64,000 nt of DNA from Labyrinthula sp. Ha (Eukaryota > Sar > Bigyra > Labyrinthulida > Labyrinthulaceae), in assembly GCA_015227615.1 (NCBI GenBank), contig JAALGZ010000007.1, positions 806,001-870,000 of the forward strand, in the 5' to 3' direction. This document shows, piece after piece, positions 1 through 64,000 of the stretch. The translations under genes were made by a program, and so were the position numbers. How positions within the stretch are numbered: the first letter of the stretch is position 1; each line of letters opens with the position of its first letter. The notes under the pieces were generated by a model. That model was not told the DNA's origin. It ran no database searches and saw nothing but the letters and a program-made list of their open reading frames with translations.

Positions 1-2488
1 AGCAATTTGACTGTTTATATGAATATTGGCTCTCTTACATCATGAAAGTTCTACTCTAGTGAGGAAATGTCATTATTTTCTTCACAAATGCCTTTACTCT
101 AAAGGAAGTTGGCAGCAAAAGAGTGAAACTTGGAAGGAGTAAGTTTCTCTCAGCTGAACTTGTTAACTACAGATATCTCTAAACTCTCAAACATAAAATA
201 CAAAAGGATTAGTATTCTATTAGCTTATTTTGAGAGGAACAGGGTAAGAAAAGAGGAAAATAACGGCAAAGATGTAACTTTAGGTGCTAAAATTAACCTA
301 AACAAGAAAACTACTAAATTAGTATGTTTGTCCATCCCACGTAGAAGAAAGTGGAAAAGAACACAAATGCTTCTGAGCAAAACTACAAGAGAATCAATCC
401 ACTTAGATCAGAGGAAATATTTCGTAGTTTACTTGTAGACTCTAAAATTCGAATCGTGCGTAGTAAACTAAGAAACAACATAAATTCAAGGTTCGCGGCA
501 ACAACAAACATGGATGGAAAGTTACTTCCTTTCTTCTTGGGAAAAACATAACTATCCATCATTAACTCACATTCTTCCGCTGGAACAAAGAACGAAAACG
601 ACGATCCAAAGTATTTTTCAAAATATAAATTAGTTAAAGATGACCAGAAATATTTTATATTATGACATGCAAGCGCAAAAGTTATTTCCCAAGTAAGATA
701 CGGATAATACATAACTAGGAGAGAGAATCCATAATAAAGTTCAACAATATCATCCATTAGGTAAGAGATTAGCCCTGAAGCAGCTCAATAGGCTTTCCAC
801 TAAAAGCTAAAAGCTGCATTATGTATATTTGAAGCTCTCTAAAGTGACAAGAAACAATAGAACCAAAATAAATAAATACAGCCAGGTTTGAAGTTTACAA
901 TTCTTCTTGCTTGGATAATATAGTAACCTTGAGAATCAACCCAGACCAAATCACATGCAACCCAATAACTCTTTCAGTAAAACAACATGAGTCTCTAGTC
1001 TTCTGGTGTAACCCTAATTACTTTACCAAAATATTTCCTTAAGAACGAGAGTGCTCCTTAAATAAAAAGAATTTTGGAGACGCTTGAGTGCAAATAGAAG
1101 GAAAATATTGATGAGCCTAGTAAAGAAAGTTCTGTTGAATGATGATAAAATAGGAATTAATCTTGAAATTAGTATAATTATTACATCAACAGAATGAAAA
1201 AATACCCATGACGGGCTTGAGTAGGAGGAAGAGGCAATGTGAAAGAGCGCAAACAGTAGCGTAACGTTTCCCTTCAAGATGGGTTTCTTCCACTTGAGTT
1301 TAGACGACTGACTATATTCCAAAATAAATTATATTTTTTCCTGAAAATTTCACGGAAAATTTAACTTGACAGCTGAGCTAGAAATTTCTAAACCGGCTAG
1401 AGAAGATGTCAACCTGTTGGATGTCACTTTTCCTCCACTACAATGAATAACCAGTGGCTCAATTAAATCTAAGGCTTCTCTATCAGATTAAATATCAATT
1501 GAAGTTGCAATAGAGAGTGGATTGATGCTAACTGTCCTGTATAGTTTTCGAATATCCTAATCTAGTCTAAATAGAACGAAATCAGAAGAAGCTATCACAC
1601 CTTTAATCGATAATATAATATTCTTGCTCAAAAGGAAAACATACACCTTTCAATTAGAGGCAGATTTACGCCTATAGTCAAAAAGTTTACTAACCCATCA
1701 ATAGCATAAATCATGCTTTGAAGAATACCCTGTAGAGAGAAGGTGACATTGTCATTCAGGATTCCCTAGAATTATAGGTATATTATAAAATTTAGACTTC
1801 TTTGAGCCGGCACAGATTAAGTAAACTGAAAAAAGGTGTCTTCTTTATTTTTTTATACTTTAAGAAAAGTCATGACACTTAGCTACACCACTCTTATTTA
1901 AAAATTTAACAGAAAAAAGATCTTAATATTCCACTACCTAAGCCATCTTTATTTTGATGGATATTGTAGGCTAAGTAGATATATGTAAATTGCTTAGGAA
2001 ATGGGTAGATATATATGCCCGTGGCGTTAAAACGCTGTTTGATTAATTTAACATCGGTTGCTCTTACACTAGGGTTACTATTAAAGATAGTAAATGAAAT
2101 ATAATTAAATTCCTTGAGAGATGGAATTTTGCTTCAAAACAATTTCTGGGTTTTCTGTTGAACATTATTTCCTGAGACAATACAAGAATACCCAGGATTG
2201 TTTTATTCAATATGTATAGAATATTTAACAACTGTCTGGTCAGAAATATAACACTTAAAAAATGTATGATGGGAAATAACAGAAGAAAAACCTTAAGGAT
2301 ATATTTTCAAACACCACATTGTAGTAACTAGTTATCAATTGCATATACGTTTCTCGTCACCGGAGCACTTCATCACAAACTTTCCTCACAGAAAATATAG
2401 CACAATATATTAGAGTTCAAACGGTAGTTGAATGGTGCAGGGGATATTCTGCTGCATTTGCCACGGGCCAACAATATTTACTTCCTAA
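1..2488. other. Intergenic, no gene supported
   Basis: AT-rich sequence with stop codons in all frames. Only short overlapping open frames occur (longest about 124 codons, minus strand, around 0.4-0.75 kb), with no recognisable domain and low-complexity hydrophobic composition. I see no RNA gene or repeat here. Confidence 0.6.
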
Positions 2489-2492
2489 TAAC

Positions 2493-2687
2493 TGTCGTCC
2501 TACCGACACGTCCTTGATTCCCGACTCCCGTAAATGCGTTCCAAGTGTTCTAAATCTATTTGTATTTGTAATACGTTGACATACACAAGCTTATTGTAAT
2601 ATAGTCGTTGAGTGATGTAATAACTTATCGGTTAAGCACTTCAAATCGGCATCTAATCTTTTAAGAAACACTGTACAGATATTGACA
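2493..2687 (+). repeat. 5' LTR
   Basis: 195 bp, begins TGTCGTCC and ends ATTGACA, matched along its whole length by the repeat at 10556-10750 with about 7 substitutions, most of them transitions. Preceded by TAAC, which recurs after the 3' LTR. I did not recognise a tRNA primer-binding site immediately downstream. Confidence 0.95.
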
Positions 2688-2699
2688 TTATTTGAATAA

Positions 2700-4650
2700 C
2701 GTCATGTTATAAGATGGATAACACGGATAATGAAGGAAATATAGGTCTCGAGGAAATCGAAGCGGACCGTAAGCGCACAGAGGATTTAGTATCAGGAAAT
2801 CCGGAGAAGCAAGCGTCCCCTGAAGATCAAACTTCATCGAGCCTAAGCAAAGAAGAAAGACAGGTAGATCCTGTCAAGAAACCCATCGAGTCACACCCAG
2901 TGACGCCCCCAGACGAAATCCAGGGTCAAGGTCCGCAAACCAGGAGCCAAGGGACACAGTCCCTAATGGGACTGCAAGCTTTGGAAGGAATGAACAAGAT
3001 GCGTCTGGAAGGGAAGAAAATGGAGAAGCTCGTCAAGGATATGGACGAAAAAAAAGGAACTGCAGCACATGGAAAGTCAGATATTCACCCGTGTTCAGGA
3101 TATGATCACCCAGAAAGTTGCAGCTACAGTGGCCACCCATGAGATACCAAACCCACAGCGTCCAAAGTTCAGGATAATAATGCGCAGAAAGTACCGGAGA
3201 TGAAATCTGAAACAGCGGGAAGCGGCTCACAGCAAAAGCCCTCTAGCCAAACTAACAATCGTGAGGAACAGAGTGGAAGCGAGGCAGAAGAATCAAGCTC
3301 ATCAGCAGGCAAGAGTAAGATTACAGCCAAGTCCAAGGCTCACAGCCAGATAACTGTTGTATCGGTTCCCAAAGAAAAAACGTTTCCGGAGAGTATGTCC
3401 GTTTCAACTATGAGTTATTCCGACCCATGGTCTGAAACAGGAAGTGAATATGTGGATAAAACTGCGTGGAAAAGGAGACAAGACAAACCATTGTAGGAAT
3501 ACACGCCGCCCGTTGGAACTGTAGGAGGGTTCCCTTTAGTCCAGTTCCCTCTTCCGGAGAGGCTATCAAACCTTTCTGAGACAGCAATCAAAGTTTTTTA
3601 CACGAATTCGGGGCCATCGCACCATGCGTCCCCACTCTAACTATACAGAGCTTATTGACGAAGAAGGTTTCTGATGCACTTAGATTGAGAGGAGTCAACA
3701 TAAAAGACGTCAAAGCAATTGTGAGATACCTCCAACACCACTTATCAAAATGCGAAACTAGAAAGAGATACAGATGTCTCAGTGAAATGGAGAATAAGTT
3801 GGTATGGCCAGTTGGTTCACTGGGCCAGGAGGATCAGGTCTGCCAATTTTTTGATGACGTTCATGCGTTCTTAAAATACCTGGACGAAAATGAGATGAAG
3901 ACCCATCGAAAAAGAATAATAAAAATCGTATTTAAAAAGCTACCGAAGGAAATTAAGTACAGCATGGATCAATTTCTGCTCGCCTCGAAGTCGCAAAGCC
4001 TTTCGTCATTGAAGAGGATAATATTCAGTAGCAGACATAACCTACCAACAAAAGATACGGGCGAGCAAAATGCTAACAAGAACTATAAACAAATGCACAA
4101 GCCTAAGCCGAACTTGCGAAGGATGGAGCATAACAACCCCGCCCCCCATAAACCACAGGACAGTTACATATAAAGCGCATCCAAATCATACACAACAAAG
4201 ACAACCAGTCAACCCTCGCACCAGGAGAGAAAAGGTGAAGCCGCTAAAACACTCGCGGATGTTAATAGATTGGGGGATGACGCAACTTCAATAAAGCTGC
4301 AAATGTTTGACGTAAATCAGAAGAAGTTCAGTCCGGTTAAGGGAATAACCGACACAGGGTCCGACCTTAACATGGCAAACCTGCAGAAATTGAAGCCATA
4401 TATCCTGTCCAGCGATGAGCCCCGTAAGATAAAGAACATAAGATTTCCGAACAACGCTCTAGTAAAAGTCGTCAAGGTGTGCAGAGCAAGGGTCCAGCTC
4501 ATTCAAGGTACATTCAAGCTGAACCTAGGAGAAATACTTTTCTTCGTCGTCGATTCTCCGACATGGAACGACGTAATAATTGGACGCAACATACTAAACG
4601 CGCACGGAGTTAGTTTGAACCTTCAAGACGCACCGAATACGGAGAAGTTT
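2700..4650 (+). other. LTR element part: gag-like and protease regions
   Basis: The first part is polar, glutamine-, serine- and lysine-rich, as in many gag N-termini, followed by a more ordered helical region around 3.65-4.15 kb that could be the capsid-like part; I see no CCHC zinc knuckle. Around 4.3-4.65 kb a retropepsin-like segment carries the motif DTGS (codons near 4351) followed later by an IIGRN segment, the usual start and end landmarks of the Ty3/Gypsy protease. Part of a broken fossil copy. Confidence 0.75.
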
Positions 4651-5499
4651 GAATAGGAAAAAGGCAAGGGGGAAGCAAACAAATTCACCCTGGGGCCTGT
4701 TCGAGAGAACGCACAAGCAGTTAAGACATCACACAGAGTCCAGGTTTTCGTGGACTGTTGGGATTTAATACAGAATAAAGAGGTGTTTTCCCTCAGGATG
4801 AAGACGCACACATTTATAGTGGTAATAGCGCCGCCTTTTTTATGGCCAAGAGCATTCTCACTTTGCTATGGAAACGGGTTCAGGTTAGGTGACCCAGTGT
4901 TATTCTCTCAAAGATTCACTCCGACATTCGCGGACAGAAGTTTAGCATTCCATACCAGAGGATTTAGGGTGCTAATATTTTTCAACAATAAGTATAAGGG
5001 CAGTAAATTCAGCTTATAAAGGAACTGTGATGTTGCGGAGGAAAACGTAGACGTTGAACAAACCCTAGTCAAGATTACAGAGGTCCTGTTAGGAAGGGAA
5101 CACGCTCAAATTGAATTCTCTCCCACACCTCTCTCCCCAGGAGGAACCCGCATTTGGGAAGCAAAGATGGCAGCCAAGGTGGCCAACCTAAAAGTGCTAC
5201 CATTTGAGGAAGCCGAGGACGAACATTTTGCTAAGCTAGAATAGAATGATGCCCCTCATAAAGTCCTACCTATACTCATTTCCAAAATGGTGGATAACAT
5301 TCCTGAGGAGTATAACGAGATAGGTATAGGCGAGGGGAACATTGGCGGAAAGGAAGGGAAGGAATTACTTTCCAATACCATATCTGAGAAAACGCAGGAG
5401 TCGAAACTATCAGAAAAAGGAAAGAAGGAACTTCGGCTACTCTTGGCTGAACACACAGGATCTCTGGGCCTCAAGCAAAGTAACGCCCAGATTAGTTTA

Positions 5500-8400
5500 A
5501 TGACACTGATAGAGGTCACGCTGAAACCAGGTTCTAGAGTCCTACGAGCCGATGGATATCATCTCAAGCCGGAACAGGAGAAGTTTTTAGAATTAAAATT
5601 CAAGGCATTGCAACAAGCGGGCATAGTAGAGCCCGCGAAAAACCTCATTTGGGGCCACCCTGTATTTGTGGTCCCAAAGAAGATGGCTAAACCAAAAGGT
5701 TGGGCTACTATGTCTAGCCAGGATAGAGAAAGATGGAAAGCGGATAATATTCTAAACCGTCACCGAATGGTCTCAAATATGGTAAGGCTTAACAAAATAA
5801 CCATGCCTACCAGTCTCACCCTCCCGAACCTTGAGAGACAATTATTGTCAGTCCGCGGTTCACGAGTAAACGCAACGTTGGACATACTTTCAGGCTTCAA
5901 TTTCTTGGAAACAGAAGAAAAATCCAAGGACATCTTCACGCTTGTAACGAGAAGATCGGCTTGGCGACTCAGAGAAGCGCCAATGGGGTGGATGAACACC
6001 CCAGCCTTGTTTTGCGAGCGAGTAGTCAACGAGGTGGTAGATGGAATTGAGGTTTTATTCGGCAGAGAAACAAACGGAGTAATATGTTGGCTGGATGACC
6101 TGTTAATATACGCGGAGTTTGAAAACAAGTTGCTAGAGATGCTAAAACTTCTGTTCATAAGAGCTGCCGAAAAAAGAGTCCGATTCAACTTGAGAAAATG
6201 CGACTTTACAGCGCCGAAGACAATATGGTGCCGTCGCGAAATCAAAAACGGATTTTGGAATTTTTCTCCATCCTTATACGAAAAGGTGCTGGAAATGGAG
6301 AAACCAGTCTGCAGACGCTAGATAGCACAAGCTGTTTACCTGGCTAACTGGCTAAGCTACAACATACCAAAGTTGGCGGAGCTAAGGAAGCCATTTGCCG
6401 ACTTTGCTAACCTGGGTGGGAAGAAACTGGCTGACATAGAAAGGCTGAAGCAGAAGATAGTTTGGACAGAGGCGCTAAATGAGGCCTACGAGCTGCTGAA
6501 GGAGACAATAGCACAAGCGAGCAACCGTTTCTTAACGTCATACGATCCAAGGAGTCCGCTGTTGCTCTTCACGGATTCATCCTATGACGTCTGGTCTATG
6601 GCTATTTTTCAGGATGACCACAAGAATATAACTAACGACATTCGCACCCTCAAACCAAAACCAATGATGTTCTTAAGTGGAAGTTTCACGCCAAGTGAGC
6701 AGCGTTGGCACATTGCCAGCAAGGAGTTGTATCCCATAATCTACTCCTTTGAAAGAGTGGGATTTTTTGCTTAGAACACATACCGGTGGTTTGTATGTTT
6801 ACACAGACCACCGGGCATTACTCTCAATTCTCAGAATAAAAGAAAACGAAAAGAGAATATATTGGGATCGCCTATACAGATGGGCGATCCGGTTGCAGAC
6901 CGTGGATTTTACAGTCTTTCACATACCGTCGAGAGACAACTTTTTCAGCGACCTGTTAACTAGATGGGCGGTAGAAGAAAAGTCCAACGTAGCACGAGTC
7001 ACAGCGTTTGAAAATCTCTATGAGTACTATGATCAAGATAAGGGGGAAAGCATCCCGTTGAGGTCGGACTTTGGAGGTTACGATGAAAAGCCCCAGGATA
7101 CAGACGAAATAGCCGAGGTCGCATGGCTCGAGTCAGGGGCCAGACAAGATCTGGAAGCAGTTTATTTTGAACCCGCTACAGAAGGATTGGAGTACGAACG
7201 CGAGCTTTCAGCCAGTTTTGGGAACGTCAGGAACACGACCGCAGCCTCAACGCAGGCTACCAGCGATGGAAGAAGCAAGGACGACAACAATGACGACGGA
7301 ACTTTGTTGGACCCGAGAATAATGCACCCCACTGACGAAACAATTCATAGCGCGTACAACAGCGTGGTAGAGGAATTGTTTCAAGAACACATCTCGTATC
7401 TCTCGCCGTCCTACCACAAGAAGTGGGAGGTTTTCGAGGAGGAGGTCTTAAAAAAACGACAGGATAAGCTCAGCCAGGAATTTAAAGAAAAGTGCGAAGC
7501 AAAAGAGGGTCTACTCTATAAGGAAGGAAAGCTTGTGATTCCCAAGTCACTGTGCTCGAGATACATCGTTACCAATCACATAAATAAAGCGCACCCGAGC
7601 AAAACAGCTGAGAACAAATATTTGAAAGCAGTTCATTTTGAAGGAGTGGACCGGAAATCCCTTGACCTGCTGCTAAAAAGTTTTAGAAGGCGATGTCTCC
7701 ACTGCCAGAGGGAACCCTTCCTCATACGGCGGCCATACAAGATGACGCCGTTGGCAAGGAGGACACGCGAGATTATCCACGCCGGTTATTTATACATAAA
7801 TAAGACCGGATACATCCTCGCGGTGATGGACTCATGTTCTAGAAAAGTAATGTTGTAGCATGCGGAGAAATGCACGGCTGGCAAGATGGTTGAGACCATC
7901 CTGAGATGGAGAGCAGACTTAGGCCTAGCAGACCAGTTCTGCGTCATTACAGACAATGGATCACATTTCTCGAACAAGCTAATAACACAGCTTTCAAAGG
8001 TCATAGGATTTGAGCAGACATTTACCGTCGCCTACTCCCCTTGGCCAAACGGGAGTATTGAAACGGTGAACTCCCAAATCCTGAAGATTATCAGATCCCT
8101 TACCTCTCAGTATGGCCTCCATGAAACGGAGTGGCCTGGCCTGCTACCAGTAATCGCATATGTATTAAATAATAGGCCAGTTAGTAGAAGGGCGAACCTT
8201 ACACCAAACAAGATTTTTATGCGTTTCAGGCTAGAAGAGCCTCTTATACAGAAGTCTAGAAAGCATTTTGCGATCAAGCTGCAGCAAGACATGTCAATCC
8301 CAGTCAACACTGGAGAGCTCCTCGACAGTGTGGATAAGTTCAGATCAGGACTAGATGCAATACAAGAAAAGGTTTATAATTCAACACTCCTCAAGCGAGA

Positions 8401-8650
8401 TTTGGACCTGTCCAGGAAGAATAAGAACAGAAATGTCCTCTTGCAGTATGCTCCAGGTGACTATGTGATGGTCTCCGAATACGGGACGCAGAACGCGAAG
8501 GAGAAGACTAAGCCCACGTGGCTGGGTCCCTACCAGGTGGTATGGGGCGTCTCCAATAGCGTATACGAGGTGGAAAGCGTCATGGCAAAGTTGAAAACGG
8601 TACACGCATCCTGCATGTGGTTTTATTTGCACCGGCCACCCACGCGACAC
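5500..8650 (+). other. LTR element part: reverse transcriptase, RNase H and integrase regions
   Basis: Reverse transcriptase lies at about 5.5-6.3 kb, with the palm motif LDDLL in the position of the usual YVDDIL (near 6091). RNase H lies at about 6.4-7.0 kb (FTDSS, later YTDHRAL). Integrase lies at about 7.4-8.65 kb: an H-H-C-C zinc-binding segment near 7.57-7.72 kb, then a core with VMDS, ITDNGS and SIETVN, the last two acidic residues being 36 codons apart as in DD35E integrases. Order and motifs are those of Ty3/Gypsy elements. Part of a broken fossil copy. Confidence 0.88.
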
Positions 8651-8689
8651 CCGAAGCTTAGATCTCTGTTTTCCCACAACTATAGCAGC

Positions 8690-9215
8690 CTTGAGGTAAG
8701 CAAGATAAGAGCAATAGGTATTTCCGAGGGCCACAAGCCGAGATATAAGACCAAGGTCAGTTGGTTGGGCTTTGAAAGAGGTAGGGATACATGGCAGGAC
8801 TTGCAGCGGCTATATGAAGACGTCCCACTAATGGCCAGGAATTTTGTGGAAAGCAAATTGGAGGAAGTGGAAATAAAAACCAACATACTGGTACACCTAG
8901 AACAATGGGACACGGAGAAACTAGATCGTCTAAGAAAAAGGGGGAAAAAATCTAAACGAAATAAAAAGAATAAGTTGAATAGAGTGGAAGCACCGGACAA
9001 GGAGGCAAGATGCAGCTACCTGAAGATATCTCCATATGGTAAGGAGGAGGTACCGGCAACAAAAGTGTGGTATGATCCGGATAAGGAGATCCTTGCAGTC
9101 CTTATTTACAGATTCGGGTGTGGAAACTACGAGGCCTTTAAGTCGAGTAACTACTTGCCGTATAGGACAAAGCAACAACTTTCAACGCAGACACAGAGGC
9201 TAATTGGAATCCAAT
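8690..9215 (+). other. LTR element part: chromodomain-like and Myb/SANT-like segments
   Basis: Just after the integrase, about 8.69-8.87 kb encodes a chromodomain-like stretch (KTKVSWLGFE, then DTWQDL), the usual C-terminal addition of chromoviruses. A basic lysine-rich linker follows, and at about 9.06-9.21 kb comes a Myb/SANT-like stretch: an initial W, acidic residues, IYRFGCGNYEAF, then YLPYRTKQQLSTQTQRLIG. A helix pattern with GxGN..A and a YLPGRT-like turn is characteristic of Myb/SANT domains. Both are DNA- or chromatin-reading folds in other proteins. The chromodomain assignment is weaker than the Myb-like one. Confidence 0.65.
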
Positions 9216-9899
9216 ACATCGGTATTTTCCACGGCCTCCATTTCAAGCCAGAAAAAGCAAAGGAATTTTTGGCAGAGAACTTTGGTATTAAAGAATTTCA
9301 TCGCAATATACCAGGGAAGATGAACCTCATTAAGGAAAAAGAGCAGATACTAAAACAGTTCAAGGCTGAAATATGCGCCTCACCCGAAGAAGCAGCAAAG
9401 GCCCCTGTGTCTTATTTCAGACGCCTGACACAACTGGACCATGTTAACCTGCTCATCGCGGAATTTAATGAACCAGAATGCAAGAAGTTTCTACGTAACA
9501 CGAAGTTCTCGAGTAAGAGAAGCTTGGAGCAGTTGGCTGAACAGTTCAACGCCGCTAGGTCCTCTGGAATCAGAGAAAACGAGGACTACATTGAATTATC
9601 ATACCAGCTGATGGTCGAAGTACCTGAGATCTGGAACGATTTATCACTGCTCCGCACGGAGGTCATCTGCAGAATCGATGAGGGGATACCCCCTATGCCT
9701 TTTAACATGCCGTTTACATATAAATACGGGACTTCAACACTTTCCCTCGACCTTAAGGGAAACAAAATAGAGTTGACTTTCTTAAAGTTTGACTCGTTGG
9801 ATCAGGTGCCCTTCAGGTTTTATTATATAGGCGGAAACCGATACCAGGTGGCGGGGGCGACGGGAACCTTTTTCTTGGAACCGCCGAACACAAAAATTA

Positions 9900-10510
9900 T
9901 GATGGGTAATGTCTTCGACTTGAAATTTGACCACCCGATGGCTAAGAAGAACATTTATACGCTGTTGGTGATGGATCCTCCATGGAGGGCTGGAATAGGT
10001 GACCCTACTAGAGGCGTCACTTTACCATATCCTACCATCTCATTGCAGAAGTTCTCCCAAATGCAGCTACCTTTAAACCATTTTCCTTTTGGCACATTTT
10101 TATTCATTTGGGTTACGAACATTAGTTTTAGGGATGTGTTGGCTTGGGCTGAGAAACAGCATTACTATATTAGTGATGAAATGGGATGGATTAAGAGGCA
10201 CCCCTCCGGAAAGTTGCACAAGTCCCTGGGCTATTTCTTGCAGCATAGCCAGGAGACTTGTTTGGTATTCGAACGCCGATCTAAACCAGAAGTTGTTTAT
10301 CAGAACACCTTCGAGGAAGATAACTTGAAGTCTTTTTCTAACTATTTTTCTACCAACCCTTTGGATCCTTCTATGAAACCTGATTTATTTTATCGAATGT
10401 TAGAAGAGACCTTTCCTACTAGAAATAAAATTGAGTACTTTGGACGTTGGAACAACATACGATGTGGCTGGACTACGTGTGGACAAGATTTGATCGCCCC
10501 GGCCCAACTA
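9900..10510 (+). other. LTR element part: MT-A70 family adenine methyltransferase domain
   Basis: The end of the element's coding region shows the MT-A70 signature: a hydrophobic strand leading into MDPPW (DPPW at 9974-9985), then PYPTIS, FLFIWVTN, a glycine-tryptophan WIKRHPSGKLHKSLGY segment, and a terminal FGRWNN..CGW stretch. These correspond in order to the DPPW catalytic motif, the SAM-binding 'FLWVTN' strand, the W-K.....G...GY region and the 'ELFGRR.N...GW' end of the METTL3/METTL4/ciliate-AMT family, which methylate the N6 position of adenine in RNA or DNA. Its presence at the C-terminal end of a retroelement polyprotein region is unusual. It lies less than 60 bp before the polypurine tract, so it belongs to the element and is not a later host insertion. 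Whether it acted on DNA or RNA is unknown. Confidence 0.88.
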
Positions 10511-10544
10511 TCTTTCTTACAACACAGCCGTGCCGCTACATTCT

Positions 10545-10555
10545 AAAAAAGGGGA
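10545..10555 (+). other. Polypurine tract of the LTR element
   Basis: AAAAAAGGGGA lies directly before the 3' LTR. This is the position and composition expected for the plus-strand primer of LTR retroelements. Confidence 0.8.
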
Positions 10556-10750
10556 TGTCGTCCTACCGACACGTCCTTGATTCCCGACTCCCGGAAATGC
10601 GTTCCAAGTGTTCTAATTCTATTTGTATTTGTAATACGTTGACATGCACAAGCCTATTGTAATATAGCCGTTGAGTGATGTAATAACTTATCGGTTAAGC
10701 ACTTCAAATCGATATCTAATCTTTTAAGAAACACTGTACAGATATTGACA
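10556..10750 (+). repeat. 3' LTR
   Basis: 195 bp, TG...CA, the same length as the 5' LTR and about 96% identical by eye. It is followed by TAAC (10751-10754), the second half of the target-site duplication. Confidence 0.95.
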
Positions 10751-10754
10751 TAAC

Positions 10755-12434
10755 ATCCGTGTCATATATGGGTTTCAAACAATCCTGTGAAACACTACAT
10801 TTGTGTAAAATTTTATATATTTTGGATCGGTACAATAGCATGAGGTAGAACTTTGAATTAACATGTTGCTCTAGTGAAAACAGTAGAATACATAATAAAC
10901 CATCTGCAAAATTTAATAAGAAACAATCATATAAACGTCCAAACAAAGGATACTGAGAAAATTTTATTTGTATCCGGAGGAAGTTATGGAAGTGAACTAT
11001 GGAACGTCAAAGGTAGGGAGGTGTGTATGTCGCGTAAGACTAATCATCCCACTATATCAAACTCGGTTTCCCGAAACAAATCCGAAAATCATGATCTATT
11101 AAGTCAGAAATGCAAACATATGAAAGATGAGTAGTATAAACTTCGCAGGAGTAAAGGAAGAAAGGCAAGGCAAATAGTCAGAGGGTTGTATTGAAATCAT
11201 AAGCCAAGTGAAGCTGGACTTTGAAACAGCTTTGAGACAACTGGGGCTACATCTCTTACCACAAAACCCATCACCGTAGGAAAATCTAAACTATCATTTG
11301 GAAAAATGCTGAGCCCGTACCTTGGGGAATAAAAATTTAATAACCACCAATATTACTGACTAAAGCTAGTTCCCTGCTCTTTGAGATCGTGCTGACATTA
11401 AATTCTATAAAAGGCAACACTACTTAAAATTATAAACTTGAACAAGAATAAAAGAAAACAGCTTAGAGATCATTTCCTTCAATATATAGCTGTTGCTTTA
11501 AGTAACCTCAATTCGTCTCTGGGGTTAGACTTGTAGTTTTATGCCATGGATTTTGTGCCACAAGGTGGTTTATTGCCTGCGAGAAGCAATTTCACATTTG
11601 TTTATGTTTGATACAAAGTAGGAATGAAGCTAACCGAGAACGATCGCTCTCCAGGTGCAGTAGGTCCCTAATACATGCTATATAATGGGTTAGAATACTT
11701 TAATTTGTTGATTCCTAAAGAATTTAACATGGCTGCTAGTCCTTGGTTGTATATCTGCCTGCCACAGAAATAATCCCAGTAATACCTACTGACATGTTTC
11801 AGGTTTTAAACTAACAGGGTCATCTTAAATTTGGGTGTAGTATCTAACTAAATTTTGCTTCTTGGAACTTTTGTTCTTAACTTTAAATCAAATTCTGTGC
11901 TAACTTCACTCATGAAAATAATTCTTATTAATATGTTCATATAGTATAAAAATTATTTAATTCGCGTAAGTTGAAATTACTACCTATTTAATTGCTCCTA
12001 ATTTGCCGCTATTTTAATTCACACAATAATATTATGGGGTCTTATTTCTTATGGTAGATTATTTTTCTTAACTTATCTACTAGTTGATGGCCAACAATAT
12101 TATTAACCAATAGTACCACTATACCCCTAGGGCACACTATGTAGAAACTTAGCTAGTGAAACACCAAGAGCAATAAACAAATGTGAACCAGAAAGAGACA
12201 ACCCATTGGTACAGAACATTCCCTCCTTTTGCTTGTGAAATTAATCATATTTGGAGTTAGCTCTGGAGACTCGAGAAAATTCAATCTTATCAAGTTTTCC
12301 AAGATTAATTTAGGTTGGATATCACAACTATGTTTGATGAGATTGAAATAAACACACCTAGTTTTATCTAACCATAAACTCAATTCCCAAACGAAAAGTT
12401 ATCATATAATATTCAAAATGAGAGGAAAGAAATC
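10755..12434. other. Intergenic, no gene supported
   Basis: AT-rich sequence between the retroelement and the 3' end of the next minus-strand gene. Short open frames (up to about 86 codons) show no conserved motif. No RNA gene or repeat recognised. Confidence 0.6.
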
Positions 12435-15259
12435 CTACTGCAGATGTTTCCCCATTTTTTTAGAGTTCCATCTTTGAGCAATTTGAACGACCCTTTCTTT
12501 GAGTTTTTTTTGTTGTGCGAGTAACTTAGGCGCCCTCTGAAGTATAGGCTCACAAGAATCCAAAAATCTTAGCTGGCTTTCTGTACTTCTGTCTCGATGC
12601 TCATTCTCTATCTTGATTAAACCTCTTAGTTGAAGTACATTATCCTGGAGTATGGAGATCCGCTCTAATTGCTCGGTTGATCCAGCGCTTGATAGACTCC
12701 CATTTTCCTCTAGATGTAGGTTGCTAATTCCTCTATATGTTTTAAGCCTGTCGTTTGAGCCAAGCTTGCCACTTTGTCTTTCCTGCGAAGCCTTAAAATA
12801 ATTAATGCCAACAAATTGAACATCACCTAAATTAATGTCGACTGGATTACCAAATTCATCGCCAATCTTACACACAACAACCCGATGGATTTGAAATGCA
12901 GTCAGGTTAATTACGATGTCACTGTGTCGTTGAGAAAAAGATTGTGAAGGAAAGTGGTGAAGGGCGACTCTGTGTTTTTTTTTTCGAGATGCATTTTCTG
13001 GTAATAAGAAACTATAAATTAACTCTGCAACATCTTTTCTTTCCGTAGCAAACTCATCATCATCAGACTGCTTAGATTCAGTCATGTCCAGAACAAGCCG
13101 GCTGATTGGTAATACGTTCGAATAAAGCTTTCCTTTTGAGTCCTTTTTAACCGGAAAACTTCTTTCGAAAAGAGGCGACAAGAAATATTTTCGACACCAC
13201 TCGTACTGACATCCACATACTTCATCCAAATAATATTTCTCTTCTGAAGTTTCCTTGATTCTAGTAACTAGCTCTTTACTTTTTCCAGGGTTAATTGGTT
13301 TCTGAACTTGTTTTTGACCAGTTACAGAACCCTCACTCTTACCATTCTTCGACTGTTTGTCCACCTTCTCTGCTGCTTGTGCGGTCTTCGAGGTGCTGAT
13401 ATTTCTTGCTACAGTTTTTTGCTTAGAAATTTTCGGTTTGCGTTTGAGCTTGCTGAGTTCTGTTTGAGTAGCATTCTCCACCGTACTGCGAACACTCTTT
13501 ACACCGTTGAACGCATTTTTCATGAAAATGTCTTGAGACTTAGCCTCAGGTTGAGAAATGTCGTTATGTGGTAATAGTCCCCTCAAGAGCAAAGGCAAAT
13601 GTTTGGCAGGCTTTTTTTTAAGTCCAGTTGCTCCACGCATTTTTTCCTGCTCCAACTTGTCATCTGGGAATGGTAGGACATCTGTTGCGGGTGAGTTTTT
13701 TTGCTTGGTACATTTTCTTGTATCTGGAGAGGCAACGGCTGATCCCGGGCTCGAAGTGTTTGGGACAGTCGTACTATTTCCAGTTGCAGATGCTGAAGGT
13801 TCTGAACCTTTACCCTTCCCTAGTTTCTCAGGTGTTGCTGTATTTCTTACTTCCTCGCCAAACATGCTTTGGAAGGGTTTATCTTTAGCTCGCATTCTTT
13901 TTAGAGGTCGCTGAGAAACTATCTTGGGCTTACCCTCTTCCGGTGTTATCGATAAGTCTATAATTTCTTTATCCGTGGTGCTTGCACTACTCGCGGGGGA
14001 TCCATTCTGTTTTGTGTTGGAAGAAGACGACAGGGCTAGAGATTTATTTTTTTTCATCTTCTTTTCTGCTATAAAATCTTGCATTTCCAACGATGAATCC
14101 TTCCTCATTTGTTTAGGTGGACTTTCTGTCAAGTCTCCACCGAGCTGTAATTTAATGCTTTTTTCAACTGTTTTTCCATATGCATTCTCCCCAGAGTTTG
14201 GGGTTTCGTTTTCCTTCTTATTTTCCTTAATATGTCCATCCCAATGTTTCCTCTTATCCCCTTTACTAGTTCTTAGTGAGTTCTCCTTTAGAGAGATTTC
14301 GCAGTTTTCGGTAGATTTGCGCATATTAGCTAAGGAACTTGGTTGTGAATCTGCAATACAAATCTCGGAACTCTTGTTTGTAGTATCATTAGAAACATTT
14401 TTTGACTTATCGGCCGAGTATTTTAGCAAAGGCTTGGCATCTTCTACCATTGAATCAGAAACAACTTGTAAAGCACTATGGTTCTTTTTAGCAGTTGGAC
14501 TTCTTCCTCGAAGGTTTTCTGACGAGCTTAGTCTTTTAAATGCTCGTTGTTTTGATTTCAGTTGTTCTACTAAGCTAGTTTTTATTGATGTTGAAGTTTT
14601 GCTGCCGTTTTTATCAACAAATTCCTTGCGTCTAAATCCATTTGCTGAACCCAAACTATGTTGCCGCTGAAAAGAGGGATTTATTACAGGGGTTTCTAGT
14701 TGTGGAGACGAAGACAGCACTTGATATTTTGTTTTTCTGGGTTCCAGCTTTTCACCCAGACGCTTCATGGGTGTTAGAGTTTTTTGTTTTCTGGATGTTG
14801 AAATGCTACTTACCTTTGTTCTTCCTGAAGCTGCTGGCCTAGAAAAATGAAAAAAAAAGCAGAGTTACTTGAGAGATGATGATGTTTTCTTGCTGTATTT
14901 TGGTGGTATGTTTGACCTCATTGCACTAGAGTCCAAGGAAAATTCTTTCTTTCTTTCAGTGTGCTGTCTGTCTCGCCGTTTTTTTTCATGTTTAACAGCT
15001 CTCTTTGATTCTTCAACCCTAATGATGAAAATAGTAAAATTAATTACCATAGTTTTCTATGTTTTCTGAAAATGTTAAATAGTGTCATTTTCTCCCGCTT
15101 GATGCACCTATCTTCGCCATTCTCTTGAGCTACTTTCTCGATTGCAGCGATGGCCGGATTCCAAAAGGATCCTCGAACCCTTTCTGATTTAGTTTCTCTT
15201 AATTCATTAATTATTAATCGCCGAAATTCTTTAAATTCATCAGGTGTCAAGCTACTCAT
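12435..15259 (-). CDS. Large basic low-complexity protein, unknown function, three exons
   Basis: I do not recognise this protein. Exons read 15259-15048, 15018-14869 and 14838-12435, joined across introns of 29 and 30 nt (GTAATT...TTAG and GTAACT...CTAG); the joins keep one frame and give 921 residues. The N-terminus (MSSLTPDEF...) is helical and charged, followed by a run of basic residues. The middle 450 residues are Ser/Lys/Thr-rich and probably disordered. The last 250 are more ordered, with VCGCQYEWCRKYF and a beta-like block (IHRVVVCKIGDEFGNP), then a C-terminal coiled-coil-like tail. Composition suggests a nuclear protein. The start is chosen because it opens the first exon just downstream of an AT-rich leader. 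Gene structure is better supported than any function. Confidence 0.8.
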
Positions 15260-18200
15260 CTTATTTCAAAATTGGGGTGTTTTTATTTATTCAATCCAAA
15301 ATAGAACTTTGATCAGCCGTTGAGAATATCAAAACTCGTCTTTTCACTGGTAACACAATATTGAGATAAAAATCCTTGTGCAACTGTAGGGAATAAGTTT
15401 TTACTAACCTGGTCTGTTCAAGGCTACTAGATATGATTGGATAGTTTAATTTCACAAAATATCCATCACACAATGTAAAAAAACTAAAAAAAGCATAGTC
15501 AAAACCATGAAATAAACCAAAACACTGATGAAAGAATAATTGGCGGGGAGAAACGTAACCCGGTGAAGTAAGTAGATGATAAATATATAGCTAAACTTGG
15601 GTTTTCTTCTTTTATCTCTAACTTTTATTAATTCCTGCTTAGGTATAGATCACTTGAAGAAAAGACTGGGAAGTCTTATGAGGCATATCAACTTCGGTGG
15701 CACTAACTGAAATGCCTGCTACATCAAAATATTATATTATCCTTAACTCCCATTATCTGACTTCAGAGAAATTGATTATAACATAGGTTTGGTGTAGATT
15801 TGCACCCAATGTATTCCATTAACTTCATCTATAATGTTTTACTTTCCACAGTCAAGAACAAACTTTGTGGTTAATCCATATCTTCATCTTCATATAGGCG
15901 CAGAGTAAGTTATTCCTCATTAACACCTTGTGTTCTTAGAACCAAAGCTATTATGTATTTTTGCATCTGAAATTTTCTGGAAGCTATTTTGCTCAGAGTA
16001 AGATATTCCAGGTCACATTGCAAATCACAGCAAACGTTACATATGGTGTAAATCCTTGGCACAAGGTCATTGACATAATCTAAAATAATTCTTTATTCCT
16101 AAAATGATCTACGCTAGTGCTCAAGGCTATGCATTGAAGTTTTGTTTTATTGTCATATGCGTAAATAAGTTTTCTTATATTCTAGGTTATAAAGACCACG
16201 ACTGAGGGACACCAAACTGAACAAGGGGAATAAAATAAGCGCGCTTCTTTAAAACCAGATTCGATGCTGAGTGAGTCTTCACAACAATACAAGCATTGCA
16301 CTTTTTGAAACCATATTAAGAATATGAAGATGTATGGGTACATTTAATTGTATTTACTTATTAGCAAGACGACAGATTTTCACACTCACCCTTCTGGAGA
16401 TAATTATAAGCAAGTTTGCATCTAATAAATGATATTTTCTCGCATTAAGACGCTAATTAACATATTGCAACTAGGCTCTATGTGGGCCAATTCATTCAAG
16501 AACATATCGATTAAGATAAATCTTATGTTTTGGAATCGACCTCATATCTTCATGAAGAGTTGTACGAATCTGTTTACGTAATAAACCTGCATTTTTTTGT
16601 GGAAGTTAGTAGAATGCTTTGAGAAGTGAATTATCTACGTCCATAAAGAGGTTCAACAAAACTTTCTAAGCCATGAAAATAATATCTTTCTATTAAATGG
16701 AATCTCCAAAAGCTGATGCAATATATATGTACATATAGATGTGTTTCTTAATCCATGCAACGAGAAGTTGGAATAACTAAACTGGAAACCAATAGTCGAT
16801 GAGTGTCCTAGGTCATCCGAAATAGAGCCATAAAGCTATATGTCTCTGTTCAGGAGGACAGATGACAGCATAGATAATTTTTGTTATATGTGAGATCTCT
16901 TAAATTTGGTTTTATTATGTATTAAAATGAATTATTAATGGAGTGGAAATTGTCCTTTTGTAATCTATCTATGTGGCCTAAAGGGGTGACCTCTTCATAT
17001 AGTATTTGTGCACAAGGAAAAGTCAGCTCTGAATAGAAGAGCTTCGTGAGAAACTCATGTTCAAGAATTGAATATAATTTAGATCAGAAGGATCTTTTTC
17101 GATAAGAAATTTTAATTTTAAGAGAATCAGTACCCTTTGGGATAGGATTTGAATGGATCTGGATCTTTGCTACATACCTTATATTGTTACAACGCGTGTA
17201 ATGAAGAGATTTGATCTCTAAGGGGACTTGACCGCAATATTATGCTGTAGCCATGTCTAGAACAATTCTTTCATTTTTTATCAAACTTTGTTTTCTGCTA
17301 TATTTGAAGCAAAACAGCAGAAACCTAATTTCGAGAGTTTTTGAGAACTGCAAATATACCAGTGGGAAATCTCTAAGCAACTATTTCGGACAAATTGTAC
17401 TGATTTTCTAGCAGGTATTAAGCGAGTCTTACTGCTAATATTAATTTTAGGAACTCTCGATCTAAGCTCAATGTCTAATGTAGAACTAACCTGGATAAAA
17501 GATCTAGTCCCATGATATATTTTCTTTGATTAAAAAGATAAAGAAAAGCTGGTAGGCTCAGGCCATATACTTCTACAAAGTTGAAAGGATAAACAAAGAA
17601 CGAGATATTTTACGCTAGAGGGAAACAAAAATAGCAAAAGCAAAATTACATTATTTCCCATCCCTATGGAATTAAAGTATGGTTGCTGAAATTAATCCGA
17701 GAACATTTTCAACTTATCTCCTAGTATTGATTTCTCCTGCACAGGATCTTATAGCACTGCAAATTATTGACTGATGTTGCTACATCAATTGTTATGGAAA
17801 GTGTTTTACCTGTACAAACATCTCATACATGTGGTACTAGAGCTCAAATCAAGAATGCTACAAAAAGTTCACATACCCCATAGCTTCAGCTATGCCGTAA
17901 TTAAGGCAGTAATGCTTATATCATACTAAATGTTCTAATCTATTGAAGCAGTAAGCACTCCTTACTTATTTTGTGGTATGTTACATAGGAAAATTTTTGT
18001 TATTAATCAGTCCTGCCTAAATAATTCATGATCATGTGTGGATAAATAAGACTTGTTTATTTCTAAAAAATTTCTTTAATTTCTTTCATACTTAGTTTAA
18101 AAACTCTAAGCACCACTATCTGGAAAATAATTTTGTTAAATCGTTTTGCTCACACCAATTTCGTCGATACTACTGTAGCGTTTAAGTAATTCTTAAATTA

Positions 18201-18971
18201 GCGTATAACACGTCGGAGTACCAATTAGGAACGTAAGCGGTTATTGAGAAATGCAAACATATTTTATCATCACACCTTCTGCAAGGTTGAAATTTCATTT
18301 GTATATAGTAGTACTTTGTTTGGAGCAGTTATGAAGAACAGCCTCTTAATAATTTTAAGAGATATATATTCCTACCTGGTTAACAAATTCTATAAAAATA
18401 TTCTTCGTGGCTCTAAACACTGGAAATACTATCATTCAAGGAAGTAAAACTGATGCAGCTTCCATATCATATCAAGTCACTGTATACTTTCCTGAAACAT
18501 TTCTTCTTTTTGATTTGTTAGGTTTATGGTTAATAAATGAAGTAAGCATCATGATGAGGTCACATTTCAGAAAGAAGTTGTCCAAAACGTATTAGCTGTT
18601 GTGATTAACATAATTCAGCTTAGAACCCATGCTAGAAAAAAACTGCCTCTTCTTAGGCTGCTGGATCTACAGATCATTTCTAAGAAGTGGAACTCTCTCA
18701 AAACGTAGTATAGAAGAGACATTCAGGAAAGCAACATCTCATGTCCAAAGATAGAGCCACAACTTCATGTTTGTCAGTTTCTAGTTTCACTTGTAAAATG
18801 CTTCTTAATGCTGTTTATTGCATGGCTTCTCGCGACGGAATGTTAACTTAATTTTCACAGTTGAATCAGGTTCCTACTATTTTAGTTATTTTTTGCGATT
18901 ATCTCTAGGCGATTTCGCGCTAGATTGTGCAACTTTGGTTGTACTTTTCGTGAAGGGTCTAGAAAAAATTA
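15260..18971. other. Intergenic desert
   Basis: About 3.7 kb of AT-rich sequence with no open frame longer than about 70 codons that looks coding. I see no transposon ends, tRNA-like sequence or tandem repeat. Confidence 0.55.
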
Positions 18972-19226
18972 ATGAAGTCTCAAATCACAGGTCAAGACAG
19001 AGAGAAATCTTCACTACATTCCAAACTTGATTCTCTTCAAAATAATGTATATCAATTTAGAGTACAGCAGTTAATAACTTTGAATGTTAACGAGAGCAAT
19101 AATTCAAAGAAAGAGGTGACAAGGAGTCTTGGACTCCCACCTGTGACAAAATTTGTGGGTACCTCAACACTTGATCTTTTTCAACCTGTCATGAGAATAT
19201 TTGCATCATCTTTTTTGTGCGAATAG
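18972..19226 (+). CDS. Possible small ORF upstream of SEC16
   Basis: An 84-codon frame, polar at the start and ending in SLGLPPVTKFVGTSTLDLF..., with composition more like coding sequence than its surroundings. It lies about 150 nt before the SEC16 start on the same strand. It could be a small gene, a 5' exon of SEC16 that I cannot connect, or chance. No domain recognised. Confidence 0.2.
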   Translation: MKSQITGQDREKSSLHSKLDSLQNNVYQFRVQQLITLNVNESNNSKKEVTRSLGLPPVTKFVGTSTLDLFQPVMRIFASSFLCE

Positions 19227-19374
19227 ATTCCTAATCTTCTCTTGAAAACACACTTAAAACTCGTCTCTGCGATAAAGAGCTGTGTCAAGAACTTTGTTGT
19301 GTTCAATAGTTCTTCTTGTATTCATTTAATTGGTTTAAGAGAATGACTTTGGCCAATAGTTTTAGACTATCAAA

Positions 19375-21594
19375 ATGGAGTTTGAAGAGACAAATGATAC
19401 AGAAGATCTCTTAGCTTTCCCAGAATTATTTAAAGGCATTCCAGATTATTTCAATAACTGCATAAAGCTCGAACAGTTTGTATTTGCAAAAATTAATAAA
19501 ATTCGGCTTCTGAAGAAGCATTCTTTTTATACTTCAGAATGTTTACTCTGGTTCGTTTTGCTTCAATTCTATAAATTCAAAGGCAAACACTTTTCAAGGC
19601 GCTTTCGCTCACTTCTTGCAAAAACTGTTTACTCTGGAGTTCTTACATTCTCGATAAAGAGCGCATCAACATCTCAAAGCGAAGTGAAGAAAATAGCTCT
19701 ATTTTCTAATCTAGCCACCTGTCAGTCAAAGCAACAACAAAAACGAGAGGAGAAGCATGGTGCTTCAGCTGCAGTTGTTTCTGAAGTTGAGCAAATGATA
19801 ATAAGAAATGACATGAAAGGTGCCATTGCTGGTTGTCTAAAATATGACCTTTGGGGGTTGGCTTTCATAATTGCTCATCAACTTTCTTCTTCCGTTGTTA
19901 AATCCTTAATAAAAGAATACACAGAAAAAAGCATGGAACAAGATAATATTATTTCAAAAATATCAAATATTTCAGCAAATAATTTTGAGCCGCTCTTCCG
20001 CACTGCAAATTCTGAAATTTTTACCCGCCAAAGTATAGTGGCTCTGTTGCTCTCATCTTCAACTTCCTGGTTCAAAGTTTTGGCTAAATTGGGAGAAAAA
20101 GTTGAACTAGCAGCTAACAATATCTTTTTGGCTCATGTCTGTTTTGTTTTGTCCAGTGTACCATTTAATACTTCTACTAGACGATCATTCCTTCTGCTTG
20201 GGGAAAGCAACCAGTCTAGAGCATCTTTTTTTGAAGTAAGTGCTGATATTGAAGCTGTGTTGAGAACCGAAATTTATATTCAAGGTTGCATTTTGGGATC
20301 TAAATCGAAGCAGGATCAAATCGAAAACTCATCTGATTTTTCTCATGGCTTTAGTGATGGTGGTGTTTCTAGAATGTCGAATTCTTTTAATTCTATCGAA
20401 GGCCAATTAGCCCATACCCAAAAAATGACAATGAGGAATAGGATGGAGACAAGGATACAAAGAGAGAAAGCAAAGCGGAGGACCTTTCTGTTATACCAGT
20501 TCAACAGGTTCTCGCTCGTTAGAAGACTGTTAGAAATTGGAACAGAAGATCAAGCTTTGCGGTATGTGTTGAGCTGTGTCCATCAAAGCATGGACATAGA
20601 CTCATCATTGTTTGATAATGTTGAATACAGTAGCGCTGATTTTAGATCCAATCTCCTTGACCAGATCACTGCAATTGAACAATTATTCTCCCCTGAAAAA
20701 CTCTCGGAATTGAAAAAACATCAAGATTTTCAGAAATTAAGGAAAATATTAACTGGAACTGATACTAGCCCCAGTAGGGAAAGGAGCCCAAACTACATGA
20801 CCAAAGCCGGATCTCCACTTAGGTTAAACCACTTTTCATCTACCGATCAAAATCCACCTAAGAGCACTAGCCCTGGGTTTATAGCTGAGCCAAAGGTAGG
20901 TGTCGTACCTGCGAAACCTCTCCCCAATCTTGACTTCGACAGTGTTGCAACCCAAAATCCTGAATTTAAATCAGAAAAGGTTTCACAAATCCCTCAGCCC
21001 GAGTCTACCCCTAAAAATACTGTGGAAAATCAACCAAATGGAAAATCTGAGTTCGTAGCCACCCCCTTTGCGATGAACAAAGTAACTAAGAAGACTCGGA
21101 AACCAGTTACACGAAGGCGTCGTAGCTTCAGCAAACAGGGTCGAAAGTACAACTCGTTGAATGGACCTATAGACCCCGTTTTTACCAAATCAACTCCAGC
21201 AATGCCACCTGCACCAGTTCCCAAGCAACACTCTTTTACTGAGGGGCAAACTAATCCTAGACCTGCGCCGAAAGCTGACACAGCCAAGGCTAATCCAAAA
21301 GCTAAACTTCCTGCCGATAGTTTCCTTAGTCGATTCAAGAATAAAATACTACACAGCATGGTACCTGTATCAGAAAATGCTGTCAAAGTTAGCGAAGGGC
21401 TGGGGAAAGATTTGGACGCGTATTATGACGACACCTTAAAACGCTGGGTTTTCCCCGGAGAAGAATCAAGGGAGCAGAATGAGCCACAAAATGCCGGGCC
21501 ACCAAAGGCATTGCCAACTCAACCAAAGCAAAAGAGACAAGTGAAAAGAGTTGGGGGAAGAGCTTACATAAACTCATTTGATGTTATAAAATAA
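19375..21594 (+). CDS. SEC16: Sec16-type COPII coat scaffold, intronless
   Basis: Sec16 organises endoplasmic-reticulum exit sites and scaffolds the COPII coat. The 739-residue protein shows the Sec16/Sec31 ACE1-type helical core at about residues 134-310: a short repeat leading to LKYDLWGLAFIIAHQL, then SWFKVLAKLGEKVE, FLAHVCFVLSSVPF, a leucine-rich LLLGE and RTEIY, in the same order as Sec16 proteins (W..LA..LG, AH.CY...G.PF, LLG, TE.YE). Residues 440-680 are Pro/Ser/Lys-rich. The C-terminus carries YYDDTLKRWVFPGEE (residue 683 on), the short motif that ends many Sec16 proteins. The long N-terminal region present in yeast and animal Sec16 is missing, so this is a minimal version or the start lies further upstream. 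It ends 26 nt from the stop of the convergent PH-domain gene. Confidence 0.85.
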   Translation: MEFEETNDTEDLLAFPELFKGIPDYFNNCIKLEQFVFAKINKIRLLKKHSFYTSECLLWFVLLQFYKFKGKHFSRRFRSLLAKTVYSGVLTFSIKSASTSQSEVKKIALFSNLATCQSKQQQKREEKHGASAAVVSEVEQMIIRNDMKGAIAGCLKYDLWGLAFIIAHQLSSSVVKSLIKEYTEKSMEQDNIISKISNISANNFEPLFRTANSEIFTRQSIVALLLSSSTSWFKVLAKLGEKVELAANNIFLAHVCFVLSSVPFNTSTRRSFLLLGESNQSRASFFEVSADIEAVLRTEIYIQGCILGSKSKQDQIENSSDFSHGFSDGGVSRMSNSFNSIEGQLAHTQKMTMRNRMETRIQREKAKRRTFLLYQFNRFSLVRRLLEIGTEDQALRYVLSCVHQSMDIDSSLFDNVEYSSADFRSNLLDQITAIEQLFSPEKLSELKKHQDFQKLRKILTGTDTSPSRERSPNYMTKAGSPLRLNHFSSTDQNPPKSTSPGFIAEPKVGVVPAKPLPNLDFDSVATQNPEFKSEKVSQIPQPESTPKNTVENQPNGKSEFVATPFAMNKVTKKTRKPVTRRRRSFSKQGRKYNSLNGPIDPVFTKSTPAMPPAPVPKQHSFTEGQTNPRPAPKADTAKANPKAKLPADSFLSRFKNKILHSMVPVSENAVKVSEGLGKDLDAYYDDTLKRWVFPGEESREQNEPQNAGPPKALPTQPKQKRQVKRVGGRAYINSFDVIK

Positions 21595-21620
21595 AGACAG
21601 CACCTGAAGTTAATAGAAGA

Positions 21621-23584
21621 CTATACACCATTTGGATCACCAACGAACTCTTCAGTACTCTTATAGCTTTCCGTAAAGTCATCATAATCATATTGTAAGT
21701 TATTTCCCGTAGCATCCTTAAAAGAAAACAGGTTATCAACAGAAGGCTCTCTAATTGTTTGAGGCTTGGGTGCTTTGGACTAGAGGTAAACTAATAAAAA
21801 AAAATACTTTATGCAATGAATGCTCTTTGGGCTGCTTCTTCAATGCTGGTTTAGCACCCTCATTTGGAGATGCATGTTGCAAAGCGCGAAAAGCTATGAA
21901 TAAGAAACAAAGTGCAGTTTACCTTCTTGAGCGATCATTTCAGATCTTCCAACCTCTTCCTGATCCTTTTGGATTTCAACAGTCAATCTCTTAGATGCAA
22001 AGACAAGTCTATCTAACTCTTCACTATCCTCTTCTCCAACTTGATTTAATACTTTTTCTTCTTCCTCGGAAAGTTCAATCAACTTATTCTCCTTTTCTCT
22101 TACTTCAGCTGCTAAATCAGAAGCTAAAAATAAACTAACCTAACTTTAATACCTTTTTTCTTATGTTTCTTAAACATTTCTTCCAGCCTTAACTTCGCAT
22201 ATCGCTCCCAAACAACATCTTTCTCTTCCTTCAATACACTTAGCACTTCTTTTGCAACGAAACTTCTAACAAGTTTCACATTTAAATTCTCTATTTCATC
22301 CTGAAGTTTAATCTTAGCACTTGATGCTTTAGCTAGTTCTTCCTCCTGTTGCCTCTCATATTCCTTAGCGGTTACTCTTTGCTTCCTAATCTCTTTAACC
22401 TTCGCTGTGTTTCCTTCCCGACGAGCTTGCATTTCGGCTTTGCGATGGAAATCACCTTGAGCGGTAACAAACACTAAAGCATTTTGGATAGAGTCCACAT
22501 TCTCAGATTCTTTCTTCAGTTTTTCACCTAATAACTCTTTTTCTTGTTCCATTGTTTCCATTTCAGCAGTACTAATGACGTAAATTCCATACAAACCACT
22601 TATAAAGTTACTAAGAGCTTCCTCGTCTGTTTCTAGAGGAACTTCTTCACCAACTTCAAGTAAAGGAGGTTGCTCTGCAACAGTACTCTTCCCCGATACC
22701 ATTTCTTCCGGCATATACTGAATTCTTACTTTTCTAGGGGCTTTTTTCTCATTGCCAGTATTTTTCTCTTTTATCGTTCTCAAAGTCTTTGACCTTGATA
22801 AATGAGAAAATTGCGTAGAGCCCCGATTTCGTTGCCCAACTCTCCAGGTACCATAACGCTGAGAAGCATACGATCCGCGTTGGGTAAAATTTACTAAACT
22901 TTCCTTGTAGTTGCTAATTCTTCTACTAATTGCTTCGTCTTCATCCACGTCGTTAATTTTAGGCTTGGATGTCATAAGTACTGGGGCATTAACAAGCTGA
23001 GCTTCATCTCTAAGCCTATCTATAGCAGAAGAAATAACAGTTTTCCAGTAATGCTCTACATTAGCTGTATCAGCAGCAAGAAATAAAGTGGTTTTTCCAT
23101 TAGAGAGCTTGAATGTGTGCTCCATTGCAGTGGCGTGATTAATCCAATCACTAATTTCACATTCTGGAGTAAGTATAAACTGTCCAATAATAGTTTTAGA
23201 CTTTTGTTTTTTCTTCCAGTTTATTTTTGCTCTATAAACTGTAAAATATAACTTTCGGAACTTCATACTTCTAAACCTGGCTTTAACTTGCAAATTCAAT
23301 CTACCTTCTATCAAAGGTTTATCAGCAAAAGACTTTTTCTTTCTTGGAACTTTGGCATGCTTAGGTTTATTAGAAGTTACTAGATTGTTGTAAACTTCTT
23401 GAGAAACAATTCCCTGCTTCACAAGCTCACCTACCTCGCGTAGTTGCTTTGTTATTTTTAGGTCGTTTCTATCAAGTGTATCCCAGGACGAGATAAAATC
23501 CTTTCCTAACTTCGCTTTCGGCTTTGGCGGTATGTCTATGGATTTCTTGCTTCTTCCTATGAATTTTATGGAATTCGGCCGCAT
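21621..23584 (-). CDS. PH-domain coiled-coil protein, four exons
   Basis: Exons 23584-22153, 22123-21923, 21893-21808 and 21779-21621 join across introns of 29, 29 and 28 nt (GTATTA...TTAG, GTAAAC...ATAG, GTATTT...CTAG), giving 625 residues in one frame. Residues 92-190 look like a pleckstrin-homology domain: EGRLNLQVKARF, FRKLYFTVYRAKINWKK, a strand-rich middle, then a final helix with the hallmark W (EHYWKTVISSAIDRL). PH domains usually bind phosphoinositides or protein partners at membranes. Residues 340-560 are a charged coiled coil. The last exon encodes an acidic tail rich in D, S and Y. No catalytic domain was seen, so the role is unknown. An upstream 66-codon frame could extend the 5' end, but no intron fits. 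Convergent with SEC16. Confidence 0.8.
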
Positions 23585-26500
23585 GGTTGCAGGAAATCTT
23601 GAGACTCTTTTTATTTACCTGAACTGTATTTGACTTTTTCTTAAATTTTGAAGACAGTGAAAATCGAAACATCCAGGAACCAATATTTTGGGCATAATTT
23701 GAAATTCATTATAAAATGTTATATATTAATATGCTCATACTGCAACCTAAGTTGAAAGAAAATACGACAAAGTTCTAAGATATCAAGTATGGAGTTCACG
23801 TGATTCTTAGTTATTTTAGAAATAAAGATAATTTTAAAAAATAATATATGCATTTTTTTTGAGCTAATCTTTAATGTAGATGTGAATTACTTTAAGTTCT
23901 TGTCGGAGAAATAGGTCCATACCAGCTGCAGCTACTTATATAGCATAGTATACTTTATATTAAACTCAATCAACACACTAGATTAAAAACAATCCGAGTT
24001 CATAACAGTACATGACATAATGATCTAATATGAAAGTTCCGGTTTACTTTCTCGAGGCTAATCAATAAATATGACCATAATTCGGTTAGGTTGTGAGATC
24101 ATTGTTCCATATAAAGCAAGTACATTAACCAAGAAAAATGACTAGTTTTAGGATAAGAAAGTATTTCATTAAAATTTGGACCTTAAATATATCTTAACCA
24201 CATGTTTCTTCGAGTTTAAAGCAGTCCCCAAAGTAACATACTGTAGAAGCTTAAATCGTCTTGAACAGAGTATGGAGCACCCTAAACAGAACAAGGTGGG
24301 AAGACCAATGGCTGGAGAGAGATAGAATACGGTCATAAATACTATTAGGAAGAGCTTTTCACCATAGTTTTAGAACCTTTTGCCATTAGTCAAGCATATA
24401 TTCCCTGATTCAAGCATGTGTCTCTCCATGAGATCACCAAACTGAGGTATACTGTGTTTGAGGACTCTGATTACTAATTATTTTATGCTGCGTAAATTTT
24501 AAATAATTATTCCCGGAACTATTTTTTGGCTATACTTAAAGATGCAGTTATGAATATAATATGCAGTTAGGTTTTCTATTCTGTTATTCTTACTTAGTGG
24601 AGTGAATGCTAAAGGAAACAGGAACAGAGAAACTAACTCCCTATGTTTTTCACAGTTCATTGATAAAAAACTTTTCTTGCAATTCAAATTTTATGACTGA
24701 AAGATTTGGTGGCTCTACATGAAAGTCAATCTAGACAGAAATAATATAAATGTAGTGTCGTCGGCTTTCCTCGAATTAGCTATACTTTTCTTTCAGGATT
24801 CAACTAATCCTTGTGCATTTAAAGGCTTTAGTTTAAGATATAGAAGTATTATTTCTATGAAAAAGATTCAATGGGGCTTTAATACTTGAATCTGGGGTGC
24901 AGATGGTGTGGTATGAGCTATGTAGAAACAGTGGGTGAAAATAACGGTTATTCTCCCTGTATTTGGATCGTATAAGAAGTCTCTGTCACTGATTTCTCTT
25001 AATGTCAGCCAATAGATTCAATAACGCAAAACAGAATCTCTATTATTGATTCTTTTACTTGAAACGTAGTAAGTATTTTCTTTTTGGCAAGGAGTCGAAT
25101 TTATTTTGAGTTGGACCTAATTCCATCTGTCTCCTTGATGTAAGTATCTAACAGTAAACCCAGGCTCCATACTATTCGCAAAATTTTGTCATAAGAAAAC
25201 ACAATAAAATTGTGAACGATTTAAACCTTAACATGACGATTCTAGATTCAAAAACTATAACACACCATGTTTGTTAGAAAATTCTACCGATTATCATTAA
25301 ATACAGATGTATAGCATGATAGTCGATATATACACAATAAAGCACTCCAAAACTATATTTCAGGCGCAGCTGGTAGTAAAGCTTAGATATATTATAATAT
25401 TTGAGCTTTGAAATAATCTCCACAATAATATTGTTATTCATTTCATTCTTTTCAAAGAATCCAAGAAGGGTTAAATATTCATAGGCCCATTTTGCTGCAA
25501 CATTGGTAATCCAACACTTCATCTATAACAAGTTTTAAAATTATTCTTAGATATTTAAGCCTGTGAGCTTTATTGTCATCTCTGCCACAAAGCCAGGGCT
25601 ATATATTAATAAGTTGTGGATAGATAAACTCTAAATTTCAATTGGAGGCGTATTAATTATCGACGCAATTAAACCATCTCCACAAAATGCTATATCTTAG
25701 TCTTTTACTATAGATTTCAGATATACTTTCTTATCTAGCTAAAAACTAGATAACTGTCAGTATAAGCTATTACTAGTGAGGCCGGTTTGTATTTTGGTCC
25801 AGATAATCTATAAGAGATTTGGGGCTCTTTATTTAGTACATGTTCTTACTCTAATTTGCTTTATGCATAATGCCGTTCACTAAATTGATCTGTCTACGCT
25901 TGGAAAAAAATTTAAAACAGAGATTTCGAATCATAATAAAAATAAACAACCAAATTTGTAGCATTTACTTAAGCAACTGAATCCTAATGTTTTCATGATA
26001 TTCAGTACGAGCCAATGCCCAATTATAATGCCAGTTGAATTATTATGAGCTTGCAAAAAGCAGATATAAGATAAATTTACAAAAGTATTTATTGATCATA
26101 AAGAGTAATCATTCACATATATCTTAATATGAGGGTTACTCAAATTGTTTCGCCAAAAACTTTTTATTCTGTAAGAATTTTCTTGATATCCCAAACTGTT
26201 AGAATCTTTACATCCTGAAAGTTAAATATCGAAAAAAATAAACCATGTCTAAGACATATTTAATCAGTTAATAAAAATCCTAGAGATACCACATAGATAT
26301 TAATTTGTCTTTTAACTAAGAAAAGTTGGATTTCTTTTCATGAGAGAATGCTACTCGCTATTTTGCGGCAATTTATTTACCAAATAACCTTTTCTAACCT
26401 TTCATTAAACGCAACATAACGTGGTCTTATGATAGCTCTGTAAGTAGGTTTAAGATATCCTGATGAATACTGAGAGAACGGTTTTAGGTTACACAGTTGA

Positions 26501-29500
26501 TTAAATTGTGATTTAAGAAGAATACTTAACTTGCTTATTTTATTTTTTCTCTGTAAATTTGAGATAGATTCTTTGCGTCGAAGTCCCATATAAAGTCTAT
26601 AAATAAATTGTACGGTTCTTCATTGCTAGTTTATCTTTTGCAGCTCTATTGGTGCTACCAAGAACCGCCAATGTTAAATAATTTGATATTTTTTTTAAAC
26701 CCCGTGGATATAGTTTGTATTTGTACAGAAATTTTATGTTTTTGTAAAACAATCAAATTGTCTTATCCTCATTCCAGTCCAAGTAGTATATTTCCCATCT
26801 TTCCTCTCTAAATATGGATCAGTACAGGGAAAACCAGACTCCTGAAGGGCGACAACTTAATGTTTCTTATGTCTACTGCTCTAGGCATATTTTTAATATC
26901 GGGATAAAAAATATGACAAGGCCTTTAGCTCTACAAAACCTTTCATAGAATGCTGATACAAATAGAATATATAGTTCATTTTATTGGCTATAATATGAAA
27001 GGTTATTGTTGAATGGTTTCCTTGCAGACCTATTTTTTCTCTATTAAAATTTGCCTCAGTACCAAGACATTTTGAATCAACTTCAAACCAAACTAATAAC
27101 TCAGATAAAGTTGCCTGTATAAAGGAAACATTGCTCAAATAAAGTTCTCTATTGAACAGTTATCGAGGGTTTATATAAGTATCTTTCTACTCACACATAA
27201 TCACTTATGCATAGCCTTCTCTCACAGAAAATATCTCTAATACAACTTATGAGTCTAAGCTCCAAAACAATGTGTATTCTCAAGTAAATGACTCTACATA
27301 ATTCCTTTGGTTCTTAAAAGACAATATCATTTATGTAGCATAAACCAGAGTATTATTATGGAACCTCAAATTCTAGCTAGGAGTACCATGAGCTAGCCGC
27401 AGTCCAAAATGAGAACATATCAACAATGGTCACATTTCCTGTAGATACTTGAATGCAAATATGATCTGTGACAATACTGAGTACTTATCTATCACCAACA
27501 ATATGTTAAGACTAGATTATTAAATAATGCTTGCAACCTACATATCCTTGTAATTGGTATATATATCTACCTTGGAGACACAACTTATTCCAATTGACAT
27601 ACCTAGGGAGTTTGAACCTAAAACTCAATAATGTTAACTTTCCATCAATAAAACTGATACGAAGCTTTTGCCAGTACATTGGTCCTATCCCTTGTTCTGC
27701 TTGACGATTTAAGGTTATGACAGAACATACTGTATATTCTTAACCAAGGAAAATCATACAACTGGAGAAAGATATATCCTCAACAAAACTAAAGGCCGCT
27801 TTGTCATATCTAGAAGAGTGTTTTTTACTGGATCTGTATTTAGTTTAAGATGAGGTAGATTGGGAGAATTCAAAAGGCTCAAAACATGGTTTAAATTAAT
27901 ATAGTCAGAGATTCACTATACCTTCAAGGTGAATGTAGACGAGGTATAGTCAATGTCATTCTGTTTTATATTTTTATCCTCAATGGCCTTAAATAAATAT
28001 ATTTATTAGTTTCGTTTTTAGCGGCCAGTTAATAACTTCCCAATCAATTTGTATGATGTATATATAATCACGCATAAAGCTAACTGAAGCTAAAACAACC
28101 ACTAGAAGTTAAATACATTATTGGAGTTTGGCTAGAAGAAAAATAGACTTTTCATAATATGACGAACAAAGTTAGATCATACTATTTAACTTAAATCATA
28201 CCATTTCTATAATGATATCTTCATAAGAAGGCATGAAGTTGGTTGCGCATTGTTCCTTCTAGCTCAAACTAACAGAGTTACATTAATTAAACGACAAAGG
28301 TATATTATATTTTTTGCTTCTCATCATGAATATGTAATATAGTTCCCATACATTCATACCCTTTATCCACCAGGTTTATTATAATGAAATAGAAACCAAG
28401 AAACTAGAATCCATGTGAAATCATCGAAGCTAAGCTATCCCTCAGTTAATACTTAGTTTTAGTTTTTACCATATTTTGTTGAAATACCCAACTATGGCTT
28501 AGAAACATGACTTTTAGCTCTAAGTTAATCATATAAGTAGAAGGTTCGCATAGAAAATCCTAGACATTTTTTCTTGTTGAAAGTATATTGTTTCTTCGCA
28601 AAAGTGTAAGTGAATTTTTAAGCGAGAATCATTATTCCATTTTTACTGAACCCATAAGAAAATTCACTTACCATTCTATTCCCGTTGAAGAAACTGCTCA
28701 TCCAAATACATAAATAGAAAGTTGAGGTAAAAGGTTGTTCGTAAATAACACACGCTCTAATACAATTGTGGTTAGACTGTAAAATACCCATTTTAATGAA
28801 GCAACTAGTTGTGCATAGTTCAAAGCTGAGAATAGTTAGGTGGGTACAAATTAATTCTAACGAGAAATGAAATCTATGCCAAAAAATAAAACACCCGGTA
28901 CAAAACATTTTTAAAATCATCAACTGTCTAGGCAAGGATTTTAAGATATGCTCGCCATCATATCCTTCATAAATGGCATAACTAGCAGAGTATGTTAAAG
29001 TAAGTGACAAATTAGTGTTACACTCGATCTTTCTCTTGATTGTCACCAAATTTATATATGTCAAAATTTGAGATGGAATGGGTAACTAAACAGCAGTTCG
29101 GACTACATCTTTGGTACACACAGTTCGTGTCCCAACATAGTTCTTAGGGTAAGTTATAGGTTACACTCAACTAGGCATAGGCCGAATTTATGTAGACTTT
29201 CAAGTAGGTGAGTTAGATCCATTATTGCAAGAAAGTTATGGAGAACTTGTGCAAACGTGCTGTAGCCTAAATGATTTATAGAAAAAGCAATAACAGTACA
29301 GTTTAATGAACTCTAAACGCTGAATACCTTCACTTTTGAAATGATGATACAATTTTTGTGTCTTTTTGATGAAATTCCTGTGTTTGTATGATCGTTTTAT
29401 TCTCACACAAATTGGTGAAAATATCAAGCTTCCGGTATAAATTTTCAACTGAATTGTGAAATAGTCTTAGCGTTCGATTTTCTAAATCTAAGAAAAATAT

Positions 29501-31663
29501 TTTCTCATGCTCTATTTGGATTATAACTCTCTACTGTGCAACAGAATTTGGTTTTTATTATCTCCTCAATAAGTTTGAGTTGATGATGGAATGTCAAAGA
29601 GTTGTAAATATAATCAGATCTTAAACTTAAGTAGGAAGAGCATATAAACAAATAAAATCTAAGGATAAACATATTAATTTCAAAGACACTAATGATAATG
29701 GGGGATAAAGGCAACGGTTTGTCTATCATAAACTATGTAGCACCACAAAAACTTGCAACTAGAATAATAAATCTCAAATTAACCGCACTCTACAAACTTA
29801 GCCTCCAATCTGGATACTATTCTAAACTTTTTCACTAAAGAGAGTTACCAGGAAATTAATAATTTTATATGCTCCAAAAAAAATGGAACAGCTTTTACTA
29901 AATACTACTACGAATGTCTTCATTAACGCCCTTCTAGAGTTGATCTCAATTTATTGTGAAGGACATTTATTATCAATCCTTACTAATGTAGAGACAGGTG
30001 TAAAAGATTACTCTTAGTTCTTGTGCTACACAGCAATCAGCTGTGTTAATTGATATAATATCGAATCAGTCGGTCCATCTTTCCCTATGCTTAATGTTCT
30101 TATAGCACGGGGGGAACATATTAAAAATTCTTTGTAGTGCACCAGCAAATGAGAGTCACAGGAAAGGATTAATGTCTTAATTGATTGAACCAATGATCAT
30201 GAATTATTAAAAAACTAAAAAGTTTGTTGCACCTGTTTAGTTAGTTTTCGTTCCATTGTGTGCTTCTTCACAGTTCCCAAGATTTTGCTTCTACTGTCTC
30301 ACAACGTTTGAGATATATGGAAATTGAAATAGGAAACACATTAATCGAGTTTCTACTGCATAAAAAACTTTTAACGTTCGTGTTTACGTTAAAGTCTTGA
30401 GACAAACCGGTTTTCTCCAATATTTCGGAGAGGTTAGAAATGATGCAAACTCTTTTGCATCATCATTTTCATACTCGACACTTCAAGGGAATGTTAAAAA
30501 ACAATTCAAAAACATTAGTTTAAGGTTATGGAGAAGAAAAGAAAACTTTCTGATTCTTGGAATACGACACAATTATCTTATACTTAAGGTGCAAGAAATA
30601 CCTTTTGACCATGCAAGCTCTTTATACAAGGATATAATTTACAAATGTCTTTGTGTAAAGATAAAACCTAGTATTTTTTTCATCGTCTATACCCTCTAGG
30701 GTTTCAAATAGAAACACATATATATCAGTAAATCCGGGTTAATTGATATGTTGAAATTAAATCAAGACCCAGATATTACTTATTAATAAATATGACAATA
30801 ATGGGTAATAGGTATGATGCCGCTTTACGATGTTTTCAAGTAATATTTATTAAATAATAATAAGCAAGACTAGGGCAAACCATCCCACGTCCCATTATAT
30901 CTCGGTATCACTATTGTCTAGAGTAGAATAGTAAGAAACTATCACAGGTGTTTGAAAACAATAAAAGAAATTACTTCCAGATATCATTTTTATCAGCTTT
31001 AAATTTATCAAAGTAGTTGAAGTTTTATATTATTAGAGTAATTTCACCCGAATGCACCTGCAAATCTGAACCAAGCTTTTGGGCTTAGTTTGAACAAGTG
31101 GAATGAGGTAGATTAGAGAAATTACCGAGATTGCGTACAGGAGATCAAGATGAAAACTAAATAAGTAAAACCCTGTTTCTGCTTTTTTCTTGATTTAATC
31201 ACAGGCCTTATCAAAAAAGCTTTTCTCTTATAGTGAAAACAAACTCTCAACCAACTTATGAGGTTGCCTCACCAGCACAAGAGGTAGCACCTCAAGCAAT
31301 CCCTTATAATATAACATAGGTTCTAAGAAAAAAGATCTGGATCACAACTACAAGATAGAGATCTTAAAACAATCACAAGTACACGCTTTATGTTTTTTAA
31401 CTTTATTTCCATTTGGCTAATCCTTAATTATGTGCATATTTATATCTTGCCTAAATTGTCTCATTTAATAAAATGGGCCATGTTTTCAAATGAGACCTTC
31501 TTGCTTATTATTTCCCTATCCGTTGTACCAAATAAATGCACTATCCCAAATTAGACGAAATGCCTCGTATTAATATATTCGATCTATCTCCTCTGCAAGT
31601 TCCATCTTATAAACAAAACACACAAACAGTACAAACAACTACAACTGTTCTCTTCAGACTAGG
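23585..31663. other. Intergenic desert of about 8 kb
   Basis: Strongly AT-rich. Scattered open frames (one of 148 codons at 28618-29064 minus, one of 100 at 30397-30699 plus) have Phe/Ile/Cys/Tyr-rich compositions typical of translated AT-rich noncoding DNA and no family motif. No transposon termini, tandem arrays or RNA genes recognised. Confidence 0.5.
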
Positions 31664-32683
31664 ATGTATTTTCATAATTCACAAGGTAAAAATAAGCTTA
31701 TTGATGTTGATTTAACCAAGTTTTTTGAGAAATTGTATCTGGCTGATCACACAGAGCACTGTAAACACAGACTTTTGGTCAAAATGTCCAACCTCGTTGC
31801 CGATTTGCTGAGAGATCGTGTCCAAGTAAGCCAACCAAGAGAAACATTGTCGTCAAAGGTTATGACTCGGGTTATTGTATATCTTACTCGATCTGAAGTG
31901 GAGTCTATTTTATGGCCATTTATCTCCAGAAGTGAAAACATTCTCGGGAAGAGAAAAGAGTTGATTTTGTCCTTAAAGTCTAGTTTGCCTCCTACGCTAA
32001 GTGAAGAACTGGATCGCCTTGAAACAAAAAAACTTTACAAAGCAAAACGAAAGAATGTGTTTCTTGGTAATGAGGATTATAAAATATTCAAAAAAAGCTT
32101 TGACAACTTTGCAGATGTTGGGTTTTACAGTGTCGAGACCCCAGTCGGTTTCGGCGTCGGTGATTCCAGTCTAAAGTTTCCGGAAGAAAGATATTGGGAC
32201 ACAGAAGGAAAAACAATGGAAGAAGAGACGAAGTTAGAAGAAAAGGAGAGTTTTGGAGTTAAGAAGAGAAGAGTTGTGTCTTTGGGAAGAAACGTTAGTT
32301 TAGGGAAAACCAGTGTTGCTCCTTTAAAAGCAGTGAATTTACCAAAGAATGAGCCTCAGGAGAATGTTGAAGTGAACGAAGTTAAGAAAGCTTCTAATGT
32401 TTTATTGGAGATGAAGAATAAGAAAAGTGGTAATTTAAAGAAAAAAAGTAGTTCTGAGAGTAAAAAGAGTAAATTGAAACCGCTTGATAAAGAGAAAGAG
32501 GAATTAGAGTTGTTAAAGCTGAGTGTTTCGGCAATTGAAGAAAAGTTAAGAATTCTACAGAACCAGTTAAGAAATGTAAAACATAGGCATAGAAAAGGAA
32601 CTGCTTGTCCAAGATGTATTTTAGAACAAAAAGAAAAGATACTTAAAAAGGCGAAAGAAAAAGCTCTGGTTGAAGGAAGATAA
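31664..32683 (+). CDS. Unknown protein with basic linker and C-terminal coiled coil
   Basis: A single-exon gene of 339 residues that I do not recognise. The first 130 residues form an ordered helical region (NLVADLLRD, SEVESILWPFISRSENIL, LPPTLSEELDRLETKKLY). A central stretch has glycine-aromatic residues (VGFYSVETPVGFGVG). Then comes a Lys/Glu/Ser-rich, probably disordered segment and a coiled coil of about 60 residues ending in a CPRC pair. The N-terminal Met is the first in frame; an internal Met at residue 41 is also possible. It converges on RPN12 with only 41 nt between stop codons. Confidence 0.75.
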   Translation: MYFHNSQGKNKLIDVDLTKFFEKLYLADHTEHCKHRLLVKMSNLVADLLRDRVQVSQPRETLSSKVMTRVIVYLTRSEVESILWPFISRSENILGKRKELILSLKSSLPPTLSEELDRLETKKLYKAKRKNVFLGNEDYKIFKKSFDNFADVGFYSVETPVGFGVGDSSLKFPEERYWDTEGKTMEEETKLEEKESFGVKKRRVVSLGRNVSLGKTSVAPLKAVNLPKNEPQENVEVNEVKKASNVLLEMKNKKSGNLKKKSSSESKKSKLKPLDKEKEELELLKLSVSAIEEKLRILQNQLRNVKHRHRKGTACPRCILEQKEKILKKAKEKALVEGR

Positions 32684-32724
32684 GTAAAGATAGTTTATTT
32701 TATTATATGAACCATTGTTTTTAT

Positions 32725-33576
32725 TTAGATGATCCTCTCCAAATCAGCAGCAAACTTCAAACCGTCCTTTATAATTCCTTCTTTTTCAGATTTTTCAAAC
32801 TTAACTTTCCTCTCAAGTTCTCCATTGTCAAATCTATATTTTCCACTTACTTTCAGCCAACCTTCTGTTACTTTGCTATCTTTTCCTACCAGCTTCTCAA
32901 CTTTTTTTTCTTCAATCTCCGAATAAGCGCTAGAAAAACAGCTTGCAATTTCTTTTTTTGCAGTTTCCTCAAGCTGCTTCATTAATTCTTTTTCTATTCC
33001 TTCTCCTTTTTTCTTCTTTTCCGCAATTCTTTTCAACAGCTCCGTGTAGTTGCCTTCCATCAAACACTTTTCATATTCAATGACTGCAGACAGTTTAGTA
33101 TCACTCCTTTCTGTGGAAGAAAGCTTTTCAACAAGAAAATAAAACTCACCGAATTTCTGTTCCACTAGTAATGTCAGAAGTTCAAGTGCAACAAATTCTG
33201 TCTTCTTCGTCTTTGATCCAGAGAGTTTTTCTTTCAGTAGAGGGTCAAAATAGAAGTTTCGAGCCAACGCAAAAGAAGATTTTAAATTTGGAAGATCTGA
33301 TTGTGAAGAATAAAATTGTATAGCTAGTTCGTAAGCAGAAAGAGCGAGCGATCTGTTCTTTACAGCTGCTTGAAGAGATTTAGGAGGAGGCTTCGTATAC
33401 ACGTATGGAAGGCTAATGATAGATTTATTTACAAGAACATAATTGGTTTTAAAGCCATCTGGGGACGTCATGGATGATTTTAATGTGGCTATTAATTTTT
33501 CTGTCTCGGCACTCATTTGATCTCTGAAATAATTTTTTATTCTTTTTCTTAATCTGATCTCGTGGTAATTCAACAC
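32725..33576 (-). CDS. RPN12: 26S proteasome regulatory subunit Rpn12 (PSMD8)
   Basis: Rpn12 is a lid subunit of the 19S regulatory particle, needed for late lid assembly. The 283-residue frame has the CSN8/PSMD8/eIF3K-type helical layout of the family: LALSAYELAIQFYSS, a LLTLLVEQKFGEFYFLVEKL helix pair, the family landmark YEKCLMEGNYTELL (residues 168-181, compare 'LMEGSYN'), then KKEIASCFSSAYSEI (about residues 208-221) matching the 'RDEIA.C.EKAY' segment, W240 of the winged-helix part, and the C-terminal FAADLERII that replaces 'YARELE.IV'. Length is close to the family norm. A start at 33516 (MSAETEKL) would remove 20 basic residues and may be the true one. No intron. Confidence 0.85.
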   Translation of the reverse strand: MLNYHEIRLRKRIKNYFRDQMSAETEKLIATLKSSMTSPDGFKTNYVLVNKSIISLPYVYTKPPPKSLQAAVKNRSLALSAYELAIQFYSSQSDLPNLKSSFALARNFYFDPLLKEKLSGSKTKKTEFVALELLTLLVEQKFGEFYFLVEKLSSTERSDTKLSAVIEYEKCLMEGNYTELLKRIAEKKKKGEGIEKELMKQLEETAKKEIASCFSSAYSEIEEKKVEKLVGKDSKVTEGWLKVSGKYRFDNGELERKVKFEKSEKEGIIKDGLKFAADLERII

Positions 33577-36328
33577 TGCATTTTACTGCACATACGCCAT
33601 GAAGCACCGAGAAGTCAAGACCAAGAATCATCTTTGCCTTTGATAACTGAAAAGGTATGTGATAGTTCTTTGTCGAAGAGTTCGATTATATTGCCCCAAG
33701 TACGAGTTTAGTCTATATATCTTTCGCTTTCTTGTATCTTAATTCTTGTTTGTATGGTCAACGTGCTGTAGCTGCTAAATGGCAGGCTTAAAACTTTCAC
33801 CAGTAAAATCATCGAGTTGCAGCCATTTTCTTGCGACGGATCTTAGCAAACTTTTTTCACTCTAACCATGTAAAGAGATTCATACTAAAAAAGTATTAAT
33901 ACCTATGGCTCGAAGTATTCCAGTTTCCCCGTAGGCTAGAAAGAAGAAAAATCAAGAGAATTCTTTGAGTTTTCATCGAGATAATAGTAGCTATTAAGGA
34001 AAGAAGAGATTTACTTGCAATTAGTTAGAAGAGTCTCTTCTATAAAATCTAGTACTAATAAGATATAGAGGGACATCTACAACCAAAAACCTTCTACTTC
34101 GCATTAAATTTTGTTTATTCTGCTTAGTCCAACTTTCTCAAATATGTTTTTAGTTTACCCTCGCTTGCTAAGTTGACTACATAGGTTAGCTAAATGACAA
34201 GTAGAAAGTTTATATATAAATACAAAGCCTTTAAATTTTAAGACATCTTAATATAGAAATTTTTGTGAGTCTACGTAAAACAGCACACTTCATCAGCTGA
34301 ATAAAGCCACTGTCCGTTCATTAGAACATTCCTCCCAGTTTCACGTATTTTATGATTTAACTCATCCCTTGAAAATCTTATAAATAGCAATATATTAAAG
34401 ATATTGTCTGCAATTTAGGTGTTAAGACTAGGATGAAATAAGTTGGACTTATATGCAGAACAAAATCTCTCAAAGACTTGAGTTCTAATCAAGCTTTAAA
34501 TTGAATGAGGTGAAAAGAACGTGTAATCAAACCTTTTCATTCTGCTGTAAGCAATATGAAAAGAAATTAACTTGGTAGCACAAAGCAGTAGATCTATATC
34601 TTTGGTGAATATTTAATAGCTTCTGGGTTAGGATTTTCAATTAGGCTCAGCAACGGTGAAGTATAATCGTTTCTATGAGGCAAGTTTAATATCATATTCA
34701 TGATTAGAATCGTAGTCCTCAGAAAATCGAAACAAGTCAGTAATTTGCCTTTCTATGTAGCGCACTTGGGTAATCTATTCTATTTTCGAGCTCTTAGGGT
34801 ATATTAAAGTATATTTAAAACCTGTTGAATGGCTCTTTGATCATAAAATTCGTCTTTCAGGTTTGGCACAGAGCTGTGCTCTAATGTTGAATACAATACC
34901 TACTGGAGATCATACTTGATACTTAAGAAATAAGAAATATAGTTACGTGCCAGAATACGAAAAAATTGAGGATATCAAAGCAAAATGTAGCATAGTGCCT
35001 TTGGCACTAGCCTACATAAATGGCATCTGATAAATAACGGAATGCTCTAAATTAATTTAATTTCGTAGAGACTATTTCAAAAATAATGTTAAGTTTTACC
35101 TTCAGTTTTTCAACATGTTTCTTGCAAAGTTTTCTTATTTCCTATGCTGTACAACGTAGATTGCGATTTTGATTGACCATATTATCCTTAACGAAAAATG
35201 TCCATATTGCTAGCGTAGCTAGGGTAAGTCGACATTGCTTCGTATTCAAAAAGTATATATCTAAATTTTTTCACTCACAAAATGTTCCGGTTGCTATCTA
35301 TACAGTCGATGACCAATTATGCTTTAGCTCTGTAAACTAATTTTTTGGAATATATATTTACATTTTATACCAATGATGAGTCTTGAGGTGTTTCATTTAT
35401 TGAGTTCTTGCAACCTTTTTATCATGAACAAAATAGTACGTGGTAAATGTTCATAATTAAGTGAGTAGCTAAGGGCCTGATTCCAGGGTAGCCGCTAATT
35501 GGATTAAGCTTAGGAGCATCAATTTTACACCCTCTAAAGCTAGAGAAAATATAATCCTACTGGTCACACGCCATGGTTCATATGAGTATATAGTTATGCT
35601 ATTTAAACTACGGTTACGGCGCATGTTCCAGGAACTTGTGTTTCTTCTCAAAATGTTTTCTTGGCGCTATATTTAGAGCTTTAGTACGAACGACGGAAAT
35701 ATTCTTAGTTAAAAGAAGTATATGATTTATTGTAACACTATTAAACCAGGTTTCTTATCTTCCTAGATGGCAACGGACAAGTTGCAATGGTAAGAAGCAA
35801 GTTTCTTTGTCCAGTAAGGAGTGTTCTTTTACTTGAATTTTCCTTCCTTTCATTGGGTTCATCATCTCTACATAATATAATCCTTGAAAATATAAACGCA
35901 ATATAAGTATTTATTAAAATCATTTTTCATAAATTTTGTACATATATAGCAATACAACGTAACGTATGTTCTAAGACTTAGCAAGAAGGGTTAAGAGATT
36001 TGTCTCCAAAACTAAAACACTTTCTGTGTAATAAATGAAAGTTTTTTCCATCCAACGAAAATATTACAAATTAGACTGAGCTTAGTCTCTGATAAAATTT
36101 AAGTAAAGGAAAGGAGATGGCTTTAAGTCTTTTTGCCACCCAGGAGTCTCAAGCTTCAGGATTTCCTAGCTTTGCCCAAAATTAGTGCAGTAGATACATT
36201 AATACTTCTTCGTGCCACGTCATCTAGTACAAATACACACTTGCGTATTCTATATTCAATAAAGCGGGATTGATTCTGAGTTCTGACCGCGTAAGCCAGC
36301 TACTTTAAAGAAGGCGTATTATAAACAA
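33577..36328. other. Intergenic, no gene supported
   Basis: About 2.75 kb of AT-rich sequence upstream of both flanking genes, which point away from it, so it must hold their promoters. No open frame above 60 codons looks coding, and no repeat was recognised. Confidence 0.55.
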
Positions 36329-37201
36329 ATGCAGCGAGGAAAACTGGTTTCACCACCACCACCAAATCAAGTAGACACTTTTGATGATATTGATATTGAT
36401 GAAGAAGTCTTTTCAGAGCAAAGTGATCCACACGTCTTGATTTTACCTCCTAATTCACCTGAACATGAAAATACCCCAGCAACTGCTGCAAGGTACAAAG
36501 TGGTCCTTGATGAGGATAACGAATCTCAACAAACTTTTAGCCCATTTTTAGAGATGACGAAGAAGATTGGAAAACAAAAAGGACCTTTGGGAAGAGTGAA
36601 GTCAGATAATTTTTTTGGAACAAAAAAGGAAAAGAATAAAACAAAAAAGAAGCTTGGCATAACAGCAAAACTTACTTTGGGATTCCTAATCCTGTTAATT
36701 CTTAGCTTAATAGGAGCTCTTGGATATACCTACATAACTACTACAAACAATTCTGGCTCAGGTCTACTTGAAGTTAATAATCCAACTACTTCACCAACCT
36801 TGGCACCAACTTATAGCCCAACTACGCCTTTTCCAACGCTTTCACCAACGGATGCTCCCTCAAAATCGCCAACACTAACCCCTACCAAAAGTCCTACTAA
36901 TTCTCCTTCTGAATCACCAACAAAGTTTCCTACGGCATTTCCCTCTGAAAGCCCTACAAATTTTCCTACTACACCCTATCCTACACCGTTTCCCACAACA
37001 CCCTATCCAACATTATATCCTACAGAAAGCCCTACACCTTTTCCCACAACTCCTTATCCCACTTTATTTCCTACAACAAGTCCTACACTCTCACCTACAC
37101 CTTTTCCCACAACTCCATTTCCTACTAGTTTCCCAACAGATGCTCCTACACTATTTCCCACAACTCCATTTCCTACTCTTTTTCCAACTACGTCCTTGTG
37201 A
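36329..37201 (+). CDS. Type II membrane protein with Pro/Thr/Ser-rich extracellular stalk
   Basis: 290 residues. The cytoplasmic part is acidic then basic (KKEKNKTKKK just before the membrane). One transmembrane helix spans about residues 114-136 (LTLGFLILLILSLIGALGY). From residue 150 to the end the protein is a repeat of the kind PTxSPT / FPTTPYPT, built at the DNA level from 12- to 24-nt tandem units. Such stalks are common in surface proteins of stramenopiles and other algae and are usually O-glycosylated; here they would project from the cell or into a secretory lumen. No folded domain follows the stalk, which stops abruptly, so the gene may have lost one. Convergent with the vWA gene, also type II. 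Confidence 0.8.
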   Translation: MQRGKLVSPPPPNQVDTFDDIDIDEEVFSEQSDPHVLILPPNSPEHENTPATAARYKVVLDEDNESQQTFSPFLEMTKKIGKQKGPLGRVKSDNFFGTKKEKNKTKKKLGITAKLTLGFLILLILSLIGALGYTYITTTNNSGSGLLEVNNPTTSPTLAPTYSPTTPFPTLSPTDAPSKSPTLTPTKSPTNSPSESPTKFPTAFPSESPTNFPTTPYPTPFPTTPYPTLYPTESPTPFPTTPYPTLFPTTSPTLSPTPFPTTPFPTSFPTDAPTLFPTTPFPTLFPTTSL

Positions 37202-37519
37202 TCCTCTGCCCCTTCATGGCACTCAGAGTACGTTTCCAATGTATATGATCTTAGTACTATAATCTTACTTAGTCTTAGATTTATTTTCAAGGTTAAGCTA
37301 ATCTTTCATCCTGTATATTTCTCTGTTTGTTTCTTTCCAGTCTTTTCCAAAGTCTAGGAAACAAGCTTCTAATCAATTACCTATTCTCCATATTTTGAGG
37401 TCTTCGGGTTCAATAGTTTTAAAGATGTCAATAATTCGAAAAACATTTAAAATTGTAAACAAGAAAAATGTTTTATTTGGTTATTTTAGTACTGAAAACA
37501 AACAATTCAGAGTTTAAAC
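37202..37519. other. Short intergenic space between convergent genes
   Basis: 318 bp between two stop codons, AT-rich, presumably both 3' untranslated regions. Nothing else recognised. Confidence 0.6.
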
Positions 37520-38551
37520 TTAACATTCTTGGATAAGATCTTCGACAACTTCACCAAATTGATTGTATTCTTCAACTCCAAAAGAAACGTCATCACTTTG
37601 CCATCCACTACCAAACACTTCCGTTCCCTTTTTATCATCTACACCAATAGGCATGAACAGAACTCTTAATCCATACATATCCCTAAGCTCTCTCAAAGGT
37701 TCAGCAGGATTCAAAGGCAAACCTCGGGTAGGTTCACCATCGCTCACAACAATAACTACTAGTTCAACATTCTTTTCATCAGAAGATGAATGAGAAAAGT
37801 CATATTCCTGCAGCAGGTACTGAAAGGCGCAACTTATGCAAGTAAATCTTCTTGCTTCAGCATCACTTACAGGAAGGTCTTGTCCATTGTACACTAAGTT
37901 CTCGATTTGATCTACAAGATTTAACAAACCGCTTCCCTTATTTTGTGTCAAGGGAATGACAGATTGGATGGCAAACTCAGTTAGGTTTGTTTGGGGATAT
38001 AACCCAAACACAGCCAAGTCTGAAACTGATTTTCCACTAAACTCAACGACTCCAACTCGAAGATTTGAAATCTGCGTTTCTAAGATAAAATTTTTTATCC
38101 CTTCAGTGATCAACGTGTAGTTTTGCTCTCCTACGCTGGAAGATTCATCCAACAGAAATACCATGTCAACAGATTCAGCTGAATCTCCAACGCAAAACTC
38201 GTCATCCTCAATACTTGAGTCCAAATGTTCTGATTTTTGCCAGGCAGCAAGGGCAAATCCAGCAAAAACTCCAATAGCTAGAAGGAGCAGGAAACCAAAA
38301 ACTGGAAGAAACGCTTGTCTCAGTTGGGTGAGTTTTGATCCTTTATCTTCTGGTTTGTACTTTGAAAGATTTGGAGGTGAAGATCGACCAGCATCCAGTT
38401 TGGGATAGGAATCATCAAAGTAAAAATCTCTCGGAGGCTTTTGAGAAAGGGCAGGTTTCGACAAGGTTGCGTTTCTCATATAGTTGTGAGTTGTGTCGCT
38501 TACATCAGTGTTTTGTCGCATATAGCTCGATGAATCACCTAATTCAGACAT
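37520..38551 (-). CDS. Type II membrane protein with von Willebrand factor A domain
   Basis: 343 residues in one exon. Residues 1-80 are polar and cytoplasmic; a transmembrane helix spans about 81-104 (FLPVFGFLLLLAIGVFAGFALAAW). The rest is a vWA domain: strand VDMVFLLDESSSVG with the MIDAS DxSxS motif at residues 135-139, GVVEFSG, and VVIVVSDGEPT (270-275) supplying a further MIDAS aspartate. vWA domains bind protein ligands through a chelated metal ion. Four or more cysteines in the outer part fit a secretory environment. Its neighbour 318 bp away is a second type II protein with a long stalk; both could be surface proteins acting together, which is inference. Confidence 0.88.
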   Translation of the reverse strand: MSELGDSSSYMRQNTDVSDTTHNYMRNATLSKPALSQKPPRDFYFDDSYPKLDAGRSSPPNLSKYKPEDKGSKLTQLRQAFLPVFGFLLLLAIGVFAGFALAAWQKSEHLDSSIEDDEFCVGDSAESVDMVFLLDESSSVGEQNYTLITEGIKNFILETQISNLRVGVVEFSGKSVSDLAVFGLYPQTNLTEFAIQSVIPLTQNKGSGLLNLVDQIENLVYNGQDLPVSDAEARRFTCISCAFQYLLQEYDFSHSSSDEKNVELVVIVVSDGEPTRGLPLNPAEPLRELRDMYGLRVLFMPIGVDDKKGTEVFGSGWQSDDVSFGVEEYNQFGEVVEDLIQEC

Positions 38552-38728
38552 ACTTCTTCAGGATTTACGTGAAATATAGAATAAAATTTGCTTCAGTGAA
38601 CATGTAGACCTGTTTTCATTGCTTCGTTGAACATAATAGTGTTGATTCTTCAAATGGAAAGACAAAAACTATTACTTTATGTGGTAATACACCATTAAAG
38701 TATTTTTATTTTAAAGTCTTGTCGAGAC

Positions 38729-39924
38729 TAGGGGTTAGGCGTGTTTAATGAGAGAGTCTTAGCAAGAGCTTCTCCAGAAGAGCCCTCTCGTTTTCTGGCA
38801 AGACAAATATTTTGATAAAATCCTTCTGGAGAAGCTCTCGTTATCTAGATAAACACGCCTACTAGGGGTGCCGTTTGATATTATTATGATATATCAAACG
38901 AGTTTTGAGGATTTCGGTTTACTTTGAGTGAGTTTTGATAATATTATGAGTATAATTTGAGTTTTTGGTCATTTGGCCCAGCTTTTTGATATTTTGATAC
39001 TTTTAGTTTTTTTGATTCTTTTCAATTTTCTCACTTTCACGCATACCATGGCACTACCTTGACAGCTCCACAGTCCATGGAAATCGAAACTATAACCAAC
39101 GCTTCATCTACCGCATCGTTCCCAACTGCGCGAGAAAGAGAATAATGGATAAGGCAATGATCAAGGATCAGTCTTTCATAATATTGATGGAAACAAGAGC
39201 GTACAAGTTATTTTTAGAACCAGATCTAAAAAGAACATAGTTAACAATTATCATTTATTTGAAAATTAGAAGGGATTCTTTACCCACAGGGTTTCTCCCC
39301 TTCTTAGTATAGATTTGGTTTTAACTTTAAGTAGTTTAACTATCTTGGGTTGAGTGTTTTTGTATTCATATATATACATTTTGAGGCTCTGCTAGAAGCA
39401 ACAATTTTATTGGATTTCATAGTCAAAAATCAAAGTCCATCTACTATGTTTAAACAAGGAGATTGAATTTATAGCGCCCGAGCTTACTTTTGATCAGACT
39501 GGTTGTGAAACTAAGAATAATGCACAAACTAAAGCTTAAAACTAAAACTTGGTCAAATATGATTCTTATTGGTCCTGTTTAGGCTTGCACATTTGCCTTT
39601 TCAGACAGTTAACCCATAATGTGGAATGGACTACGGCCAAAATAATCAAGAATCCAGCTAAACAAATTAAATTCTCATCAATTGGTTTTTTTCAGTTTCT
39701 TTCTTTTTTCCTCAAACACGTAAATTTTAAAATTAAAAAGACGTATAACGTGAAAACTCAAAGAACATTTGGTAAATGGCCCAAATATGACTCGTAGAAT
39801 TTTAACATGTCAAAAGAAACTCAAATATCATTTGAGGAATATCAAAACACCAAGAAAAAATAAAACTCAACAATTTTGATAATATCATTTGAGTATTGTT
39901 TTTTTTCCTCAAACGGCATCCCTA
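38729..39924. mobile_element. Non-autonomous hAT-like DNA transposon
   Basis: Terminal inverted repeats TAGGGGTGCCGTTTGA (left, interrupted by the nested MITE) and TCAAACGGCATCCCTA (right) differ at one position. The element is flanked by a perfect 8-bp duplication GTCGAGAC (38721-38728 and 39925-39932). TAGGG ends and 8-bp duplications are diagnostic of the hAT superfamily. The interior, about 1 kb without the nested element, has no transposase frame; subterminal stretches rich in TTTTGATAATAT and TTTGAG occur at both ends. The right terminus is unusually clean, consistent with recent insertion. Confidence 0.85.
38736..38861. mobile_element. 126-bp MITE nested in the left end of the hAT-like element
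   Basis: Ends TAGGCGTGTTTA and TAAACACGCCTA are perfect inverted repeats, and the insert is flanked by the 8-bp duplication CTAGGGGT (38728-38735 and 38862-38869), which is the first bases of the outer element's own terminus. An inner inverted repeat of 15 bp (38766-38780 with 38823-38837) makes the unit a long hairpin. The 8-bp duplication and TAGG ends suggest a hAT-mobilised MITE. Confidence 0.85.
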
Positions 39925-40217
39925 GTCGAGACCTGTCCCAGAATCCCAGTGATAATGAATCCATGTTTCCCTTAGAGCATGTGAAGAAGAGATCTCTTAC
40001 AGCATCTCTTCATGACAGAGATATTTTGACACTGAAGAAACAATTTTTTCAAAGAGATTTTAACTGGAGGACCAGAGTTAAGCAGTTGATGAGAGCATCT
40101 ATATTAACTAGAAAGACCTTGACCGGATCATCCTTTCACGGTTTCAGTACTTGGCATGTTAAAACGGATTATTCACAGTTTAGAAAGCATATCCTAATAT
40201 TGAAATCCAATAGCTAA

Positions 40218-43200
40218 ATCTCTAAACAGAGAGGGGTTTTTATTAAATGTGTTTGGAATTATTTCTAATTAACTTGAGGAAATAGAACAAGGAAAAAACC
40301 AAGAAGGGCACATAGCAAATATTAGCGATTAGTCTAAACAAATTATTTAAGGCTCTTCTCGAGTTCGTTAATAAGTAAATTACTGCCTTAACTGAAACTC
40401 ACCAAAAGGCCTATTGCGAAAAAATTTAAGCTTGGCACTTTGAATTTTTAAAGGTTTTAGAGCCAATTAGATAGATGTTTCCTTTACTTCTTGCCAAATA
40501 TTTCTCATTTATAGAAACAATTTAATATAGCATTTTTACTTTTACATAGTTTTTCTAAATAACAATTACTATATCAACGGATTTGAAATAAATTGATAAA
40601 TTTCCTAGAGTTTGACTCTAACACTTGCATCTCAAGACTGAGTCTTACAGCATTCTTGGAAAAATTGGAGTAAGCCTCAAAATGTTCCTAGCTTTATTAA
40701 AAAATCTATAATACATGTTCTTTTATTGTAACAATCTGTGACCAATCTGCAAGAATATAACATATGAACTATTTTGTGTTAATAGTTCTTAAGATTCAGC
40801 TGCGTAATTCTCGGTAATATTTGTACATCTAAGGTTTAATGAATAACTAAGAATATCAGTATGGTACTTATGCTAGATGAGTTCCAACCCATTTTGAAAC
40901 TAATGCTGCCATTGTTCTCTATGGTAATTAACTATGTCCCGTGGTACAAGTTGCATCTGAAAGACGGCATGAATTTAATATGCTCTTGTTACTCCAAGAA
41001 CCTTTTTTTGTTCATTCACTTAGTTTTTTTGCGCACCACGAAGATAAAATTTTAGAACATTAACTTCCATCGCTTATCCTTTGCTATGAATGTGGGTGTT
41101 AGATGTCACACCAATTAGTTTCTTAAGCGCAAAAGAGTCAGTAGACCAGTTCTCGCCAGTTTAAATGAGAAACTTCACCAATCAAAATGTTTTCTAGGTT
41201 CGAAGGCTTAGTGTAGCAAATTATTGTCTTTAGATTATAGGAAAATTGATTAATATTATTGGCTGTACGATAATTAACGCATATATAATAATCACATATA
41301 TCTGCTATTAGGGTGTGGGAAAACTATGGTGATAGGTTATTTAAATCACTAATAATGACAAAACTCTTCTTAAGGAGGCCCCAGTTGTTGACTATCAGCT
41401 AAGCCCAGGGATGTTCACTATGCTGTTGCGGGGTGATTCAAAAACTAGTTATAATTAGGGATAATTGTTCCTGGACCGAATGTTAAAGATGCTATGAGCG
41501 TATCTAAAGAAGGTATTTACACTTTAGCTTAGTTTATCTGCATTTAAAATACTTTCCAACTTCCTATTAGGTAAACCATTTAGTGTAAGATTCCATGTCA
41601 GCTGCTTTTATGGCTTAGAAATTCGCTTTTAGTGATACCGTAGTTCCCTAATCATTTTAGTTGATCCTTGAAAATATTATTAGTATTTTTTGGGGCTTAG
41701 TCGAACATTTCAATAGTATATACTGCTTTGATACTTTAAGTTTTTATATTGCTTTGCCTTCTATTTTTTTCAGTCCTATTTTATTCTTAGATAATAACAT
41801 TATAACATTATGCTCCATAGAATTCAAACCCACAGCTCTTCTTTCTTCTATATACCATTTTGCATATTGATTTAGTCGAGTCATTAATAAGGATATATCA
41901 AGGTTAAAATACGAATCTATTATCCATGACTCGTCAATTTTACGAGTTAAGAATCCGATCCTACTGGTTAAGTACTATAAGTGTGAATACCCCAAATACT
42001 AAATTCCAGGCCCAGGTTCTAAGGAATAAGCCATGATCATGTGGCTTTCTTGTGAAGCATTTCATACGTGGTAACCATAACATATTTTTTAGGGCGTATT
42101 CATCCAACATCGTTTAACATATTATTCTATGCCAAGAAAACCAAATAAAATTTGATGAGTATTCAATTAATAAAAATATTGGTTGCATTGTTAAAGTTTG
42201 ATTATTTCTGTATGAAGCTGTACCTCAATTCTCAAGTGTAGGATCTAAATGTCTGAGTAGACACTACGGGATTCAAGAAATTGGTTCATTATAATGAAGA
42301 GAAAATGGGTAGCAAACCTTAAGCCTTTGGAAATAGCAGTAAGTAAAAAATATGAATGACCTGTGAAGTTGGAAGTTTTATCTAACTTAAGAACAACTCA
42401 GGGAGGCTACCTGGGTATTATATCTATAAACTTCTCTCCAAGTTGTAATTTGTTTTTGGCTTTGTTTGTCTAGACTTGTACCATCAGTTCAGAAAAACGC
42501 CGCTCACTTCTACAGACTTATTAGAGCAGTTACAAAAATTCAAATTATAAAACATTATAAAACTCTTAGCTATACGTTCAAAACGCTATCAGAACTCAAG
42601 AGGTAGTATATGTTCCTTACGTTATATGTTTTAAATCATGAAATGTGTTTGATCTAAAAATTTGCTGTATGCACTGAAGGGGATGTACTGCTGTTAATAG
42701 ACAGTTCTATGTGCTCGGTTTAAGAGTGCAATATAGAAAGCTACGCAATATTCATTCGTGATTATACAACGTTGTAATATGTTTCTCTGTGCAAACATGA
42801 TGACTCTATTTGGATTCTTTTTTATATTTCTATGTTACCCATATCAGCATTTTTATTAGCTACATCTATAGATATTTTTATCTATTTATTTCATTTTTTT
42901 AATAAGATTGAAATTTTCTGGATTGTAGTTTTGTTGGATGGTGTTCATGCTCGTTGACAGTGTTTCTCTTGCCCTCAAACTTTAATTTCATTTAACAATT
43001 CTTATAGTTAGCATAATATCTGTTTTAGGATAATAAGAATATTGAGAATAACGCATTGCTACAGGATGTATATGTGCTACCAATTGTGCAGCATTTTCCT
43101 CGTGTCCTAATCTTATGTATACGCCACATAGAGTTATATATCCTATGAATGGAAAATCCAAAAAGGATGTTATGTTGGAAAACTTTTGAATCATAGTCCA

Positions 43201-46200
43201 AGCATAAAATAACTTTCTTTTATTTCTTAGCAGATAATGTTAATAAGGTATAATTGAATAAAGCAATTTCAACTAATGTTCCAAGCCCAATATGAAACAT
43301 GTACATTTTCATTTTCCACATTACGTATTCTATGCCAGTAAGAATATATCCTTTTCAACTCACGTAAAAAGAGCCTATATTTCATGTATTTCTATTTCTG
43401 CATTACGTTCCAGACAAATCTTAATTTTGTAATAGTTGAGCGAAAAAAACATTCAGTTTTGATTTAATTTTCTAGAAACCTCAAGTATTGAATTTTAATT
43501 TAGCCGTTATAATGTAATGAGAAAATATATTTTCCAGTGCTCAAATTGCCATATGCCCACATTAGATAGATAAAAGACGCCAGATTGAAAAAAACTATCA
43601 AAATACAGTTGCTCTGGAAGTAAAAACCTATTCTACTAGTGCACATTGTAATTTACAAAAACAGAAATATTCCCTGGCATTTGGAATTACCCCATTCTCC
43701 TAAAACTATGTTTACATATATCAAAACTATATATCCGCTCACCAGAATATTGGAAAAAAATACAATAATCAAGGCAGTTTAAAGGTTTCATATTATACAA
43801 GAACAGAGAGACGAAAAGATTTAACTAAAAATTGTTTTAAAAAGACTACTTTTTTCAAACCGAGAAGGATATGATTATAAGAGCCTATGAAATGCTAAGC
43901 ATTAAAAGGGCTTATTTTTTTTCCATTGTATTTGTTATCTTGATCTTAACCAGTGGAGGATAAATTTTGTTATTTCTCAGTGTAAATATATCTTTAGTGT
44001 TGTTAGGGAGGAAAGGCATACATGATATTCCGTGTGAATAACTATATTATGTACATAAAATATTGATAGCAACTTCTAATTTCATACTACATGAAACCGG
44101 TAAGCGGTGATAAAAAAATATGAGAATATTATTTAGCCGCAAAATACTTAAGTATAAATATATGAAATATAACATAAAATACGTCGAAATAGTTCTAGAG
44201 TTAAGTAAGAACCTGAAAATAATCTTCATATTTATTGAATTACATATGTAGGCTTTATCTATAACTAATTAAAAATAAAATTTCATACAATTGAAATCAG
44301 GAGAAAATTGCTGCACAATTAGGTATGGCTAATTATAATGCTCTAGTTAAATGAGTAAAAATTTTAACCAGGAAATACACACATAATATCAAAGCTCATT
44401 GTAAGTAATAAAAATAAATCTATTTAATGTCATTTATCACTGTATGATTCTTATCACTTAGTGTTTGTGTTATTGTTGAAGCAAAACAAAATAAAAAATA
44501 GTTTAATCAGAGTTTTAGATAAAAAACTGCCGGTATAGGTTAACAACTTAATGATCCTCAAACTCAGTCTCACTGAAAGTTAATGTTGGAAGCTTTGCAA
44601 TTTCTCCAAAGTAAGCTATGAGCCTCTTATTTGTAGACGCGCTGTTACTTTTTATATATGCTAGTTAGTACTTAAACTTGGATATTTTTCAGATTTTCAT
44701 AAAGTAGGATATACTTTTAGGTTTTTCCATAGTTGAAAATCAGGGTTTCCAGAATCGGTTGGATGGAATAGTCTGATTTGTTTATACATTTGTTCTTAAT
44801 TATTTAAACATCGATGATATTATAAATTTTTGTATTCTATCCACTCTCTCTGTTTAGCTATAATGCAATCAAAATCTATTAAAATCGATGAAAAACCCTT
44901 TTTAATGTTTTATTTTCATCATTTATTTTATGTATGAATTCTGATTTTGTTAAGCCGGCGAGTTTTTATTCTTGTTAAAACTACTAGGCAAGTTGTTTAG
45001 AATCTAAAATTATTCAAATAGTTATTCTAAGACTGTATATCTGAATCAAAACATTGTATCATTATTTGTGTCATCCACTTTACATAACTTCGATATATAC
45101 AACACAGTGGCAACAAGGCTAATAAGCACCATTAGAATGAATATTGGAATATTTTCTTAGTTAACCCATAAATGTTTCACTATTCAATAACAAGAGTAAA
45201 TAATTAATGAAGCAAATAGCAAGTACATTGTATGTTGTAACAGCTGAAATATAAAGTGCAATGTTGCAACTGGTTACAATAGTTTGACAAGTACAAAAGG
45301 GTAAGCATTGTTAAAAGTATTTATGGTCAGAGTGATTATAAGGTAGTATCTACCTCATTAAGAAAAACCTATAAGAATTTAGTATGAAGTAATAATATTT
45401 CATCAACACCTTACCTAAAAAAGTTTGTTTCCAAGGCTGGATGTGCATTTAATGAAGATAAATCGAAAAGTCATTAATTGATCAAGTTATAGTTACTTCA
45501 ATATTCATAGCATGTGCATACTGGTAGAAAGGTAATATTATGGTTAACAAAAGGACAATTTCTATGCCAGTTTTTTATTTTGGAATATATGAGCTCTAGT
45601 TTAGAAATCTCAAAAGATGGTTATCTTAGCTATTATCACTGTATGTTTGGATTTTAAGGCACTTAGCAATAGAATATTCCAATAATACTAGTTAGTATCG
45701 TAATTTTAAGTTACAGCATGCAGTTGTTGTTGAAAAGCTTTGTGAAACTCTATCAGGTGTTATTCAGTATATTTTGTAGCAAAATAAAAATTATTGGTAA
45801 TAATTTTTCTGTCTTCTCAACAGTCACCAGTAACTAATAGGATTAAGATTATACCTTCATCATTAGTGCAAATAACCTTTAAATTTTATTATTCCTGTGT
45901 CTTATTAATTTTACGTTGGACAATTCTTATTTAAAAAGCACCTATGAAAATCATGGGTATGGGTTATGACCGTGAAGAATATGATTATAGTGCTTTATGT
46001 GGAAACATTGAGACAATGGATAGAAGATGTTAGCCATCCATGAAGAATATACTGTGCTTAGCTTCTATTGCAAAATAATCCCGAAAGCATATCTCAACTT
46101 TAGACGTTGGGGTTACAAAATTAAAGAAATTAAGAGAATATATACTGGAATTTTACAGTAAAAGGATCTAAGAAAACCTTATTGTAGTTTTTAACTTAAG

Positions 46201-48700
46201 AAACAGTTTATGAGCCTATTGAAACAGAAGAATAATACAAGCATATACATCATAAGACTTTATTGTCTGGATATAACGCTACTACAAATTGTCAATGTAA
46301 CAGTTCCTATATAGCTAAGAAAGTAAAATGATCGTTTTTCTTAATTGAAGGAAATCGAATATTTCCATAAAACATTGCTAAAAGGTAACAAAGTTCCAAA
46401 CCACTTTTCCTGTAGTTTGCTAAGTGAGAATAAACCACCTCTTTAGGTGTTTGAGCAACAAGTAATATTTTTCTTGTACTTGAACATTCTGGACTACTAG
46501 AGTAGAACCCCAATGACAATCTCATATTAATATTTGAGAGAAATGCTATGCAGCTTTAATTCTACACATTTGTCAAGACCGGTCAAGTCTAGACATCTAC
46601 ACGTCTACTTGAACTTTGTAAGAAGCTTTATTATCTTACTTCAGTTTACTCTTCAGTAAAGAAAAAGACAATTAGAGACACCAACTTGGCATCCCGCTCA
46701 TTTAACCGGTTCCCAGGAAAACAAATAAGCCTAAGCATTGTATACAACTCCTCTTACTACTTAGTGGTATTTGACGTAGAGCTACAATCTCCGAGCCATA
46801 GTATTATTGGCATTTAATTAGGTTGGTTTCTCTCCAGAGCAGTAGAAATAGAAATGTATTTAGCTTGCTATAGTTGAAATTGTATGAAAGATATTACCCG
46901 ACCTCACCAATTACACAATATTTGTTTTTTCACCGGACAAAAAAAATAGTAATATTTTGAGGTGTTTAGTATAAGAAACGTACCCAATATATATTTTAGT
47001 ACTAAAGTCTCTTCAATGGAGGTTCCACTTATTTATAATTAATTAGACTGGATTTCTAAGATCTTTGTGGAGTTAATTTTGAAAATGAAAGAAGTCGAAT
47101 GATAAAGAGAAAACACTATTCAATGATTCAAAAGAGTGTATCGCGAATATCTACACAGATATCAGAGAGATGACTTATAAATATCGGTATATTGAAAAAA
47201 TTTATTTGTTGTTTCTTTCACATGGATTGAGTGCTTCATTTTCACATTGTCTAGAATTTGAATTTTAGGATTGTTCTGCTCCTTCGGCTTTCGTTTCTTA
47301 TCATAAGGGGAACAGAGAGCCACAAAATTTGTTCTAGTATTGAAAAATAATTGTATTTCTATACGTTAGATAATTTACCAACGGGTGTTTTAATTCATTC
47401 TGGTTTTAGTTTTGTACAATTACGACATTAAAGATTTCACAGACCAAGTTTCTGGGCGATCTGAATATATTCTAATACCGCAGAGGGGATGCCAATGTTG
47501 TTCATACTCTGTTAGCTCTTTATGGTAAGGTATGATATTTTCCGTAGGATATGCTCGTCTTATTTATTTTTGCTATTATTTGGTTGGGTAGATGTCATAT
47601 ATTTGGTTCCTGTTCAACAGCTTAATCCTATTTACGTTTCGTGTATATTATTGTCAACACTGAAGGCAAAATCCTGGTTTAGGTGTCATTTAGATATTTG
47701 AAGAACTTCTCAGCAGAAGAAATGAATCAGAATTAGTCTGAGCTGGTCCTTGTACTACAGCGATGGAGGAACGAGGAACTCAACGAGGAATTTCTGAGTC
47801 TTTGTTGGGAACTGACAGAGTAATTTTGATTAAAAAATTACGTCTTGTTTGCAACTCAGCATAGGCGGAACAAAAATATTAAAGTGTTTTTCAGAGAAAT
47901 GTAGAAGATAATTTTGATTTTCCGCCGCAACAAACTCTTTCAGGAGCCCAATTTCAATTACTTAGAATTATGGATGCTCAAGACTCCCAGGATTTGTTTC
48001 GACTAGATTCAATGTTCCTTGAATCATCAACCGATAATTTTAAAAAGTATTCTCCAAGAGTAATTATATTTTGCAATCTATAAATAAGTTAATCATAGAT
48101 AATTATTGTGTAACCCTGATCCAATCAGCAATAATTCCAAAATCCTGCCTCCTCGTTTTTCAATCCTAAACATTTATTGAAAAAGATCCTCGGATAAAAA
48201 ACATTTGCCTTTATAGCCGCAGTGTCTGGTTTTAAGGAATATTCTTTCCTTTCAGCAGGTTGGATTTCATCTTTTTTCTTGGTTTTTCGTAATCACCGAT
48301 GCTAGCTTCTTGTGTCATCAAACTCTAAAGGGCTCAAATATGATTGGGTAGTTGAGTCTTATGGAAGTCGAGCTCCACAAACTTGTACTTATTGATACTA
48401 ACCTGTATTTCTGTCGATCTGTGATACATGTAGCCCATTTTAGAGCTTCATATATCACTCCAAAACTCAATAGTTGCATTAGAGAACCAATATTCTGTGA
48501 ATTTTTTGTTTTGGCAATTTAGACAATACATTTATTTATTTCTTAAGGAATAAACTAGTTGAGGTGGAATTACACTATGTGACTCGGTATTAGCAAGACT
48601 TAATGTTGGTAAGCTGAAAACACAACAACATTAGTTTAATGGTAAGATTATTCTAAATTTGATTTTGCATGTTTGATATGTGGAATCATGCCTAAAATTT
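40218..48700. other. Intergenic desert of about 8.5 kb
   Basis: The longest gene-free stretch of the window, very AT-rich throughout. Open frames are 60-72 codons and look random. No transposon termini, tandem repeats, tRNA-like or rRNA-like sequence recognised. Confidence 0.5.
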
Positions 48701-49720
48701 CCTCTTTCTGCAAACAATTAAAATCAGTACCAGAGCTGAGGAATCAGGGTAAACTTTGAGCGTTCTCCACCGAGTTCAGGGGCTGTATTTACTCTCTTCC
48801 ACTTGTTCTTGTTCTTTTCCTGGCTTTTGATAGGTGTTTCACGATGCGTTTTACAGTTTCTGATCACTTATGCTCTGCTTTGGTTTGCTATGAGCGGGAT
48901 CCGCCTTTCAGAAGCCGGCGAACGATTTATTAGGTATTACTTGTTCTCTACGTGTTGGTATCAAAATTGGCGGCAAATTATGTAAGTTTTTCTTTCAACG
49001 GTTTTGCTACTGCTAGGTGGGATACGTTGTCGTATACTAGACTAACAGTGGGATGAGTCTGTTTCAGTTGGTTACCAAGTTATAAGGAATGTACCTAATG
49101 AATTTAATTTTTTTCTTGGTTGATACTGAGCTTGGATGGACTCTCTTCATGCTACTCTCTCAATTTGGCCAGGAAGGCGAGTATATTTTGCTGTGCATCT
49201 GCAGTGTGGTCAACTCTTCGGTTGTGCCTTTTTCTAGAGCATGAGCATAGAAACTATTGCAATGCTATGACTTATGCTCTTTTTTTTCGAATTATGTTTG
49301 CTGATTAGCTTGTTTTCCTATAATAAATATCTATGTTACCTTTTTGACTGTTGTCCCATTCTTTTTTCTTTCATATTTTGATTCATGCTTTATATATAGC
49401 TCAATGATCCTATCCCCTTCCACAGTAAGAGTCCTACAACTAGATGAAAAAGTTAAATCAGTCTGGTTCAGGTACGCTAGTAGGTGCTGCTTACACTTAG
49501 TGCAACATACTCTACTGTTACAGAGAGTTTCTTGATTTCGTTTAGACACATTGACAATATGATCTTCCATTGCATATCAACAGTCTCGCAACCACCAGAC
49601 CACTTGCATTCGCTGAGACCATTAGTAGACTCTGTGTACACCGAGTCGCACTCTATCCCCTCTGTGTAGGTTCGAGTAGAGTAATTCTGTCAAAGCAATG
49701 TCATTTTATCATTTTTCTTA
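48701..49720 (-). other. GC-richer stretch, possibly decayed LINE ORF1 sequence
   Basis: Base composition rises relative to the desert and stays raised into the LINE cluster. Minus-strand frames include a cysteine-bearing stretch (RVCCTKCKQH, about 49.5 kb), which might be a zinc-finger remnant of a LINE ORF1, but no frame stays open beyond about 80 codons and I cannot align it to another copy here. Assignment is tentative. Confidence 0.25.
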
Positions 49721-49726
49721 CTTCAT

Positions 49727-50630
49727 GCCCAAAATTATTCTAGAAGACATAGGTTTAGGTTTTAAGGGAGTTAATTTGGCCTACTGGTCTAACCCTACAG
49801 CGGGGATCTAAATACCAATAAGAGCTACGTACTTTATGTATTGATCTCTACTAATTGTTCATTATTAATTCTACTGTTAGCTTCCAATATTGTTTGTAAT
49901 TCTATTGGTTGAATGTCAAGAACCTTGAACCTAGTTGCCTGGATTTGGTCGCTGCTAAATTGCCCAAAATACTGAACAAAAATTGAGAAAATTGTGCAAA
50001 TCGAGGGAGAAAAGTTTGATCTGGCTGTTCTGCATCACCGGTTTTTTCTACTGTGTATTCCTTCTGTTTCGCGGTCTCGGACCCTTCAGCAGTGAAATTG
50101 ATATGTTTTTTGAGCGAAATCTGACGTTTTGAGGGGCTCTGTTGAAGGTAGGAATTTGTAGTCCAATCTTGCCTTTGTTGGAGAGACGCTTGGAAGAAGC
50201 TGTGTTATATTCTGCTGCTGTCTTTTTGAGTTCTGTGAGAAGTTTGAGCATGTAATTTTGATGATGATTCTACGGATTTGAAGGGGTGTTTCATTTTCTT
50301 TTCAGTGTTCCAGCTGTGGCATCTTTCCTTGACCTTTTCTCTGGAGCTTTTCTTGGACCATGTGGTCTGCTGGTATCATGGCTTTATTTTCTGGTAGTTT
50401 GGGTATATTTTCCTGTCCTGTTTGGATTTTGCTTACTCCCTTGGTGTCTTGCTGGTGTTTCTGGGTTCGTTGTTGAATGAGCTGTATCCTCTGGCGACTC
50501 TTGATTTCTTGTACAAGCGGCATTTTTCTGTATTTTCTGTCGTTACCTTGTTTATTGTCGTTTCTTTCCTAAACAACAATAGTTTTCTGTATTTTCATCC
50601 CGGGCAATTTGTATACAACACCATTTTCCA
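49727..50630 (-). mobile_element. LINE fragment: ORF1 tail, linker and first codons of ORF2
   Basis: Read on the minus strand, a broken Gln/Lys-rich frame ends with LQTILEANSRI and a TAA at 49834-49836. It is followed by an 80-90-nt linker that closely matches the linker at 50989-51076, and then by the ATG of ORF2 at 49750 (compare 50988 and 55255). After about eight codons similarity to ORF2 is lost. This copy shows that the LINE family has two ORFs with a short spacer. Confidence 0.6.
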
Positions 50631-51200
50631 GACAACCAGTTTCAGGATCCTGTCGCTTCTTCCATCCGTGTCCGTTACTTAACTAGCAAGTGCATCACAC
50701 AGGGAAGTCGCTACGCCCGCCGCTTCTTGAGGCAGCTTTGAAAAAACCACCTTCCTGAAGCCGGACTGACGTTCACGATTCGCTGTAAGTTTAAGTTTTT
50801 GTACGTAGCTGCACTTAAAGGCAGTTAGACCACCAACATTCACACTCACCAACTTGAGTAAGTGCTTTTAGTCGGCTCGCTGTCCCTGGGACTTCTTTCG
50901 AAGGAGTAGTTAGGTCTACTCTGAAAACTTTGCTTTTCGCTTCGTCCTTGACGTTGTTTTCACAAGCCCAAAATTTTCTAGAATACATAGGTTAAGGTTA
51001 AGGTTTTAAGGGAGTTATTTGGGCCTACTGGCCTAACCCTATGGCGGGGATCTAACTACCAATAAGAGCTACGTACTATTATACTACTTTGTTATTCTAT
51101 TATGTTCCGTTATGCTTCCTTAATTTCATTGGTATTTGACAGAATCCTCTGAAGCTGGTTGGTCAGACTCTCATCTCTTGATCATTTCCATTATTTCCCA
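50630..51200 (-). mobile_element. LINE fragment: ORF1 end, linker and start of ORF2
   Basis: The stretch 50988 down to about 50630 matches the first 400 bp of ORF2 in the longer copy at 55255-54840, with a deletion of about 55 bp and many substitutions. Upstream (higher coordinates) lie the linker (50989-51076) and an ORF1-like ending (LTNQLQRILSNTNEI). The ORF2 match stops sharply near 50630, where an ORF1-like sequence of another fragment begins, so the two fragments are joined head to tail. Confidence 0.7.
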
Positions 51201-51703
51201 AAATCCTAACTTTTCTGATACAATCCACAATCAAATTAACAAAACACAAAACATGCAAAAAGTAAAGATAATCTCACGGGTGTCCAGTTCACGCTGCTGA
51301 AGGTTTTTCCGCTGATGTTTTACCACGATATGGCTTTCTATTATGTTCCTGTTCAAGATTTTCACGGTATTGCTCATTCTTGTCTGGATTCTGCATTTTG
51401 GATGGCCTGTTTTTATCTTATGTTGGTTTTTGGACGATCCTATATATGTTTCAAGATGTTTGAAGATAGTTGGAGGTGATTTATGTTTGGGAGGTCGAAG
51501 GGGAGTATAGATGGCGATGTTTCTTGCTGTTTTCAGGATGTTTACTTCATTTTCCGGAGATTTTGCTTCTTGCAGCTGAAGTTATCAATGGTCTTAGTGA
51601 GTGCTGGGGGGCCTCCTTTGAGCTGACTTATGCTGTTTTCGTGTTATTTTATAGGTTGACTGTTCGTTGTTGTTATTCCAGGTGAACGATGTTGATATTT
51701 TTG

Positions 51704-54700
51704 TCAGGATGGAAGAATTTCGTTTATTTGCTCCAGCAGCTGAATATAGTCCATTGGGTTCATTCCTCTTCCTCCAGTTGTTATTCTCGACGTTTCTCTT
51801 AGTGCTTTAGGTGATATTCTGGTTGCTGCGTTTTCTGTGGGTTGATTGTGGATGTTGTATCTTGGTCGAAGGATGGGTGTTGTTGGTCTTCTGTTCGTGT
51901 CCATGTTCCTGTTCATATCCAAGTCCAAGTCTGTATTCCTGTTCAAGTCCAAGTCCGTGTTCCTGTTCATGTCCAACTTCCTGTTCAAGTGCTGGTTCCT
52001 GTCCAAGTTTTCTTCTGGTTCCTGGTTTCCTGTGCAGTTTGAAGGTTGGTTCTCATTTTCAGGGTAGTGGGTAAAGTGGGATGGTGGTGGGTCCTCAGGC
52101 GGCACTGGTTCTTCTCCTAGTAAGGCAAGCGCTTCATAGTAGTATATAGGTTTTGCTCTTGGCGGTGGTGATGGGTTTTGAAGTTGGTATTCTCGCAACG
52201 CTGTTAGTTCTTTGTCAATGATATCTTTTACAGTGGATCTATGGTTTTCCTGACGCTTTTTTACTATATTGGCAAAATCCAAGTCGCCCTCTTCTAGTTG
52301 GAAGTTGTAGTCCTCTATTCAATCAATGACTTTTTTCAGCCTTCTTGATATCTTTGTTAAGGCTTTTGTTATCTTCACGTTGGATGGCCAGTTCTCTACA
52401 TTGTATATGGCTGGAGCTATTACTAGTGCTCTTGCCAGATTGATTCTTGTTTTCTTTTGGATGTTTGAGGAAGATAATATGTCTCTGAACCTGTTGATAT
52501 GATTGTGTGCTTCATCTAACTTCTTGGAAATAGCATCAGCATTAATACCTTGTGGATCAAAGATAGCTCCAACATATTTGTACTTTTCCACAGCTTCAAT
52601 TGTTTCTCCTGCTACTTCAACGTTGTTTGTTTTGGGCTGGATTTTGTCGTGAATGAGCGTTCTACTGTCTGTAACAGCTAAAGTTCCAGCTCTGCTTCTG
52701 TTGCGTGTTCCATCACAAAACCTTGAGCTTTTGTGACACCTTTGTGACGTTTCCGAGTGAAAATATCTATCGCAACGTTCACAGTGGAAGTTGGTTAATA
52801 TTCTATTTATATCTACATTTGGTATTTTATCAACTAAACTGTATCCTTCGTTCGTGAGCATAACTTATGTCTTGCTAATATTAATTTTTAGGCCCGTGAG
52901 TTGCTGAAGGTTTTGCAGTTGCGTTACAAAGCTGATTATTTCTTCGTCGTTCCTTGTTAGTATTATCAAGTCGTCTGCAAAAACAAAGTATCTGAAGGTT
53001 TGATTGTGTAGGCTGGTTCCTTGTAAGGTATTATTTTTTATTCTCTTCATTATAGAGTCAAGACAGAGGATAAAGATGCTTGGAGACAAACTATCTCCTT
53101 GAAGCACACCTTTTTTTATGTTTAATAAACTACTTTTTTCTCCGCTGTCTGAAACGAAAACTTTGGTCTTGTCGTAAAGGATGGTGATAAGTTTGATGAG
53201 TTTTTTTGGTACATGGTGTTCTTCCAGAGCTAACTTCATGAACTTGTGAGAAATACTATCAAAAGCTTTCGCAAAGTCTATGAAAAGAATTCGAAGATAT
53301 ATTTTCTGTTTCAGAGTTTCCTTTATGATTGTATCAAGTGCTTCAATTTTCTGTATCGTTGAGTGGTTGTTTCTGAATCCTGCTTGGTAATCTGGGAGTT
53401 TATTTAGTATTGCTGCTATTCTGTTGTTGATGATTTTTGTGAGGAGTTTGAAGTGAGTGTTCAATAGTGAGATTGGTCTATAATTGGAGGGATCATTTTT
53501 ACTTCCTTTCTGCTTGTATAGATACACTACTTTGCCTCTGCAGATTTTCCTCATCTTTTTAGACTTGAACGCATCTAGCCTAAAGAAAGATTGGATTTCT
53601 CTAACAGCATGACTTTGAACTATTTCAACGTGCTTTAGGACTTCGTTTCTTATGTTATCTGGTCCTGGAGCTTTGTTATTTTTTAGGGTTTTGATGCATT
53701 CTTTGATCTCTTCTGCCTTTGGAGGATGTATGTTTATGCTGTTCGAAGGAGCCGGTGCAAGTATTGGAGTTTGGTAATGTCGTATTTGGTTTTCCGTCAA
53801 CAAGTTCGTTGGAAGTGGTAGGTTTTGTTGTTTCTCTAAATATTCTTTTAGTATCTGGATACGACCTGCGGTTCCCACCAACTTCCCAGCTGTATTCTTG
53901 GTTATTTTACCGAACTGTTTACGGACTGGTTTTACCTTCTTTATCAGTTGGTACCCAGTTCTCGTATTGTTGCTTTGAAATGCAGTTTCTATTTCAGACG
54001 CTATTCTCTCCAACCAGTTGCTGTAGTCTTCCTTAGCTGATGTTTTTACTTCGTTTGTAATTCTTTTCTTCTCCTCAGAATTCAGGTTGTTCCAGTTGGC
54101 TCGTTTGTACCGCATCAAAGAAATGGTTTGTTCCGAGTTTTGGTGTTCAGGAAGGTTGTACTTGACTTCTGGGAGATGTTTCTTCATGATGGATGGGATT
54201 GAGTGGGTTAGTGTAAGGTAGGTGTCTGTGAGTGCGTCGTTTAGTTCAAGTACCTCTTTGAGTTCGCTGTTTATCTTTTCCTGTAGCGCTGCGTTGGACC
54301 TTAGTGTACTGTAGTCAAGCTGAGATCTGGTTCTCTTCCCCGGTGTATGTTTCGGATGTATGTTCACTCTTACTGTAAGAGCAAGATGGTCAAAATTTTT
54401 CTTCATCGACAGGTTGTATGCTATGGTTGAGGATATTTTGAAGCCAGTTATTGCAGGTACATGGTTCGTGATTACATAGTCAATTTCAGATGGCCCCCCA
54501 CTATTTGACCTTGGTATGAATGTAGCATGTTTCCTAGATCCTTTTTTGCCTGTAACAGCTAAATGGTTACAGATTGTTAGCTCTTTTTCTTTCAAGAACT
54601 CCACCAAGAGTTTACCATTAGAATTCGTACGATGAGAGAGTCCTAGTTTACCTTCTACATTTAATTCCTTTCTTGAAACTTGAGCATTGAAATCACCACA

Positions 54701-55255
54701 AATGAGAACCAACCGTCTCTTGTTAACTCCATTCAGCTTCGACTTGAGCTCCTTCAGGTACATCTTGTACGTTTATTGACCGTGACCGCAGTGTGGCGCG
54801 TAAGTGTTAACCAAAACGAGACTTCTTTTTCCACCTAGTTTGACAACCAGCTTCAGGATCCTGTCGCTTCTTCCGTCTGTGTCCGTTACTTGACTAGCAA
54901 GCTCGTTACACAGGAAAGTCGCTACGCCCGCCGCTTTTTCAGGCAGTTTTGAGAAAAACCACCTTCCTGAAGCCGAGCAAACGTTCACCATTCGCTGTAG
55001 GCGTTGCATTCCTTGCTTGTGCAGTTCCTGTAACATTAAAATTTCAGTTTTTTTAGTAAGTTGTTGTACGTAGCTGCACTTAAAGGCAGTTAGACCACCA
55101 ACATTCACGCTCACCAGTTTAGGAAAGCGCTTCAGTCGGCTCGCTATCCCTGGGACTTCTCTCGAAGGAGTAGACAGGTCGCTACTCTGAAAACTTTGCA
55201 TTTTAGCTTCGTCCTTGACGTTGTTTTCACAAGCCCAAAATTTTCTAGAATACAT
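51704..55255 (-). mobile_element. LINE (non-LTR retrotransposon), near-complete ORF2
   Basis: A single reading frame of about 1,184 codons runs on the minus strand and is interrupted only by three stop codons: TAA at 54773-54775, TAA at 52865-52867 and TGA at 52319-52321. There is no frameshift. The N-terminus is an apurinic-like endonuclease (LVSVNVGGL, EILMLQELH, VNTYAPH, then CGDFNA near 54.7 kb). Reverse transcriptase follows: APGPDNIRNEVLKH, YRPISLLNTHFKLLTKII, QAGFRNNHS, GVLQGDSLSPSIF and FADDLIILT (about 52.97 kb). After GLKINISKT comes an unusual C2H2-like insert (about 52.72-52.80 kb), then the thumb (VEKYKYVGAIFDPQG). The last 190 codons are proline-rich with NRNTDLDL-type repeats. 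APE plus RT places it among LINEs of the RTE/L1/Jockey broad group; I cannot choose the clade. The second stop sits where related LINEs have lysine (KTK), the third where tryptophan would fit, so they look like recent point mutations. Confidence 0.88.
51900..52015. repeat. Short tandem repeat within the LINE ORF2 tail
   Basis: Imperfect units of roughly 18-30 bp built on TTCCTGTTCAAGTCC (plus strand) encode repeats of the type NRNTDLDL / DMNRN on the minus strand. It appears to have grown by slippage. Confidence 0.7.
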
Positions 55256-55313
55256 CACATAAATTCAAGATTGTCCAAATACGCCACTCTTACATTTCTG
55301 GCATATTTTCTGA

Positions 55314-55784
55314 ATGAAGCGAGAAAGAGCGTCTCCAAAGAAGGATCCAAGCTTGTGGACAAATGTTGCGTACTTGGAAAGGCGGAGTAAAAGACATCAA
55401 AACAGACTTGCTTTAAGCCAATATAAATTTCAGGGCATTTTTCGTCGCCCAGCAATCAACGAGCCAGTATTCAGTCGAAAGAGACCGCTGCCGACTATAC
55501 AGAAAAAAGATGTTGGTACATCTTCAAAACGAAAGAAAGAACCAAATCTTGATGAGTATCAAGCATTTCAAAAGCTTCCTCCCGACGAAAAAGAGCGAAC
55601 TAGAAGAGTTTACGACACTTATCAACCACTTGGATATGACTTGAAGTACTGCATTTCCCTAGCTAAGGATCAACTGCGCGACGAAGAAAAGGCTGAAGAG
55701 CAGCGTATTGACGAAAGAAATAACGAAGAAAGACGTTTGAGAGCTCAAAGGATAGCAGAGAGCTTTAGCCATCTCAAGTTGTAG
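55314..55784 (+). CDS. Small basic protein, unknown function
   Basis: 156 residues, strongly charged (MKRERASPKKDP, then KRKKEPNLDEYQAFQKLPPDEKERTRRVYDTYQPLGYDL, and a helical Glu/Arg tail). I do not recognise the family. The composition suggests a nuclear RNA- or chromatin-associated protein. The start codon lies only about 58 nt from the 5' boundary of the LINE, so its original upstream region has been replaced or pushed away. The next gene on the same strand starts 52 nt after its stop. Confidence 0.65.
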   Translation: MKRERASPKKDPSLWTNVAYLERRSKRHQNRLALSQYKFQGIFRRPAINEPVFSRKRPLPTIQKKDVGTSSKRKKEPNLDEYQAFQKLPPDEKERTRRVYDTYQPLGYDLKYCISLAKDQLRDEEKAEEQRIDERNNEERRLRAQRIAESFSHLKL

Positions 55785-55836
55785 TTTACTGTCAAACAAT
55801 TTAACACGATTTTTTTCATACTGTAGAATAATTTAA

Positions 55837-57192
55837 ATGTTTCTGTTAAGCACATTGAATTATCTAATGAGATTTATTCTACTTTTTGGATGTGGCAGAA
55901 TTTTTCAAAGATTTGGTGCTAAAAACCAGAAAGTACTTTGCACAGTGATAGAGGCTGCTCCTAGTAAGAGCCAGATGGATGTAAGTGAATCCCACTTCAT
56001 GTTCACTACTTCTAAAGGTTTAGCTGTTGTGGGTAAAAATTGGGAGCATCAGCTAAAGAAATGTTATACAAAAGAAGAAGATGAGAAGTATAAGGATAAA
56101 GTTAAGGTTTTGCGCACACAGCTTGAATCTAAGGAATTGAAGAAGGAAGAGGTGGAGGATTTGATTGCGAGAGATATGAAGAAAGAGAATATAAAATACC
56201 CATTAACAGTTTATAAAGGAAGGAAATGGTATGTTTTTCCAAGAATCATAGATTTGAAGGTGTCTTTTATATCTTGTCAGAGTGAAAAAAGTTTTCTAGT
56301 AATCCAGAAAGAAGGAGGATTGGAACTTCACGTTTTTGGATTTCTCGGAAGAATATTACCAAACATAACAGAAAATGGAGAGAGGAAATGTGTTCTATCG
56401 CTTCCTTTCCAAGAAAGAAGGGTCAAAAAGGTGGAAGCTGGTTTGAACAGTGTAATGTTTCTTCTCTCTTCAGGCAAAGTTGTTGGATTTGGAGATAACA
56501 GTTATGGACAATTAGGTAAACTAAAACATAAAGGTAAAAGTGACTATATATCCGAAATTCTAGAGCTCAAAGATCTTGGATCATCAAATATTGATATTTG
56601 TTGTGCTTTAAATTTGAGTGTAATCTTCCAAAAGGTACCTGGAAAACCTAATCTCGTTTTGTTCTTTCTTGGTGGTGGAGCCCTTAATAGAAAAAGAGTT
56701 AAGGTGTCTTTGGAGAAGGGAGAGCAGCTTCAAAGTGCAGTTTGTGGAAGAAGTCATGTTGTTGTTCTATTGACTTCAGGGAGGATTTTAACTCTTGGTA
56801 ATTTTTTTCACGGACAACTTGGTAATATGCTGCTTATAAATAAAGCACTACATAGTATCCAAAAAGAGATAATACTAAAACCTTATATATTGAACCAGAA
56901 GATGACACCTATAGGACGAAAAAAAATCATACTTGTAGGTGCGCTACAGAATGGAACTATCCTACTTACAGAAACCAGAGAAATTTATGCTTGTGGGAAT
57001 GTACTGAATAGAATCCATTCTTTTCCAACTCTGGTTTTTGAGCTAAGCGATAGAGTTCTAGATGACATAGAGTATAACTTGAATCTCTACGACAAAGACC
57101 ACACACTGGCAATAGTTAAAAAAAGGCTTAACCACTCACGGTTTACAGCCATTTCCTGTTCTGAGGAAGCATTCTGTGTTGAACTTGAATAA
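55837..57192 (+). CDS. RCC1-repeat beta-propeller protein
   Basis: 451 residues in one exon. At least two RCC1-type repeats are clear: SGKVVGFGDNSYGQLGKL (about residue 211) and SGRILTLGNFFHGQLGNM (about residue 315). Other blades are more divergent (ELHVFGFLGRILP, EIYACGNVLN). RCC1 repeats fold into a seven-bladed propeller; family members range from Ran exchange factors to chromatin and ubiquitin-pathway adaptors. This one has a charged helical insert around residues 75-115 and is too divergent to be called the Ran exchange factor. A start at 55867 (MRFILLFG) is also possible. Confidence 0.8.
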   Translation: MFLLSTLNYLMRFILLFGCGRIFQRFGAKNQKVLCTVIEAAPSKSQMDVSESHFMFTTSKGLAVVGKNWEHQLKKCYTKEEDEKYKDKVKVLRTQLESKELKKEEVEDLIARDMKKENIKYPLTVYKGRKWYVFPRIIDLKVSFISCQSEKSFLVIQKEGGLELHVFGFLGRILPNITENGERKCVLSLPFQERRVKKVEAGLNSVMFLLSSGKVVGFGDNSYGQLGKLKHKGKSDYISEILELKDLGSSNIDICCALNLSVIFQKVPGKPNLVLFFLGGGALNRKRVKVSLEKGEQLQSAVCGRSHVVVLLTSGRILTLGNFFHGQLGNMLLINKALHSIQKEIILKPYILNQKMTPIGRKKIILVGALQNGTILLTETREIYACGNVLNRIHSFPTLVFELSDRVLDDIEYNLNLYDKDHTLAIVKKRLNHSRFTAISCSEEAFCVELE

Positions 57193-58940
57193 AGAGGGAG
57201 CTAATATATATGATTTATACTAAAGCTCTAGAAGGATAACCTGTAACCTTCGTTGTAGATGTCCAACTAGGGTAGATACTACCTGCGATTTCTCTCGCCT
57301 TACCTTAAAATTAAAGTAATATGGCTTTAGAAATCAGTTGCTTTTCTTTGTAGTGAACATTTCTACTATTCTAGTTCAGTGTAAACACTCAATCGCCATT
57401 CTCTACAAATATAACATTCAAAACTAATTGCTTTGCAAATCCAGTCGCTGTGAGGTAGAAGAACAAGAGCTGCTTGTAAATGACAAGAACCCCAAATATA
57501 CTTAGTTTTCCCAGCAGAGCTCCAGAATGATTATATTAGCATTGGTGAAATCCTGTTTCCTGAGGAGTCACTACGTAGCAAAGACACTTATTAAGCTACC
57601 TCCTATTTGATTACCTGGTTAGTAACAGTTCTGATCTAGGAAGAAGAAATCAGAGTCCATATTTCAGAAAGTGAAGAGGTTGCTAAGAAAAGTATATACT
57701 GAAAACTTGTACTCTCGCACATGTGTGTCCAGGATCTATTGGTTTAATAGTGCTTTTTGCTTAAAGCTGGCTCAAAGTGTCATCAATGTTTTCTCGGAAC
57801 TGCTTGGGTAAGAAAACGTGATTTGCAAACACCAAGCAGAAAGAAACAAGAAAGGAATGAACAAAATTAAGAAGGATGAAGGTTTCTAGAAAGTGCCCAG
57901 TTATTAAACCTACACGTGCCTCATACAAAGTTTCTAGTTTGAAATTCATGGCAATGGAGCTCCGTGGAGATGGAAAGGTTGAGTTTTGAAGAAGAAAATA
58001 AAAAGTTCTATGAGGTAATGAAGCTTTCTTCATAGTAGACTAATCCATTTGTTAAGGCTAGCAAAGATGAGTAAGAGCATAATTTAACCAACGTAAACCT
58101 AGCTTTAGGAAACCTTACTAGCGTTCTCCAATGAAGCATTTGAAACATGTACAACAGAAAATAGACTAAGCATTTACTACGAGTAAAATATCTCACTGTG
58201 AGTAATACAGTATTTTCTTAAGAGTAAAAAGGTCCACTCTTAGTCCATGATCGCTGGAATGCAAAATCTTTTAATTGCGGCCAACTTTTCATTCCAAGGA
58301 GTCTAAACTGTACGTTATGACTGTAGTAAACTATTACAAAACAATACACAAACACTTTTCTTCTTGTACTATAGTTATTGCCATAGGTTGGTACAGTTTT
58401 CAGCTTTTCTAAAATTAACTTTTGATGAGTTACTTTCTTATCTTAAAGAATCTTTCTTACAGGAGAAACATGATGGGTCACTGACATGTGATCTTAAAAG
58501 CTTCAGAAAGCCTAAAGATTCTCTTAATCTTTTTTCCTAACTCTAATTTAAAAATGAGCTTAAATGTGACCATTTCTTCTTCACACTTGACAGTAGTAGT
58601 GTTAATACTCATTTTGAAGTCTAGAAACTCCAAGTAGAGAAAACAGGCAAGAAAAAGCTAAAAATGTTCACAACAACATGCCCAGTAACCTCCAGCAGAG
58701 AGAAAAAGAAACCTCAAGTTGCTTATGGATCTTCGGCTTAAAAAAAGGAAAATTCATGCACGATCATTGGTGAAAGCTACCCTTTAGCATGACAAGACGA
58801 ATGGTGTTCTGAATGATGTGCTCTCTGCAGCAAACACCATTATGGTGCAGCCATGGTCAGTAGCACGGAGATTTTGCGACCATATTAAGGCATTCTCTAT
58901 GAGCATAGACAGCTCGAGTTGGGATAGAAAGACTTCCGAG
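57193..58940. other. Intergenic, no gene supported
   Basis: About 1.75 kb. Two minus-strand frames of 62 and 90 codons around 57.76-58.2 kb are Phe/Leu-rich and adjacent, and could be a decayed membrane-protein gene, but no conserved motif is visible and no 29-nt intron joins them. Confidence 0.45.
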
Positions 58941-60874
58941 TTACTTTATCTCCGAGTATAAACCTAATACACAAGGTTGAACGTAGAATTCAGATCTATC
59001 AATTAGGTTATCAGTCAGAATACCCACCAAACCATCATGTTTTCCAACTCCTATTGTGCCATAGACTTCATCGACCGCAGGGCCTAATTCCAATCCTGCT
59101 TCAAGTCTTCTACAAACCTTCGGTGGAACAGGAAAACTGGCACTTCTTGTTACTATGTACTCTGATCTACCTGCACCTAGTCCCCCTCCGATGCACACAA
59201 AAGCAAAGCATTCATATCCTTCATTAGTTTCCTTTATCCCACCTTCTATACCAACTAGTATTGTTCTATAATTATTATCGTCTGGAGAAACACATTGCGA
59301 GAGAGCCTTGCAGCGATTCAACGCTCCTCTACGTGTCTCTTCATCTCCAATCGGTTGCAAAGAAACGCCAGAAGGTACTTTCTTTCCCTCTATCTCTATA
59401 CTATCAAGAGTCCCATATATTTTCTTATGAATGCAGATCTTCTCGACAGCTGACTGTACTGCTTTGACTTTTATTCTGTTAGTTGAGCCAACCAAGAGTC
59501 TAATGGGTGGGAGGACTTTGGAAGTTAGGGTGATATTCTTTGGCAACTTTACTGCATTAGTTACTGCTGTAACACTGTGGAATAAAAGTTCCAAAACCCC
59601 ATACACTCTAGAGAAGAAGTTGCGAAAGAAAACTTCTTCCGAACAAAACTTTGGTACATACTTAGGTTTATACTCCGAAAGCATAATATGAGAAAACCCA
59701 GTTGCGGCAATGGCTGCAGCTTTGTCCTGACTGTTATCTAATGTAAACTTATAATTGTCAGAGATTTGTTCATTCAGGAAGGTTTCTTTCCTTAGTTCTT
59801 TTGTGGAAGTAAAATGCTCCACGGTTTGTAATAAAACTTTCTCCTTCTTTACAAATTCTTCACGAAACAATTTATTAGACCAGAATTGGAGACTAGAAGA
59901 AAAGATAAAGATCTTATTTGTTTCCGTAGTTTCCGGAAGCACTATGACAGATTCTTCAGTTGAAGAAGTAACAAGATGGTTTCCAGCAATAATAGAGTCT
60001 GGTTTTTTCTGTTTCTGCCTTATTAAAAAGTTTGCATGTTGTATATATTCCATTTCAAATACATTATTCAGAAAGAATATAAAGTCTCTTCTGAGTTTTT
60101 CAGGATGTGAAACATAGAACTGAGACCACACGCTGGAGCTTTCTAAGGTTTCGAGTGCTTTCACAACATCGAGTCTCCCTTCAATATGATCTTTTCTTTC
60201 AATTAAAGTCAGTACCGAAAGTGCTACCAGCGCTTGAGCACTTTTAACAGATTCTACAAGTCAACAGAACAGAAAATTACTTTGAACTAAGTTCTTCATG
60301 TTCCATTGTTCCATTAACAGTCTGAGAGATGTCTCTGTCTGGTCAAAATGAATATCACCTTTCCCTAAACCGGTATATATTGATTTGTATCCAATTTTTA
60401 GACTATACACTTTCTCTAAGGACAAGGAAAAAATGTGGAAAATAAAGTCGATTTGGCTCATAACTTTCCTTCTCTTAGTGGCGGAGGATTCATCTAACTC
60501 TTTCTTCAACCAAAGGAAAAGCTTTAGACACAACTTTAGATCAGATTCAAAAATAGTTTGATTCCACAAACATCGAAGAATAGACAAGGACACCTCCGTA
60601 CTCAGCACCTAAGAATAAGAAAACGTTGTTGACTTACTCGTTTGACGGTTGCAATGTCCGGAAACAGTTTTGCATCCTCTTTCCATTCGCGAATATCATC
60701 TTCAATAAATTCAAAGCTTACACGATTTTTGCTCAACCTGGGATCTACAAAGAACATTCTTGCCTTTCCATTAGAACCTGCATTGCTTATTTCTTGTTGA
60801 AATCTTTTTATGTTTTCTTTTCTTCCGGGGATCATTTGGCCGTGTGGCCAGTTAGACAATTCTAGTGACGTCAT
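58941..60874 (-). CDS. Fusion of a helical N-terminal region with an inosine/xanthosine triphosphatase (DUF84/YjjX-like) domain
   Basis: Exons 60874-60638, 60608-60281 and 60253-58941 join over introns of 29 and 27 nt (GTAAGT...TTAG, GTAATT...GTAG) to give 625 residues. The last 189 residues match the YjjX/DUF84 family, which removes damaged purine triphosphates (ITP, XTP): LLVGSTNRIKVKAVQSAV, then VPSGVSLQPIGDEETRRGALNRC, VGIEGGI, CFAFV, PVPPKVCRRLEAGLELG and GLVGILTDNLIDRSEFY. The family normally stands alone at about 170-190 residues. The preceding 430 residues are mostly helical, leucine-rich and unrecognised. The start at 60874 is the first Met in frame that does not run into the divergent gene at 60900. 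Confidence 0.8.
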
Positions 60875-60899
60875 TATACAGAAAGCTAGAGAAACTTCA
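60866..60899. promoter_or_regulatory. Compact bidirectional gene start with TGACGTCA palindrome
   Basis: Only 25 nt separate the ATG of the minus-strand triphosphatase fusion (60874) from the ATG of the plus-strand basic protein (60900). The perfect palindrome TGACGTCA (60866-60873) overlaps the minus-strand start codon; it is the consensus site of CREB/ATF-type bZIP factors. Regulation by it is inference. Confidence 0.35.
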
Positions 60900-61406
60900 A
60901 TGGGCGAAATCAACGAAATATTCAACTCGCTTCAGCTTAGTGGTTCAACCCATTGTAACATAAGTTATAGCGGTAAATCAGAGGCTGAAAAGCAGATAAG
61001 GGAGTTAGATTCATCGCAGCATAAGTTCAATGCCCTAGGTAACGAGTTATTGAGCGGTTTAGAGTCTTCATTGGAAGAAGTGGAGAAAGAAAAGAGAAAA
61101 AATGTTCGGTTTTTGCACCAGGGTATTAGTTTGAGTACAGGATTGCTGGATGAGGAGGTTACTGTTAGGAGCGATCTTTTTGATTTTAACAAACCTGAAC
61201 AAAACTTGCTTAAGTTCACCGCAAAGAAGTTCGTTGATGAGGTTAATAACCAAACCTTTGATAGATTTAAAAGGAATGACAAATTTTCGAAACGACAGAA
61301 AAAAAAGAAAAGCAAGATGAAGAAGAAAGCACATAAGATTGAGACTAAAGCTATGGCAAAGACAAAGCGAAAAGCTTTGAAGAAGCGAAGAATGAAAAGC
61401 TACTAA
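60900..61406 (+). CDS. Basic, probably nucleolar, protein of unknown function
   Basis: 168 residues from the ATG at 60900; the frame is open further upstream (to 60810), but that part overlaps the divergent gene and is less plausible. The N-terminal 60 residues are polar and helical, the middle reads GISLSTGLLDEEVTVRSDLFDFN, and the last 50 are almost entirely lysine and arginine (RQKKKKSKMKKK ... KALKKRRMKSY). Such tails are typical of ribosome-biogenesis and nucleolar proteins, but no family was recognised. Its stop codon lies 4 nt from that of the convergent gene. Confidence 0.7.
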   Translation: MGEINEIFNSLQLSGSTHCNISYSGKSEAEKQIRELDSSQHKFNALGNELLSGLESSLEEVEKEKRKNVRFLHQGISLSTGLLDEEVTVRSDLFDFNKPEQNLLKFTAKKFVDEVNNQTFDRFKRNDKFSKRQKKKKSKMKKKAHKIETKAMAKTKRKALKKRRMKSY

Positions 61407-61410
61407 AAAC

Positions 61411-63036
61411 TTACATCTTATATTCCACCAAAGAAGCAAACGTTTTCTGAAGCAGTTCTTTCGCTGAACTATACTCTGTGGCATTTATGGAAGCTGCCAA
61501 ACTGCGTAGAAATTTTCTCTGATTTTGATTTTGAAACACCACTTCGAGGTTCAACTTGGAGTTTAAACAGAGATAAAAGGTAAGCGAATTATTTTGCCTA
61601 CTTGTCCAACCCTCCACAGAGTAGAGTTCTGCCAAAACACTTCTTTCTAGCTGAACTTCAATTTTCCAAGCAGCTAACCAGGAGCATTTTAACTGATTCA
61701 CAAGATCTTCTTTTTGTAAAATCTCTCCTGAGGAGACAGAAGTTGCTTTCTCTGGTACTACAACCCCTTGAGGAAGGGATTGAACTATTGTCACATCAAC
61801 TTGATCGATTTTATAACCAATTACCTGAACTATAAACTTAAATAGAAAAAACTCTTTACGAAAATTCTTCTTCAGTTGAGTATTATTTCGGAGAACTTGA
61901 AATTCAGCTAAACTATAAGTCCAGAATAAGGGTTACCTTCGAGCTCTTTCATTTTGTCAAAGCGATGTTCTAGTTCTTTTAATATTCCTTCCACAGAAAT
62001 TTTTTTAAGACGGGTTCTCAAGTTCGGCGACGGAACGTCGATGTCTGATTTTCCTGCTACGACATCTAACCAATAAAATGAACTGTCACCTTGCACTAAC
62101 TCATTCAATAAGTTTTTAGATACCCTAATGTTCTGCGCAAAAAAGATACTCAACTTCTCATTTGCGTAGACGGATATTTGAACCTGAAACTTATTTGCAA
62201 GTTTAACATTCAAACCGGATTTTTTTATCGCAATAGAGTATTCTTTTCTCCTGGCAGCTAAAGCTGACAGCTTGTGGTAAAGAACATGCAATTTTCTAAG
62301 AATGAGCAACAAGACAATAGTACGGAGGTAAACCTAGAACGTCACGAATATCTGGATTCAGTTGGATGTCGTTTCTTTTTAGTTTGTCTTTTAAACGAAC
62401 CAGCTGGTTCTGAAACTCGGAAACTGTGTTCTGAAATGCACTTAATTTCCTCTCAATGTTTTCTATCATCAAAATCAAAATATGATCTACGTTTTTCTTG
62501 TTTAGCTTTGTGAATATTCCTGGCAATATCTTGATTCTCTCCATTTAATTTAAATCTGTGTTCTTTTTCCTCGACAACAGATTTTTCTAAGATCTGCTGA
62601 CTTTCATCAGTCATGTTTTCAACATCAAATACCAGATCAGGAAATAAAGAAGATATTTTTTCTTCAAGCTCGTGCTGCATTTTCTTAGACTCCTGTTTCA
62701 ACCTAACAATCATACAAACGAATAACAAACACCTAGTCAGTTTAAACTGAAGGAACTTCTTATGACGTACTGCCTGTTCCAAAACTGTTTCGCATTTTTG
62801 AGCTTCATGTTGACTCTGTTGGACCCCCTCACTGTGTTGGTTTTGCTGCTTAAAAGCTTCCTTACAGTTATATGCAATTTGGCTAAGATTATCTAAAGCA
62901 GATTAATTTACGAAATTAGAAACTCAACTTTTCTTTTTTTTGCACTACTTTCCGCGGCACTCAGTTGATTTCTGTCTTTTCCAAGTGTCACTTGCGAGAT
63001 TTCATCCAACTTCTTGAATAATTCCAACGTCTCCAT
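61411..63036 (-). CDS. Probable THO complex subunit 5-like protein, six exons
   Basis: Exons 63036-62912, 62882-62733, 62702-62491, 62462-62324, 62295-61937 and 61907-61411 join over introns of 29, 30, 28, 28 and 29 nt, all GT...TAG, giving 493 residues in a single frame. The first 190 residues are coiled coil. Then comes LNPDIRDVLGLPPKLHVLYHKLSAL followed by YSIAIKKSG, which resembles the THOC5/Fmip1 segment 'LGLP..L.VLY....AY......SVAI.GS'. The rest is mixed alpha/beta and unrecognised. THOC5 is part of the THO/TREX complex that couples transcription to mRNA export. The gene structure is well supported by the regular introns; the family call rests on one segment and the overall layout. Confidence 0.6.
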
Positions 63037-63332
63037 TTGTATCTCAATTTAGATTTATTTTCCAGAGTAATCCCATCTTGATATTTTTCTTCCAACTTCT
63101 CTTTTGTGTAAGGTAATATTTTCTGCCTAAGGCCACAGACATACTCTACGAGATAAAAAATAGGTTATCAATACGATAAATCAAGTCGGACAGAAATGTT
63201 TCTTGTATATCTTTAGTTGGAAACTCAAGAAACAATGGAGCAACAGTCGATTTGCAACCTGTATGAATACGCAATAATTTGCGGACAAGAAAAGAACAAT
63301 AGCTTACAAACTCTCGAGGCAATTACTCTCAT
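62988..63332 (-). CDS. Possible small gene overlapping the start of the THOC5-like gene
   Basis: Exon pieces 63258-63175 and 63145-62988 are joined by a typical 29-nt intron (GTATTG...GTAG) and encode LEFPTKDIQETFLSDLIYQY VCGLRQKILPY and a basic tail (LRYKWRRWNYSRSWMKSRK). A 5' exon at 63332-63308 with a 49-nt intron would give 88 residues in frame, but that intron is atypical. The last 49 codon-bearing bases overlap exon 1 of the downstream gene in another frame. It could be a small mitochondrial or nuclear protein; no family recognised. Confidence 0.4.
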
Positions 63333-64000
63333 ATAAAATAACAATGAAAACCTAAGGAGATTTATTTACTAAAACTTGTAGAATTAGCTACATTATTAAT
63401 AGTAAAGAGGAAAAAATATTACTTTGTTTAAATGTAGGCTAAATTTTAAATAGTAAAAAATGCTAGAAGTGGGACGCTGCCATTGGGGTTGTCGAAGAAG
63501 TTAAAAACGTAGAAGATATCTTTAATTTTTTCTATAAGCTTAACAAAGATCCAATAGCATTATTTATCGATATTAGAAATACATATTGCCAGAAAACATC
63601 CCTAACTACTTCAAGACTACCCCAACTATGCTCGAGTTACATAATACCTTAGCACAGGAGATACAAAAGAAAACTGGTCTGATTGAGGAGAAATTTTATC
63701 AGATAGTCTTATTTGAAAAGAATTAACTTTATTTTTATGGTTAAAGTATTAAGCAGCATTAATAAGACATTTATACAAGAGCATATATGAAGTCAATGCA
63801 CCTTCCGCAAGGTCCATAGAAAAGTTTGGATATATTGACTAGCTTGAGTGCTTGAAAACTCAAACTAATAAATTATCAGAAGATTAATGAAACTAAGAAA
63901 AAAAGAAAGAAATGAAGTTTGCTATATTCCTGCAATAATAATATTTCAAAGTTATGAGGTCAGAATGTGCCAACTTTCATATCTCTTCAATTGCTTAATG
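63333..64000. other. Window end with a possible decayed coding stretch
   Basis: Between about 63.48 and 63.73 kb the plus strand reads like coding sequence in two successive frames: AIGVVEEVKNVEDIFNFFYK...ALFIDIRN, then ILPENIPNYFKTTPTMLEL...FYQIVLFEKN and a stop. A frameshift or an unresolved intron separates them. No family recognised. The rest is AT-rich and empty. Confidence 0.3.

Follow-up and report, generated by a model that had tools for sequence, protein, structure and literature searches.

The window, as we call the whole stretch of 64,000 nucleotides of Labyrinthula sp. Ha DNA that was analysed, contains an LTR retroelement with the following features, where relatives are designated by locus numbers (L).

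2493-2688 (+): 5' LTR, 196 nt, TGTCG...GACA, preceded by TAAC at 2489-2492
2689-2702 (+): presumed primer-binding region; near-palindromic and similar in relatives
2696-4170 (+): gag region, named by position; interrupted in this copy
4174-4653 (+): protease region with a DTGSD motif, by eye, followed by UAG at 4654-4656
5818-6213 (+): reverse transcriptase, RVT_1 (PF00078, 2.8e-11, 43.9 bits, cut-off 29.6), in frame 5245-6318
6322-6771 (+): RNase H (PF17919, 7.6e-12; PF17917, 9.5e-9; both above cut-off)
6740-8630 (+): connection-integrase region, broken up in the window copy
8690-8860 (+): chromodomain-like segment, by eye and by position relative to L031-L034
9065-9253 (+): p1-type Myb/homeobox-like DNA-binding domain, by matches to Tetrahymena p1 and to profiles
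9956-10486 (+): MT-A70 domain of AMT1/MTA1 type (Pfam PF05063)
9974-9985 (+): DPPW catalytic motif within the MT-A70 domain
10004-10015 (+): PTRG, downstream of DPPW, a motif common to AMT1
10545-10555 (+): polypurine tract, overlapping the stop codon (10544-10546) of the MT-A70 frame and adjoining the 3' LTR
10556-10751 (+): 3' LTR, 196 nt, followed by TAAC at 10752-10755

The two LTRs are 96.4% identical, have TG..CA ends and carry TAAC on either side, a 4-bp duplication that by itself is weak evidence. The LTR characters of Ty3/Gypsy elements, namely direct TG..CA repeats, a polypurine tract and a short target duplication, were all found in the window, and it is from domain order and domain models that these elements are called Gypsy. 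The copy is decayed, with in-frame stops and two frame changes across the gag and RT-integrase part; its last 895 codons are open. This last pol frame (7859-10546, 895 aa) holds the MT-A70 domain at residues 700-876 (E 5.9e-15, 56.1 bits against a Pfam cut-off of 23.9). A preliminary description of this DNA had placed such a domain, with a DPPW motif, at the pol C-terminus of an LTR element; the translated segment scored above the Pfam threshold, LTRs lie on both sides and the motif was located, so that this placement was borne out. The integrase matches upstream are weak in this copy (rve E 0.19, integrase C-terminal models E 0.02-0.09; all under cut-off).

Pfam gave no match for the gag region in the three window frames scanned, none for the window protease region and no chromodomain call in the window copy; L031 308-2143, the open counterpart of the window gag frame, had no credible Pfam match either. 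Directly 3' of the 5' LTR, positions 2689-2702 form a near-perfect palindrome (TTATTCGAATAA type) common to relatives (L032, L034), which is odd as a tRNA primer site. A tRNA scan of the whole window found none.

Open relatives and distribution in the genome

Six relatives, L031-L036, were examined in detail. Five of them (L031-L035) lie between LTRs that are 97-99% identical, and no LTRs were found in the stretch examined around L036. Open frames running from before the RT through the MT-A70 domain measure 1968 aa in L031, 1956 in L032, 1914 in L033, 1904 in L034 and 2660 in L035; that of L036 (1544 aa) begins inside the RT. The order RT, RNase H, integrase, MT-A70 was observed in all six. 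The rve model exceeded its cut-off in two of the six (L031 and L036), L032 just missed it, and L033-L035 remained below. A chromodomain (PF00385) behind the integrase exceeded the cut-off in L031-L034 and fell below it in L036, and L035 gave a weak match to PDB chromodomains (E about 0.03).

In L031, L033 and L034, gag-protease (assigned by position) and pol share one frame split by a single UAG (2144-2146, 1984-1986 and 2713-2715, respectively), the counterpart of that at 4654-4656 in the window. L032 also has the UAG before pol, its upstream frame being interrupted, and L035 consists of one single frame. The single UAG between gag-protease and pol has GA directly behind it, an arrangement that resembles readthrough expression. 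L035 (1044-3302, minus strand) as well as L069, L070, L052, L039 and L037 carry an aspartic protease-like stretch that separates the p1-type domain from the MT-A70 domain. RVP was matched in four of six members of the L035 lineage and its kin (best 2.1e-5), L035 itself scoring 19.0 bits against a cut-off of 20.7. Since this stretch sits between p1-type domain and methyltransferase, it suggests that the methyltransferase is cut free in the L035 lineage; the window lineage has its protease motif (by eye) at the end of the upstream frame instead. A predicted model of the L035 C-terminus was of low confidence (mean pLDDT 41.6) and was left out of use. For a protease-like stretch, a location downstream of the integrase is an unusual place.

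When the last 348 residues of the window frame were used as a query against the same 50.8-Mb genome, the best 116 of 427 candidates were scored; in the Pfam MT-A70 search, the best 150 of 354 candidates were scored and all exceeded the cut-off. Merging the lists of these and two further searches by hand gave at least about 297 places with an MT-A70 match, a lower bound rather than a census, which includes fragments and one host gene. Among RT_RNaseH domains (best 150 of 379 candidates scored), 87 of the 150 had a listed MT-A70 match 2.4-3.2 kb downstream on the same strand, compared to 2 on the other strand and 3 upstream as controls. A more divergent query placed MT-A70 downstream in 34 of the remaining 63, for a total of 121 of 150, the additional 34 resting on a looser rule without control. 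The preliminary description had made its claim depend on the domain recurring at one position in further copies, and both the open relatives and the many loci at narrow spacing show that it does. The repeated copies, the open frames and the spacing between RNase H and MT-A70 rule out a one-off insertion or a chance motif. Judged from sequence, MT-A70 is a regular C-terminal domain of pol in a large set of Ty3/Gypsy-like elements.

The other 29 of the 150 scored RNase H domains had no MT-A70 within the set distance among the matches listed. One of them (C115:10017) has an MT-A70 match 0.7 kb downstream, and another (C96:283866) lies about 2 kb from the end of its contig. The RNase H domains ranked 1-11 and 13 all belong to the 29 and may represent a lineage without MT-A70. 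At three loci (G000:C132:669891, C66:2246754 and C68:365166), a p1-type Myb domain was seen about 1.8 kb downstream of the RNase H, with no MT-A70 among the matches listed; these may be copies lacking the methyltransferase.

Affinities of the methyltransferase and the p1-type domain

The MT-A70 domain of the elements found its best match in AMT1/MTA1, with METTL3 second and METTL4 and METTL14 also behind. Membership in the MT-A70 family, given in the preliminary description as METTL3/METTL4/AMT, was thus retained, and the subfamily that it had left open is here most similar to AMT1. Out of 65 distinct element loci (window included), 53 domains were alignable, 8 were partial and 4 were without open match. 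The catalytic motif reads DPPW in 40 of the 53, DPAW in 12 that form one subclade (L037-L043 and L045-L049) and YPPW in one (L026). PTRG is present in 49 of the 53; AMT1 has this motif as PTRG or PSRG, and it is missing from the sequences of METTL3, METTL14 and METTL4 that were compared. In structural comparisons METTL3 and MTA1 tied, METTL3 being first at Z 19.6. The reference for METTL4 was the chain 7cv6 (Methyltransferase-like protein 2 in its PDB entry), which we take to be METTL4 of Arabidopsis; a comparison with a human METTL4 sequence gave this chain as the top match.

In a tree of 33 rows, the window lineage joined AMT1 at 87/91 and the deeper element lineages were unsettled. The elements did not form one group in this tree (3 changes; one group in 0% of bootstrap trees), and the long METTL4 branch landed among the L051/L037 lineages at 91/90. 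After removal of METTL14 and METTL4, the AMT1 pair and the elements parted at 94/87. A single grouping, as one capture of the domain would give, was not rejected when all 28 elements were held together against host AMT1, Tetrahymena AMT1 and METTL3 (AU p 0.284). METTL3, METTL14 and METTL4 are less probable as source, all being less similar than AMT1, although the tree gave the L035-like and DPAW lineages no firm position. Viral contigs were scanned twice, with 5 weak loci in one scan and 1 in the other (24-28% identity) and no clear viral source. One of these loci, L071, appears to be a phage contig in which MT-A70 is a gene by itself.

The host genome has a gene of its own, L044, an open frame of 327 aa with an MTA1-like end, which paired with Tetrahymena AMT1 at 96/88, and two genes, L076 and L077, that resemble p1. 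Four element pol frames compared with these three genes matched in the MT or p1-type part only, and it follows that no RT or integrase of the element kind lies beside them in the 1.5-3.5 kb examined. The L076 frame has an extra C-terminal part that is Tudor-like by eye.

The domain in front of the methyltransferase (window 9065-9253) matched Tetrahymena p1 at 6.4e-4, and a profile of the domain (A1) matched p1 at 4.6e-8, the next Myb protein following at 0.45. What was matched is the N-terminal homeobox/Myb-like domain of p1, and among the 150 scored p1-type matches, 118 lie 0.24-1.06 kb upstream of an MT-A70 match. The region between both domains is helical in the predicted model; the fold comparison scarcely covered the p1 part. 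Of the host complex, the p1 and MTA1 parts alone were recognised in the elements, and the MTA9 and p2 parts were not. The AMT1-like best match, together with the p1-type domain in front of it, shows by sequence a single chain behind the integrase: at the pol C-terminus, the elements encode a p1-type domain and a putative AMT1/MTA1-type methyltransferase as one protein. The p1-type domain, the chromodomain and the scale of the distribution are additions to the preliminary description. Because the domain is most similar to AMT1, DNA is its likelier target.

Selection and co-inheritance

Ratios of dN/dS were calculated for the MT domain after Nei and Gojobori from pairs with dS of 0.02-1.5, the pairs sharing sequences; the use of open frames only favours constrained copies. 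The window copy and L003 gave 0.06 (1 of 10 pairs usable). Values for the L033 group had a median of 0.12 and a range of 0.06-0.19 (21 of 45 pairs), and those for the L052 group were 0.16 and 0.05-0.34 (11 of 28). The L060 group gave 0.07 (2 of 3), and three more groups had no usable pair. Despite its altered motif, the DPAW group had a median of 0.18 (range 0.09-0.47; 11 of 21 pairs). Medians for the upstream 400 aa were 0.10-0.16 in the three groups with usable pairs. The open copies show purifying selection to be maintaining the module. Across 18 of 33 loci, left after thinning, distances measured upstream agreed with those measured in the MT domain (Mantel rho 0.844, a value reached by 0 of 2000 permutations), and we therefore conclude that the module travels with its element. 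In common with captured methyltransferases, the domain lies inside the polyprotein, occurs in many copies and is under purifying selection, and its substrate would be DNA.

Proposed role and alternatives

The reading we prefer, with a probability of roughly 0.6, is that the elements captured a p1 domain and AMT1 fused at the end of pol, and that the module is predicted to methylate new insertions of the element and so let them escape silencing. The sequences show that a set of Ty3/Gypsy-like, mostly chromodomain-bearing elements took in the p1 DNA-binding domain together with the catalytic AMT1/MTA1. Released or tethered at the integration complex, the single chain would methylate adenine, probably at ApT, in the element cDNA or in the fresh insertion, its dimer partner (AMT6/7 in the host complex) being supplied by the host or by a second copy of the module. 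The host AMT1-like and p1-like genes could then copy the mark at replication. Since 6mA is a mark of transcription-permissive chromatin in eukaryotes with AMT1 and the host could maintain it, a new insertion would start out marked active and escape silencing. In such eukaryotes, 6mA is reported to be enriched at ApT near transcription starts and to go with H3K4me3, with exceptions, and p1 and p2 are described there as found only alongside AMT1 (PMC12695648). Probably the elements place 6mA on DNA of their own and so remain in permissive chromatin, an activity and a purpose that we infer. Somewhat more tentatively, at slightly less than even odds, they would amount to a self-sufficient 6mA writer whose permissive mark on insertions is maintained by host AMT1, and would shape the 6mA landscape of the genome.

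Several observations count against the preferred reading. The DPAW subclade (12 of 53) and the YPPW of L026 depart from the catalytic motif. In other systems, chromodomains are said to direct elements to heterochromatin, which fits awkwardly with an active mark. ApT showed no clear enrichment in the window copy (0.98 and 1.07 in the LTRs, 0.83 in the flank). AMT1 is reported to be dependent on partners (PMC12695648, PMC9852454), and p1 and MTA1 were the two parts of the complex recognised in the elements. Finally, the tree positions and the structural tie of METTL3 with MTA1 given above weigh on the same side.

The same DPAW subclade would suit a module that does not methylate at all and instead steers integration or competes, its p1-type domain and MT-A70 fold docking either on promoter chromatin rich in 6mA or on the host's AMT complex; its location behind integrase and chromodomain is one that serves targeting elsewhere. 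However, DPPW is kept in 40 of 53 domains, the domain is under purifying selection, and targeting alone needs no catalytic motif, so we consider docking unlikely. Less likely still is that the module writes m6A on the element's own transcript, with effects on stability, packaging or translation. MT-A70 enzymes of the METTL3 branch do write RNA m6A, and METTL3 comes second among the sequence matches and level with MTA1 in structural Z; the sequence is nevertheless nearer to AMT1, with which it has PTRG in common, and next to it lies the domain by which p1 binds DNA, p1 being reported only with AMT1 (PMC12695648). That one host AMT1 fragment was inserted by chance in or beside one decayed element, as the breaks upstream of the last frame of the window copy might suggest, is extremely improbable, given how many copies occur with narrow spacing, how long the frames between LTRs stay open, and the stop inside the polypurine tract.

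The capture of a methyltransferase has its closest precedent in KnitGypsy-Dnmt3 of Klebsormidium nitens and in Symbiodinium DIRS and LINE elements with DNMTs (PMC5890265). As in KnitGypsy-Dnmt3, where a Ka/Ks below 0.2 is reported, a eukaryotic DNA methyltransferase would lie in a Gypsy Pol polyprotein, and as in both of these systems many copies occur in one genome (PMC5890265). The DNMT enzymes write 5mC and are unrelated to MT-A70, whereas the elements described here carry a putative AMT1-type enzyme joined to a domain from another subunit of that enzyme's host complex. Among DIRS elements, those with Dam-like enzymes (cited in PMC5890265) also bring an adenine methyltransferase into a retroelement; theirs is of bacterial Dam type in tyrosine-recombinase elements, in contrast to a eukaryotic MT-A70/AMT1 type in integrase elements. 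The Tetrahymena MTA1 complex (PMC9852454; PDB 7yi8, 7f4l) likewise has an MTA1-type methyltransferase with an N-terminal helix, to which a helix-turn-helix of p1 (152-183) binds, and the homeobox/Myb-like domain of p1, but MTA1, MTA9, p1 and p2 are four proteins there, and p1-type and MTA1-type parts form one chain here inside pol. Sola1 of Ectocarpus (ParB and a DNA methyltransferase) is a further case of transposon-borne DNA binding and methylation, possibly for self-marking (PMC12477816), although the element there is a DNA transposon and its methyltransferase is of prokaryotic type.

Retroelements that have captured DNMTs are a known precedent, and the MT-A70/AMT1 form was not found reported: in the portion of the open-access literature that was covered, no transposable element is described as having a domain of MT-A70 or AMT1 kind. 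The review of eukaryotic adenine methylation by Iyer and colleagues (2016) may touch on such a case. MT-A70 families have been described as relatively static in eukaryotes in a 2025 survey (PMC12695648). In the genome described here, an AMT1-like domain has been spread by retrotransposons to hundreds of sites, joined to a DNA-binding domain that comes from its partner. Should it be active, the module would be a simpler 6mA writer than the complex of four proteins, a single chain that occurs naturally, and insertions with and without it in one genome would allow a direct test of the role of 6mA. If the elements do encode a self-sufficient writer, DNMT capture would have its adenine counterpart in them, directed toward activation and not silencing. 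An active module would also mean an element that acquires an activating mark where others withstand a silencing one.

Elsewhere in the window, frames on the minus strand at 51707-55264 resemble by eye a LINE-type endonuclease-RT element and are interrupted by stops, and an open frame at 36287-37198 encodes a hydrophobic, possibly membrane-spanning stretch followed by a long Ser/Pro/Thr repeat tract.
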